This document shows, piece by piece, positions 1-54,102 of a stretch of DNA of 54,102 nucleotides. This DNA is from an uncultured Acholeplasmataceae bacterium (lineage in GTDB: Bacteria > Bacillota_I > Bacilli_A > Acholeplasmatales > Acholeplasmataceae): contig CAKMKH010000001.1 of NCBI GenBank assembly GCA_927441705.1, forward strand, positions 1 through 54,102. The letters run 5' to 3'. The notes under the pieces were generated by a model. It saw only the letters and a program-made list of their open reading frames with translations. It was not told where the DNA came from and did no database searches. The translations under genes and the position numbers were made by a program. Position 1 is the stretch's first letter, and every line of letters begins with the position of its first letter.

Positions 1-357
1 TTGATCACCAATAACTAAAACTTCATTTCTTTTTGAGTTAGTTATCTTCAATCCCTTTTTAAATCCATATTTAAGGGGTTTTACTGAATGATAAACATAA
101 GAAAAAGTCGTGTTTTTTAAGGCTGTAGAAACTCTACTATATCCACTATTGGATAAGACTGCGATTTTAAATGTCTTACTTAAACCTTCTAAAAGTTCAA
201 TTTGTTTCTTACTTAGTACTTCTTCATCATAACTTATAATCGTATTATCTAGGTCAAAAAACAAGGTGTTTATGCCTTGCTCTTTTAATGTATGATATGG
301 AATTTCAAATATAGATTTAAAATAATAATCTGGTATACATTTTTGATAAAAATTCAT
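1..357 (-). CDS. yqeG: YqeG-family HAD-IIIA phosphatase, C-terminus cut by window edge
   Basis: The 119 residues present carry HAD motif I as FFDLDNT (nucleophile and acid Asp at about residues 35 and 37), motif II as LSNSG, and the start of motif IV (IGD) at the window edge. This matches the YqeG branch of small HAD-IIIA phosphatases, usually about 170 residues, so roughly 50 are outside the window. The substrate of YqeG proteins is not established. The ATG overlaps the greA stop codon by one base (TAATG), so it is translationally coupled to greA and is the last visible gene of the alaS operon. In many Firmicutes yqeG precedes yqeH, which could lie just beyond position 1. Confidence 0.85.
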   Translation of the reverse strand, partial: MNFYQKCIPDYYFKSIFEIPYHTLKEQGINTLFFDLDNTIISYDEEVLSKKQIELLEGLSKTFKIAVLSNSGYSRVSTALKNTTFSYVYHSVKPLKYGFKKGLKITNSKRNEVLVIGDQ

Positions 358-866
358 TAACTAATTTCCAATATTTGAATTTCGAAGATTTTTCCTGTTT
401 CAGTTTTAACATTAACAATGTTTCCGATGACATTCTTATCTTCAGCTTCTTCTTTCTTTCTCGCAAAATCAATCAAAGCTTTACCGATTGCAGATTCAAC
501 TGAAATCTTATGAGCTTTAGGATCAACTTCTAAACTACCAACCAAATGGAATGTGATTTCTTCATTACGATCAATAAATAACACTTTAACTGATTTACCT
601 ATATTGATTTTGTCTTCAGAAGACTTTCTAATTAATTTTACGTTTTTAATGATAACTTCAATTTCTTGAATTCTAGATTCAATTCTTGCTTGTTCATTTC
701 TTGCTGCATCGTAATCTGCATTCTCAGATAAGTCACCTTGTGCTCTTGCATCTTTTAATGCTTCTATATTTTCAGGTCTTTTGACTTCTTTTAAATACTG
801 TAATTCACTTTTTAACTTATCAATACCCTCTTGAGTAAGTTGATATTGTTGTTGTCTAACTGCCAT
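357..866 (-). CDS. greA: Transcription elongation factor GreA
   Basis: GreA rescues backtracked RNA polymerase by stimulating cleavage of the nascent RNA 3' end. The 169 residues show the N-terminal antiparallel coiled coil (about 10-80) with the acidic tip DLSENADYDAA, whose Asp/Glu reach the polymerase active site, followed by the FKBP-like C-terminal domain. Length is slightly above the usual 155-160 because of a few extra N-terminal residues. The start has a clear AAGGAGG site a few bases upstream. It lies 41 bases after the peptidase gene and overlaps yqeG. greA at the end of the trmR-trhP cluster is the Bacillus order, here without udk. Confidence 0.97.
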   Translation of the reverse strand: MAVRQQQYQLTQEGIDKLKSELQYLKEVKRPENIEALKDARAQGDLSENADYDAARNEQARIESRIQEIEVIIKNVKLIRKSSEDKINIGKSVKVLFIDRNEEITFHLVGSLEVDPKAHKISVESAIGKALIDFARKKEEAEDKNVIGNIVNVKTETGKIFEIQILEIS

Positions 867-907
867 AATAGTCCTCCTTAAATTCCTTATTCATTATACC
901 TTATTTT

Positions 908-1567
908 TTATAATATTTCCATTTTTTTCAGTGTTTTCTGTATGTTTTTATGATTTAACATCATATTGTCCAAAACTTGGTAAAAAGCTTTAGAATGATT
1001 AAAGACTTTGTGATGTGCATATTCATGATATATCACGTACTCTAAAAATATTGGATTGATTGTTGCTAAAAAAGTGTTTAGTGTGATTTCTTGATGTTTT
1101 TTATGATAACTTCCAAATTTTGATTTTAAGTATTTAAATTTATAAGGTAGCTCATGAATTTCAACTTTACTTAATGTATTCACTATTTTGTATCTTATGT
1201 TTTCCATCATCAAAATGAGTTCTTGTTTATATATATGTCTTCTAATTTTTTCCGTATCTTCTAAATTTGAGTAGCAGATAACTTCTTTTTCATAAATCAC
1301 ATACTTAAATTTCCCAGGAAGTATTTTGAGCTCAAAATTTTTATCCCATAATCTAATTTGATTGTCTTCTAATTTTGTTTTTTGGTTTAATCTTTTATGC
1401 AATATATCAAACTTGTTGTATAAAAGTTCTATGATTTGAGATTCTTTAACAAATTTGTTTGTTGTTACATGAATATGATCTTTTTTTAACCTAAAATAAG
1501 TGTGTTTAATTTTCTTCTTTTCAATGAGATACGGTAGTATTCTACCGTCTTTCTTTAACTCTTTCAT
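908..1567 (-). CDS. YgjP/DUF45-type zinc metallopeptidase-like protein
   Basis: The 219-residue protein carries a zincin motif, HEYAH, near residue 180 with a following His/Asp-rich stretch (FNHSKAFYQVLD), typical of YgjP-like (DUF45, M48-related) proteins. The family usually has a basic N-terminal region and then this conserved C-terminal metal site, as seen here. Cellular substrates are unknown; a zinc-dependent protease role is inferred from the motif only. The ATG overlaps the trhP2 stop by 4 bases (ATGA), so it belongs to the alaS-greA operon. I do not recognise it as part of the classical Bacillus cluster at this position, so it may be a lineage-specific insertion. Confidence 0.8.
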   Translation of the reverse strand: MKELKKDGRILPYLIEKKKIKHTYFRLKKDHIHVTTNKFVKESQIIELLYNKFDILHKRLNQKTKLEDNQIRLWDKNFELKILPGKFKYVIYEKEVICYSNLEDTEKIRRHIYKQELILMMENIRYKIVNTLSKVEIHELPYKFKYLKSKFGSYHKKHQEITLNTFLATINPIFLEYVIYHEYAHHKVFNHSKAFYQVLDNMMLNHKNIQKTLKKMEIL

Positions 1568-2745
1568 ATGATCTTTCTAATCATTGCATAAGGTTCAATT
1601 TCAAATGGTACATGAAGTTTTAACAGTTGTTTAGGATGTCTAGCAACATCAATTGCTTGATTGTCTTCATCAAATAAATCCTCAACAACACATTCAAATC
1701 TTTTCCCGCTAGGATTAAAAATTTCTATTTTTGATCCTATTTTAAAGTAATTTCTTTGTTCTATAGTCGCAATATGTTCTTTTTCATCATATGAAACACC
1801 TAATCCAATAAACAATTGAGAAGGTTTTTCACTCCTTTGATGAAACAATTGTTGATCAACACCTGGAAGACCTTCTAAATATCCAAACGATGTCAATCTA
1901 TTTTCTGCTTTCATCAATTCATCATAATGAGGTTTAAAATCTTTAATTTCTTTTTCTTTGATATATGTATCGATTAAATTGCGATAAGTTGAAACTACAG
2001 TTGCAATATAATGAAGTGACTTCATTCTACCTTCGATTTTTAATGATGCTACACCTGCATCCATTAAAAAAGGAATATGTTCAAGTGCCTCTAAATCTTT
2101 ACTAGACATGGAAAAAGTACTATCGCTAACTTTATTTCCATCTGAAGTTAATTCATAATTCCAGCGGCATGAATGTGCACATCCGCCTCGATTAGCATCA
2201 CGTTCAGTCATATTATCTGATAAACTACATCTTCCAGAAAAACTCATGCACATCCCACCATGAATAAAGACTTCTACATCAGCTTTAGTTTTTTTAGTTA
2301 ATTCTTGAATTTGTTTTTTATCTAGTTCTCTAGCGAGGACTACACGTGTGACACCTTTTTCAAACCAAAAATTCACTGTATTTGTATTGTATGCTGATTG
2401 CTGTGTTGATAAATGTACTTCTAGTGAAGTGTTTTCTAATGCTTGATCAATAATATAAGGTGATGCAGAAATGATCGCATCTACTTTAGCTTCTTCAAGG
2501 CTTTTTAGATATTCTAAAACACCTTCTAAGTCTTCATTATGAGGAATGATATTTGTTGTGATATAAACTTTTTTTCCTCTTTCATGTGCAAACTCGCAAG
2601 CCTCTTTTATATCATCAATTGTGAAATTAGATGCTCTAGCTCTTAATGAAAAACTTTGACCACCTATGAATACCGCATCTGCTCCATATAATAAAGCAAT
2701 CTTCAATTTTTCTAAATCTCCAGCTGGAGCTAATAGTTCAACCAT
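1564..2745 (-). CDS. trhP2: U32-family tRNA hydroxylation protein TrhP2 (YrrO-like)
   Basis: U32 proteins of this type hydroxylate uridine-34 of tRNA to ho5U. I place the start at 2745 (MVELLAPAGDLEKL), which has AAGGAG seven bases upstream; an in-frame extension to 2817 would add 24 residues inside the upstream gene and has no site of its own. The protein is then 393 residues. It has the U32 N-terminal barrel signature ELLAPAGD, the GADAVFIGG motif, and a cysteine cluster (CMSFSGRCSLSDN followed by GGCAHSCRW) that in the family is thought to hold an iron-sulfur cluster. It begins one base after the trhP1 stop, matching the yrrN-yrrO arrangement of Bacillus. Confidence 0.92.
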   Translation of the reverse strand: MVELLAPAGDLEKLKIALLYGADAVFIGGQSFSLRARASNFTIDDIKEACEFAHERGKKVYITTNIIPHNEDLEGVLEYLKSLEEAKVDAIISASPYIIDQALENTSLEVHLSTQQSAYNTNTVNFWFEKGVTRVVLARELDKKQIQELTKKTKADVEVFIHGGMCMSFSGRCSLSDNMTERDANRGGCAHSCRWNYELTSDGNKVSDSTFSMSSKDLEALEHIPFLMDAGVASLKIEGRMKSLHYIATVVSTYRNLIDTYIKEKEIKDFKPHYDELMKAENRLTSFGYLEGLPGVDQQLFHQRSEKPSQLFIGLGVSYDEKEHIATIEQRNYFKIGSKIEIFNPSGKRFECVVEDLFDEDNQAIDVARHPKQLLKLHVPFEIEPYAMIRKII

Positions 2746-2746
2746 G

Positions 2747-3628
2747 TTACAACTCCTTCGTTTTATAAACAGTTTTCTTATAAAAGAAACCCTCATCCCA
2801 TGATTCATTATAATCACTTTTGATACTTTCTATAAACTGTTGATTTATTTGATTACTTTGATACATCAAAAGTATTCTTTTTGCGTACGCATCATCTTTA
2901 AAAATAGTATCGATTACCAAATAATCAACCATGTTTTTTAATGCATCTAAATGATTTAGTGAATAAAAAACATGACTTCTAAAAACATGTGTTCCTGCTT
3001 GGTCTTCTAATATTGGATATGGTTCATCTTTTCTTTGTTCTTCGATAATTTTAAGGTTTTGTTTTTCATGATAAATGTTTTCGTCTTCAACAAAATCCAT
3101 AAAATTATTCACTAATTGTCTTTTTGAATAGAACATGTTTAAATGCCCATGCCCAACCATAAATAGTTTGATTTTTTTTTGCTCACCAATTTCTATTACA
3201 TCTGAAAGCGTAATCTCTTTAGCGACATATGCACCTAAAATATTTTCTTTAGACAAGAAATTAAAATCAAATGTATTGGTTAGTAATGTTTCAGGATTGT
3301 AAATAACTTTATCAACTAATCCTTTTGACTTGAGTAACATAACCGCTCCAAGATCAGCAACTATAATTCCAGTTATATTTTTTGTGTCTAATTCATCTAA
3401 AAATAATCCAAATTGATCAGTTAAAGTATCATCAAGCATTTGATTTGCTTGTAAAAATATTTCTTTGTTATATTTTTTTGATAATGAGATGGCTTCGTTA
3501 ATGTTAGATATTGAAAAACTATGTGTTAATCTAGCTCCAAAATTTTTATTGCCGATGATAAATCCATCACATATAGAGCTGAGTTCACTCATAGAGTTTA
3601 TACTATATATTGTCGTTAACAATTTCAT
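2747..3628 (-). CDS. trhP1: U32-family tRNA hydroxylation protein TrhP1 (YrrN-like)
   Basis: This 293-residue protein resembles the shorter U32 partner (YrrN) that works with YrrO in forming 5-hydroxyuridine at the tRNA wobble position. It is much less conserved than its neighbour and lacks the cysteine cluster, as expected for the P1 partner. Visible landmarks are the EIFLQANQML barrel strand and the MVGHGHLNMFYSKRQ segment. It overlaps trmR by 4 bases and its last codons hold the ribosome-binding site of trhP2. The assignment rests mainly on size and on its place between trmR and trhP2. Confidence 0.85.
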   Translation of the reverse strand: MKLLTTIYSINSMSELSSICDGFIIGNKNFGARLTHSFSISNINEAISLSKKYNKEIFLQANQMLDDTLTDQFGLFLDELDTKNITGIIVADLGAVMLLKSKGLVDKVIYNPETLLTNTFDFNFLSKENILGAYVAKEITLSDVIEIGEQKKIKLFMVGHGHLNMFYSKRQLVNNFMDFVEDENIYHEKQNLKIIEEQRKDEPYPILEDQAGTHVFRSHVFYSLNHLDALKNMVDYLVIDTIFKDDAYAKRILLMYQSNQINQQFIESIKSDYNESWDEGFFYKKTVYKTKEL

Positions 3629-4188
3629 TTTTTTACCACCTTTTTAGTTATACTCATGCCATCACCGTCATCATAAAAAGTTGTCTCATAATCTTGATGA
3701 TTTATTAGAAATTCTTTAAATTGTTTGATTTTGTTCATAAGTTGTCTTGTATTTCTGTTGACTTTAGTTGAATCTAAATGATGAAAATTTAAATTATCGC
3801 AAATTATCATACCATTTTCATTTAAATATGGACTAAATTTTTCAAAAAACTTTTTATATTGAGCTTTAGCTGCATCAATGAAAATCATGTCATATTTTCT
3901 TAAACTACCTTCATACAGTAATGCATCCTCACATATAAGCTCGATTTGATTGCCAAATGACTTGATATTTTTCTTAGCTTCTTGAATCATTTTCTCATTT
4001 CGCTCAAATGTGGTAACAAAACACCCTTGTTTAGCCATAAAAATGGCACTATACCCAATGGCAGTCCCAATCTCTAAGACATCTTTTATATGATGCTTCT
4101 CTATAGTATTTTTTAAAAACAAAAGCCCATCATCACAAATAATGGGGATTGAATAGGCTTTTGCATATTGTTTTAATTCATCTAGCAT
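3625..4188 (-). CDS. trmR: tRNA 5-hydroxyuridine methyltransferase TrmR (YrrM-like)
   Basis: SAM-dependent O-methyltransferase of the YrrM/TrmR group, which converts ho5U34 to mo5U34 in Bacillus. The 187 residues (family about 200-215) show motif I as LEIGTAIGYSA near residue 40, an acidic SAM-ribose residue following TTFER, and the IFIDAAK metal-binding/post-I motif with the later ICDNL segment. It overlaps both neighbours (1 base with the DUF1292 gene, 4 bases with trhP1), so methyltransferase and hydroxylases are made together. mltG (yrrL), which sits just upstream of yrrM in walled Firmicutes, is absent. Confidence 0.92.
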   Translation of the reverse strand: MLDELKQYAKAYSIPIICDDGLLFLKNTIEKHHIKDVLEIGTAIGYSAIFMAKQGCFVTTFERNEKMIQEAKKNIKSFGNQIELICEDALLYEGSLRKYDMIFIDAAKAQYKKFFEKFSPYLNENGMIICDNLNFHHLDSTKVNRNTRQLMNKIKQFKEFLINHQDYETTFYDDGDGMSITKKVVKK

Positions 4189-4454
4189 TACTCTTCTTCT
4201 TCTGCCTCTAGTTCATCAAAATATTTTTCTAAAACACTTTCAAGCATGTCCCATTCTTCATCTGTTTCAATGTCTAAAAAAGTACCTTCAGCTTCATCTT
4301 TGTTATCAGGAACATATTCTGCAGCTGATATTTCATGCGAGTCCATAAACTCAAATATTACGTAATTCTTCCCGTTGTGTTCATGTGTTAAAATAATTTC
4401 ACATGCAGTTTCAACACCGTCTTCTGATACTAATGTTAGTTTGTTATCATCCAT
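4188..4454 (-). CDS. yrzB: DUF1292 protein (YrzB-like)
   Basis: A short acidic protein of 88 residues with the DUF1292 pattern: an N-terminal strand region (LVSEDGVETACEIILT), a central YVIFEF segment and a Glu-rich tail (ELEAEEEE). The function of this family is unknown. It follows ruvX by one base, with AAAGGAG formed by the final ruvX codons, and overlaps trmR. The ruvX-yrzB pairing downstream of alaS is strongly conserved in Firmicutes and is the main support for the name. Confidence 0.9.
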   Translation of the reverse strand: MDDNKLTLVSEDGVETACEIILTHEHNGKNYVIFEFMDSHEISAAEYVPDNKDEAEGTFLDIETDEEWDMLESVLEKYFDELEAEEEE

Positions 4455-4455
4455 T

Positions 4456-4878
4456 TTAATGATCTCCTTTATAATCTAAATAGTTTTGCAGTATAAATAC
4501 TGCAGCTAATTCATCTTTTTTTTGTTTTTGTTTACTTCTGCTTTGTTTACCTTCAATCATTGTTGAAATTGCAGATTTTGTAGATAATCGTTCATCCCAT
4601 AATACAACATGAACATCTCGCTCATTAATAATGAGTTTTTTCATATCCTCACTTATTTTACCACGAATTCCTATATCATTATTCATATGTTTTGGATATC
4701 CCAAAACAATATCAGTAATTTGATATTCATCAACTACTTTAATAATTATATCTTTAGCTTCTTGATATTCATTTTCTTTAAATCTATAGGTTGTCAAACT
4801 ATGCGCAATAATGCCTGATTCACTAATAGATAGTCCAATAGTTTTACTTCCCAAATCTATACCTAAATATTTTTTCAT
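4456..4878 (-). CDS. ruvX: RuvX/YqgF-family Holliday junction resolvase-like nuclease
   Basis: The 140 residues show the RNase H-like fold signature LGIDLGSKTIGLSIS at the N-terminus, the LGYPKHMNND segment in the middle and the WDERLSTKSA motif with catalytic acidic residues. These match YqgF/RuvX, implicated in pre-16S rRNA 5'-end maturation and classed as a putative Holliday junction resolvase. It overlaps the alaS stop by 4 bases and is followed at one base by the DUF1292 gene. Confidence 0.95.
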   Translation of the reverse strand: MKKYLGIDLGSKTIGLSISESGIIAHSLTTYRFKENEYQEAKDIIIKVVDEYQITDIVLGYPKHMNNDIGIRGKISEDMKKLIINERDVHVVLWDERLSTKSAISTMIEGKQSRSKQKQKKDELAAVFILQNYLDYKGDH

Positions 4879-7454
4879 AGCATCTCTTTTATTTTTAAAA
4901 TCATCTGATCAATCTTGTCCAACTCTTGTGTACCACCTTGAGCCATTTGACCTTTGCCGCCACCAGAACCATTTGTAAGTCTTGCAGCTTCTTTAATGAT
5001 GACATTTGCATTATCTAGTTCACTTTTACAAATAAATGTTGCTTTGTCATCAGTTAAGTTAATCATAAAAACAAGTTCTGCATTTATTTTATCATGAAGC
5101 GCATCTGTTAGTTGCTTTAATACTTTAGAATCAACATTATGTGTAAGAATAACAGGTCTCTTATTTGTAGGATCTTCAATGAAATCATCAAGATTAGATA
5201 ATACATCTTTTTGCTTTTTCATTTGAATTTCTTTCTCAACACTTTTTACAAATAATTTTAAATCTTCGATATACATTCTATAATTTATAATGTCTAAATA
5301 ACTACCTATCATTTCAGGTTTTTCTGGTAATTTAATTTCTATATCTAATTTTTGGACTTTTTCTTCTATCAAGGTTATCTCGTTAAATAGATTGTGCATG
5401 AACTCTTTAACTTGTTCTTTGACATTCGTTCCAGTAACACCTTCCATACGGTATATACCTGAACCAATTGATTCATATGAACAAATTGCGAAATCAATGA
5501 TTTCTTTAGTGTTTGAAACGTGTGTCCCACCACAAAGTTCTTTACTCCAAGTCATATCAACAACGCGAACAACGTCACCATATTTTTCACCAAATAAAGC
5601 CATAGCCCCTAGCTTTTTAGCTTCTTCAATAGGCATTTCTCTGATAATTACATCAAGTGGTTTTTCTAAGATATAGTGTTTAACAAGTTTTTCTACTTCT
5701 AAAACTTTAGAATCACTTTCAGTTTCAAAATGGTTGAAGTCAAAACGCCAACTCTTCGGAGATACTTGTGATCCTTGTTGATTTGCATGTTTACCAAACA
5801 AGTCTTTAATAGCTTGATGAAATAAATGTGCTGCACTATGATTTCTAATTGTTTTTAAGCGTTTTTTTGCATCAACAATTGCTAAGACAACATCGCCTTC
5901 TTCGAACTCTCCCTCAACTTTATGTAGATATTGTCCGTGAGGTAACTTAAAGACATCCATGACTTTGTAACCATTGATATATCCTTCATCATGAACTTGA
6001 CCACCTGAAGTTGCATAAAAAGGAGTTTGATCTAATACAATGCCTTCATCAAAAACTCTAATGACTTTTGACTCTGATTGTAAAACATCATAACCGATAA
6101 ATATAGAAGGTTCAGTAAATTTTAAATATGCTTCTTCTTGAGCTTTCATTGATCCTGATGTTGATCTTGCTGATCTTGATCTATTTTTTTGCGCTTCAAG
6201 AGCTTTTTTAAATCCTTCTAAATCAACTTCCACTTGATGCTCTAAAGCATACTCCAATGTAAGTTCGATAGGAAAACCGTATGTATCATATAATTTAAAT
6301 GCAGTTTCTCCAGAAATTTTTTGATCTTCTTTGTCAATTGCATCTAGTAAATGCTTTTCACCATCACTAATCGTTTCTAAGAATTTTTCTTCTTCTTTTA
6401 ACACAAGTTTTTTAACAATGTCTTTTGTATCATGCAAGTTTTCATAGAAAACACCCATCATTTCAACAACATCATCAACAAGCATATATAAGAAAGGTTT
6501 AGTCAATCCTAGCTTTCTACCGTATTTTACTGCTCTTCTTAAGAGCCTTCTTAAAACATAACCTCTACCTTCATTTGATAGCATTGCGCCATCACTAATC
6601 GCAAATACGAGTGCTTTTATGTGGTCTGCAATAACTTTGAAAGCCATTTGACCTTCATATTTAGTAGATGTTAGATTTTCGATGTGTTTAATGATTGGAA
6701 AGAACAAGTCAGTTTCAAAGTTTGTTTCAGTTTGCTGAATGACACATGCAAATCTTTCTAAACCTCCACCAGTATCAATATTCTTATTAGGTAGTTCTTT
6801 ATATAGTGAGCGTTCTATTCCTTCTTTTGCGTTGAACTGTGAAAATACAATATTCCAAATTTCTATGTATCTTTCGTTTTCAATATCTTCTTCAATAAGT
6901 TCTACGCCTCTAGTATCATATAATGGACCACGATCATAATAAATTTCAGTATCTGGACCGCATGGACCAGAACCAATTTCCCAAAAGTTATCTTCTCTTG
7001 GAATTAAATGTGATTGCTCTACGCCTAAAGACATCCATATATTTTTAGCTTCTATATCATCAGGATAATAAGTGATATATAGTTTATCTTTTTCAAAACC
7101 AAACCATTTTTTATCAGTTAAGAGCTCATATCCCCAAGCGATTGCTTCTTCTTTAAAATAATCACCAATTGAAAAATTCCCCAACATTTCAAAAAATGTG
7201 TGGTGTCTAGCTGTTTTACCAACATTGTCAATATCATTTGTTCTAATACATTTTTGCACATTTGCTAATCTTGGATTTGTTGGCTTTTCTGTGCCATCAA
7301 AATACTTCTTTAAAGGTGCAACTCCTGCATTAATCCATAATAAGGTTGGATCATTTTGTGGGATGAGTGATGCTGATTGTTCAATTTTGTGTTTCTTAGA
7401 CTCAAAAAAGTCTAACCATGTCTCTCTAATTTCTTTTGCAGTCATAAATTTCAT
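4875..7454 (-). CDS. alaS: Alanyl-tRNA synthetase
   Basis: AlaRS charges tRNA-Ala. The 859 residues have the class II catalytic core first (WINAGVAPLKKYF, GNFSIGDYFKEEA, the NIDTGGGLER motif near 225), then the editing domain with the zinc/water-binding HSAAH and the CGGTH motif, and a C-terminal Gly-rich region (NGSGGGKGQMAQGG) typical of the C-Ala domain. Length is close to the usual 870-880. The start has AGGAGG eight bases upstream. Expression is governed by the T-box leader at 7484-7677. It heads a run of at least nine overlapping or closely spaced genes down to yqeG. Confidence 0.98.
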   Translation of the reverse strand: MKFMTAKEIRETWLDFFESKKHKIEQSASLIPQNDPTLLWINAGVAPLKKYFDGTEKPTNPRLANVQKCIRTNDIDNVGKTARHHTFFEMLGNFSIGDYFKEEAIAWGYELLTDKKWFGFEKDKLYITYYPDDIEAKNIWMSLGVEQSHLIPREDNFWEIGSGPCGPDTEIYYDRGPLYDTRGVELIEEDIENERYIEIWNIVFSQFNAKEGIERSLYKELPNKNIDTGGGLERFACVIQQTETNFETDLFFPIIKHIENLTSTKYEGQMAFKVIADHIKALVFAISDGAMLSNEGRGYVLRRLLRRAVKYGRKLGLTKPFLYMLVDDVVEMMGVFYENLHDTKDIVKKLVLKEEEKFLETISDGEKHLLDAIDKEDQKISGETAFKLYDTYGFPIELTLEYALEHQVEVDLEGFKKALEAQKNRSRSARSTSGSMKAQEEAYLKFTEPSIFIGYDVLQSESKVIRVFDEGIVLDQTPFYATSGGQVHDEGYINGYKVMDVFKLPHGQYLHKVEGEFEEGDVVLAIVDAKKRLKTIRNHSAAHLFHQAIKDLFGKHANQQGSQVSPKSWRFDFNHFETESDSKVLEVEKLVKHYILEKPLDVIIREMPIEEAKKLGAMALFGEKYGDVVRVVDMTWSKELCGGTHVSNTKEIIDFAICSYESIGSGIYRMEGVTGTNVKEQVKEFMHNLFNEITLIEEKVQKLDIEIKLPEKPEMIGSYLDIINYRMYIEDLKLFVKSVEKEIQMKKQKDVLSNLDDFIEDPTNKRPVILTHNVDSKVLKQLTDALHDKINAELVFMINLTDDKATFICKSELDNANVIIKEAARLTNGSGGGKGQMAQGGTQELDKIDQMILKIKEML

Positions 7455-7483
7455 ATTGAAAGCCTCCTATAATAAATAAAAAA

Positions 7484-7677
7484 CGCCCTTAGATATAATC
7501 TAAGGACGAATAAATTCGCGGTACCACCTTAGTTCTAGGTAATCCTAGCACTCAAATATCGTTAAGGCCGACTTACCTTTTGCTCCCAAATAGCTTCATA
7601 AGATTTCTTTCTTCGTTTACACCAACCACGAAGTCTCTTTAAAAGGAAATTTCTTATTACTCATTTTGTTCATTGCA
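7484..7677 (-). promoter_or_regulatory. T-box riboswitch leader for alaS (probable GCU specifier)
   Basis: Read on the minus strand, this leader holds the T-box core AAGGTGGTACCGCG at 7517-7530, followed by an intrinsic terminator at 7484-7508 (arms CCTTAG and CTAAGG, then TTTTTT). The same CCTTAG arm can instead pair with CTAAGG just before the T-box core, giving the antiterminator. A stem III hairpin (CTAGG/CCTAG) precedes it. In the Stem I region a plausible specifier is GCT (Ala) at 7592-7594 in the context GAAGCTA. By family knowledge, uncharged tRNA-Ala stabilises the antiterminator and turns on alaS and downstream genes. The codon choice is my reading of the context. Confidence 0.93.
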
Positions 7678-7683
7678 TAATTA

Positions 7684-7712
7684 ATCATATCATGATTGAA
7701 ACATTATGTAAA
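7684..7712 (-). promoter_or_regulatory. Sigma-70-type promoter of the alaS operon
   Basis: TTTACA (7707-7712) and TATGAT (7684-7689) are separated by 17 bases, preceded by TG-like context. Initiation would fall near 7677, exactly at the 5' end of the T-box leader. Confidence 0.8.
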
Positions 7713-7749
7713 GATATATTAATTGATTTAACTTTCAAAACTTAAATGA

Positions 7750-8196
7750 TTACTTATTATCACATAGCATCTCATAATGAAGAATGCCTTCTTCGATATA
7801 AGGTCCTTTAATTGTCTTAAATCCTAATTTTTCATAATAATCTTTTAAATATGCTTGCCCAGAAATGCGAATGGGTTCACCCTTCAAATCTTTCTTAGCC
7901 TCTTCCATCAATATAGTTGCTAAACCAAGTTTTCTATATTTCTGATCAGTCACTACTCTACCTACTGTATATTCATCATATTTGATACCTTTAGGAATAA
8001 CTCTTAAATACGAAATTATTTTATCTTTATCATCTTTGATAAAATAATGCATTGAGGGCTGATCTTTATAATCAGTATCTACGTAAAAAATTTCTTGCTC
8101 CATCAAAAAAACAGTATATCTTAAATCTAACATATCATATACTTCTTGGTTTGTAAGTTGATTGAAATTTTTTTTATATATTTTTTTTGAATACAT
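7750..8196 (-). CDS. GNAT-family N-acetyltransferase (ElaA-like)
   Basis: The 148-residue protein has the ElaA-like N-terminal pattern (MLDLRYTVFLMEQEI) and the GNAT acetyl-CoA pyrophosphate loop VVTDQKYRKLGLATILM (Q/RxxGxG/A form), then YLKDYYEKLGFK near the end. Substrate unknown. I choose the ATG at 8196; a GTG at 8217 would add seven residues but has no ribosome-binding site. Either start lies within the end of the PAP2 gene, so translation is probably coupled. It is the last gene before the alaS promoter and may end the rnr-smpB-patatin-PAP2 run. Confidence 0.85.
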   Translation of the reverse strand: MYSKKIYKKNFNQLTNQEVYDMLDLRYTVFLMEQEIFYVDTDYKDQPSMHYFIKDDKDKIISYLRVIPKGIKYDEYTVGRVVTDQKYRKLGLATILMEEAKKDLKGEPIRISGQAYLKDYYEKLGFKTIKGPYIEEGILHYEMLCDNK

Positions 8197-9025
8197 ATTT
8201 AAACATGTAAGGTGCACCTAATGCAGCCCATCCTCCTATAAAAAAGTATCTTAAGAAATCAAAAAATAAACGATCTGGAAAAATAAATTTTAATCCTTCT
8301 TTTAATAAAAGCGCAACAATAATACCAATCAAAACTTTAAGAAATTGATTTAAAAAATTATTTTTAACATCAAATTTCACATAGCGTTTTTCAACAAAAT
8401 AACCAATTGCAAATCCCATAAACCCACCAGCAGCAATATAAACATCATGATTAGGAACAAATATCACTAATGCAATTAAAACTGGCACAAGATATAGTGT
8501 ATAGATTTCTTCTTTATCCTTCATTAAATCAATTAACTTAAACATACCTATAGAAATAAGAATACTTAAAACTACCCCAACAACAACATCTGATAAATAA
8601 TGCTGTGCAAGATATACTCTTGATATTGGTACTACAATAACGATGAATAAACCCAACCATTTTATCCAAGACAAATTTGTTTTTTTATGAATCTCATATG
8701 CAGTATATCCAAGTACACCACTCGCTTGAGCATGTCCAGAAGGAAATGAGTAACCGGTGGTTTCATATCCAAAGGGTGGGTCAATACCTTCTATTGTATA
8801 AGGTCTAGGTCTTTGTATTAATGTCTTTAGTCCGGTATTAACAAATGCACTAATCAAAAATGTTAATGCGAATTTATGAGCGAATTTTTTATCAAATGTC
8901 CAATACAAAATAGCTGCAATCAGTATGAATGCGTATTGATCACCCAAATTAGTTGATAAATAGAAAAACCAATCTAAAACTGGATTTCTAATCGCTTGAA
9001 AAGCTTCAATAATCCTTAAGTCCAT
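8174..9025 (-). CDS. PAP2-family membrane phosphatase
   Basis: A 283-residue integral membrane protein with the three acid phosphatase motifs in order: K-x6-RP as KTLIQRPRP, PSGH as FPSGHAQ, and SRxxxxxHxxxD as SRVYLAQHYLSD. It has about six to seven hydrophobic segments, with extra C-terminal helices beyond the catalytic core. Family members remove phosphate from lipid phosphates such as phosphatidic acid or isoprenyl pyrophosphates. Without peptidoglycan, a phosphatidate or phosphatidylglycerophosphate role seems likelier than undecaprenyl pyrophosphate recycling, but this is inference. It overlaps the patatin gene by 10 bases and the GNAT gene by 23. Confidence 0.92.
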   Translation of the reverse strand: MDLRIIEAFQAIRNPVLDWFFYLSTNLGDQYAFILIAAILYWTFDKKFAHKFALTFLISAFVNTGLKTLIQRPRPYTIEGIDPPFGYETTGYSFPSGHAQASGVLGYTAYEIHKKTNLSWIKWLGLFIVIVVPISRVYLAQHYLSDVVVGVVLSILISIGMFKLIDLMKDKEEIYTLYLVPVLIALVIFVPNHDVYIAAGGFMGFAIGYFVEKRYVKFDVKNNFLNQFLKVLIGIIVALLLKEGLKFIFPDRLFFDFLRYFFIGGWAALGAPYMFKYVFKKNI

Positions 9026-9906
9026 AGATCTTCAACCTCTTCTTTAATTAATTTCTCTTCATCTTTAGTTAGATTAACATATTGATATTCATTTTTTATA
9101 TGCCACGTTTGACTATTTTCATAAATATTTAAATCTTTTAATTTATTTATAATTAAATTACCAATTTTTTCTCCATATAAAGCTTTTTTATCAATATCAT
9201 CTGTCCTAAAATCTAAGACATCATATGGAACTAACTTAAATAAATAGTGTGTTTGGAAATTAACTAATAATATTTGATTATTTTTATATTGTTTAGGTTT
9301 AAACATACCATCGATAGGTATTGCTAAAATAAGATTACAACCAGCATCAATTAAAGGTTTAATTGGACAATTATCAATTGCACCACCATCAACATAAAAA
9401 TCATCATCAATATTAGTTGCTCCAAACAAAATCGGAATTGAGGCACTAGCTAAAACAGCTTTTAAGGGATCTTTAAATTCGTTTAAATAAAAAACTTCCT
9501 TTTCCATGCGATGAATCAGCACTTGATCAACTAAACTATCTTTTTTAATTTTTGCAGCTGTTGCATATCCATGGATTTTAGATTCTCTAATCTCACTTAA
9601 GGTAACTTCTTTAGAAAGTTTTTCAAATACATCTTGTAAACTAAATAAACCTTGTCTATCGAATTTAAGACGTTCAAGCTTTTTCCCATAAATATCTTTG
9701 TTTTCTATCTTTTCCCATATTTCAAGCATACGCTCATAACTAAATCCAGACATGACCATCATCGTATTAATAGCTCCAATAGATGTTCCTGATATATGCT
9801 TGATTTCATTTAATAAACCGTGCTTACGAAATGCCTCAAGGACTCCTATTTGATAGCTTCCTCTAGCACCCCCACCACCTAGCGCAAGTCCAATTTTTAT
9901 ATCCAT
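9016..9906 (-). CDS. Patatin-like phospholipase (RssA/YlbK type)
   Basis: The protein shows the patatin oxyanion-hole glycines GLALGGGGARG at the N-terminus, the nucleophile elbow GTSIG (Ser near residue 42) and the Asp of the dyad in VDGGAIDN. Family members are Ser-Asp dyad lipid acyl hydrolases. I place the start at the ATG at 9906 (MDIKIGLALGGGG), with AGGTGA five bases upstream overlapping the smpB stop. A GTG at 9915 is possible but would put the site inside the coding region. 296 residues is normal. Its overlap with a PAP2 phosphatase suggests membrane lipid turnover. Confidence 0.93.
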   Translation of the reverse strand: MDIKIGLALGGGGARGSYQIGVLEAFRKHGLLNEIKHISGTSIGAINTMMVMSGFSYERMLEIWEKIENKDIYGKKLERLKFDRQGLFSLQDVFEKLSKEVTLSEIRESKIHGYATAAKIKKDSLVDQVLIHRMEKEVFYLNEFKDPLKAVLASASIPILFGATNIDDDFYVDGGAIDNCPIKPLIDAGCNLILAIPIDGMFKPKQYKNNQILLVNFQTHYLFKLVPYDVLDFRTDDIDKKALYGEKIGNLIINKLKDLNIYENSQTWHIKNEYQYVNLTKDEEKLIKEEVEDLWT

Positions 9907-9911
9907 ACAAC

Positions 9912-10355
9912 TCACCTATGTTTCAATGTTTTATCCATACGTCTTTGAGCATCTTTTTCTTTCAATGTTTGACGTTTATCATAATCTTTTTTACCTTTTG
10001 CAAGTCCAATCTCTACTTTTGCCAAACCATCTTTTAAATAAACTTTTAAAGGTATAACTGCATATCCTTGTTCTCTTGTTTTTCCAAATAATTTCAAGAT
10101 TTCATTTTTATGCAATAAAATTTTACGTGTTCTTGTTTCTTCATGATTATATCTATTTGAATAATCATATTTAGAAATGTGCATATTTAAAATATACGCT
10201 TCACCATCTCTAAATGTAACGTAAGAATCACTTAAATTGACTTTCCCAAGTCTTATTGATTTAATTTCACTACCCATCAGCTTGATGCCGGCTTCATATG
10301 TCTCTTCAATAAAATAGTCGTGTCTAGCCTTTTTATTTTGACTGATTAACTTCAT
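9912..10355 (-). CDS. smpB: SsrA-binding protein SmpB
   Basis: SmpB binds tmRNA and positions it in stalled ribosomes. The 147 residues contain the classical [16 protein letters not shown] start, the GSEIKSIR core strand, the [13 protein letters not shown] segment and a basic C-terminal tail ([16 protein letters not shown]) that reads the empty mRNA channel. It follows rnr by 3 bases. The rnr-smpB pairing is conserved in Firmicutes and fits a joint role in degrading mRNAs of rescued ribosomes. It ends with TGA, direct evidence that TGA is a stop here. Confidence 0.98.
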
Positions 10356-10358
10356 ATG

Positions 10359-12371
10359 CTATTTCCTTCTTGTTTTTGTCTTTATTTTTTTATCTACAAT
10401 ACCAAAGTCCATTTTCTTTTCAGTTAAATCCACACTTAAAAGTTCGACTTTGATTTGATCACCTAATCTATACTTCTTGCCTCTTCTACCAATAAATGTT
10501 AGTAATGCTTCGTTATACATGTAATAATCATCTAATGTTCTCAAAGGTACAAAACCTTCAATACCATTGATTAGCTTGACAAACATACCACTAGGCATCA
10601 TTTGTGAAATAGTAGCTTTAAAGTAAGTTCCTACCTTATCTTCCATAAACTCACAACTCTTCAATTTTGCTACATCACGTTCCATTTGTACTGCTTTTCG
10701 TTCTTGATCTGATGTATGTTTTGCAATATCTGGCATCACTGATTCATAGTGATACATAAGTTTCTCTAAATCACTACCTTCACCTAACACAAATAAATGA
10801 ATCAATCTGTGCAATATTAAATCTGGATATCTTCTAATTGGTGATGTGAAATGAGTGTAATAGGTGGCACCTAATCCAAAATGAATATCCTTTTGATGTG
10901 AATATTTAGCTTTTTGCATTGCTCTAAGTAACAACATATGCACAACATAACTATATGGTGTATTTGCTGTATTTTTAGTTAAAACTTGTAATGGTTCAGG
11001 TTTTCCAATTTGTTTTAAGTTAACAGGGAAACCAAGTCTTGATATTGTTTGGAGTGCATTTTTTAATTTAACAACATCTGGTTTTTCATGGATTCTATAG
11101 ATTGAAGGAAGATCGGAATGATGCATATGAAATGCGACTGTTTCATTCGCAATCAGCATAAATGATTCAATAAGTTCTTCAGCATCGTCAGTAGATCGTT
11201 CATAGACATCTAGCACTTTTCCATTTTTGTCAACTTTAAACCCTAGTTCACTACTTTCAAATTCGATTTCTCCACGTTTTTTACGAATGACTTTTAGTTT
11301 TTGTGATAACTCATTCATCATCAATAACATTTCTTCAATTTTAACATTGTTTAAAGATTTATTATTTTTTAAGAAATCATTAACTTCATCATAGTTCATA
11401 CGTCTTTTTGAAGTAATAAAACTTTTTTGAATTTCATAATCAATAACTTTACCTTGATCATCTAATGTTATAAAACAAGATAATGTTAGTTTTAACTCAT
11501 CTGGGTTTAAAGAGCATAAATCATTAGAGAGTAAATGCGGTAACATAGGGATAACACGATCAGCTAGATATGCACTAGTTGATCTAGAGTAAGCTTCTAA
11601 ATCTAGCATCGATCCACTTCTAACATAATGACTAACATCTGCAATATGGACCCCTAAATAATACTTGTTATCTTCATATCTTAGATCAATAGCATCATCT
11701 AAATCTTTCGCATCTTTACCATCAATGGTAATAATAAGTCTATCTGTTAAATCTATACGCTCTTTTTTTTCTTTTTCAATATCAATTTTAATATCATCTA
11801 ATGATTCAATGACATCATCACTAAATTTTTGTGGCCATTCATAAGCATGAACGATTTTTAATGTATTTATATCTGGATCATTGACATGTCCAATAACTTT
11901 TTTAACAAATGCATAAACGCCTACTTTATCAATAGACTCAACTTCTAGTAAGACCACATGTCCTTCTACTAAACCTTGATACTCATCAACAAACAATCGT
12001 TTTTCAATAAAATCTTCTGGTTCAAAAAATAATCCTTTTTTATGTTTTTTAACAGTCGCAATCAATACTTTTAGAGCTCTCTGTACAACATATATAACTT
12101 TAGGATCAACATCTTCCTTAACCAATACAATATCATCATGCATTGCATCTGATAAATTGCTGTGTTCGATATATACATCTTCAAGTTCTTGTCTTAAAAA
12201 ACCAAATGATTTTTTGCGATCTAACCTTCCAATTAATATATCATGATTAAGCATGTAATAAGGATCTTCAAAAATAAGATATGGATATAAGTTTATATCA
12301 ATGTCTTTCACTTCATCTTTATGTAGTTTTCTAGTTTGTTCGTTATAAAATTTTAAATAAATATTTTCCAT
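10359..12371 (-). CDS. rnr: Ribonuclease R
   Basis: A 3'-5' exoribonuclease of the RNB family. The 670 residues include a shortened N-terminal cold-shock region, the RNB catalytic block with the metal-binding motif DGKDAKDLDDAI near residue 215, the YTHFTSPIRRYPDL signature, and a C-terminal S1 domain (FKATISQMMPSGMFV) followed by a basic tail. It is shorter than Bacillus RNase R (about 780), mainly at the N-terminus, where the helix-turn-helix region seems reduced. smpB follows closely. An extended -10 element lies just upstream. Confidence 0.97.
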   Translation of the reverse strand: MENIYLKFYNEQTRKLHKDEVKDIDINLYPYLIFEDPYYMLNHDILIGRLDRKKSFGFLRQELEDVYIEHSNLSDAMHDDIVLVKEDVDPKVIYVVQRALKVLIATVKKHKKGLFFEPEDFIEKRLFVDEYQGLVEGHVVLLEVESIDKVGVYAFVKKVIGHVNDPDINTLKIVHAYEWPQKFSDDVIESLDDIKIDIEKEKKERIDLTDRLIITIDGKDAKDLDDAIDLRYEDNKYYLGVHIADVSHYVRSGSMLDLEAYSRSTSAYLADRVIPMLPHLLSNDLCSLNPDELKLTLSCFITLDDQGKVIDYEIQKSFITSKRRMNYDEVNDFLKNNKSLNNVKIEEMLLMMNELSQKLKVIRKKRGEIEFESSELGFKVDKNGKVLDVYERSTDDAEELIESFMLIANETVAFHMHHSDLPSIYRIHEKPDVVKLKNALQTISRLGFPVNLKQIGKPEPLQVLTKNTANTPYSYVVHMLLLRAMQKAKYSHQKDIHFGLGATYYTHFTSPIRRYPDLILHRLIHLFVLGEGSDLEKLMYHYESVMPDIAKHTSDQERKAVQMERDVAKLKSCEFMEDKVGTYFKATISQMMPSGMFVKLINGIEGFVPLRTLDDYYMYNEALLTFIGRRGKKYRLGDQIKVELLSVDLTEKKMDFGIVDKKIKTKTRRK

Positions 12372-12388
12372 ATGTATACCTCTTTGTT

Positions 12389-12397
12389 ATTATATCA
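12389..12397 (-). promoter_or_regulatory. Extended -10 promoter element of the rnr-smpB operon
   Basis: TGATATAAT on the minus strand, with no good -35 hexamer at 16-18 bases. An AGAGG ribosome-binding site follows before the rnr ATG. The same nine bases recur at several other promoters in this window. Confidence 0.65.
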
Positions 12398-12450
12398 TAT
12401 TTATCGTGTAAAAAAGTCGTATTCTTGGTAAAGATTTCATAGTAATTATA

Positions 12451-12483
12451 AAAAAAACGCATAGTTTTCATATGCGTTTTTTG
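12451..12483 (-). terminator. Rho-independent terminator of eno
   Basis: The arms CGCATA and TATGCG, extended by A and T runs on both sides (seven-base loop), form a hairpin flanked by T tracts on either strand. It lies 12 bases after the eno stop codon and upstream of the rnr promoter. Confidence 0.9.
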
Positions 12484-12494
12484 TTAAGAATTAT

Positions 12495-13867
<1,373 letters not shown>

Positions 13868-13889
13868 GAATTTGAAGTTATAAAAACGT

Positions 13890-14360
13890 TTACTTGCTGT
13901 ATTGAAATGCATAATAAACACCAATTAAGAAAAATACGACTTCTAATATGTTATTTACGCTAAAAAAGTTTCCATTTAAAGGATATAAAAAAAGAAAAAA
14001 AGGAATAGGATTTAGTGCTGGTAATATTAATGAAAGACTCAGCCCATCAGTTAGCAAATAAATAAGTCCTAAATTAACTGTAATATTCATTAGATAATAA
14101 GCTAGGATGAATGCAAGGACACTAAGCAGGCTATAAATAATATGACCTTCACTAATCGATCTTTTAATGCGTCTAGCAGTTATATATGCTAAAACAAATA
14201 ACATAAGCCATGTGAAGTCAAATCCAAATTGAAAAACAATTAGTAACTGTAATGAACCAATTAATAATCCTCCAATAAGTGACATAAAAATAACTTGTTT
14301 AATTACGACTAATAAATCTTGTTTATGAATGGGTTGGTTAAATTGCTCTTTTATATTCAT
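13890..14360 (-). CDS. Small polytopic membrane protein of unknown function
   Basis: I do not recognise this 156-residue protein. After a short charged N-terminus (MNIKEQFNQPIHKQDL) it has four to five hydrophobic segments, at about residues 20-45, 47-62, 75-100, 105-120 and 135-153, with a basic cytoplasmic turn (ARRIKRSISEG) between the second and third. There is no signal peptide cleavage motif and no catalytic motif. The start has GGAGAG upstream. It stands between eno and the riboflavin transporter gene, separated from both by promoter or terminator signals, so it may be transcribed alone. Confidence 0.75.
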   Translation of the reverse strand: MNIKEQFNQPIHKQDLLVVIKQVIFMSLIGGLLIGSLQLLIVFQFGFDFTWLMLFVLAYITARRIKRSISEGHIIYSLLSVLAFILAYYLMNITVNLGLIYLLTDGLSLSLILPALNPIPFFLFLYPLNGNFFSVNNILEVVFFLIGVYYAFQYSK

Positions 14361-14445
14361 GCTTACTCTCCACTTCTAGTTTATCTCTATTTTATCAAAT
14401 ATTAGTCTATTTATAAATAAATCAAGCTTCAATGGTAAATTATGT

Positions 14446-14475
14446 AAAAAAGATGACAAGCTTAACTTGTCATCC
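14446..14475 (-). terminator. Rho-independent terminator of the riboflavin transporter gene
   Basis: Arms GATGACAAG and CTTGTCATC around a five-base loop, followed on the minus strand by a TTTTTT run. It lies just after the stop codon at 14482. Confidence 0.9.
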
Positions 14476-14481
14476 TTAGTT

Positions 14482-15147
14482 TTATAATTCTAAATATTTC
14501 ATTTTCGGTTTTAATAATAAATACACAATAGTTACAACACTTCCCTTAACTAAGTTAAAAGGAATATATGCAGTTAATGTAAATACCAGATAAGATCCAA
14601 ATGTATAAAATGAATCTTCTATAAACGTAAATGCCCAAACATGAACTCTACCACTTTCAGATAATGCAATTGGTGGTAGCGTTAAATAAAGAGGTGTTGC
14701 AAAAAAGAAGTTGATTGTTGTTAGAATAATGCTTAAGGTTACACCAATTGTAATCGTATAAACCAAATACTCTTTTAAAGTGATTTTATTATGATTAACA
14801 CTCACTTCATATAACATTGGTTTAGAAACATCTTTTAAGAATTTTTTCGCAAGATTAAAGGCGAATATAATCGAAAATGATGCAAACATAGCTAATGCCT
14901 CACCAACCATATCAGCTGGATCAAAACCTCTAAACAATCTCCTTGCTATCGTTCTAATTAAAACAACCATAATCGTTTCTTTATTCCCTAAAACAAGTAA
15001 TGCAATTAAGATGGCTACCTCACTAAAATCAATTTTTAAAAATGAAAATGGTGGGAACCAAGGTATCTCAATAAGCGCTAAAATAATTGATACAGCAGCT
15101 AGTGATACCACATACAACATTTTTTTTAATCGTAAGTAATTTGACAT
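14482..15147 (-). CDS. ribU: Riboflavin ECF transporter substrate-binding (S) component
   Basis: A 221-residue integral membrane protein with about six hydrophobic segments and the pattern PPFSFLKIDFSEV near residue 35, typical of RibU-like S components. These bind riboflavin and pair with the shared ECF module (EcfT, EcfA, EcfA'), which is not in this window. The FMN riboswitch directly upstream strongly supports the substrate. A long cytoplasmic loop (KKFLKDVSKPMLYEVSVNHNK) splits the protein. AGGAGG precedes the ATG. It is a single-gene unit with its own promoter and terminator, consistent with dependence on imported riboflavin. Confidence 0.92.
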   Translation of the reverse strand: MSNYLRLKKMLYVVSLAAVSIILALIEIPWFPPFSFLKIDFSEVAILIALLVLGNKETIMVVLIRTIARRLFRGFDPADMVGEALAMFASFSIIFAFNLAKKFLKDVSKPMLYEVSVNHNKITLKEYLVYTITIGVTLSIILTTINFFFATPLYLTLPPIALSESGRVHVWAFTFIEDSFYTFGSYLVFTLTAYIPFNLVKGSVVTIVYLLLKPKMKYLEL

Positions 15148-15172
15148 TTTTTCTGACCTCCTAGAATTATAA

Positions 15173-15330
15173 AATCGCCAAATTACTTCGGCGATAAAAG
15201 AACGTCATAAAATGACAAATATTCTTCTTCCATCCAGACTTTACTGTCGGTACTTGAATCTCACAAGTTCAACCCTAAGGTTCGCGGACTTTACCGCCGG
15301 TCCCGAATTACACGGTGCCCCGAAGTATTT
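15173..15330 (-). promoter_or_regulatory. FMN riboswitch (RFN element) with attenuator
   Basis: On the minus strand the aptamer (about 15221-15327) shows the RFN landmarks CTTCGGGGC, GACCGGCGGTAAAGTCCGCG, ACCGACAGTAAAGTC and TGGATGGAAGAAG. Downstream, TCGCCG and TGGCGA (15175-15194) form a hairpin followed by TTTTAT, just before the AGGAGG of ribU. The 5' end TACTTCGG (15320-15327) can pair with CCGAAGTA of the hairpin (15183-15190), giving an antiterminator that excludes both the basal CTTC/GAAG stem and the terminator. FMN binding should therefore reduce ribU expression. Confidence 0.96.
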
Positions 15331-15342
15331 AATTACGGTATA

Positions 15343-15370
15343 ATTTTAACACATTTTTATTTAAAATCAA
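15343..15370 (-). promoter_or_regulatory. Promoter of the FMN riboswitch-ribU transcript
   Basis: TTGATT (15365-15370) and TAAAAT (15343-15348) on the minus strand with a 16-base spacer, ending just before the aptamer. Confidence 0.7.
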
Positions 15371-15409
15371 TATAAATCATAAATTGTAAACGTTTTATCT
15401 TCATCCTTT

Positions 15410-15438
15410 TTAACTTTATGGCTTTTTTTTAGTATAAT
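15410..15438 (+). promoter_or_regulatory. Promoter of gpmI
   Basis: TTAACT (15410-15415) and a perfect TATAAT (15433-15438) with a 17-base spacer, 37 bases before the gpmI ATG. It diverges from the ribU promoter about 40 bases away. Confidence 0.75.
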
Positions 15439-15474
15439 AGAAGTGATGAAAAACGAAATACGAAGGAGTTTAAT

Positions 15475-16998
15475 ATGAAAAAAAAATTTGCAGGACTTAT
15501 TATTATGGACGGTTATGGACTTGGCGATCCAAGTGATTCAAATGCCGTATATTTAGCTAAAAAACCGTTTTTAGATAAATTATTTAAGGAATATCCAACC
15601 AATGTTTTAGAAGCTAGTGGAGAAGCTGTAGGGCTTCCTGAAGGCCAAATGGGCAATAGTGAAGTAGGTCACCTTAACTTAGGGGCAGGTAGAGTAGTCT
15701 ATCAATCTTTAACTAGAATCAATGTTGCGATTAAAGATGGATCATTTTATGAAAATGAATCATTTTTAAAAGCTGTAGAACATGTTAAAAAGCATAATTC
15801 TAAACTACATATCATGGGTCTTGTTTCAGATGGTGGTGTACATTCATACCCAACACATATAAAGGCATTACATGATTTTGCTGTTAAGCATGGTATTACA
15901 CCATACATGCATGCATTTATGGATGGAAGAGATACGCCTCAAGTCGCTGGCATAGGATATTTAAAAGACTTAATCGATCATGGTATGAAGATTGCTACTG
16001 TATCAGGACGTTATTATGCTATGGATAGGGATAATAACTGGGATCGTCTACAAAAAGCGTATGACAATATGGTTTTAGGTACTGGTAAAACATATAAAGA
16101 TCCACTAGAAGGACTTCAAGCATCTTATGATGAAGATATAACAGATGAATTCATTATTCCCTTTGTTGTAGATAAAAAAGGATTAATAGAAGATCATGAT
16201 GCAGTACTTTTTGCAAACTTTAGACCAGATAGAGCAATTCGTATGTCTGTAGCATTATCAAATCCAGAAGGTACTAAAAAATTTGTAACTGAAGGAAAAC
16301 CAGTTTTTGATACAAAAAATGTTTTAAAAGATATTTTCTTAGTATCTATGATGCACTATCATGAAGAAGTTAAAGGGCCTCTAGCATATGATCTTAAAGA
16401 ACTTGTTAATATATATGGAGAAGTCATTGCTAATGCTGGATTAAAACAACTAAGAATAGCAGAAACAGAAAAATATGCTCACGTTACTTTCTTCTTTGAT
16501 GGTGGCAGTGATAAACCATTAAAAGGTGCAACTAGAATTTTAGTTGAATCTCCAAAAGTCGCTACTTATGACTTAAAACCCGAAATGAGTGCTTATGAAG
16601 TCAGAGATAAAGCTGTTGAAGCAATTAAATCTGGTGATTTTGACACAATGATTCTAAACTTTGCAAATCCAGATATGGTAGGCCATACTGGTTCTATTGA
16701 AGCTGCTACTAAAGCAGTTGAAACAGTTGATCAATGTACCAAAGATGTTGTTGAAGCTATCTTATCAATTGGCGGTGTTGCAATCGTTTTAGCTGATCAT
16801 GGTAATGCAGAAAAAATGAGATCTGAAGATGGCGAACCACATACAGCTCATACAACTAACTTAGTCCCTGTTACAATAACTGATAAGTCTATTAAGGTTA
16901 ACACTGGAGCATTATGCGATGTTGCGCCAACTTTATTAGATATCTTAGGTATTGAAAAACCTGCTGAGATGACTGGAAAGAGTTTAATCATTAAATAG
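15475..16998 (+). CDS. gpmI: 2,3-bisphosphoglycerate-independent phosphoglycerate mutase
   Basis: Interconverts 3- and 2-phosphoglycerate in glycolysis through a phosphoserine intermediate, using Mn2+. The 507 residues match the family length. MDGYGLGD near residue 11 gives the first metal Asp, GQMGNSEVGHLNLGAGR carries the catalytic Ser62, HAFMDGRDTP and SGRYYAMDRDNNWDR build the substrate pocket, and ADHGNAEKM and HTAHTTNLVP supply C-terminal metal ligands. AAGGAG lies six bases before the ATG. It is transcribed alone on the plus strand, opposite eno, the next enzyme of the pathway. Confidence 0.98.
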   Translation: MKKKFAGLIIMDGYGLGDPSDSNAVYLAKKPFLDKLFKEYPTNVLEASGEAVGLPEGQMGNSEVGHLNLGAGRVVYQSLTRINVAIKDGSFYENESFLKAVEHVKKHNSKLHIMGLVSDGGVHSYPTHIKALHDFAVKHGITPYMHAFMDGRDTPQVAGIGYLKDLIDHGMKIATVSGRYYAMDRDNNWDRLQKAYDNMVLGTGKTYKDPLEGLQASYDEDITDEFIIPFVVDKKGLIEDHDAVLFANFRPDRAIRMSVALSNPEGTKKFVTEGKPVFDTKNVLKDIFLVSMMHYHEEVKGPLAYDLKELVNIYGEVIANAGLKQLRIAETEKYAHVTFFFDGGSDKPLKGATRILVESPKVATYDLKPEMSAYEVRDKAVEAIKSGDFDTMILNFANPDMVGHTGSIEAATKAVETVDQCTKDVVEAILSIGGVAIVLADHGNAEKMRSEDGEPHTAHTTNLVPVTITDKSIKVNTGALCDVAPTLLDILGIEKPAEMTGKSLIIK

Positions 16999-17032
16999 TT
17001 TCTTTTTATAAACTTAATTTTAATAAAGAAAT

Positions 17033-17062
17033 AGGACGAATGGGCTACCATTCGTCCTTTTC
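17033..17062. terminator. Convergent terminator between gpmI and the HMA-like gene
   Basis: Perfect 11-base arms AGGACGAATGG and CCATTCGTCCT around a GCTA loop, followed by TTTT on the plus strand. The hairpin terminates gpmI. It also contains the last codons and stop of the minus-strand HMA-like gene, so that gene's C-terminus (KDEW) is partly dictated by the hairpin. Confidence 0.88.
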
Positions 17063-17278
17063 ATCTATGCCTGCAACTTCTGCATCATACCCAATTTCTC
17101 GAATCTTTTTGAGCATTTGTTCAACAGTAACAGTCTCTTCTTCAAAAACAACTTTTGCGTGTTTATTTTCGACATCGTACTCAAAATGTGTAATGCCTTG
17201 TCGGTATAGTACATGTTCAATAGCTGTTACACATCCTGCTGGGTAAACGCCCTTGCATCTTAGGTAAACAGTTGACAT
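17045..17278 (-). CDS. HMA-like (heavy-metal-associated) domain protein with altered metal site
   Basis: The 77 residues have the beta-alpha-beta-beta-alpha-beta pattern of CopZ/HMA proteins, with helix 1 CVTAIEHVL and the typical ending EQMLKKIREIGYDAEV. The usual GMTCxxC loop reads GVYPAGC, so the first Cys is replaced by Pro and only the second remains; an extra Cys at residue 8 might compensate. It has AAGGAGTG upstream and follows the dehydrogenase gene by 13 bases. Copper or other metal binding by the standard CxxC site is therefore doubtful; it may be a degenerate or repurposed HMA fold. Confidence 0.75.
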   Translation of the reverse strand: MSTVYLRCKGVYPAGCVTAIEHVLYRQGITHFEYDVENKHAKVVFEEETVTVEQMLKKIREIGYDAEVAGIDEKDEW

Positions 17279-17291
17279 TGAAATACACTCC

Positions 17292-18143
17292 TTACATCAT
17301 TTTTTGTAAATAGTATTCGATGATTGCTTGAGTTCCTTCTTCACTAAATTTTTTATCTGAAAGTTTCTGATATGCTTTAGTAGCAATTTCTAAAACTTCT
17401 AAATCTAGATCTTCTTTCTCTTCCATTGCAAGTTTTAAATCTTTTAAAAAGTGTTTAACAAAAAATCCAGGTCTATAATCTTGATCAATCATTTTTCTGC
17501 CATTATTTTGAGCTTGCCATGAACTAGCAGATCCGCCTGTAATGACATTAAGCATACTATCTAAATCAAGTTTTTTTGATTTTGCTAAAACTAATCCTTC
17601 TGCAATACCCATAATATTTCCTGCAATAACTGTTTGATTAACTAATTTTGCATACATGCCTGAACCAGGTTTACCCATAAATGTGATGGTTTTTCCCATA
17701 AATTGAAATAAAGGTAATACTTTCTCGTAGATATGAAAATCTCCACCCACCATAATGCTTAATGTGCCATTAATTGCACCAAGGTCTCCACCTGTAACAG
17801 GTGCATCTAAGAAATCAAGATTTTTAGCTTGGGCTTTTTTATAGATTTCCTTAGCTAGTGTTGGTGATGATGTAGTCATATCAACTAAAATTGTTCTTGG
17901 TTTAGCATGTTCTAAAATTTCATCATAAACTTCTTTCACATCATTAGGAAATCCAACTATTGTAAACACTATATCAACATCTTTTATGCAAGAAGCTATA
18001 GATTTACAAGACCTAATATCAGGTTCTAGTGCTTCAGCTTTTTCAGGAGTTCTATTAAATGCGCATACTTCATATCCAGCATCAAAAAGATGCTTAGCCA
18101 TTGGAGCACCCATAACACCCGTTCCAATCCATAAAACTCTCAA
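17292..18143 (-). CDS. Beta-hydroxyacid dehydrogenase family oxidoreductase (GarR/HIBADH-like)
   Basis: The 283-residue protein opens with a Rossmann fold GTGVMGAPMAKHL, has the family substrate loop FLDAPVTGGDLGAINGTLSIM near residues 111-131 and the catalytic Lys166 in GSGMYAKLVNQ, then an all-helical C-terminal domain. Family members oxidise 3-hydroxyisobutyrate or reduce tartronate, glyoxylate or succinate semialdehydes. NRTPEK after the second beta strand suggests NADP(H) preference, which is inference. It starts one base after the lipase stop. The true substrate cannot be told from sequence. Confidence 0.88.
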   Translation of the reverse strand: MRVLWIGTGVMGAPMAKHLFDAGYEVCAFNRTPEKAEALEPDIRSCKSIASCIKDVDIVFTIVGFPNDVKEVYDEILEHAKPRTILVDMTTSSPTLAKEIYKKAQAKNLDFLDAPVTGGDLGAINGTLSIMVGGDFHIYEKVLPLFQFMGKTITFMGKPGSGMYAKLVNQTVIAGNIMGIAEGLVLAKSKKLDLDSMLNVITGGSASSWQAQNNGRKMIDQDYRPGFFVKHFLKDLKLAMEEKEDLDLEVLEIATKAYQKLSDKKFSEEGTQAIIEYYLQKMM

Positions 18144-18144
18144 A

Positions 18145-18948
18145 CTAACTCAACTCCTTCACTTTTTCATTTAACCAGTCAAGAATATCTTTTCTCACTT
18201 GTTCTTGATCCAAATCATTTAAGATTTCATGATAAGCATTAGGATAAGTAATTATTTTTTTATCTTCAACAGGGATTAAACTAAAAAGTCTTCTACTAAA
18301 ATCTACAGGAACTACCTTATCTGCTTCTCCATGAAGCAACAAAACAGGAGTCTGATAAGATTTTATATTCTTATTTAAGTATCTAACACCACTTACCATC
18401 ATATTTCCAGCTAGTGAAAAATAAAACTTCTTTAAATTAAGTGGGTCATTAATATAAGCTTCTTCCACTTCTTTAATTCTTGATAATTGATCATCTGCAA
18501 AGTCAGTCTTCTTAGCAAGAAAACCTAACCATTTATAACCAATAATTCTAAAAGGAAGCACATCTTTAACAAAATAAGATGGTGCTGCACTTGAAATAAT
18601 ACCATCAACATCATGATATTTTACACCATATAAATTTACAATAATCCCACCCATGCTATGTCCGAAAATAAATATATGTTTTGGATTTAACTTTTTTTCC
18701 ATTTCGACTAAAGCATGCAAATCATCAACCAATTGATGAAATGATTTTAATTTCCCCCGAGCACCCTGAGATTGCCCATGGCCTCTAACATCATATCTAA
18801 TTACATTATAACCTTGATCATTTAAAGCGCTTGTTAAAGCATCATATCTGCCACTGTGTTCTGCAATCCCATGTGTTAAAATAACACTTGCTTTAGGATT
18901 TTCTACTTCATCTCTTCTTACATGCATTAAAATTCCATTCACTAACAT
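18145..18948 (-). CDS. Alpha/beta hydrolase, monoacylglycerol lipase-like
   Basis: The 267 residues match serine lipase/lysophospholipase family members: HGIAEHSGRYD near residue 26 (oxyanion region), RYDVRGHGQSQG, the nucleophile elbow GHSMGG with Ser98, the acid in HGEADKVV and the His in AYHEILND near the C-terminus. No signal peptide, so it is likely cytoplasmic or membrane-peripheral, acting on monoglycerides or lysolipids. AAAGGAG precedes the ATG, and a TATAAT at 18971-18976 lies upstream. It heads a three-gene minus-strand unit with the dehydrogenase and the HMA-like protein. Confidence 0.9.
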   Translation of the reverse strand: MLVNGILMHVRRDEVENPKASVILTHGIAEHSGRYDALTSALNDQGYNVIRYDVRGHGQSQGARGKLKSFHQLVDDLHALVEMEKKLNPKHIFIFGHSMGGIIVNLYGVKYHDVDGIISSAAPSYFVKDVLPFRIIGYKWLGFLAKKTDFADDQLSRIKEVEEAYINDPLNLKKFYFSLAGNMMVSGVRYLNKNIKSYQTPVLLLHGEADKVVPVDFSRRLFSLIPVEDKKIITYPNAYHEILNDLDQEQVRKDILDWLNEKVKELS

Positions 18949-19057
18949 ATTGATCGTCTCCTTTGTCTATATTATACATGAAAGCCTGATTTTTTTTTAT
19001 TTTATTAAAAATAAAATGAATTTAAATCAATTCTATTTTAAATATCAAAATATGTTG

Positions 19058-19063
19058 TATAAT
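19058..19063 (+). promoter_or_regulatory. -10 element of the gcv operon
   Basis: TATAAT at 19058-19063 with only a weak T/A-rich hexamer at the -35 distance, 33 bases before the gcvT ATG. I see no glycine riboswitch in the 148-base gap from 18949 to 19096. Confidence 0.55.
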
Positions 19064-19096
19064 GAAAATAGAAAACGCTTTTAGGAGAAAAAAAAG

Positions 19097-20173
19097 ATGA
19101 AAAAAACTGCTCTCTATGAAAACCACCTAAAGTTGAATGCGAAAATGATAGAATATGCGAATTATGAAATGCCCGTATACTATGAAGGCATAAACGCTGA
19201 ACATCTTAGTGTCAGAACACATATGGGCATTTTCGACGTTTCACACATGGGTGAGTTTCTAATCGAAGGTAATGATGCACTTCGATTTGTTAATTATTTA
19301 GTATCAAATAGAATCGAAGACGATCTAACAAAAGTAACTTATGCACTTCTCTTAAATGAGGAAGGTTATCCCCTAGATGATCTATTGGTCTATGTTGTTC
19401 AAAAAAACAAAATACTTCTTGTCGTAAATGCTGGAAATCGTGATAAAGATTATGCTTGGGTCACTAAACAAGCAAAAACTTTTGATGTCACTGTAAGAGA
19501 TTTATCTAATGATTATTCACAAGTCGCAATTCAAGGGCCGAAAGTCAAAGAGTTTATTGACCAATTATTAGACACAACAGTTTCTGATTTATCTTTTATG
19601 ACTTTTAAAATAGTCCCATATCAAGATGGTCACGTTATCGTTTCTAGAACTGGTTATACTGGTGAAGATGGTTTCGAAGTTTATGGATATCATGATTTTA
19701 TATTAAACCTCTGGAATGATGCCTTATCTGTAGGCGTAAAACCTTGTGGCTTAGGTTCAAGAGACACTTTAAGGTTCCAAGCTAATCTACCACTTTACGG
19801 ACAAGAAATAGCCGAAGATATTACACCATATGAAGCTGGTTTAAGTTTTGCAATAAAACTTGATAAAGATGAGTTCTTAGGAAAAGAAGCCTGTATCAAT
19901 CATAAAGAAAACAAATCACGAAAACTTGTCGGTTTTGAATTACTAGAAAAAAATATTCCTAGACATGGCTATAACGTTTTAAAAGATGGAGAGCAAATCG
20001 GTATAGTAACTACAGGGTATCTATTACCTGATTATGAAAAACCAATAGGACTTGCTTTAGTTGATAGCAACCAAACTGAACTAAAAACAGAAATCAAGAT
20101 TCAAATAAGAAATAAAGAAGTCCCAGCAGTAATTAGAAATAAAAAATTTTACACTAAGAACTATAAAAAATAG
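19097..20173 (+). CDS. gcvT: Glycine cleavage system T protein (aminomethyltransferase)
   Basis: Transfers the one-carbon unit from the H-protein-bound aminomethyl group to tetrahydrofolate. The 358 residues show YANYEMPVYY and HMGIFDVSHMGEF at the N-terminus, the VAIQGPK segment, the folate-site SRTGYTGEDGFEVY motif near 194-207, and a GCV_T C-terminal barrel (IGIVTTGYLLP). Length is typical. TTAGGAG lies upstream of the ATG. It is first in a four-gene operon (spacings 12 and 4 bases, then a 4-base overlap). Confidence 0.97.
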   Translation: MKKTALYENHLKLNAKMIEYANYEMPVYYEGINAEHLSVRTHMGIFDVSHMGEFLIEGNDALRFVNYLVSNRIEDDLTKVTYALLLNEEGYPLDDLLVYVVQKNKILLVVNAGNRDKDYAWVTKQAKTFDVTVRDLSNDYSQVAIQGPKVKEFIDQLLDTTVSDLSFMTFKIVPYQDGHVIVSRTGYTGEDGFEVYGYHDFILNLWNDALSVGVKPCGLGSRDTLRFQANLPLYGQEIAEDITPYEAGLSFAIKLDKDEFLGKEACINHKENKSRKLVGFELLEKNIPRHGYNVLKDGEQIGIVTTGYLLPDYEKPIGLALVDSNQTELKTEIKIQIRNKEVPAVIRNKKFYTKNYKK

Positions 20174-20185
20174 GAGGGTTTTAAG

Positions 20186-20554
20186 ATGATTAAAGAAGGA
20201 TTATTATACGCAAAGACTCACGAATGGTTAAAAGTTGAAGGCAAAGAAGCTTTAGTAGGAATCTCTGATCATGCACAAGAAGCTTTAGGTGATGTTGTGT
20301 TCATTGAATTGCCAAAAGTTGGTGCAATTATCAAAAAAGGTGACGCTTTTGGTGCTGTTGAATCAGTTAAAGCTGCATCTGATATGTATTTACCAGTTTC
20401 AGGTAAAGTATTAGAAGTTAATAGTGATTTAGAATCTACTCCAGAAAACCTAAATTCAGATCCATATGGTAGTTGGATTGCAAGAATTGAAATATTAGAT
20501 GAAAAAGAACTACAAAATTTAGCTGACCATACTGAATATAAAGAAGAAGACTAA
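20186..20554 (+). CDS. gcvH: Glycine cleavage system H protein (lipoyl carrier)
   Basis: The 122-residue lipoyl-domain protein has the signature YAKTHEWLKVEG at the N-terminus, GISDHAQEALGDVVFIELP, and the lipoyl-lysine Lys62 in GAVESVKAASD. It shuttles the methylamine group between P, T and L proteins. AGGAGG precedes the ATG by a normal distance. No lipoate ligase or L protein (lipoamide dehydrogenase) lies in the window, so those must be encoded elsewhere for a working cycle. Confidence 0.98.
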   Translation: MIKEGLLYAKTHEWLKVEGKEALVGISDHAQEALGDVVFIELPKVGAIIKKGDAFGAVESVKAASDMYLPVSGKVLEVNSDLESTPENLNSDPYGSWIARIEILDEKELQNLADHTEYKEED

Positions 20555-20558
20555 AACT

Positions 20559-21872
20559 ATGCATAAATATTTACCTCATACAACACAAGAAATCAATGAG
20601 ATGCTTGAAAAAGTTCAAGCATCTTCTATTGATGACTTGTTCGAAATGATTCCTAAATCATTAAAACTAACAAAAGCCTACAACTTACCTAGTCAATTAG
20701 GTGATTATGAACTAACAAAGCATATGCAAGAACTTGCAGATAACAATAAGCAACTCTTAATTTTTAGAGGTGCAGGAAGTTATGATCACTACACTCCTAG
20801 TGCAGTAAAAGCCTTAATTTCACGTCAAGAATTTTTGACATCTTATACACCTTATCAACCTGAAGTTGCACAAGGAACACTACAATATATTTTTGAATAT
20901 CAATCCATGGTGTGTGAAATCACACAAATGGATATTTCTAATGCATCTATGTATGATGGCGCTACTTCTACTGCTGAAGCCATGTTTATGGCTCATGCAC
21001 AAACTCAAAAAAATGAGATTTTAGTAAGTTCTACCCTAAACCCTAAAATTATTGATGTGATTAAAACGTATGCTAGATATAGAAATTTAAAAGTTACATT
21101 AATACCACACAAAAATGGTGTCACTGATATAGATTTTATTAAAGCAAACATATCTGAAAAAATGGGTGTCATTGTTGCTAATCCAAACTATTTTGGAATT
21201 ATTGAAGATTATAACGGATTGGCTGATATCATTCACGAAGCCGAAGCTATGTTTATTCTAAATCAAGAAGGACAATCATTAGCTTTATTAAAAACACCTG
21301 GTGAACTAGATGTTGATATCGCTTGTGGTGATTTACAATCACTTGGCCTACCTCTATCCTTTGGTGGGGCATATATTGGCTATTTAGCAACTAAACAAAA
21401 ATATGTTAGAAAAATGCCAGGACGTATTTGTGGTATCACCACAGATGTAGATGGTAAACGTGCATTTGTATTAACTCTTCAAGCCAGAGAACAACATATT
21501 AGACGTGCAAAAGCAAACTCTAATATTTGTTCAAACCAATCTCTTAATGCTCTAGCAGTAACAATTTATTTATCTTTACTTGGCAAAGGTGGGTTTGTTA
21601 AATTTGCTAAAGAAAGCTTAAATGGTGCTCATTATTTATATAATAAACTTTTAGAAACCAATAAATTTGAAAGTGTTTATGATCAACCTTTTTTCAAAGA
21701 ATTTGTTTTAAAAGCTAAATTTGATGTTAAAGCTTTTGATCAATATTTAATTGATCATAATATTTTAGGTCCACTACATATTGGAGAAGATCAATTATTA
21801 TTCGCAGTAACTGAAAAACGTACTAAAGACGAAATAGATTTATTTGTTAAAAAGGTGGTGGACTTCAAATGA
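20559..21872 (+). CDS. gcvPA: Glycine dehydrogenase (decarboxylating) subunit 1
   Basis: The 437-residue N-terminal-type half of the split P protein. Landmarks are YLPHTTQEINEML at the start, FRGAGSYDHYTPSAVKALISRQEF, YTPYQPEVAQGTLQYIFEYQ, the DGATSTAEAM loop and GGAYIGYLATKQKYVRKMPGR. It lacks the PLP lysine, as expected, and forms the alpha2-beta2 enzyme with gcvPB. Its end overlaps the gcvPB start by 4 bases, ensuring 1:1 synthesis. Confidence 0.97.
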   Translation: MHKYLPHTTQEINEMLEKVQASSIDDLFEMIPKSLKLTKAYNLPSQLGDYELTKHMQELADNNKQLLIFRGAGSYDHYTPSAVKALISRQEFLTSYTPYQPEVAQGTLQYIFEYQSMVCEITQMDISNASMYDGATSTAEAMFMAHAQTQKNEILVSSTLNPKIIDVIKTYARYRNLKVTLIPHKNGVTDIDFIKANISEKMGVIVANPNYFGIIEDYNGLADIIHEAEAMFILNQEGQSLALLKTPGELDVDIACGDLQSLGLPLSFGGAYIGYLATKQKYVRKMPGRICGITTDVDGKRAFVLTLQAREQHIRRAKANSNICSNQSLNALAVTIYLSLLGKGGFVKFAKESLNGAHYLYNKLLETNKFESVYDQPFFKEFVLKAKFDVKAFDQYLIDHNILGPLHIGEDQLLFAVTEKRTKDEIDLFVKKVVDFK

Positions 21873-23317
21873 AAACACATTACGACACTTTAATCTTCGA
21901 TCTTTCTAAAGAAAGTAGAATTGGTTATCAATACACAGAAAAAAATTTAAACGAAGTCAATCTACCTCAAAATTTACTTAGAGCATCATCTGCTGATCTT
22001 CCAGAAGTATCAGAATTTGATGTTGTTAGACATTTTACAAATGTTAGTCAAAAGAATTTCGGTGTTGAAACAGGTTTCTATCCTCTTGGATCTTGTACGA
22101 TGAAATACAATCCAAAAATAAATGATGAATTGGCTACATTATCAGGATTTTCAAACATCCATCCACTCCAACCAGATAGCACCATGCAAGGTCTTTTACA
22201 AATCTATCATGAAACACAAGAAATGTTATCAGAGATTTCAGGATTAAAAGCTTATTCTCTTAATCCATTTGCTGGAGCACATGGAGAATTAGCTGGCTTA
22301 ATGATTATTAAAGCTTATCATGAAAAAAATAATGACTCGAAAAGGAATAAAATTATTATTCCTGATTCTGCACACGGCACAAATCCAGCAAGTGCAACTG
22401 TCTGTGGATTTGATGTTATAGAAATTAAGTCAAACCTAGATGGTACTGTAAATATGCATGCTTTAAAAGAGGTATTGTCAGACGAAATCGCTGGACTAAT
22501 GCTTACAAATCCTAACACAGCTGGTGTATTTGAAAAAGATATTTTAGAAATATCTAAACTTGTTCATAACGCTGGTGGTCTTCTTTATTATGATGGTGCC
22601 AACTTAAACGCACTTTTAGGACATGCCAAACCTGGTGACATGGGCTTTGATATAACTCATATTAATTTACATAAAACATTTTCAACACCTCATGGTGGTG
22701 GTGGTCCTGGATCAGGTCCAGTAGGTGTTTGCGAGAAATTAGTCGAGTTTCTACCAAATCCTATCGTCGTAAAAAATGGAAACACTTATCATTTAGGAGA
22801 AGCTAAAGATTCTATTGGAAACTTAGGTTTATTTTATGGTAATGCAAGTGTATATATAAGAGCCTACGTTTACTTAAGAACCCTTGGTAAAGAAAATATT
22901 AAAGATGTTGGTAGTCTGGCCGTGTTAAATGCAAACTATATTAAAGATTCATTAAAAGATCTTTATGAACTTCCAATCGATGGACACTGTATGCACGAAT
23001 TTGTTTTTGATGGTTTAAAGGATTCTTCTACTGGTGTTAAAACATTAGATATTGCAAAACGTCTCCTAGACTATGGATACCATGCACCAACCATTTATTT
23101 CCCATTAATATTCCATCAATCTATGATGATTGAACCAACTGAAGTTGAATCAAAAGATACACTAGATAGTTTCATAAATATTATGAGAATAGTCGCAAAA
23201 GAAGCTATTGAAAACCCAGATATTGTAAAAACAGCTCCTCACAACACTATCGTTAGACGATTAGATGAAGTTAAAGCTGTAAAAAATCCTATATTAAAAT
23301 ATAAAGATATAAAATAA
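21869..23317 (+). CDS. gcvPB: Glycine dehydrogenase (decarboxylating) subunit 2
   Basis: The 482-residue PLP-binding half of the P protein, which decarboxylates glycine and loads the H protein. It contains YPLGSCTMKYNPKIN near residue 70, PDSAHGTNPASA, YYDGANLNALLGHAKPGDMG, and the PLP-lysine region NLHKTFSTPHGGGGPG near residue 270. It is the last gene of the gcv operon and is followed by a strong terminator. Confidence 0.98.
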   Translation: MKTHYDTLIFDLSKESRIGYQYTEKNLNEVNLPQNLLRASSADLPEVSEFDVVRHFTNVSQKNFGVETGFYPLGSCTMKYNPKINDELATLSGFSNIHPLQPDSTMQGLLQIYHETQEMLSEISGLKAYSLNPFAGAHGELAGLMIIKAYHEKNNDSKRNKIIIPDSAHGTNPASATVCGFDVIEIKSNLDGTVNMHALKEVLSDEIAGLMLTNPNTAGVFEKDILEISKLVHNAGGLLYYDGANLNALLGHAKPGDMGFDITHINLHKTFSTPHGGGGPGSGPVGVCEKLVEFLPNPIVVKNGNTYHLGEAKDSIGNLGLFYGNASVYIRAYVYLRTLGKENIKDVGSLAVLNANYIKDSLKDLYELPIDGHCMHEFVFDGLKDSSTGVKTLDIAKRLLDYGYHAPTIYFPLIFHQSMMIEPTEVESKDTLDSFINIMRIVAKEAIENPDIVKTAPHNTIVRRLDEVKAVKNPILKYKDIK

Positions 23318-23324
23318 TATTAAA

Positions 23325-23352
23325 AAAACCTATCTTGCGATAGGTTTTATTT
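23325..23352. terminator. Bidirectional terminator between gcvPB and mrp
   Basis: Arms AAAACCTATC and GATAGGTTTT around a TTGC loop, with A- and T-rich flanks, in the gap between two converging genes. Confidence 0.9.
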
Positions 23353-23353
23353 T

Positions 23354-24352
23354 TTATATTTCCATTTCTTTTATAACTTCATCAGCAATCAAATTATAAA
23401 CTTTACCAGCTTCTTCTTTTCCACCGAAAATGAATGAACCATCGAGTGGTTGTCCAATAGGAACTTGTCCAAAAACAGGAACTCCTAGTTTTTTAGCGAC
23501 AGCATCTCCGCCACCTTCGCCAAAAATAAATTCGCGTTTTTGATTACATGTGTTTAAATAATAACTCATATTTTCAACAACACCTATAACTTCATGGCCT
23601 ATATTTTGAGCACCAATGCCAGCTTTAACTGCAATTGAACTTGCGTTTATGTGTGGGGTTGTAACAACCATAATCTTACTTTTCGGTACATATGATTTAA
23701 CATCTAAAGCTACATCACCAGTTCCAGGTGGAAGATCGATTAAAATAAGATCAATATCATCTTGCCATTTCACACCATTGAAAAAATGAACTAACATTTT
23801 CCCAAGCATAGGCCCTCTCCACATCAAAGGCTTTTCAGGTGGCATAAAAAACTCAGTTGAAATCACTTCGATTCCATTTTTATTAAGAGGAATCATTTTT
23901 TCATCTGCCGTTGATGATAATGGTTTCACTTCAAGCTGTAATACATTAGGAATACTTGGCCCATATACATCCGCATCAATAATACCAACTTTTTTACCTT
24001 TTCTAATTAAAGCAGCTGCCAAATTAGCAGTCACACTTGATTTACCAACTCCACCCTTGCCGGATGCAATTGCTAAATACTTCATAGGCTTCTCGCCTTC
24101 AGGAACAAATTCAGATTCAAGAAACTCTATTTTTATACCAGGAAAGCCTAGTTCAATCTTTACGAGTTTAATAATTTCAATCTTAACTTGTTGTTCATAC
24201 TTTGCTTTATCTTTAAGATAAATCTCTAGTTCTGCGACTCCTGTTGGCCCCACAACTAGTTTTTTAATACCATTAACTTCACCAAAAGGTTTTTTAAACC
24301 CAGGATCATTAATCTCTTCAATTTTTTTTCTTAAGTCATCATAAGACGTCAT
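23354..24352 (-). CDS. Mrp/NBP35-family P-loop ATPase (Fe-S carrier-like)
   Basis: This has an N-terminal MIP18/DUF59-like domain (TSYDDLRKKIEEINDP, then GPTGVAELEIYL) and a C-terminal Mrp ATPase with the deviant Walker A GKGGVGKSS, DADVYGPSIPN and DLPPGTGD. Family members carry Fe-S clusters to apoproteins. The usual CPxC motif after NMSYY is reduced to one Cys (LNTCNQKREFIFG), so cluster bridging by that motif looks lost. I start it at 24352, which has GAGGTG six bases upstream; an ATG at 24370 lies directly at the -10 box and would fall upstream of the expected transcript start. 332 residues. Confidence 0.93.
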   Translation of the reverse strand: MTSYDDLRKKIEEINDPGFKKPFGEVNGIKKLVVGPTGVAELEIYLKDKAKYEQQVKIEIIKLVKIELGFPGIKIEFLESEFVPEGEKPMKYLAIASGKGGVGKSSVTANLAAALIRKGKKVGIIDADVYGPSIPNVLQLEVKPLSSTADEKMIPLNKNGIEVISTEFFMPPEKPLMWRGPMLGKMLVHFFNGVKWQDDIDLILIDLPPGTGDVALDVKSYVPKSKIMVVTTPHINASSIAVKAGIGAQNIGHEVIGVVENMSYYLNTCNQKREFIFGEGGGDAVAKKLGVPVFGQVPIGQPLDGSFIFGGKEEAGKVYNLIADEVIKEMEI

Positions 24353-24370
24353 CTCGTTCACCTCAAACAT

Positions 24371-24376
24371 ATTATA
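24371..24376 (-). promoter_or_regulatory. -10 element of mrp
   Basis: TATAAT on the minus strand directly before the possible ATG at 24370. Transcription would start near 24364, which supports translation from the ATG at 24352. Confidence 0.6.
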
Positions 24377-24421
24377 ACAAATTATAGATTAGTAATGCCA
24401 TAAAAGTGATAAAAACATAGT

Positions 24422-24449
24422 TTGACATCGATTAAAAATAAGTTATAAT
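24422..24449 (+). promoter_or_regulatory. Strong promoter of crr-ptsI
   Basis: Perfect TTGACA (24422-24427) and perfect TATAAT (24444-24449) with a 16-base spacer, the best consensus promoter in the window. The leader to the first gene is only about 12-25 bases. Confidence 0.88.
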
Positions 24450-24468
24450 TAAACATAAAGGGCGAAAG

Positions 24469-24912
24469 TTGGATGAATACATGAAAATTGATTTTTATAA
24501 ACCTATAACTGGCAATTATCTCGATATATCGTTTGCAAAAGATGATATTTTTAGTCAAAAGTTATTAGGACCTGGTTTTCTAGTAATTCCAAAAGATACA
24601 CATATATATGCCCCAATTCATGGTAAAATAAAAATGATATACCCGACTCATCATGCAATTGCAATCTCTACTGTTGATTGTGATATTCTAATTCATGTTG
24701 GTCTTTCTGATGCGTTGAGACACAAAGCTTTATTTGATCTTCATGTGGCTTTAAATGATGAAGTAAAAATTGGAGACAAATTATTATCCTTTAACTTTGA
24801 TTTTAATGACTATAATTTAGTTGATTATCAAATTTTAGTTGTTTTTGTGCAAAAAAAACAACTAGAAATTATTAAAGAATCAGACAAAGTAATTGAATTA
24901 AACATATACTAA
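24469..24912 (+). CDS. crr: PTS glucose-type EIIA protein
   Basis: A free-standing EIIA-Glc domain of 147 residues. YAPIHGKIKMIYPTHHAIAI (about 48-67) contains the assisting His, and DILIHVGLSD carries the phosphorylated His (about 76); the FSQKLLGPGFLVIP strand precedes them. It relays phosphate from HPr to an EIIB. TTG at 24469 has AAAGGG six bases upstream; ATG at 24481 is an alternative with a weaker site. It lies 14 bases before ptsI and behind a very strong promoter. No HPr or EIIBC gene is in this window. Confidence 0.93.
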   Translation: MDEYMKIDFYKPITGNYLDISFAKDDIFSQKLLGPGFLVIPKDTHIYAPIHGKIKMIYPTHHAIAISTVDCDILIHVGLSDALRHKALFDLHVALNDEVKIGDKLLSFNFDFNDYNLVDYQILVVFVQKKQLEIIKESDKVIELNIY

Positions 24913-24926
24913 GAACTAAGGACGTG

Positions 24927-26636
24927 ATGAAGATGCTTAAAGGTGTATCCGCAAGTCAGGGCTATGCGATTGGTCGTATCTTAAAACTTGATCAACAAAC
25001 AGTTGACACAACAAAGCTCATCGTGAAAAGTGTAGAAAACGAAATCACTTATCTCCATGAAGCTATAGAAAAAACTGTTGGTCAATTAGAGCACTTAAAA
25101 AAACTAAGTCTTAAAAAATTTGACAATGAAACTTCTTCTATATTTGATGCACATATTGCAATCGCGAAAGATCCTGAAGTTATTATGCAAGTTGAACAGA
25201 AAATAAAAAAAGAAACTTGTAATGTTACTTACGCACTTAAAAGTGTTGTCCTATCGATTGTTGATATGTTTAACGAAATAGATGATGAATATCTTAAGCA
25301 AAGAGCTTCTGATTTATTAGAGGTTAGCGATCGCATCATCAAAAATCATTTAAACATTAAAATGATTAATCTAGAGACTATTGACCAGGAAGTTATTCTA
25401 GCAGCACATGAGATCAGCGCTTCAGAAGCGGCCATGGTCAATCCTAAATACGTTTTAGGGTTTATATCTGAAGTGGGTGGAAAAAACTCTCACAGCTCAA
25501 TTATTGCACGCTTATTGGGTATTCCAGCATTAGTTGGTGTTCCGGATTTAATGCAAACAGTGCATAATCATGATCAAGTAATTCTAGACGCTATAGATGG
25601 AAAACTTATTAGATCATATTCTAAAGAAACCTTATTACAATATCAACATAAAATTGTAGCTTTTAAATTAGAAAAACAAAAATTGGATTCTTTAATTGAT
25701 GTTGATCCATATACAACTGATCATAAAAAAATAGATTTATTAGCAAATATCGGATCATTTAATGATGTTAAGTATGCTAAAAAACAAAATGCTTATGGTG
25801 TGGGATTATTTAGAACTGAACTTATCTTTTTAGATCGATATGAATTGCCCAGTGAAGATGAACAATATCACCATTATAAAAGAGTCTTAGAAGCTTTTGA
25901 TCCTTATCCAGTAACTATTAGAACGCTAGATATCGGTGGTGATAAACCTCTACCTTATCTAAAACATACTATAGAATATAATCCTGCATTAGGAGATCGA
26001 GGTATAAGATTTTCTTTATCACACGTAGACATATTTAAAACCCAAATTAGAGCACTTCTTAAAGCGAGTAATCATGGAAACTTAAAGGTTATGTTTCCAA
26101 TGATCTCAACTAAAGAAGAATTTATAAAACTTAAAAAAATTGTACTAGGTATCCAAAAAGAATTTGATGATCAAAAAATAGCATATAAACATATCGAGTT
26201 AGGAGTTATGATTGAAGTTCCTTCAGCAGCAATTATTTCTGATCAACTAGCAAGTATAGTCGATTTCTTCTCAATTGGAACAAACGATTTAATCCAATAT
26301 ACATTCGCAGCTGACAGATTAAATACACAACTAGAGTATTTGAATCAACCATTTCACCCATCAATATTAAGATTAATTCATATGGTTACTTCAGCTGGAA
26401 AGAAACACGGTATTAAAACATCAGTTTGTGGTGAGATGGCATCTGATCCTATAGCAGCTTGTCTTCTAGTAGGTCTTGGTGTTGATGAATTATCAATGAC
26501 TTCTTCTTCTATTGTTGCCGTCAAAGATAAAATCATTAAACATAGTTATAAAGAACTTGTAAGTTTTTCAGAAAAACTATTAGATTCTTCTAGTGAAAAA
26601 GATATATCAATTAAATTAGAAGAATTTATTAAATAA
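24927..26636 (+). CDS. ptsI: PTS enzyme I (phosphoenolpyruvate-protein phosphotransferase)
   Basis: Transfers phosphate from PEP to HPr. About 569 residues, the normal length. The N-terminal domain holds the phosphorylated His189 in SEVGGKNSHSSIIARLLG; the C-terminal barrel has GVGLFRTELIFL, RTLDIGGDKPLPYL, NPALGDRGIRFSL, the GTNDLIQYTFAADR signature, and the active-site Cys in SVCGEMASD. ATG at 24927 (MKMLKGVSAS) aligns with the family start; GTG at 24924 and ATG at 24933 are alternatives near the same AAGGA site. PEP comes from eno and gpmI, also encoded here. Confidence 0.97.
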   Translation: MKMLKGVSASQGYAIGRILKLDQQTVDTTKLIVKSVENEITYLHEAIEKTVGQLEHLKKLSLKKFDNETSSIFDAHIAIAKDPEVIMQVEQKIKKETCNVTYALKSVVLSIVDMFNEIDDEYLKQRASDLLEVSDRIIKNHLNIKMINLETIDQEVILAAHEISASEAAMVNPKYVLGFISEVGGKNSHSSIIARLLGIPALVGVPDLMQTVHNHDQVILDAIDGKLIRSYSKETLLQYQHKIVAFKLEKQKLDSLIDVDPYTTDHKKIDLLANIGSFNDVKYAKKQNAYGVGLFRTELIFLDRYELPSEDEQYHHYKRVLEAFDPYPVTIRTLDIGGDKPLPYLKHTIEYNPALGDRGIRFSLSHVDIFKTQIRALLKASNHGNLKVMFPMISTKEEFIKLKKIVLGIQKEFDDQKIAYKHIELGVMIEVPSAAIISDQLASIVDFFSIGTNDLIQYTFAADRLNTQLEYLNQPFHPSILRLIHMVTSAGKKHGIKTSVCGEMASDPIAACLLVGLGVDELSMTSSSIVAVKDKIIKHSYKELVSFSEKLLDSSSEKDISIKLEEFIK

Positions 26637-26648
26637 AATATTAAATAA

Positions 26649-26657
26649 GGGGGGGGG
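26649..26657 (+). repeat. G9 homopolymer in the ribosome-binding site of the 26664 gene
   Basis: Nine consecutive G bases in an otherwise AT-rich intergenic stretch, six bases upstream of the ATG at 26664. The run forms the ribosome-binding region (AAGGGGGGGGGA). Slippage would change site strength and spacing. Confidence 0.9.
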
Positions 26658-26663
26658 ATTTTT

Positions 26664-26957
26664 ATGGACATAAATGAAGATAGCATCTTTGAACCAAGAA
26701 ATCCGGTGTTTTTAAATTTTGCTAAATGGGTAGTAATTATAACTGCTGGGATCATGTTATTGATAGGTATCATAACCTTTGTCAATCTTCCAGGTCAAGC
26801 ATTAATTATTATCATAAGTAGCATACTTTTCTATTTCACGGGTATGGTCTATGTTAATATGCTTTATAATATTAAAGATATTAAAGATCAGACTAAAAAA
26901 ACCAATGAACTTTTAGAAATTCAAATCAAATACCTACAAAAAAATGAGATTGAGTAA
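26664..26957 (+). CDS. Small two-TM membrane protein of unknown function
   Basis: A 97-residue protein I cannot assign. An acidic N-terminus (MDINEDSIFEPRNPVF) is followed by two hydrophobic segments, about residues 17-40 and 45-70, and a charged, heptad-like tail (IKDIKDQTKKTNELLEIQ) that may form a coiled coil in the cytoplasm. It lies 27 bases after ptsI on the same strand and could be read from the ptsI transcript. Its ribosome-binding site is the unusual G9 run. The stop codon lies within the terminator hairpin. Confidence 0.75.
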   Translation: MDINEDSIFEPRNPVFLNFAKWVVIITAGIMLLIGIITFVNLPGQALIIIISSILFYFTGMVYVNMLYNIKDIKDQTKKTNELLEIQIKYLQKNEIE

Positions 26958-26972
26958 TCAATCTCATTTTTT
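26940..26972. terminator. Bidirectional terminator after the ptsI unit and the synthase gene
   Basis: Perfect arms AAAATGAGATTGA and TCAATCTCATTTT around a GTAA loop, with A and T runs on both flanks. It includes the stop codon of the 26664 gene and lies a few bases from the stop of the minus-strand gene ending at 26976. Confidence 0.92.
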
Positions 26973-26975
26973 ATA

Positions 26976-29825
26976 TTAACTTTTAAAACCTTTTCGCTTT
27001 TGTGCTCCCCATTTCCCTGTTTCTTTAAGTGCACTAAAACTGCTAAATACTCTATGCATACTTATTAATTGTCTGTAGCCAAAGTTTTCTATAATTGCAT
27101 AAATCAACATGATTAATGTTTCTCTTTTATTCATCATTAATAGTTCCTTTTCAGACATAAATATTGATGATAAAGATATGACAACACCAAATAAGATTGA
27201 TGAAGCAAAAATACCTAATATAATGACTGGGCTCAATAATCCTAAAATTAAAGCAATTGTTAACATAATATAACCTTGAGCCTCAAAAAATGGACCTAAA
27301 AATTCAAAAATAAAGAAATATGGATAGCCAATTAATCCTATTTGCTTGTACTTTGGATTAAATGATAGTTTGCGATGATATGAAAGAATATCTATAAGCC
27401 CTCTTTGCCAACGATTCCGTTGTTTTAGAAGTGTTTTAAGGTCACTCGGTAATTCTGTGTAGCAATAAGCATTATAGACATAGGATACTCGAAATGGGTC
27501 TTTCTTTTCTAAAGCTTGTCTTGTAAGCCGAACCACAAGCTCCATATCTTCGCCAACTGTATCTTTTTTCAATTTACTGCTACTTGTTAGGTATCCTCCA
27601 GTTTCAATCAAAGCCTCTTTTTGAAATAGTCCAAAAGCTCCAGAAATTATCATTAAACTTCTAAGCTCACTCCACCCAATTCTACCACTTGTAAAAGCTC
27701 TCAGGTATTCAATAGACTGAAATCTACAAACCATTTCTTTAGGGATTCCTCTTTTTTCGACTTTACCGCGATCAAATGTAAAGCCATTTGCAGGATAAAT
27801 ATTCCCACCCATAGCAACATATGGTTTAGTATCATCAAGCATTGTTGATGCTAATTTAAGTAAAGCATCTCCTTCTAAGATGCTATCTGCATCTATACCG
27901 CATACATAAGGTTGTTTACTTACGTTTATTCCAACATTTAAAGCATCAGCTTTACCACCATTTTGTTTGTCAACAACATATAAATTAGGAATATCTTTTG
28001 TTTGATAAACACCTCTAATTTTTTTAGTTTCAAAACTATTTACGTGTGACGCGTGTTTTCTTTCTAAATGAAAATGGTCTATCATTTTTTTAAGAGTATC
28101 ATCTTTAGAACCATCATTAACTACAATTACCTCATAAATAGGGTATTGTAAGTTTAAAAGACTTGTCACACTTTCAATGATACTAATTTCTTCGTTATAT
28201 GCGGGAGCAATAATCGATATCCCCGGTAATAATCTTTCAGAAAACAAGAGTGTCTTTTTCCTTGTTCTAGATAAATTCACTTGTTTTTTTGATGCGATTA
28301 ATGCAAGTATAAACAATATCATATAAATCATATTAATAATTAAAAAGTAAAATATTAAATATATATTTACATCAATCAAAAAACCTTTGATGATATCAAC
28401 TAATTCTAAATCAAATATTTTGACATTTAATCTAGCAAGATAAATTATTGGAAAAAGCAACAATGAAAAACTAATCCATTTAATCATCCAGTAAATTTTA
28501 GATTTCTCGATAGGTGGTTTTTCTTTCTTATCAATTACAGGCGTTAATTTTTGTAATCCCATTTGTTTTAATATATTAGGTTCTAGATAAATTCTAAACT
28601 CTTTTGTCATCTCATCATCAATGCTCATGATTAATTTAATGATATCAAGCATATATTTTTCGATTGATTTATTTTTATTATTGTTTAAAAAATCAATAAT
28701 AGGTTCTATAATATGTTTTTTTAGCAATATATCTAGAATTTCTTTTAGTAAGCTTTTTTGATCATCAAACAAATTTAGGATAATATAATCGATACGGTCC
28801 GAGAATACGATAGAGAGATTATCTTTTTGATCTTCATTAAGCTCTGAAAAAACTCTCAATAAGTGATCTAAAAATGATCTATCGTTTAATACTATTTTAG
28901 ATAGTGTCTTAATTCTTATCTCATCTAGGTCATCTGTCTTAAACCCATCTATAATCCTATTGATACATTTTATGCTCGGCTGATAAAATAAAGATGAAAT
29001 CGCATATGACTTGATTTTTATGTCATCATGATCAAGATATTTTGGAACACTTAGCAGTTCTGGTGTATGTTTTAGTAAATTTTTTAAAATATTATCTTTT
29101 AAATATCCTCTACTTGAAGACTCATATGGAAGTTCATTATTAAGCCACTCAAGTTTTTCTTCCATATAATCCACTAGAAATGAATCAGCATGGAATGCCC
29201 CAATTTTTATTAAACCTAGGACTATTTCATACCTAACATCATCTTTATATCTTGGAAATATGTCATAAATACGTTTATAATTATTTCCTAATAAAATACA
29301 TAAGCGATCATGATATTGATCTGTAGACTCAACTAAAGACTCAATAATAGTCTTTAAATAATTATCTTTTAGTCCATATCGCATATTAGATACAATTCTT
29401 AGTCGAATTGCTTCATTTTTTTCTTTCTTAAATCTTTGGAATAATGATTCATATGCTTCTTCTGTGCGAAGTTTAGAGATATAATAGACTGCAATTTTTC
29501 TTTTATATGCACTTCTTGAGTTCAATAGTCTTAACTGCTTTTTTATAAATCTAGAATCTTTAAAATCTTCTATAATTTGCCTTCTAATTGAAGGCTCTAA
29601 ATGGATTTGTTCATCTATATCAATTAGTGCATCAAAAAAGAACCTTTTTGATACAGGCAATTTTAAATCTTCATTATCAATATACTTTTTAAAGAGATAA
29701 TCTCTAGAATTCTTAACTTTCGATGATTTTTTTTGATGTCTGCGTTTCTGTGTAAGAATTAATAAAATGAACAATAATATAAAAAATCCGAAAAAAGTAG
29801 AAACACCATAGATTATATCCATCAT
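26976..29825 (-). CDS. HEAT-repeat membrane protein fused to a processive GT2 glycosyltransferase
   Basis: 949 residues. In order: an N-terminal membrane segment (4-24), a long helical-repeat region (about 80-430) that reads as HEAT-like helix pairs, two membrane segments (447-465, 485-511), a GT2 domain (about 535-810), and C-terminal membrane helices (832-885, 903-915). The GT2 motifs are complete: APAYNEE, VNDGSKDDT, DxD as DAD at 645-647, GED at 758-760 and QxxRW at 802-806. The last is typical of cellulose, hyaluronan and poly-GlcNAc synthases, so it probably polymerises and exports a polysaccharide; the sugar is unknown. There is no PilZ domain. Its ATG overlaps the stop of the upstream signalling gene. 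Confidence 0.88.
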   Translation of the reverse strand: MMDIIYGVSTFFGFFILLFILLILTQKRRHQKKSSKVKNSRDYLFKKYIDNEDLKLPVSKRFFFDALIDIDEQIHLEPSIRRQIIEDFKDSRFIKKQLRLLNSRSAYKRKIAVYYISKLRTEEAYESLFQRFKKEKNEAIRLRIVSNMRYGLKDNYLKTIIESLVESTDQYHDRLCILLGNNYKRIYDIFPRYKDDVRYEIVLGLIKIGAFHADSFLVDYMEEKLEWLNNELPYESSSRGYLKDNILKNLLKHTPELLSVPKYLDHDDIKIKSYAISSLFYQPSIKCINRIIDGFKTDDLDEIRIKTLSKIVLNDRSFLDHLLRVFSELNEDQKDNLSIVFSDRIDYIILNLFDDQKSLLKEILDILLKKHIIEPIIDFLNNNKNKSIEKYMLDIIKLIMSIDDEMTKEFRIYLEPNILKQMGLQKLTPVIDKKEKPPIEKSKIYWMIKWISFSLLLFPIIYLARLNVKIFDLELVDIIKGFLIDVNIYLIFYFLIINMIYMILFILALIASKKQVNLSRTRKKTLLFSERLLPGISIIAPAYNEEISIIESVTSLLNLQYPIYEVIVVNDGSKDDTLKKMIDHFHLERKHASHVNSFETKKIRGVYQTKDIPNLYVVDKQNGGKADALNVGINVSKQPYVCGIDADSILEGDALLKLASTMLDDTKPYVAMGGNIYPANGFTFDRGKVEKRGIPKEMVCRFQSIEYLRAFTSGRIGWSELRSLMIISGAFGLFQKEALIETGGYLTSSSKLKKDTVGEDMELVVRLTRQALEKKDPFRVSYVYNAYCYTELPSDLKTLLKQRNRWQRGLIDILSYHRKLSFNPKYKQIGLIGYPYFFIFEFLGPFFEAQGYIMLTIALILGLLSPVIILGIFASSILFGVVISLSSIFMSEKELLMMNKRETLIMLIYAIIENFGYRQLISMHRVFSSFSALKETGKWGAQKRKGFKS

Positions 29826-31810
29826 AATGTGATCACTTTCTTATCTCTTATTCTTTTAATATGTCCAATGAGTTCTTCAGGAATAATTGGTTTTTGCAAG
29901 ATTAAGTCAACATCTAATAGATTACATCTTGTAATAACATCTAAATTTTTATGATGACTAACCATAATGAAAGGAATATTTTTAAAGGTTTGTGACTGAT
30001 TTATTTTTTGTTTGAGCTGAAACCCATCTAATTTACTTAAATTAATTTCAGAAATAATCATATCGATATTATGATTTTCTAATTGTTCATAAGCATCGTA
30101 TATTCCGGTTGCTATAATCACTTCGTAATGAATGCGGTTAAATATCTTAACCATAAGATTTTGATACGTTTCATCTTCATCAACCAAAAGTATATTACCT
30201 TCAATATATGCTTTTTCATCAGATTTCTGATCTAGAACTTGGCCTTTACCTTTATGTTTAGCTCTTTCTAATCTTTTTTGAGCCAGTTCCACTAATTGAT
30301 TAACTCTTTCATCCAATTGATAGCGGTCATTTAATTCATCAACAGTGACAATACTCATAGAAGTTGTAATAGGTTCGATAAAAAGATCCGATTTTTTGAC
30401 CTCATTACTTAATTTAAGAGCAAATTCCGTCAAATCCTTTTTTTCAGCTTCGTGTTTATAAATATAAAATCCTGGACCGTTTTGTTTAAATAAGATGGTC
30501 TCATCGTGTTTAAGGTTATTCATTAAATGCACTAAGTTTCTTAGTGTTTCATCACCTTTTTGGGCACCGTATTTTTTATTAATTTCTAAAAGATTATCTA
30601 TATGAACTAAAATGAGTCCTCTTGAATGATTTTCGTCTAAAGATCTATCTATATTATTGGTTAGGTGACCGATCATAAATCTTTGATTGTATAAACCAGT
30701 AATTGGACAACGAAGAAGTTTATCAGTAGTTTCACTAATTTTTGAAGATAACTCTAGCACCTTATCTTGCAAATGTTTTTTTTCTAAGCTTAAGTCATCA
30801 ATTTTTGCTTGAAGTTCAATCGACTTTGTTTTATAGACTGCTGGTAATCTTATATGATATGTCTTTTGATATTTTTTAACTATTGGCTCTAATAAAGTTA
30901 ATGCAGTGACACCTTTTTTCTGATAAATAAGATCAAAAAACCCATTCCATAGTTTATATCCAGAAAGTATTGTTGACTCTATTTCAATATGTGGATATAA
31001 ATCTAAATGAATATCAGAATCTTTAAATATATCTAAAATATCATATCGATGATATTTTGTCTCTAGCCTTTTTAGCATATGATTACAGATTGTTTCGTAA
31101 TTATAAGAAATATTCTTTTTACTTTTATGCTCGACCACTTGATTTGTATTATAAAAATCATATGATAAAACTTTTGAAAGAATATCATGTATTAAAATTC
31201 TATCAATAGAATTTCCTAGTCTTGGATAGATTTTAACTATATTATATTTTTTTAATTTTTTTATGGCTTGTCTTATGAATTCTACACTAGGTAATACCAT
31301 TTCATGAAATTGGTTAATTGAAGATATTAAATTTTCTTCATTTTGATGATTCACAAAACCTTGTGAAAAAAGATGTGCTGAAAATAAGACTCCTTCATCT
31401 ACAAATATTGTCATAAATCCTTCTGGAAAAGGTAAAAATGGAATTGGTATAAATTCTACAGACTTTCCATTATCAAGCTTTAATACATATTCTAAAGATG
31501 AAATGGTTATAATTCTATTTTGCAACATACTTTCTAAGTAAGGTAATCCAGTTTCGTTAACAATAACACTGCCTGTAAAACCTGCTTTATTAATTTCTTC
31601 TAGTGATGTTAAATTTAAATAATCATTAGATTGCAAAACAATATATGATAGCTTTTGAATTTCAATATGTTCTTTTAAAGCAGTTAAAAGATAAGGTGTA
31701 TGATGTTTAGCACCTGGATCAATTAAAATTGAAATGTCTTCTTCAATAATGAGGTAAGCATATCTTTTAACGGACTCTTCTAATAGAATTGGTATCAATT
31801 TATTATCCAT
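29822..31810 (-). CDS. Degenerate flavodiiron-type MBL / GGDEF / receiver protein
   Basis: 662 residues from the ATG at 31810, which has a weak AAGAAG site; an ATG at 31840 has none. Residues about 1-210 resemble the metallo-beta-lactamase domain of flavodiiron proteins (LIDPG at 29-33, PIPFLPFPEGF at 122-132, LFSAHLF at 142-148), but the metal-ligand loop reads QSNDYLN (60-66) and no HxExD is left. A helical linker and coiled coil (about 335-365) lead to a diguanylate-cyclase fold (PITGLYNQRF, INKKYGAQKGDETL) whose GGDEF is NGPGF (444-448). A C-terminal receiver domain (538-656) keeps the acidic pocket (544-546) and Lys640 but has Glu588 for the phosphoacceptor Asp. Probably a non-enzymatic regulator of the coupled GT2 synthase. 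Confidence 0.82.
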   Translation of the reverse strand: MDNKLIPILLEESVKRYAYLIIEEDISILIDPGAKHHTPYLLTALKEHIEIQKLSYIVLQSNDYLNLTSLEEINKAGFTGSVIVNETGLPYLESMLQNRIITISSLEYVLKLDNGKSVEFIPIPFLPFPEGFMTIFVDEGVLFSAHLFSQGFVNHQNEENLISSINQFHEMVLPSVEFIRQAIKKLKKYNIVKIYPRLGNSIDRILIHDILSKVLSYDFYNTNQVVEHKSKKNISYNYETICNHMLKRLETKYHRYDILDIFKDSDIHLDLYPHIEIESTILSGYKLWNGFFDLIYQKKGVTALTLLEPIVKKYQKTYHIRLPAVYKTKSIELQAKIDDLSLEKKHLQDKVLELSSKISETTDKLLRCPITGLYNQRFMIGHLTNNIDRSLDENHSRGLILVHIDNLLEINKKYGAQKGDETLRNLVHLMNNLKHDETILFKQNGPGFYIYKHEAEKKDLTEFALKLSNEVKKSDLFIEPITTSMSIVTVDELNDRYQLDERVNQLVELAQKRLERAKHKGKGQVLDQKSDEKAYIEGNILLVDEDETYQNLMVKIFNRIHYEVIIATGIYDAYEQLENHNIDMIISEINLSKLDGFQLKQKINQSQTFKNIPFIMVSHHKNLDVITRCNLLDVDLILQKPIIPEELIGHIKRIRDKKVITL

Positions 31811-31866
31811 AAACACACTTCTTTCTATAAAAATTAACATTTTATTTTTATTTAACTATTTTCTTT

Positions 31867-31875
31867 ATTATATCA
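31867..31875 (-). promoter_or_regulatory. Extended -10 promoter of the signalling/synthase pair
   Basis: TGATATAAT on the minus strand, about 57 bases before the chosen start at 31810, with no convincing -35. Confidence 0.65.
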
Positions 31876-31907
31876 TGATATTATTTTCATCTTTTATAAC
31901 TTATTTA

Positions 31908-31938
31908 AAAAAGATAATTGCATAGGCAATTATCTTTT
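31908..31938 (-). terminator. Terminator of the ABC exporter operon
   Basis: Arms AAAAGATAATTGC and GCAATTATCTTTT around an ATAG loop with flanking A/T runs, located 27 bases after the permease stop and upstream of the next promoter. Confidence 0.88.
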
Positions 31939-31964
31939 TAACTATAAATAATATAGCAATTGAT

Positions 31965-33248
31965 TTACTTGTTTAATTCTTCTTTTGGTGTTTTTGTAAA
32001 AGCTTTTTTAAAATATGATTTAATGCGTTTAAAGAATTTAGTTTGATCATAACTTAATATAGCTACTTTATAAACAGGTGCAACCACATATAGTGAGCCA
32101 ATTAAAACACCAATCATGACAACAAGAGCTATAATAGCTTCCCATAAAGACATGATGCCAGATGCATAAGCAATAGGCGCAACCATAGGTGTAAATATAG
32201 GAACAAAAGCCATAATCTTCATAAATCCATAGCCATCAACTAATGGTGCAAATATCCCAATATAAAATCCGCCTAATAACATAAGCATTAATGGTGACTG
32301 GAACTGTTGATAGTCTTCTTGTGTAACAGCCATTGAAGCAAACAATGCAGCAATAACTAAATAAAACAAGGTTCCAATAATAACAAAAGCTAATGAAATA
32401 AGTAATATTACAGGCCAATTAGGTAATAAATCACTTAAATATTTAAGTAAGTGTACGTCAAATCCAGTTGGTATTGCTGATCCGCTTTGAGCACTTAAGT
32501 TTCCAACTAATGCTGCAATCCCACCGTAAACTAAGATCAAGGCGCCTTGGATTAATACAAATGAAATACTAGATGCTATTTTTGATAAAAAATGTAATTT
32601 TGCTGGTACACTTGCGATAATCGTTTCAATTGCTTTTGTTGATTTTTCTTCAATAATATCAACACCTACAAATTGTGTTGCCATTGTAATTAAAATAAAC
32701 AACGGTAATACTAATAAACTCATCAGTGATGAAAGTGCTGCTTCTTCTTCAGGATTTTCATAATCTGGAGCCATTATTGCGTTAAATGTTGGACTTTGAT
32801 AATCAGTTATTTGATAATTTATAATAAGTAACTCAATTTGACTCATCATCATCTGATTATACTCAGGCATTTTTGAGTAAATGTCGATTTGCGGACTATT
32901 CACTGTGCCACTAATTACAAGTGATACATCTGCTTCTACATCTTCCCAAAATAAATCTTTATCAAATGTATTGGTTTGTTCTGTAAATACAAAGTATTCA
33001 TATTCACCATATGGAAGATTTAAAACATCCTCCAAGTCAGATGAAATCCCACTCATCTCAGTTTGATTATAAACATCAACATAAACATTAGTAATCTCAT
33101 CTTCATCTGATCCAAACCATCCAATGACAGTTGGTAGATTAACAATTGCGACAAAAAGTAATGCAATAACAATATTAGCAATCAAAAATGATTTTCTTGC
33201 TATACGTTTTTTTAATCCATATGCAACTAAAAATTTAAACTTCTTCAT
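31965..33248 (-). CDS. ABC-2-type exporter permease (NatB-like)
   Basis: 427 residues with one N-terminal membrane segment (about 20-45), a large extracytoplasmic domain (about 45-170), then five hydrophobic segments to about 395 and a basic cytoplasmic tail (KTPKEELNK). EEKSTKAIETIIASVPAKLHFLSK between the second and third segments is the coupling region typical of NatB/YhaP-like ABC-2 permeases. Family members export sodium, drugs or peptides; the substrate here is unknown. Its start overlaps the ATPase gene by 14 bases. Confidence 0.9.
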   Translation of the reverse strand: MKKFKFLVAYGLKKRIARKSFLIANIVIALLFVAIVNLPTVIGWFGSDEDEITNVYVDVYNQTEMSGISSDLEDVLNLPYGEYEYFVFTEQTNTFDKDLFWEDVEADVSLVISGTVNSPQIDIYSKMPEYNQMMMSQIELLIINYQITDYQSPTFNAIMAPDYENPEEEAALSSLMSLLVLPLFILITMATQFVGVDIIEEKSTKAIETIIASVPAKLHFLSKIASSISFVLIQGALILVYGGIAALVGNLSAQSGSAIPTGFDVHLLKYLSDLLPNWPVILLISLAFVIIGTLFYLVIAALFASMAVTQEDYQQFQSPLMLMLLGGFYIGIFAPLVDGYGFMKIMAFVPIFTPMVAPIAYASGIMSLWEAIIALVVMIGVLIGSLYVVAPVYKVAILSYDQTKFFKRIKSYFKKAFTKTPKEELNK

Positions 33249-34137
33249 GTATTTGACCTACTTTCGCAATGAATATTTCACTTAAACTTGCTTGTTCAAC
33301 ATCATATTTTGTAATGTGATCGCATGTTTTTACATAGTCAAAAACATCTTTACTTACATCTTCATTTTCAATTTTCACAATAATACCATTAGAGTTTTCA
33401 ACAACTTTGAAAACACCTTTAATGCCTCTTAAGATTTCAACATCCACTTCACCTACGATATGAATGTTTTGTTTCTTAAAATCTTTTTTTACTTGATCAA
33501 TTGGTCCACTTATAATTGCTTTGCCTTTTTCTAAGACAATAATTTCTTCACAAAAAGATTCAACATGGTCTAGTTGATGTGATGAGAAAACAACCATACT
33601 ACCCTTTTTTTGAAAATCTCTAATCACTTCAACAAATAATTCAGTATTAATTGGATCTAGTCCACTAAATGGTTCGTCTAGAACTAATAGTTTTGGATTA
33701 TTAATGATTGCAGATATAAATTGAATTTTTTGTTGATTACCTTTTGAAAGTTCTTTAATTTTCTTGTTTTTATAATCAACAATACTAAATCTTTCTAACC
33801 AGTAATCTAATCTTTCTAGAATCAATTTTGGATCCATATCTTTTAACTGTCCAAAATATAGCATTAATTCTTTGACTGTGATTTTAGTCAATAAACTTCT
33901 TTCTTCAATCATATAGCCAATTTCATTAACATTATGATATCCAACTTTACCTCCGTTATAAATAACTTCTCCTTCAGTTGGTTCTAATAATCCCATAATC
34001 ATTCTAAAAGTTGTCGTTTTCCCAGCACCATTTGTACCTAATAAACCAAAAATTTCCCCAGGTTTAATGATAAATGATAAATGGTCGACAGCAACTAAAT
34101 CGCCATACATCATTTTGGCGTTTTTAACTTCTAACAT
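33235..34137 (-). CDS. ABC transporter ATP-binding protein (NatA-like)
   Basis: 300 residues: Walker A GTNGAGKTTT, Q-loop region, signature LSKGNQQK (the LSxG form common in NatA/CcmA-type exporters), Walker B LLVLDEPFSGLDP and H-loop FSSHQLDHVE, followed by a roughly 80-residue C-terminal regulatory region. It powers the overlapping permease. AGAGGG precedes the ATG and a TGATACAAT element lies upstream at about 34170-34178. Confidence 0.95.
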   Translation of the reverse strand: MLEVKNAKMMYGDLVAVDHLSFIIKPGEIFGLLGTNGAGKTTTFRMIMGLLEPTEGEVIYNGGKVGYHNVNEIGYMIEERSLLTKITVKELMLYFGQLKDMDPKLILERLDYWLERFSIVDYKNKKIKELSKGNQQKIQFISAIINNPKLLVLDEPFSGLDPINTELFVEVIRDFQKKGSMVVFSSHQLDHVESFCEEIIVLEKGKAIISGPIDQVKKDFKKQNIHIVGEVDVEILRGIKGVFKVVENSNGIIVKIENEDVSKDVFDYVKTCDHITKYDVEQASLSEIFIAKVGQIHEEV

Positions 34138-34192
34138 ATTTATCCCTCTTTTCGCGTCATTCTTTACTATTGTATCATAAGAAATTAAAATG

Positions 34193-34227
34193 AAAAAGAG
34201 TCATAAGTTTTTTTATGACTCTTTTTT
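34193..34227 (-). terminator. Rho-independent terminator of thrS
   Basis: Arms AAAAAGAGTCATAA and TTATGACTCTTTTT around a T-rich loop, seven bases after the thrS stop codon. Confidence 0.92.
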
Positions 34228-34234
34228 CCTGTTT

Positions 34235-36175
34235 TTATTTTAAATGAACTTTTAACTCTTTAGAAATCATTAATATAAACTCATCTATTGAAACAGTGAT
34301 TTGAGCTTGCTCTCCATATTTTCTATATGTAACAAGTCCATCTTCAGCTTCTTTATCGCCTAGTACTAAAGCATATGGTATTTTTAGTGTTTGTGTTTCT
34401 CTAATTTTATATCCTAATTTTTCTTCACGTAAATCACTTTCAACTCTAAATAAACTTTGTTTTAATTGCTCATGAACTTTTAATACATAATCCATATGAG
34501 CAGCTACATTGACAGGAATTACTTTAACTTGAACTGGTGCTAGCCAGAAAGGAAATGCACCTTTATATTCTTCTGTTAAGTATGCTACAAATCTTTCCAT
34601 AGTTGATACGATACCACGATGAATAACAACAGGTCTTTGATCATTTTTTCCATCTTCACCAACATATGTTAGATCAAAACGTTCAGGAAGTAAAAAGTCT
34701 AGTTGAATCGTAGATAGTGTTTCACTATTGCCTAAAGCTGTCTTAACTTGTACGTCAAGTTTTGGTCCATAAAATGCTGCTTCACCAACTGCTTCAAAAT
34801 AATGAACACCAAACTCATCAAGTGCTTCTTTAAGCATCTTTTCAGCTTTGTTCCACATATCATCATCAGGGAAATATTTATCAGTATCTTTAGGATCTCT
34901 ATAACTTAATCTAAACTTATAATCAGTAATATTAAAATCTTTATATACAGCTAATAATAATTCCATTGTACGTTTAAATTCTTCTTTGATTTGATCAACT
35001 CTTACAAAAATATGAGCATCATTAAGTGTCATCTCTCTAACTCTTTGCAAGCCTGATAATGCTCCACTTTTTTCATATCGATGCATCATGCCAAGTTCAG
35101 CAATTCTTAAAGGTAGTTCGCGATATGAATGAACATCATTTTTATAAATTAACATATGGTGAGGACAGTTCATAGGTCTTAAGACGAGCATTTCCCCGTC
35201 ACCCATATCCATAGGTGGAAACATTGAATCTTGATAATGATCCCAATGTCCAGAAGTTTTATATAAATCAACATTTGCTAATAAAGGTGTATAGACATGC
35301 ATATAACCTAACGAAATTTCTACATCTGTAATATATCTTTCAATGACTCTACGGATGGTTGCGCCTTTAGGCAACCAAAAAGGTAGACCTTGTCCAGCTT
35401 CTTTTGAAATCATAAATAAATCTAGTTCTTTGCCTAATTTACGGTGATCTCTTAGTTTTCTTTCTTCAAGTAATACTAAATGTTCATCAAGCTCTTTTTT
35501 TGAAAAGAAACTTGTGCCATAAATTCTAACAAGCATTTTATTGTCACTGTTACCACGCCAATACGCGCCAGCTAGACTTAATAATTTAAAATGTTTAATT
35601 TGTTTTGTATTTAAGACATGCCCACCACGACATAAATCTACAAATTCACCTTGACGATAAACAGTTAATTGAGTGTGTTTATAATCTTCAATGATTTCTA
35701 GTTTATAAGGATCATGATTGAAAATTTCTTGAGCTTTTGGATAACTTACTTCTTCTCTTAAAATATCATAGCCTTGTTCTGCAAGGCGGTGCATTTCTTT
35801 TTCAATTTTTAATAAATCTTCATCATTAATTTTAATATCACCAAAATCCACATCATAATAGAATCCTTCTTCGATATATGGTCCAACGCCAAAACATGCT
35901 TGAGGATATAAACTAATAATTGCTTGAGCCATTAAATGAGCAGTAGAATGATTAATAACATCTAAAGCTTTTTCATCCTTTTCAGTTAATAATGCTAAGC
36001 TACCGTCTTCAATTAATGCTCTGTTTAGTTCAATATAGCCCTCGTTAAATATCGCAGCAACAGCTTTTTTAGCTAGTGACATAGAAATGCCCTGTGCAAT
36101 TTCAAGTGGTGTTATGCCTTTTTCAAATTGTTTACTACTTCCATCTGGAAATATAATTTTTATCATTTGATTCAC
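34235..36175 (-). CDS. thrS: Threonyl-tRNA synthetase
   Basis: 646 residues, the full bacterial architecture: N-terminal TGS domain ([16 protein letters not shown]), editing domain with [11 protein letters not shown] and the CRGGHV cysteine/histidine site, class II catalytic core ([30 protein letters not shown], and [21 protein letters not shown]) and the anticodon-binding domain at the C-terminus. The core has MTLNDAHIF where TQDDAHIF is common. It is preceded by a T-box leader and followed by its own terminator. It stands downstream of dnaI as in Bacillus. Confidence 0.98.
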
Positions 36176-36194
36176 TCCTTTTTTTATTAAAAAA

Positions 36195-36403
36195 GTCCCT
36201 AGACAATAGTCTAAGGACGAATATATCGCGGTACCACCTTAGTTCTAGAATATTAATTCTAGCACTTAAATCATTTTTTAACGGTTATGAACCGGATTAG
36301 TTTTTCTCTAATCTGCTCCAAGGGAGTAATTATTAATCATTCACAGCTTTCACCATCCTGTGTCGCTAAAGGTGATTAAAATCATGTCCTTTTCATTGCA
36401 TTC
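36195..36403 (-). promoter_or_regulatory. T-box riboswitch leader for thrS (probable ACU specifier)
   Basis: On the minus strand: the T-box core AAGGTGGTACCGCG at 36227-36240, an intrinsic terminator at 36195-36218 (GTCCTTAGAC and GTCTAGGGAC) followed by TTTTTT, a stem III hairpin (CTAGAATTAATATTCTAG), and a Stem I region. A plausible Thr specifier ACT lies at 36325-36327, about ten bases before a GGAGC closing segment at a position equivalent to the GCT of the alaS leader. Uncharged tRNA-Thr should favour read-through into thrS. Confidence 0.93.
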
Positions 36404-36409
36404 ACATAT

Positions 36410-36437
36410 ATTATATCACTTGTTTTTTAAATTACAA
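36410..36437 (-). promoter_or_regulatory. Promoter of the thrS T-box leader
   Basis: TTGTAA (36432-36437) and TATAAT (36410-36415) with a 16-base spacer and a TGA extension (TGATATAAT). It sits immediately after the dnaI stop, so thrS can be expressed apart from the dnaB-dnaI genes. Confidence 0.75.
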
Positions 36438-36442
36438 GTTTT

Positions 36443-37258
36443 TTATGAGGCATTAAATGGTTCTTCTGAAAGTTTAACATAATGCATCAAATCTTTTAAT
36501 CTTTGAACGAGTCTTCCTGCCTTCATACGGTTGGTTTCATCTTTTTGTAGCGTTAATGCTTCCATTAACTGTACGAGAGAGAAATTCGAACTAATAAACA
36601 CTGGTAATTTGGCTGATAATCTGTACTGTAAGACAGGTACAATAATTTCATCCCTAAACCAAGCGCTCATATTTTCTCCACCAAAATCATCTAGCATTAA
36701 TATATCAGCTTGTTTAAGTTTGTTTATTCTTTCTTCTAAATTTCCTTCATTCATCCCTTGACGAATCGATCTAATTAAATCGGGAACGTAAACAAATAAA
36801 ACTGCGACTCCTTTTAAAGCTAATTCTTGAGCGATTGCTGACAATAAATATGATTTTCCTGTTCCATACTTACCATAGATAAATATACCTTTTTCATAAT
36901 GATCTTTTTTATAGTTGTCTAAAAAATATTGGGCTTTTTCAAATGCTTTAGTTCTTTCATCATTAAAACATTCAAAATCTTTTAAACTTGCGTCTTGAAT
37001 ATATACTTCGCTGTCATAAAATTTTAAATTTCTTCTGATTCTTTCTTTTTTGATTTCTAATGCTTTTTCTTTTGTTGGACGATATACGATTTCAATGTAG
37101 GGATCAGTACGTAAGACAATTTCATATCCGTCAACAATCGGTCGTTCTTGTTTTTGTACAATATATTGATAGATTTTATTGACGTCAACATCTAATATAT
37201 CCAATTTTTTTATTTCTGGATCTTTAGTAATGACTTTTCTCATTTCATCAATGGTCAT
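36443..37258 (-). CDS. dnaI: Primosomal helicase loader DnaI
   Basis: An AAA+ ATPase that loads the replicative helicase. Walker A is IYGKYGTGKSYLL near residue 130, Walker B is LMLDDFGGE, and ISSNFS gives sensor 1. The 271 residues are shorter than Bacillus DnaI (about 311), and the N-terminal third has no cysteines, so the zinc-binding fold known there appears to be missing. It overlaps dnaB by 4 bases. Confidence 0.93.
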   Translation of the reverse strand: MTIDEMRKVITKDPEIKKLDILDVDVNKIYQYIVQKQERPIVDGYEIVLRTDPYIEIVYRPTKEKALEIKKERIRRNLKFYDSEVYIQDASLKDFECFNDERTKAFEKAQYFLDNYKKDHYEKGIFIYGKYGTGKSYLLSAIAQELALKGVAVLFVYVPDLIRSIRQGMNEGNLEERINKLKQADILMLDDFGGENMSAWFRDEIIVPVLQYRLSAKLPVFISSNFSLVQLMEALTLQKDETNRMKAGRLVQRLKDLMHYVKLSEEPFNAS

Positions 37259-38418
37259 ATCGATTCCTCCATTTTCTCTAATTCTTTGACATAATCATCC
37301 ATCCAATCAGGTTCTGAAACCTTTTGAACTTTTTTCTTTTGAACCCATTGGTTTTCAAGTTTAGTAGAATAATTAAGTGCATCTTCTGTTGTTTGAATAC
37401 CTCTATTAAGCCAATCATGCAAAACTGTTTCCATATACTTAAGTCCTGGTAGAACCCCATCTTTTTGTTTTAATACCAACATTAAGATAACATTTATAAT
37501 GCCTGGATCAACATGGTTTCTTTCAATAAGCATGGTTGCTGTTGATAATGCAAGCCCTTGAGAATCAGTCTTGCTATATTTTTGAATAATAACTTGAGGT
37601 GGTAATGTTTTGATAAGCTCTGTTTTTGGAATATCTTTTTCTTTAATTGATAATGTTTGATCTTTCGATTCATAATAGAGTTTAGCTTTATGATTTAGGC
37701 CTTGGAAATTTATTGTTTGTCTTGATTTTGATGCTTCTTGATAAATTTCAATCATATCTTCAACTGTAAACTGATAAACAAAAGCAATTTTTGATATTTG
37801 TTTTTGTATTCTTTGATTTAATAATGTTGAATTCTTTAAGCGTTCAGGCAGTCCTTCAACAAATCTATTGAAATCAAATTGATATCCAATATGACTTCCA
37901 CCGTTTTGTTTTCTACCTTGGAACTCGTATTTTAATTTTAGTAAATTCAAGCTCTTAAACTCATACATGCTATCAAAGGTCTTTGTAATATTATTATATC
38001 CTTCGTAATCAGGAACTTCTACTTGAAATAAGGAGGCTAGTAATTCAACATGTTTTTCACCTATTTCTGATTGAAGGTAGCTACCAAATACAGTATCTAA
38101 TAAAAATTGTTTTGCTGTAAGTGGTGTTTTTAAAACATATATGTATTCATCAACTTTTTGAAAAACTTCTAGTAGATTTAAGGCTTCAAGTTTATTTCTC
38201 ATTTTAAGAAAATCAACTTGTTTTAAATCCAACAAATCAAAAAGTTGTTGATGTGTATAAGTACTTAATCTAGTCTTGTTGTTTAATTGATAGAATGTTA
38301 TAAATAGACTATGTGCATCAACACCTAAAAGTGGTTGATACAATAGTGCTAGCACCTTAAAATCTTGATTTGCTAAATCTGATGAGATATGTAATTGAAA
38401 GGTTGAATTATTTCTCAT
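37255..38418 (-). CDS. dnaB: Replication initiation and membrane-attachment protein DnaB (Firmicute type)
   Basis: 387 residues with the N-terminal Firmicute DnaB winged-helix region (LLYQPLLGVDAHSLFITFYQL) and the C-terminal DnaB_2/DnaD-like domain (VDPGIINVILMLVLKQKDG, then YMETVLHDWLNRGI with a YxxxIxxxW-like pattern). It acts with DnaD and DnaI in helicase loading at oriC and restart sites; it is not the helicase DnaB of E. coli. Shorter than the Bacillus protein (472). It overlaps coaE by 11 bases and dnaI by 4. Confidence 0.92.
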   Translation of the reverse strand: MRNNSTFQLHISSDLANQDFKVLALLYQPLLGVDAHSLFITFYQLNNKTRLSTYTHQQLFDLLDLKQVDFLKMRNKLEALNLLEVFQKVDEYIYVLKTPLTAKQFLLDTVFGSYLQSEIGEKHVELLASLFQVEVPDYEGYNNITKTFDSMYEFKSLNLLKLKYEFQGRKQNGGSHIGYQFDFNRFVEGLPERLKNSTLLNQRIQKQISKIAFVYQFTVEDMIEIYQEASKSRQTINFQGLNHKAKLYYESKDQTLSIKEKDIPKTELIKTLPPQVIIQKYSKTDSQGLALSTATMLIERNHVDPGIINVILMLVLKQKDGVLPGLKYMETVLHDWLNRGIQTTEDALNYSTKLENQWVQKKKVQKVSEPDWMDDYVKELEKMEESI

Positions 38419-39019
38419 GTCTAATACCTCTTAAAAATTGATCAATTTGGAAATACAAGTAGTTTAGATCTATTTGATTGTCAAATATAATATCTGCTTT
38501 AAGTTTTTTCTCTTCTAGATCCATTTGAGTTTTTATTTTAGTTAATGCTTTTTCTTCAGAAATATCATCACGTCTGATTAGTCTTTCAATTTGAGTCTTT
38601 AAATCAACATAAACAAGACAAGTAACATCACATTTTTTTTCATAACCCACTTCGAAAAGTAACGGCATATCAATAACAATGAGGTCTTTATCATCTAATA
38701 TTTTAATCATTTCATCAATTTTTTGGTAAACATAAGGATGAACGATTTCATTTAACCTCATTCTTAGTTTTTTATCAGAAAAAATCAATTGGCTGATTTT
38801 CTTTTTATCAGTCATTGAATTTATTGAAAATCCAAAAAGTGATTCAGCTTTTTGAATCATTTCTTGATTATTTTTCCAAAGGTCTTTAACAATTAAATCA
38901 CTATCAATGACTTCTATACCCTTTGATCGAAAATATGCTGATGCAGTTGATTTTCCAGATGCTATGCCACCTGTTAAGCCAATAATATATGGTTTAATTT
39001 TGACATCTTGTACAGACAT
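38408..39019 (-). CDS. coaE: Dephospho-CoA kinase
   Basis: Phosphorylates dephospho-CoA in the last step of CoA synthesis. P-loop IIGLTGGIASGKST at the N-terminus, the DSDLIVKDLW acidic segment, VIDMPLLFEVGYE and the lid RLIRRDDISEEKA follow the family order. I use the ATG at 39019 (about 203 residues); a GTG at 39028 is also possible. No strong ribosome-binding site is seen, consistent with coupling to mutM, which it overlaps by about 26 bases. Confidence 0.95.
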   Translation of the reverse strand: MSVQDVKIKPYIIGLTGGIASGKSTASAYFRSKGIEVIDSDLIVKDLWKNNQEMIQKAESLFGFSINSMTDKKKISQLIFSDKKLRMRLNEIVHPYVYQKIDEMIKILDDKDLIVIDMPLLFEVGYEKKCDVTCLVYVDLKTQIERLIRRDDISEEKALTKIKTQMDLEEKKLKADIIFDNQIDLNYLYFQIDQFLRGIRHEK

Positions 39020-39803
39020 AAGAACCACGTCCCGCTACTCTAATTTTTATGATTTTCATGCCACATACTGGACAAGGTAGGCCTTGTCTTGTGTGAACAT
39101 TAAGTTCATTTTGAAATCTGCCATGTACACCTAAACTAGATGTGTACGAACGAATTGTTGTTCCACCGAGTTTTATTGCTTTATCTAAAACTTGTTTTGC
39201 ACTTTCTACTAATAAATCTGCTTCATTTTTTGTTATCTTATATGCTAATCTTTCCGGATGAATTTTTGCTAAAAATAAAGTTTCATCAACATATATGTTG
39301 CCTAGACCACTGATAATATGTTGATCCAATAAAACTGCTTTAATTGGTCTTTTTGATAAATGAATCTTTTTATAAAACTCATTTTGATCTAAATCTTTGG
39401 GTTCTTTTCCAACCACACTAAGTGGATATAATTGTTCATATCCGTCTTTTGGCAATAAATGGATAGTTCCAAATTTTCTGACATCATGATACCTTAATTC
39501 TAGCCCACTTTTAAATTTGAAAATAATATGTTCATGTTTATCATATGGTTCGGTAGTTTTTATAAAAAACTTACCTTCCATCCTTAAGTGCATAACCATA
39601 ACAAATTGGTCAAGCACAAATATAATATATTTACCTTTACGTTTAATATCTTCTAGCGTTTGATTAATAACACTATTTTTAAATTCAAGTTCATCATATT
39701 TTACAATATTAGGATATCTGATGATAACATCACTAATCGTTTGATTTAAAATTTTTAATTTTAAGGTTTGCCTAACGGTTTCTACTTCTGGGAGTTCCGG
39801 CAT
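38994..39803 (-). CDS. mutM: Formamidopyrimidine-DNA glycosylase
   Basis: Removes 8-oxoguanine and formamidopyrimidines from DNA. It starts with the exact catalytic N-terminus MPELPEVETVR (Pro2 nucleophile, Glu3), has the conserved Lys in LRMEGKF, the H2TH region SGLGNIYVDETLF, and the C-terminal zinc finger CPVCG...CTRC. The 269 residues are normal. It follows polA by 8 bases; polA-mutM-coaE is the Bacillus order. Confidence 0.98.
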   Translation of the reverse strand: MPELPEVETVRQTLKLKILNQTISDVIIRYPNIVKYDELEFKNSVINQTLEDIKRKGKYIIFVLDQFVMVMHLRMEGKFFIKTTEPYDKHEHIIFKFKSGLELRYHDVRKFGTIHLLPKDGYEQLYPLSVVGKEPKDLDQNEFYKKIHLSKRPIKAVLLDQHIISGLGNIYVDETLFLAKIHPERLAYKITKNEADLLVESAKQVLDKAIKLGGTTIRSYTSSLGVHGRFQNELNVHTRQGLPCPVCGMKIIKIRVAGRGSYVCTRCQN

Positions 39804-39811
39804 ATCATCAC

Positions 39812-42436
39812 CTATTTTAATTCATACCAAGTTTGTCCAACATCACATGATGTCTCTAATTCAACTTTTAGCTGAACAGCTTTTTTCATCATTTTTGGTA
39901 CAATCACTTTCATTTCTTCTAATTCTTCTTCTGGAACTTCTAAAATCAATTCATCGTGTACTTGTAATAAAATCTTTGATTTCTTCTTTTCCTTTTTTAA
40001 ATATAGATATAAATCAACCATTGCTTTTTTAAGAATATCAGCTGCGCTTCCTTGTATCGGTGCATTTAGAGCTGTTCTTTCGCCAAAAGCGCGTTGAGTA
40101 AATACACTTGATTTAAGTTCAGGGATATATCTTCTTCTTTTCATGATTGTTTCGACATATTCATGCTCTTTAGCATAAGCAACAATGTCTTCCATATAAG
40201 TTTTAATCTCAGGATAAAGATTCAAATAATCATCAATAAATCTTTGAGCTTCTTTTGGAGATACATCAATATCTTCAGACAAACTCCAAGCACCAATTCC
40301 ATAAATAATTCCAAAGTTTACAGCTTTTGCTGCTCTTCTTTGTTCTGAAGTGATTTCTTCTTTATGAAATATTTCTTGAGCTGTTTTTGTGTGAATATCC
40401 TTTTGCTCATTAAATGCTTCAATAAGTTTTTTAACATCTGCCATAGATGCTAAAACTCTTAATTCGATTTGAGAATAGTCAGCACCTAAGAAATATTTAT
40501 TAGCTTTGGGAATAAATAATTTTCTTATTTGACGACCTTCTTCAGTTCTTATAGGAATATTTTGTAAGTTAGGATCTAAAGATGATAGTCTACCTGTTGT
40601 TGTTAGAGCTTGCATATATATTGTGTGTACTCTTCCATCTTCAAATATATTTTGTTCTATACCTATAATATAAGTTGAATAAAGTTTAGTTAATTGGCGA
40701 TAATCCAATATTTTCAAAATAATCGGATGTTTACCTTTTAATTTATTTAGTACATCCACATTAGTAGAATAACCAGTCTTTGTTTTTTTACCATTAGGCA
40801 GTTCTAGATCTTCAAACAATACTTCACCTAATTGTTTAGGACTTGATACATTAAATTTTTTTCCAGCTAGATCAATAATTTCTTTTTCAAGTGTATCAAT
40901 TCTTTGAGATAAATTCGCTTTTTGTTTATTAAGTTCTTCTTGATCAACTAGTAACCCTTCATATTCCATTTCTGCTAAAACTTCAGCTAAAGGTAATTCG
41001 AGTTCTTCAAGTAAATGATATTGTTCTTGATCTTTTAATTCTTCAATAAGTTTTTCTCTTAAAAGATATATAGCTTTTGCTTTTGAAGCAATATGTCGAT
41101 AATATACATCTATTTCAGGTAAGCCTTTTTTGCTGCCTTTGCCGTAGATAGTATCATCATATTGAACATCTTCATAATAAAAATTAGACACAATACGTTT
41201 AAACTCTTCTTTACCTAAATGAGAGTTTATTAAATATGCAGCTAATAGTAAATCAAAATCTACGTTTTCAATATCTAATTTATGCCATAATAAAAAAACT
41301 TTAATCGCTTTTAAATCATAAACATATTTCTTATATTTTTTATCTCTTAAATACATGTCAAAATTTATGGATGTTAATGCTAGGTCAGCACTTATCACAT
41401 AATGGTTTTCACCATTAGATAATCCGATGCCCCATAAATCTGCTTTATGATAATTGTAGTCACTAAATTCAAAATGTATAGCAAAATCTTGATCTAAAAT
41501 GTTTTCTAAAGATTTTTCATCTGAAATCTCTATATAATTCCAAGTGGAATCTTCTTGTAAAACCGGCTCTTCCATTTTCTTAACAAACACATGTAAATCT
41601 AAGTCTTGATAAAAACGAATGAGTTCATTTGTAAGTGTAGGTTTTTTTTCAATGTTTTCAACATCAAAATCAATCTCACAATCAATTTGAATTGTTCCAA
41701 GTTCTTTACTTAAGATTGCACTATCTCTATGTTCTCTAACACGTTCTCCTAATTTACCTTTAATCTCATCTTGATGCTCTAAGATATTTTCTAAAGTTTG
41801 ATATTCCTGTAAAAGTTTGATTGCTGTTTTTTCACCCACACCAGGAATACCTGGAATGTTATCTGATGGATCTCCCATCAATGCTTTTAAATCTATCATT
41901 TGATGATGTGTCAGTCCATAAGTCTCTTCTAATTTTTTAGGATCAAAGTCATGAACTTCTTTCATCCCTTTTTTAAGAAGATGCACTGTAATTTTCTGAT
42001 CAACTAATTGCAGTAAATCTTTATCACTGGAATAAATGTCTACCATAAATCCTTTTTGGCTGGCTTCCTTAGCAAGTGTGCCAATAATATCATCAGCTTC
42101 ATAACCAGCTTTTGAATATGCGGTAACACCATTAAGTTTTATATATTCATTAACAAGTGGAATCTGTTCAGCTAATTCTTCAGGCATTTTTTGTCTACCT
42201 GCTTTATAACCTTCATAAGCTATATGTCTTTTTGTTGGTTCTTTTGTATCAAAAGCAACTAATACATGTTCAGTATCTTCAGTCACTATTTTTTCAAACA
42301 TACCGACAAAAGCGAACACTGCATTTGTATAAATTCCTTTCGAGGATTGCATGAGTTTAGCGCCAGGATAAGCGGTTGCATAATATGCTCTAAATAATAT
42401 TGAGTTCCCATCTATAAGTGTAATTCGCTTCATCAT
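39812..42436 (-). CDS. polA: DNA polymerase I
   Basis: 874 residues in three parts: 5'-3' exonuclease (FRAYYATAYPG; GYEADDIIGTLA; GDPSDNIPGIPGVGEKTA), a 3'-5' exonuclease-like middle domain, and the family A polymerase (YSQIELRVLA, the O-helix RRAAKAVNFGIIYG, QVHDELILEVP). The middle domain has HFEF where active enzymes have DxE, and later acidic residues are not seen, so proofreading is probably absent, as in Bacillus PolA. AGGAG lies six bases before the ATG. It heads the polA-mutM-coaE-dnaB-dnaI unit. Confidence 0.97.
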   Translation of the reverse strand: MMKRITLIDGNSILFRAYYATAYPGAKLMQSSKGIYTNAVFAFVGMFEKIVTEDTEHVLVAFDTKEPTKRHIAYEGYKAGRQKMPEELAEQIPLVNEYIKLNGVTAYSKAGYEADDIIGTLAKEASQKGFMVDIYSSDKDLLQLVDQKITVHLLKKGMKEVHDFDPKKLEETYGLTHHQMIDLKALMGDPSDNIPGIPGVGEKTAIKLLQEYQTLENILEHQDEIKGKLGERVREHRDSAILSKELGTIQIDCEIDFDVENIEKKPTLTNELIRFYQDLDLHVFVKKMEEPVLQEDSTWNYIEISDEKSLENILDQDFAIHFEFSDYNYHKADLWGIGLSNGENHYVISADLALTSINFDMYLRDKKYKKYVYDLKAIKVFLLWHKLDIENVDFDLLLAAYLINSHLGKEEFKRIVSNFYYEDVQYDDTIYGKGSKKGLPEIDVYYRHIASKAKAIYLLREKLIEELKDQEQYHLLEELELPLAEVLAEMEYEGLLVDQEELNKQKANLSQRIDTLEKEIIDLAGKKFNVSSPKQLGEVLFEDLELPNGKKTKTGYSTNVDVLNKLKGKHPIILKILDYRQLTKLYSTYIIGIEQNIFEDGRVHTIYMQALTTTGRLSSLDPNLQNIPIRTEEGRQIRKLFIPKANKYFLGADYSQIELRVLASMADVKKLIEAFNEQKDIHTKTAQEIFHKEEITSEQRRAAKAVNFGIIYGIGAWSLSEDIDVSPKEAQRFIDDYLNLYPEIKTYMEDIVAYAKEHEYVETIMKRRRYIPELKSSVFTQRAFGERTALNAPIQGSAADILKKAMVDLYLYLKKEKKKSKILLQVHDELILEVPEEELEEMKVIVPKMMKKAVQLKVELETSCDVGQTWYELK

Positions 42437-42483
42437 ATCATACTCCTTTTCTTAATTTTAACATGCGTTTTTAAAATAATTTC

Positions 42484-42503
42484 CCACAGTATTTGTGGAT
42501 AAG
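42484..42503 (-). other. DnaA-box-like 9-mer and small hairpin upstream of polA
   Basis: TTATCCACA reads on the minus strand at 42495-42503, matching the DnaA consensus perfectly. Its CCACA also pairs with TGTGG five bases later, forming a short hairpin after the ffh stop. It could be a weak ffh terminator, a DnaA site regulating polA, or coincidence. Confidence 0.45.
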
Positions 42504-42512
42504 TAAAAAGGG

Positions 42513-43919
42513 TCATCGTCTTTTGAACTGACCCTTATTTTTGCCTTTACCCTTTTTTTGTTTGCTTTGAGGAAGTGCTTGAGTAGGATTTTTTGAAAGA
42601 CTCTCTAGTTGTTTTTCATCCATGCTCATCATTTTTTTCATCATTTTCTTTTGTGCATCTAGTGCTTGTCTTAAACGGTTTAATTCCGCGACACTCATAC
42701 CTGCACCTTTCGCTATTCTTTCTCTTCGTCTCGAACTTTTATCGATTAAGTTAGGATCTTTTCTTTCATGCTCAGTCATCGAGGTAATCAAGACACCCAT
42801 TTTCTCAAATTGCTTGTCATCAACTTGAGAAGCAGCCTCTTTTACTTTACCCATACCTGGTATAAATCCTAATATTTTACTCATTGATCCCATACGTTTA
42901 ATCATCTTAAATTGCTTTAATAAATCATTATAATTAAATGTATCGCTCATGAGCTTATCCATCATAGACTTAGCTTCATCTTCATCAATTGCATCAGTTG
43001 CTTTTTCTATTAAGGTTAATACGTCTCCCATGCCTAAGATTCTTTGTGCCATTCTTTCTGGATGAAAGACTTCAAAGGCATCCATTTTTTCTCCATTTGA
43101 AGAAAACTTAATTGGAATACCTGAAACTTCTTTTATAGATAATGCTGCACCACCTCGTGTATCACCATCAAGTTTTGTTAAAATTGCTCCGGTTGCGCTT
43201 AATTGATCATGGAAACTTTTCGCAATATTTGCAGCATCTTGACCAGTCATTGCATCCACTGTTAATAAGATTTCATTAGGTTTAGCAATTTCTTTAACAT
43301 CAATTAATTCTTGCATCATTTTTTCATCAATATGTAAACGTCCCGCTGTATCTATGATAACAACATCAAAACGTTTTTCTTTTGCATAGTTTAAACCATT
43401 TTTTACAATTGTTCTAGCATCTATCAAACCTTCTTCGTAAACATCAATATCTATTTGTTTACCAATGGTAGCTAGTTGTTCAATAGCTGCAGGTCTATAA
43501 ACATCAGCAGCAATAAATAAGACTTTCTTCTTTTCAGCCTTACGAATATAAACGCCTAATTTACCTATTGCAGTTGTTTTACCAGAACCTTGTAGACCAA
43601 TTGTCATAATTGTCGTTAAACCACTTAAATTATAACGCAAGCCCTCTGCTTCATCTCCCATGACACGCTTTAACTCATCATGAACAATCTTTACGACTTG
43701 TTGTCCAGGGTTTAATCCCTTAAGTATTTTTTCTCCAACTGCTTGTTCTTTTATATTATTAATAAATTGCTTAACTACTTTAAAATTTACATCGGCTTCT
43801 AATAGAGATAATCTGACTTCTCTCATCATCTCATCAATATCTTTTTCAGTTAAAAATCCACGTCCACTGATGCGACGCATTGCCATTTGCAATCTTGAAG
43901 ATAAAGAATTTTCTGCCAT
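42513..43919 (-). CDS. ffh: Signal recognition particle protein Ffh (SRP54)
   Basis: The SRP GTPase that binds signal sequences of nascent chains. 468 residues: N domain, G domain with GLQGSGKTTAIGKL, DTAGRLHIDEKMM and TKLDGDTRGGAALS, then the methionine-rich M domain (MGSMSKILGFIPGM, KKMMKKMMSMDEKQ) and a basic tail. It follows ylxM by a 1-base overlap and ftsY lies just upstream, so both SRP GTPases are co-transcribed. Confidence 0.98.
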   Translation of the reverse strand: MAENSLSSRLQMAMRRISGRGFLTEKDIDEMMREVRLSLLEADVNFKVVKQFINNIKEQAVGEKILKGLNPGQQVVKIVHDELKRVMGDEAEGLRYNLSGLTTIMTIGLQGSGKTTAIGKLGVYIRKAEKKKVLFIAADVYRPAAIEQLATIGKQIDIDVYEEGLIDARTIVKNGLNYAKEKRFDVVIIDTAGRLHIDEKMMQELIDVKEIAKPNEILLTVDAMTGQDAANIAKSFHDQLSATGAILTKLDGDTRGGAALSIKEVSGIPIKFSSNGEKMDAFEVFHPERMAQRILGMGDVLTLIEKATDAIDEDEAKSMMDKLMSDTFNYNDLLKQFKMIKRMGSMSKILGFIPGMGKVKEAASQVDDKQFEKMGVLITSMTEHERKDPNLIDKSSRRRERIAKGAGMSVAELNRLRQALDAQKKMMKKMMSMDEKQLESLSKNPTQALPQSKQKKGKGKNKGQFKRR

Positions 43920-44233
43920 TATTCATCCAACTTTCTTAATTGATCAATTAATTTTAAATCACCTGATTCATCTAGTTGATCCAAAATTTCTAATCTTTTT
44001 TGTTTACGTTTTAATATGTTTAGTTTTTCTTCATAAGAAAAAAGATGTGCTTCAACTTTTTTTAATTGGTCAAAGATCGCATTTCTACTCACTTTTAATA
44101 TATCTGATATTTCTTGAAGTGAATAATCATCTTGATAGTAATATCTAAAGTATTCTACTTGCTTATCAGTAAGTAAAGACTGATATATATCAAATAATTC
44201 ATTTAATTGTTCTTTTTTCTCTAATGTTTCCAT
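43919..44233 (-). CDS. ylxM: YlxM-family SRP-associated helix-turn-helix protein
   Basis: I start this at 44233 (METLEKKEQLNELF), where AAGAAGG lies seven bases upstream; an in-frame extension to 44290 would run through the end of ftsY. The 104 residues show the sigma-70 region 4-like HTH (DYSLQEISDILKVSRNAIFDQL) typical of YlxM/p13 proteins, encoded beside ffh in Firmicutes and able to stimulate SRP GTPase activity in streptococci. It sits between ftsY (10 bases) and ffh (1-base overlap). Confidence 0.93.
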   Translation of the reverse strand: METLEKKEQLNELFDIYQSLLTDKQVEYFRYYYQDDYSLQEISDILKVSRNAIFDQLKKVEAHLFSYEEKLNILKRKQKRLEILDQLDESGDLKLIDQLRKLDE

Positions 44234-44243
44234 AAATACCTTC

Positions 44244-45200
44244 TTAAAAGAAATCTTCAAATAAACCGTAAATATATTGTTCAATATCAAAATAGACTAA
44301 ATCATCTATTTTTTCACCCAAACCTACATATTTAATAGGAAGGTTATATAAATGTCTAATTGCTAATACAATGCCGCCTTTTGCAGTTCCATCAAGTTTT
44401 GTTAGGATAATGCCGCTGACATCAGTTGCTTCTTTAAAAACTTCTGCTTGACGCATTCCATTTTGACCTGTAGTCGCGTCAATAACAAGTAATGTTTCTT
44501 GTGGTGCATTAGGAAGTGTCTTTTGAATCACTCGCTTCATCTTTTCTAATTCTTTCATGAGATTCACTTTTGTTTGAAGTCTTCCAGCTGTATCACATAA
44601 AACAACGTCATATTTCTCTTTTTTAGCAAGTTCCAATGCATCAAATATAACACTTGAAGGATCTGATCCTTCAGGTTTAGAAAAAACAAATGTTTTACTT
44701 CTGTCACCCCAAATTTTTAGTTGTTCAATAGCTCCAGCTCTAAATGTATCGCCTGCTACCATCATAACTTTTTTTCCTTCATTTTGAAGTTGTTTAGCAA
44801 GCTTTCCTATAGTAGTTGTTTTACCCACACCATTGACACCTACAAATAAGTATACGTTAAGTTCATTTTCGTCGTAGTTTAATTCTGTATTTAAAAAATC
44901 ACCTTTAAGATAGATTTCAAACATCTTATCAACTATAATTTCTGCTAAATCATTAGGATCAGATATTTTTTTATGATCAACTTCTTCTCTTAAAGATTCA
45001 ATAAAATAAAGTACAGTGTCTACACCAATGTCTGCTTGTATAAAGATGTCTTCTAAAGCATCAAATAACTCGTCATCAATTACTGAAGATTGAGCAAGTA
45101 TTTGTTTTAAGTCTCCAAGGCTTTCTTTTGTCTTATGAAGCCCTAAAGCATATTTATCATTTTTAGTTTTTTTACCAAATAAATTTTTGAAAAGTCCCAT
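44244..45200 (-). CDS. ftsY: Signal recognition particle receptor FtsY
   Basis: 318 residues with the NG GTPase: VNGVGKTTTIGKLA (G1), GDTFRAGAIEQL, CDTAGRLQTKVNLM (G3), TKLDGTAKGGIVL and the closing GLGEKIDDLVYFD motif. The acidic A domain of proteobacterial FtsY is absent and the N domain starts almost at once, as in other Firmicutes. A TGGTATAAT promoter at about 45226-45234 and a GGAG site lie upstream. Confidence 0.98.
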   Translation of the reverse strand: MGLFKNLFGKKTKNDKYALGLHKTKESLGDLKQILAQSSVIDDELFDALEDIFIQADIGVDTVLYFIESLREEVDHKKISDPNDLAEIIVDKMFEIYLKGDFLNTELNYDENELNVYLFVGVNGVGKTTTIGKLAKQLQNEGKKVMMVAGDTFRAGAIEQLKIWGDRSKTFVFSKPEGSDPSSVIFDALELAKKEKYDVVLCDTAGRLQTKVNLMKELEKMKRVIQKTLPNAPQETLLVIDATTGQNGMRQAEVFKEATDVSGIILTKLDGTAKGGIVLAIRHLYNLPIKYVGLGEKIDDLVYFDIEQYIYGLFEDFF

Positions 45201-45240
45201 GATATCTCTCCTATAATCCTAAAATATTATACCACAAGAA

Positions 45241-45269
45241 AAAGAAAACCGAAAGTTTATTCTTTCGGT
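45241..45269 (-). terminator. Rho-independent terminator of tpx
   Basis: Arms ACCGAAAG and CTTTCGGT around a six-base loop, followed by TTTCTTTTTC on the minus strand. The hairpin contains the last codons and stop of tpx. Confidence 0.88.
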
Positions 45270-45757
45270 AAGTTTTTAACAAAACTAAGTAGTTTATCAA
45301 AGTCTAAATGAGAACTCATTTCATCAACATATTCGATGTAAACAATCTTTCTATGCTCATCTAAAACAAATACACTTCTTGCTTGTAATCTAAGTTCTTT
45401 AATGTAAGTGCCATATTTATTCGCAAAATCTAGTTCAATATAATCACTTAAAGTAATTACATTATCTAACCCTGCATTTCCACACCATCTTGCTTGTGCA
45501 AATGGTAAGTCATTTGAAATAGTAAGTACAGTTAAATTTTCGATGTCTGATAGTTCTTGATTTACAGTTCTTGTTTGTCTGTCACAGACTGTTGTGTCTA
45601 AAGATGGTACAACATTTATTATAATGTATTTAGTTTTATAATCTGATAAATTCACATACTCATTTTTATTATTTAAAACTTTAAAATCAGGAGCGTTTTC
45701 TCCAACTTTTTTAGTATCACCAATGAGTGTTACTGGTTTGCCTTTGAATGTTTTCAT
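45257..45757 (-). CDS. tpx: Thiol peroxidase (Tpx-type peroxiredoxin)
   Basis: Reduces hydroperoxides using thioredoxin. The 166 residues show the peroxidatic Cys58 in PSLDTTVCDRQTRT and the resolving Cys92 in FAQARWCGNAG, the spacing typical of atypical 2-Cys Tpx. There is no signal peptide, so it is cytoplasmic. AAGGAAGG precedes the ATG. It is a single-gene unit with its own promoter and terminator between topA and ftsY. Confidence 0.97.
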   Translation of the reverse strand: MKTFKGKPVTLIGDTKKVGENAPDFKVLNNKNEYVNLSDYKTKYIIINVVPSLDTTVCDRQTRTVNQELSDIENLTVLTISNDLPFAQARWCGNAGLDNVITLSDYIELDFANKYGTYIKELRLQARSVFVLDEHRKIVYIEYVDEMSSHLDFDKLLSFVKNLPKE

Positions 45758-45789
45758 TGATAAATCCTTCCTTTTTCAGTTTCACATAT

Positions 45790-45798
45790 ATTATATCA
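45790..45798 (-). promoter_or_regulatory. Extended -10 promoter of tpx
   Basis: TGATATAAT on the minus strand, about 33 bases before the tpx ATG. No strong -35 and no obvious PerR-type repeat next to it. Confidence 0.7.
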
Positions 45799-45819
45799 TA
45801 CTTCATTTTGTCTTTCATA

Positions 45820-45854
45820 AAAAGTGGCCTTCTGAAAAAGATCAGAAGACCAAT
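45820..45854 (-). terminator. Terminator downstream of topA
   Basis: TGGTCTTCTGA and CAGAAGGCCA pair with one mismatch around a T-rich loop and are followed by CTTTTT on the minus strand, between topA and the tpx promoter. Confidence 0.8.
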
Positions 45855-45855
45855 T

Positions 45856-45976
45856 AAGGGGATATTTGTGTATTTACATACACTAAATAGGGGATAAGTA
45901 ACATCTATTTTGTTAGATGCATAGATATATTATCACTTTTTTTTGTGTTTGTAAAGCAAAGATTTTATTTTATGGC
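45856..45976. other. Structured 3' region of topA with two small hairpins
   Basis: The stretch after the topA stop contains GTGTAT/ATACAC (45868-45883) and CATCTA/TAGATG (about 45902-45919), and two similar G-rich segments, AAGGGGATA and TAGGGGATA. I see no open reading frame with a ribosome-binding site. It may only be a long 3' UTR. Confidence 0.4.
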
Positions 45977-47782
45977 CTATTTTTCATCATTTTTATTATC
46001 ATTTTTGATGTATCTACATTTAGGGAATCCACTGCAAGCAACAAACTCACCGTATCTAGATTTTCTAATAACAAGTGGTTTTCCACACTTCGGACAAAGT
46101 TCATCTGTCATTTTTGGTGGAATTTTTTTCATGTTTTTTTGAGCATGATCAACCATCGGAATAAAACTATGATAGAAATTTGATACAATTTCAACGCCTG
46201 ATTCTTTTGCTTCTGAAATTTCATCTAATTTCTTTTCCATTTTTGATGTATATTCAACATTAATGATTTTGTGGAAAAATTCGTCTAATTCTTTAGTTGT
46301 TAATTTGCCTTGATCTGTTGGCACAAATCTTTTATCTTCTGAATGTACATATGCTCTATTTTTAAGTGTTTGAATGATTGAGGCATATGTAGATGGTCTA
46401 CCTATACCCAAAGCTTCCATTTCCTTAATTAAGCTTGCTTCTGAATATCTAGCAGGTGGAGTAGTAACTTTTTCGATAGATAATACATTCTTAGCATTAA
46501 CTTCTTGGTTGAGTTCTAATTTAGGAATAATCTTATCTTTACTCTTTTGTTCTTGGTATACTTTTAAATGTCCTTCAAAGGTTAATATAGAACCATCAAG
46601 GTCATAATTGTGATTATTTGATGTAAGTGTAACTTTTGTATTTTCGAATATAGCATCGCTCATTAATGAAGCAAGTGTACGTTCGTATATGCGTCTATAA
46701 AGTTTTAACTCATCTTTATCTAAATAATCAGCCATTTGTTCTGGTGTATTTGTAACCGATGTTGGTCTAATCGCTTCATGCGCATCTTGTGCATTAGCTT
46801 TAGTTGATGTTTTGTAATGTCCTAAGTACTTCTTGCCATAGTGGCTTTCAATAAATTCTTGAGTATCTTTAATAAAGGGTTCTGCTAATCGATTTGAATC
46901 AGAACGCATGTAAGTAATTAAACCTACGATTTCACCATCTATCTCAATACCTTCATAAAGTTTTTGAGCAACTAACATCGTTCTAGCAGCACTCATTGAT
47001 AAATTATTACTTGCATCTTGGATAAGTGTTGAAGTAATAAATGCTGGTTTAGACTTTCTCTTTGTAGTCTTAACTCTTATGTCTGTCACTTTAAAAGGAT
47101 TAGTTGATTCTTTAACAATAAGATCTGCTTCTTCTTTTTTTAAACGCTTCTTTCCAACTATGTGATATGATGCTTTAAAGTGTGGAAAATCAGCTTCTAT
47201 TTCGTAATATGTTTCAGGAATAAACGCATCAATTTCTTTTTCTAAATCAACGATAAGTTTTAAAGCAACACTTTGGACACGTCCTGCTGATTTAGATTTT
47301 ATTTTTGATTGTAGTAATTTTGATAACTTAAATCCGATAATACGATCTAATATACGTCTAGCTTCTTGAGAGTTAACTAAATCTTGATCAATTTTTCTTG
47401 GGTGATTAAGTGCTTCGGTAATTGCTTGTTTGGTTATTTCTCTAAAAACGATTCGATTTTCTGCATTTGGATCTAAACCTAAGATTTGTGCTAAGTGCCA
47501 GCCGATTGCTTCTCCTTCTCTATCTTGGTCGGTTGCAATCAAGACTTGTCTATCTTTAGCATATGTTTTTAATTCTTTGACTAATTTATTTTTTCCAGGA
47601 ATAATTTTATAACTTGGTTGAAAATCATTTTCAATGTCTACACCTAAACCATCTTTACCAGATGTTGCTAGGTCTCTAATATGTCCTTTAGAAGACAATA
47701 CTAAAACATCACTACCTACATAAGTAGAAATTGTTTTTGATTTAGATGGTGATTCAACAATGATTAGTTTTTTCTGATTCAT
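45977..47782 (-). CDS. topA: DNA topoisomerase I
   Basis: Relaxes negative supercoils. 601 residues: the Toprim domain (IVESPSKSKTI, ATDQDREGEAIGWHL), the active-site Tyr in GLITYMRSDSNR, the AHEAIRPT motif, and GRPSTYASIIQTLKNR. The C-terminus has a single four-cysteine zinc ribbon (CPKCGKPL...CSGFPKC), against two or three in many Firmicutes, explaining the shorter length (about 690 in Bacillus). It has its own strong promoter. rnhB ends upstream on the same strand behind a terminator. Confidence 0.98.
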   Translation of the reverse strand: MNQKKLIIVESPSKSKTISTYVGSDVLVLSSKGHIRDLATSGKDGLGVDIENDFQPSYKIIPGKNKLVKELKTYAKDRQVLIATDQDREGEAIGWHLAQILGLDPNAENRIVFREITKQAITEALNHPRKIDQDLVNSQEARRILDRIIGFKLSKLLQSKIKSKSAGRVQSVALKLIVDLEKEIDAFIPETYYEIEADFPHFKASYHIVGKKRLKKEEADLIVKESTNPFKVTDIRVKTTKRKSKPAFITSTLIQDASNNLSMSAARTMLVAQKLYEGIEIDGEIVGLITYMRSDSNRLAEPFIKDTQEFIESHYGKKYLGHYKTSTKANAQDAHEAIRPTSVTNTPEQMADYLDKDELKLYRRIYERTLASLMSDAIFENTKVTLTSNNHNYDLDGSILTFEGHLKVYQEQKSKDKIIPKLELNQEVNAKNVLSIEKVTTPPARYSEASLIKEMEALGIGRPSTYASIIQTLKNRAYVHSEDKRFVPTDQGKLTTKELDEFFHKIINVEYTSKMEKKLDEISEAKESGVEIVSNFYHSFIPMVDHAQKNMKKIPPKMTDELCPKCGKPLVIRKSRYGEFVACSGFPKCRYIKNDNKNDEK

Positions 47783-47806
47783 ATATTCACTTCCGTTTCC
47801 ATATCT

Positions 47807-47834
47807 ATTATAGTAAGTAAAATTGTAATGTCAA
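47807..47834 (-). promoter_or_regulatory. Promoter of topA
   Basis: TTGACA (47829-47834) and TATAAT (47807-47812), both perfect, with a 16-base spacer on the minus strand. Confidence 0.88.
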
Positions 47835-47929
47835 GCATAAAGATAATACCACTTTTCTATATATATTTATATAATATATATCTTTTTTCATTTTATTTTA
47901 GTGTGAAATGATGTGTTATTACTTTTCAT

Positions 47930-47963
47930 AATAAAAAAGATGACATAAAATCCATCTTTTTGT
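47930..47963 (-). terminator. Rho-independent terminator of the ftsK-rnhB operon
   Basis: AAAAAGATG and CATCTTTTTT arms around a loop of about ten bases, some 26 bases after the rnhB stop, ending the five-gene unit. Between it and the topA promoter lies only AT-rich sequence with a TATATA-type palindrome (about 47858-47882). Confidence 0.8.
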
Positions 47964-47988
47964 TATTAGTCATATGTCTATTCAAAGT

Positions 47989-48645
47989 TTATTCATTAAA
48001 TAGTGTATGCTCTTCATATTTTTTTCTAAGCTCTTCTTTAATCATTGATTTTATAGGTTCATAAGTTTTGCGGTGTATTGGAGTATACCCGTATTTTTTA
48101 ATCAATTCAATATGTTCTTTTGTGCCATAACCTTTGTGTTGCTTAAAATTATATTTAGGGAATACTTTATCCATTTCAAGCATATACATATCTCTTGTTG
48201 TTTTCGCAACGATTGAAGCAGCTGCGATACTAATTGATTTTTGATCCCCTTTAATAATTGAATCGCTTGGTATACCGATATCTATTGGCATTGCGTCAAT
48301 TAATAAGTATTCTGGCTTAATTTTTAATTGTTTAATAGCAGATTGCATAGCTTCTCTAGCTGCTCTATATATATTAATACGATCAATCTCTTCGACTGAT
48401 GAAATCCCTATGCCTATTGCAAGTGCATTTTCTTTAATCTCTTTAAGTGCTTTTTCTCTTTGTTTTTCAGATAACTTTTTTGAATCATCTACATATTTCA
48501 GCTTAGCACCTTTTTTTAGAATAACTGCAGCAGCTACTACTGGTCCAGCAAGAGGTCCTCTACCTGCTTCATCAATACCTGCTATATATGTAATACCTTT
48601 TTCGTATAATGCTTCTTCATATTGATATAGATTAAAATCTGTCAA
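47989..48645 (-). CDS. rnhB: Ribonuclease HII
   Basis: Removes RNA from RNA-DNA hybrids and single ribonucleotides. The 218 residues show [19 protein letters not shown] with the Asp-Glu pair, the [11 protein letters not shown] motif, the third acidic residue in LLIDAMPID and SIVAKTTRD. The start is TTG at 48645, eight bases after a GGAGG formed by the last rbgA codons; the genes overlap by 14 bases. It is last in the operon. Confidence 0.96.
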
Positions 48646-49495
48646 AGGATAAACCTCCCAATGCTTTATTTCTTATATCAGTTAAGATAATGTGATAAAC
48701 ACGATCATAGTCAATTTCAGCACCTTTAAGTAAAGCACCTCTTTGTTTACCAATTTGATCAAGCATTTCTAAATAATCATACATATCTAATGGTATCTCA
48801 TATTTATCTAACAATCTTTTTGGATAATACTCTTTTAAAAATAATAGTGCGTAATGGCAGACATCATCCATTGGAATAATATCATCTTTAATCGCACCAG
48901 TTACAGCTAAATGATAGCCAACTTTTCGATCACCAAATTTTGGCCATAAAACGCCTGGTGTATCTAACAATTCAAAATTAGATCCTAATTTAATCCATTG
49001 TTGGGCTTTAGTGACACCAGGTTTATTACCTGTTTTAGTCGCTTTTTTTCCTGATAATGCATTAATTAAAGTTGATTTACCAACATTAGGTATACCTAAT
49101 ATCATCGTTCTAATTGGTCTTTCTAATAATCCTTTTGATTTATTTCTGTCTAACTTTTCTTTGATGACAGATTGAGCTTTTTCATGAATCTTATTTGTAT
49201 TAATTTGAGATTGCGCATCGATTTTTAATCCTGCAAATCCATTTTTTTCATAATAAGACATATGCTCGTTTAAAATATTTGTATCTGCTAAATCCATTTT
49301 GTTAAATAATATTAATATGGGTTTATGTTTAACTATTTTTAATATATCTGGATTCATAGATGATAAAGGAAGTCTTGCGTCTAATAAAATCATGACTAAA
49401 TCCATGAGTTTAAGTTTTTCCTTTATTTCTCTAATGGATTTGAACATGTGACCAGGATACCATTGTATTTGTTTTTCTGTGACTTTTTTATCCAT
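48632..49495 (-). CDS. rbgA: Ribosome biogenesis GTPase RbgA (YlqF)
   Basis: A circularly permuted GTPase needed for late 50S assembly. The order of motifs shows the permutation: [10 protein letters not shown] and NKMDLAD (G4) come first, then [14 protein letters not shown] (G1) and DTPGVLWPK (G3), followed by the C-terminal helical domain. It starts with the family pattern [14 protein letters not shown]. 287 residues is normal. It overlaps lepB by 8 bases; lepB-rbgA-rnhB is the Bacillus order. Confidence 0.97.
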
Positions 49496-50348
49496 GAGAT
49501 ATACCTCCTAGAGGTAATAATTTATAAATTGCCTTGCCAATCATATCTTCTTTATGAATAGCACCAATATTTCTACTGTCATAAGAAAAAGATTCGTTAT
49601 CTCCAAATGCAAAATATTGGTTTTCTCTTAATTGATTGTTTGCATCCAAATAAGATAGCATTTTTAAGCGGCCAGCATCATCAACTTTATAGATTTGATA
49701 ATATTGGTTTTGATAAATAATACCGTTAATTAAAATATGATAGATTTCACTTGTGCCGATTTCTTCAAAGGAGATTACATCACCAGGAACTGCAACGACT
49801 CTTTTTACAAAATAGACTTGATCTTGATTCTCGTATTCACTTGATTTATTGACTTGTCTTCCTGTAGTGTCTAAATATCTATCTGTAATATGAACAATGA
49901 CAACATCATTTCTTTTTGGTTCATAATTAAAATGATACATCAAGACTCGTTCACCGTCTAATAGTGTTGATTTCATTGAACTACCTTCAACGTTTGTCGG
50001 CAAAATAAAATACATGAACATGATCAAGATGAACATCAGTGAAATGCCTAAAAATGACAACCAATCTAATATAACATATCGGTGTTTGATTGTCTGTTTG
50101 GTTTCTATTTGATCTTCATTATCTAATATGTCATCTTCGACTGGTTCAATAACTGGTATTTTACTTTCAATAATAAAATAATATATGCTTAATCCTACAA
50201 AAATGAATGCTAAAACTGATGTTACCCAAAATACTGTTGTTGTCCAATTTATCGTTAATCTACTAACATCTAAAGTATATAGCATGATATTTATAGTGAT
50301 TAAAATAAGTGCGATAAATAAATTTATATATGCTCTTTTTAGTGTCAT
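49488..50348 (-). CDS. lepB: Signal peptidase I with two additional N-terminal membrane segments
   Basis: Cleaves signal peptides of exported proteins. I choose ATG at 50348, with AAAGGATG at a normal distance; the ATG at 50357 touches that site. The 286 residues have two membrane segments (about 8-26 and 37-60), an acidic cytoplasmic loop (66-84), a third segment (about 93-117), then the catalytic region with Ser124 in EGSSMKSTL and Lys182 in YFVKRVVAVPGD. Gram-positive SipS types usually have one membrane segment, so the N-terminal pair is extra. It follows ftsK by 15 bases. Confidence 0.93.
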   Translation of the reverse strand: MTLKRAYINLFIALILITINIMLYTLDVSRLTINWTTTVFWVTSVLAFIFVGLSIYYFIIESKIPVIEPVEDDILDNEDQIETKQTIKHRYVILDWLSFLGISLMFILIMFMYFILPTNVEGSSMKSTLLDGERVLMYHFNYEPKRNDVVIVHITDRYLDTTGRQVNKSSEYENQDQVYFVKRVVAVPGDVISFEEIGTSEIYHILINGIIYQNQYYQIYKVDDAGRLKMLSYLDANNQLRENQYFAFGDNESFSYDSRNIGAIHKEDMIGKAIYKLLPLGGISHG

Positions 50349-50363
50349 AGATTTCATCCTTTT

Positions 50364-52463
50364 TTATGATTCGTTTTTGCCTAAAATATCATTTAATTGA
50401 CTCTTGCTAACTAAAACTTCTCTAGCTTTAGTGCCTTGTGATTGTGAAACGATATGATAGTATTCTAACATTTCTACTATTTTTTGTGCTCTATTAAAAC
50501 CAATTTCAAATTGTTTTTGAATGCTATTTATTGAAGCATTTTCTGTTTCAACAACAAAATATGCAACCTCTTCGAATAAGTCATCAGAAGCAACCTCTTT
50601 TAGCTCAGCTTGTTGTCTTAAAGCTTCATGTTCAAATATGTAATTTTTATCATAACGTTCTCTAATAAAATCAGTTACTTTATAGATTTCTTCATCTGGA
50701 ATAAAGGCTCCCTGTAGACGATGAGGTCTATCACTTTTCTTAAATAGCATATCGCCTTTTCCAAGTAAAGTTTCAGCTCCAGCACCATCTAATATAGTCG
50801 TTGAATCGACAAATGATGACACCTTAAATGCTATTCTAACCGGAATATTCGATTTAATAGTACCTTTTACAACATCAGTTGTTGGTCTTTGAGTAGCTAC
50901 TAATAAATGAATGCCTGCAGCTCTAGCTTTTTGTGTAATTCTTTGAATTGAATCTTCAACTTCATGAGCAGCAACCATCATTAAATCCGCTAACTCATCA
51001 ATAACGATAACGATATAAGGCATTTTTGGATCATCAATCAATCCGCGTTTGACATTATCGTTAAAAGTTCTTATATCTCTTGATCGACTTTGTGAAAATC
51101 TTTGATAACGTCTTTCCATTTCTTCTACAGCCCAATTAAGAGCTTGTGCTGCCATTTTCACATCTGTAATTACTGGTGTTACCAAATGTGGTAAGTCATT
51201 ATATGGTGTGAGTTCTACCATTTTAGGATCTATTAAAATAAGTTTTAAATCTTCAGGCGAATTTTTTAATAACAATGAAACTAAAATTGTATTAACACAT
51301 ACACTCTTCCCACTGTTAGTCGCTCCAGCGATTAATCCATGTGGCATTGCTTGAATGTCAGCATAAATATTTTCGCCATCAATATCTACACCTAATGCAA
51401 CTTTTAATGGGTGCTCTTTATCATTATAAAACTTAGGATCATCTACGACATTGCCAAATGCTACAATTTCTGGAATTTTATTTGGTACTTCTAAACCTAC
51501 ATATGGTTTACCTGGAATTGGAGCTTCAATTCTTAATGATTTAGAAGCTAGACTCATCATAAGATTATCACTAATTGATAAAACACGTTTTACATTTACA
51601 CCTGGTTCTAGTGCAATCTCATATCTTGTAACTGTTGGACCTTTTTTACTAGATTTAACTGCACCTTCAACACCAAATTGTGATAGTGTAGCGTTTATAA
51701 CATCGATTTGATCTAATAACCATTGAGGTTGTTCATTCAAATCACGATCCTTTTTAGTAAACATTGAAATATTTGGATATTGATAAGTTTCTTTTTGTTG
51801 TAATGGTTTGATAGTTTGTGTTTGTTGTTCACTTCTTTGTGCTTTTATCTCATCAGCAATTGATCCGAAATCTGAAGCGACAACATCTTTTGATGGTTCA
51901 GATTTTTCTCTTTTATAAGTTTCAACCTTAGGTTCTTCTTTTTTATACTCATTTTCAATAGGTTGAGCATGAAATATTTGTCTTGGTTTTTCAACTGGTT
52001 TAGTTTCAAATGGGAAATCGTCTGTCTTTCTTATTTGTGGTTTTTGAGTTTCTTGTTTTTTATTAAATCCAATAGGACTCATAAATTTTCTTTCTATTAT
52101 TTCTTCTTTATCTGGTTCATTTGAAGGTTGATAATCCGATGGTCCAAATATTTCATCTCTAGTTTTATGAGAAACAATATTAGTGAATTCGTAATATTTA
52201 GTGCCATATTTTTCGATTGCTTCTTGGTCTGACATCTTATGTTTAGTTCTAAAGGCATCAAATCTTCTTTTTGTATCTCCTGTAGTTTTTACTGTAAATG
52301 GGACTGTGACTACATCTTTTACACGTGTTCCAAATATCGGAGATACAAATCTATCTTTCTTATATATTTGTTTACCTCTAATACCTTCTAATTTTGCAAA
52401 CTGAAAAATCATAAAAGATGCTTTTTGAATTGGTTGCTCGTTAATATGTTTTTCTTTTTTCAT
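50364..52463 (-). CDS. ftsK: FtsK/SpoIIIE-type DNA translocase without N-terminal membrane domain
   Basis: 699 residues. Residues 1-240 are charged and Gln/Lys/Glu-rich with no hydrophobic segment. The motor follows: PGVNVKRVLSISDNLMMSLA (alpha), Walker A GATNSGKS (380-387), IVIDELADLMM (Walker B) and LLVATQRPTTDVVKGTIK (beta), then the gamma winged helix (about 640-699, ending GTKAREVLV). Usual FtsK proteins have four membrane helices; none is present. It probably pumps DNA at division. Its ATG overlaps the upstream membrane-protein gene by 4 bases. Confidence 0.95.
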   Translation of the reverse strand: MKKEKHINEQPIQKASFMIFQFAKLEGIRGKQIYKKDRFVSPIFGTRVKDVVTVPFTVKTTGDTKRRFDAFRTKHKMSDQEAIEKYGTKYYEFTNIVSHKTRDEIFGPSDYQPSNEPDKEEIIERKFMSPIGFNKKQETQKPQIRKTDDFPFETKPVEKPRQIFHAQPIENEYKKEEPKVETYKREKSEPSKDVVASDFGSIADEIKAQRSEQQTQTIKPLQQKETYQYPNISMFTKKDRDLNEQPQWLLDQIDVINATLSQFGVEGAVKSSKKGPTVTRYEIALEPGVNVKRVLSISDNLMMSLASKSLRIEAPIPGKPYVGLEVPNKIPEIVAFGNVVDDPKFYNDKEHPLKVALGVDIDGENIYADIQAMPHGLIAGATNSGKSVCVNTILVSLLLKNSPEDLKLILIDPKMVELTPYNDLPHLVTPVITDVKMAAQALNWAVEEMERRYQRFSQSRSRDIRTFNDNVKRGLIDDPKMPYIVIVIDELADLMMVAAHEVEDSIQRITQKARAAGIHLLVATQRPTTDVVKGTIKSNIPVRIAFKVSSFVDSTTILDGAGAETLLGKGDMLFKKSDRPHRLQGAFIPDEEIYKVTDFIRERYDKNYIFEHEALRQQAELKEVASDDLFEEVAYFVVETENASINSIQKQFEIGFNRAQKIVEMLEYYHIVSQSQGTKAREVLVSKSQLNDILGKNES

Positions 52464-53233
52464 TCTTCTTTACCTGCATTCTCAAAGTCTTTTTTCAAAT
52501 CATCGTAGATATCATCTACACCAGTTTCAATAGTCTTCTCAACATTAAATACTTTTTTACTATATATCTTATAGGTCTCTTCACCTGTAATCGCAATAAT
52601 TGATAAACCAATTCGTACAATAATAATATTAAGTGCAGTTTCTTTTGTCAACTTTCTAAACCAATAGACCGGATTAACTGCGTTTATAACCGCTACCGCA
52701 GTTTTTGTTACTTTAGAATATTTTCTGGCTGCTTTGACAAATTTATTATTATCTATTTTTGTTTTTGTTTGGTTAAGTTCATATATTTTTGCTAAGGTAA
52801 GCCCTCTAGTCATTCTAAGTATTTTTCCTTGCAACAAGTCTTCTACACGATCTGTAATATAATGTGCAAGTGTTAATGATTCATCAACCGTTAGTTCAAG
52901 ATATGGATGTTTCGATTTCGGATAAAACTTCTTTGAGATATCATCTGTAAGTTCAGCTGTTATATTTTGTAAAAGTTTAGCATATCCTATTTCATTTCTT
53001 AATTCTCTATTTTTAAATTGTGCTTGACCGTCTTGAATGAGCCACTTTATTTCCTCTTCATCGATATCAGTTTCATCTGCTTTTCTAAGTTTTAATCCTT
53101 TATTTAAACTTTTTAATACTGCATAAAGATAAATAAGGAGTAATAGAAAAAATCCAAAACTCACACCGATTAAAAAACTTATTAATGTTGCCATATCTAT
53201 GACAATAGGCCCTATATTAAACAGAAAATTCAC
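52460..53233 (-). CDS. Membrane-anchored protein of unknown function, coupled to ftsK
   Basis: 257 residues, no family recognised. A hydrophobic segment at about residues 12-42 (IVIDMATLISFLIGVSFG...) is followed by a large charged domain with an acidic stretch (ADETDIDEEEIKW) and a second moderately hydrophobic segment near 200-218 (LNIIIVRIGLSIIAIT), then an acidic helical tail (GVDDIYDDLKKDFEN). Start is GTG at 53233 with AGGAG eight bases upstream. It is the first gene of the operon and overlaps ftsK by ATGA, so the two products are made together; a membrane-anchor role for FtsK is only a hypothesis. Confidence 0.8.
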   Translation of the reverse strand: MNFLFNIGPIVIDMATLISFLIGVSFGFFLLLLIYLYAVLKSLNKGLKLRKADETDIDEEEIKWLIQDGQAQFKNRELRNEIGYAKLLQNITAELTDDISKKFYPKSKHPYLELTVDESLTLAHYITDRVEDLLQGKILRMTRGLTLAKIYELNQTKTKIDNNKFVKAARKYSKVTKTAVAVINAVNPVYWFRKLTKETALNIIIVRIGLSIIAITGEETYKIYSKKVFNVEKTIETGVDDIYDDLKKDFENAGKEE

Positions 53234-53253
53234 TTCATCAACTCCTATAAATT

Positions 53254-53277
53254 ATTATATCATATAAAATGATATAA
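53254..53277 (-). promoter_or_regulatory. Extended -10 promoter with overlapping inverted repeat
   Basis: TGATATAAT on the minus strand (53254-53262) upstream of the ftsK operon. It lies within a perfect inverted repeat, TTATATCAT / ATGATATAA (53255-53263 and 53269-53277) with a five-base spacer, which could be an operator or could reflect AT-rich chance symmetry. Confidence 0.6.
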
Positions 53278-53279
53278 CA

Positions 53280-53514
53280 TAAAGTAGAGGTAGTAAATAA
53301 AATTGTTGGATACATAAATGAACTGAAAAAATATGTTATGATAGAGATATATTAAAAATATATGTTTTGATTGAAAAATTATAAAAATGATACTGATTTC
53401 AGAAATATATTGAATTATAATTGATTTGTATGTATAATAATATTGTATAATTTTTTGTAATTTATCATATTGATATTTTTAAACTTTATTTTTCGGGGGA
53501 AAGAAGGTATTAAA
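53280..53514 (+). promoter_or_regulatory. AT-rich upstream region of the lipoprotein gene
   Basis: Very AT-rich, with several TATAAT-like hexamers (for example near 53433-53450) downstream of TTGATT, so the exact promoter cannot be fixed. An A-rich leader then carries GGGGGAAAGAAGG before the ATG at 53515. I see no gene or stable RNA structure here. Confidence 0.45.
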
Positions 53515-54102
53515 ATGTTAAACAATTCTATGCTTAAAAACGGTTTAAAACTTTTTACAATATTTTTAATAGTATTGATAACAACAGCTTGTAATAATCA
53601 AAATGAACTGATTGTAAATTTCGAATCAAATAGTGGATCCGAAATATCTAGCTTAACTTTCACAAATAATGAACTGAATGTATTTCCTGATGATCCAGTT
53701 AAAGATGACGCAGATTTTGATGGATGGTATATTGATCAAGATTTGAATGAAGTATTCAACTTAGATGATATTGAAACTTATTTAACTAGCGGATCCATAA
53801 CACTTTATGCTAAATGGATAGAAAATCTTTATCAAATAAGTTTTGATTCAAATGATGGATCAGAACTTGAATCTATAGCAGTGATGCATGGAGATGAAAT
53901 TCCATTGTTGCCTGAACCATCAAAGGATAATATGTTCTTCTACGGCTGGTATGAAGATGAAGACTTTAATATCCCGTTTTCATTTTCAAATATGCCGAAA
54001 ACTCATTTAAACCTCTATGCTAGATGGTCTGATAATATCTACACTTATGATTTAAACGAGTTTGGAGAAGCGACATTAACTGATTACAATCTTATATATC
54101 AT
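53515..54102 (+). CDS. Lipoprotein with InlB B-repeat-like domains, C-terminus cut by window edge
   Basis: The 196 residues present start with a lipoprotein signal peptide: a basic N-terminus, hydrophobic FTIFLIVLI and a lipobox TTAC with Cys26. Two tandem repeats follow (about 33-99 and 103-171) with the InlB/Listeria-Bacteroides hallmark FDGWY(I/E)D near the middle and LYAKW or LYARW at the end; the second begins with YQISFDSNDGSE. Such repeats occur in cell-surface proteins. It is likely anchored to the outer face of the membrane. Function beyond position 54102 cannot be seen. AAAGAAGG lies upstream of the ATG. Confidence 0.85.
   Translation, partial: MLNNSMLKNGLKLFTIFLIVLITTACNNQNELIVNFESNSGSEISSLTFTNNELNVFPDDPVKDDADFDGWYIDQDLNEVFNLDDIETYLTSGSITLYAKWIENLYQISFDSNDGSELESIAVMHGDEIPLLPEPSKDNMFFYGWYEDEDFNIPFSFSNMPKTHLNLYARWSDNIYTYDLNEFGEATLTDYNLIYH

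Follow-up and report, generated by a model that had tools for sequence, protein, structure and literature searches.

On the minus strand of the window (the whole 54,102-nucleotide stretch of DNA analysed here, from an uncultured Acholeplasmataceae bacterium), we found two overlapping genes, one for a multidomain protein that we refer to as the regulator and one for a GT2-type membrane synthase. The initial annotation had given the open reading frame of the regulator, its strand, its length of 662 residues, the ATGA by which it overlaps the GT2 gene, and several named residues; all of these were as described. The features of the locus, with their evidence in brackets, were as follows:

26976..29825, minus strand: solenoid-GT2 membrane synthase, 949 aa (ORF list, Pfam, motif alignment)
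28536..29708, minus strand: N-terminal alpha-solenoid of the synthase, HEAT/ARM-like, about residues 40-430 (AF2 model, Foldseek, Pfam)
29822..29825, minus strand: ATGA overlap of the regulator stop and the synthase start (ORF list)
29822..31810, minus strand: ODP-GGDEF-receiver regulator, 662 aa, three active sites lost (ORF list, Pfam, homologue alignment)
29858..30193, minus strand: pseudo-receiver domain, residues 540-651 (Pfam PF00072, 1.5e-17)
30047..30049, minus strand: Glu588 at the phosphoacceptor position (homologue alignment)
30242..30706, minus strand: degenerate GGDEF domain, residues 369-523 (Pfam PF00990, 3.1e-17; same coordinates in the search of its own genome)
30467..30481, minus strand: NGPGF, residues 444-448, replacing GGDEF (homologue alignment)
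30731..31219, minus strand: helical linker, residues 198-360 (invariant alignment columns; predicted secondary structure, low confidence)
31220..31765, minus strand: ODP domain, residues 16-197, metallo-beta-lactamase fold (Pfam PF19583, 1.3e-21; Foldseek top match 6qrq)
31616..31630, minus strand: SNDYL, residues 61-65, replacing the H-x-D-x-D ligand motif (alignment with metal-complete relatives and ODP 6qrq)

An alternative in-frame ATG of the regulator was located upstream at 31840 and would add 10 residues; similarity to homologues began at 31810. A promoter scan gave no excess over shuffled sequences. All three Pfam domains of the regulator (ODP, GGDEF and Response_reg) scored above their curated cut-offs, and the linker between the first two contained many positions that were invariant among homologues (L287, W288, F292, Y296 and G300). 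No DNA-binding domain was found in the regulator. The structure model of the full-length protein was poor (pLDDT 53) and too uncertain for pocket analysis, and therefore the GGDEF and receiver folds were assigned from profile matches.

The NDGS, DAD, GED and QRNRW motifs of the synthase were intact and invariant among 12 homologues, in agreement with the DxD, [TG]ED and QxxRW pattern of processive GT2 enzymes. Its scores were below the curated cut-offs of both PgaC/IcaA (113.8 of 422.3 bits) and the XrtG-associated family TIGR03111 (104.4 of 363.95 bits). The AF2 model of its N-terminal part of about 400 residues was all-helical (pLDDT 77). This solenoid had weak Foldseek matches to HEAT/ARM proteins, and Pfam HEAT_2 was detected in 3 of the 12 homologues (best 4e-7).

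Sites lost and kept in the three domains

Whole-genome profile searches provided about 60 distinct homologues of the regulator, fragments included, from several orders and mostly from draft assemblies. They were far more productive than a contig scan with the single protein, which returned three close relatives only. Apparent frame breaks were observed in the regulator of L065 (G048) and in the synthase of L057 (G043), possibly reflecting assembly error or decay. The regulator was under purifying selection in all domains: in the pairs that could be scored, dN/dS was between 0.02 and 0.25 in every domain and as a rule lowest in the receiver.

The GGDEF domain was detected by Pfam in all 13 homologues checked, and, among the homologues collected, the GGDEF motif was absent from every one that held that segment. 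The alignment confirmed the initially annotated replacement by NGPGF. We mapped PleD positions onto the regulator by an equal-length sequence match (offset 76). In PleD, we take D327 and E370 to be metal ligands, E371 to be catalytic, and Asn335 and Asp344 to contact the guanine. The first three corresponded to H403, P446 and G447 of the regulator, so that the metal and catalytic positions were lost. The guanine-contact positions were kept as N411 and D420; N411 was present in 56 of 58 homologues and D420 in 48 of 58, with N in nine others. The absence of an RxxD I-site, also noted initially, was true of the protein (H435 and T438 at the two positions) and of nearly the whole family, since L114 and L117, two near relatives, were the only sequences with RxxD in register. 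PleD-type receiver-GGDEF proteins likewise carry both domain types in one protein. However, the regulator had them in reversed order, with GGDEF preceding the receiver, and it lacked the catalytic motif and the acceptor Asp.

The receiver retained its pocket residues, namely the acidic pair D544/E545, S618 and K640, and Glu588 indeed took the place of the phosphoacceptor Asp. Across 56 homologues, this position was Glu in 49, Asp in five, Ala in one and Pro in one, the last being a broken fragment. Asp occurred only in the distant homologues L049, L111, L118, L119 and L122, and all of these except L111 were missing the ODP domain. The Asp is missing from 4% of receivers, with Glu as the replacement in 26% of these cases (PMC12548384). 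Aspartate-less receivers such as CmrT of Clostridioides difficile and AtvR resemble that of the regulator in having Glu at the phosphoacceptor position and much of the pocket kept (PMC12548384). CmrT is an OmpR-family response regulator, whereas the receiver studied here was C-terminal in its protein.

The N-terminal domain had been described as a flavodiiron-type metallo-beta-lactamase fold without metal ligands. The metallo-beta-lactamase fold was correct, but ODP, a stand-alone diiron protein that binds oxygen, was closer to it than flavodiiron enzymes were. With the window protein, Foldseek returned ODP structures first (6qrq, E 2.4e-10) and flavodiiron proteins close behind, and 6qrq was also the structure that a metal-complete relative matched best by sequence. 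We rejected a flavodiiron enzyme, given the closer match to the ODP sensor and the lack of a flavodoxin domain among the domains detected in the protein. The ODPs of Thermotoga maritima and Treponema denticola (6qrq, 6qnm), which function in chemotaxis, are stand-alone sensors with a diiron site, and their ligand set (H-x-D-x-D, H, D, H) was common to the metal-complete relatives of the regulator. In contrast, the ODP domain of the window protein was fused to other domains and had S61, D63, L65, P127, H146 and L198 where those relatives had H, D, D, H, D and H. Thus, whereas the initial annotation had seen no metal ligands, one position (D63) was kept and five of the six were lost.

A complete six-ligand set was present only in L046, L047, L048, L101, L104, L107 and L115 of the homologue alignment, all from the order of G340 and G097, which was not the order of the window. 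Six of these seven sequences entered the tree, where a branch with an SH-aLRT of 85 separated them from the others. Since stand-alone ODP sensors have the same ligands, the diiron site was probably ancestral and would have been lost one to three times, the number depending on the root. All 12 sequences of the window's subclade had H37, D63 and H146, a combination present in no other homologue; the position of H146 was Asp in the metal-complete relatives. These residues might form a rebuilt mononuclear metal or ligand site through which the synthase would be gated by a different chemical signal from that of the presumably oxygen-sensing relatives. On the alignment, we regard such a site as distinctly improbable, and the invariance may be a matter of mere shared descent.

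Across the family, the three losses that the initial annotation had noted in one protein were not a single event there. The GGDEF and receiver losses were old and conserved. The three losses differed in age: that of GGDEF was family-wide, the change from Asp to Glu nearly so, and the loss of ODP ligands clade-specific.

Inheritance of the two genes

The synthase gene directly followed the regulator gene in all 17 neighbourhoods examined, with an overlap of 4 nt in 11 of the 17 pairs and of 1 nt in two; the other neighbours differed between lineages. Of the 392 genomes in the phylum sample, 15 held a full-length regulator and the same 15 a solenoid synthase (counts uncorrected for relatedness). 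Five further GT2 matches in this sample were shorter. One of them, in G331 (L144:5270-6943), was a synthase without model positions 1-385, that is, without most of the solenoid, and no regulator gene was adjacent upstream. It was possible that this one draft genome represented a natural joint loss of the solenoid and the regulator.

Moreover, a 5094-bp segment was 94.6% identical between L055:5715-10807 (G058, family f5) and G407:C7:279107-284200 (family f1). It comprised the two genes alone, flanked on either side by about 100-150 bp, and the other long matches between G058 and G407 over that stretch had 67-72% identity. In this genome pair, the regulator and the synthase had probably moved horizontally as a unit, judging by the sequence comparison, although the near-identity may instead be an assembly error. 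The proposed tie to a polysaccharide synthase was thus upheld by conserved adjacency, co-occurrence and one probable joint transfer. A plasmid search for the same architecture returned no record covering 80% of the query, and the two plasmid matches examined were other GGDEF proteins with intact motifs.

Possible roles of the regulator

We consider it rather probable that the regulator serves the solenoid-GT2 synthase as a regulatory subunit that has no catalytic role and acts independently of phosphorylation. A subunit was preferred over an enzyme or a decayed gene because the regulator was kept by selection and inherited together with the synthase. It would presumably bind the cytosolic alpha-solenoid of the synthase, the structures having been predicted as single chains only. 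Glutamate at the acceptor position of a receiver does not always mimic phosphorylation; here, Glu588 might lock the domain in a single, active-like state. The GGDEF fold could mediate dimerisation or read a nucleotide. The ODP domain may formerly have been an oxygen or iron sensor input, and relatives from another order still have the full set of ligands; in the lineage of the window, it would be purely structural or read another ligand. The regulator may control polymer synthesis allosterically, as the initial annotation had proposed.

The loss of three active sites and the broken frames of a few homologues (L065 and L080) could also point to a decaying gene. This was highly improbable given the dN/dS values, the conservation across orders and the intact frames of most homologues. 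We rejected a decayed allele on dN/dS and conservation, and an isolated decayed copy, which the initial annotation had named as the outcome that would speak against it, was excluded for the close homologues by dN/dS, conserved losses and intact frames. Its suggestion of selection for a non-catalytic role agreed with the purifying selection and the conserved site losses. It was unlikely that the protein is a purely structural assembly factor of the synthase that neither binds a ligand nor switches. All three input sites were lost in the lineage of the window, and docking would fall to the receiver, in general the best conserved domain. However, the ODP fold and the invariant H37/D63/H146 of the subclade exceeded the obvious needs of a scaffold.

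Two further explanations concerned the ligand of the GGDEF fold. The genome of the window had 21 GGDEF and 6 EAL matches, several of them with intact motifs, so that active modules existed beside the inactive regulator. No PilZ match was found in this genome despite the intact GGDEF and EAL motifs, and hence some other c-di-GMP receptor would be needed. A receptor of the PelD/BcsE/YdaK kind, where c-di-GMP on the degenerate GGDEF domain activates the synthase, would fill this place, and the setting of a degenerate GGDEF domain adjoining a GT synthase was the same (PMC7112168, PMC8461298). However, PelD and BcsE use an RxxD I-site, whereas the regulator has H435 and T438. A receptor acting through the I-site was unsupported in a family where RxxD was in register in L114 and L117 only, and we judge the c-di-GMP explanation to be distinctly improbable. 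A version of the subunit model, which we hold to be similarly improbable, has the GGDEF fold read GTP or another purine nucleotide through the kept base pocket and relay it to the synthase. In its favour, N411 and D420 were kept while the catalytic and metal positions were gone. On the other hand, both metal positions were lost (D327 to H403 and E370 to P446), so triphosphate binding should weaken, and N411 and D420 may be structural.

Several known systems were compared with the subunit that we favour. PelD (of Pseudomonas and Bacillus cereus) and BcsE are, like the regulator, non-catalytic proteins with a degenerate GGDEF domain beside a polysaccharide synthase in a c-di-GMP-signalling genome, and they bind c-di-GMP via the RxxD I-site (PMC7112168, PMC8461298). 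They differ in lacking the ODP and receiver domains, while the regulator lacked the I-site and had a partner with an alpha-solenoid. Because the I-site was searched for and was absent, the regulator was not placed with PelD and BcsE. YdaK of Bacillus likewise has a degenerate GGDEF domain and a link to a polysaccharide synthase, and it is described as a potential c-di-GMP receptor (PMC9800504). The likeness to I-site receptors such as YdaK that had been drawn initially failed at the I-site.

Signalling domains without catalytic activity were already known to control polysaccharide synthases, and the characterised examples that we cite sense c-di-GMP via the I-site. The present cassette was distinct in lacking the catalytic motif, the I-site and the phosphoacceptor, in its solenoid-fused synthase and in its occurrence in relatives of wall-less bacteria; the named close relatives were Acholeplasmataceae and included Peloplasma aerotolerans, an aerotolerant anaerobe without a cell wall (PMC11122141). 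In the open-licence literature that we searched, we found no description of the ODP-GGDEF-receiver architecture. The family offers a natural series, in which the sensor site is complete, lost or absent with its domain, for studying the change from sensor to subunit and the signal that takes the place of c-di-GMP.

Additionally, the solenoid-free synthase relatives L145, L146 and L147 were located in clusters that may be XrtG-associated, according to their neighbours and a TIGR03111 match. Elsewhere on the minus strand of the window, Rfam identified a T-box leader (7499-7682), an FMN riboswitch (15218-15331) and a second T-box leader (36210-36405).
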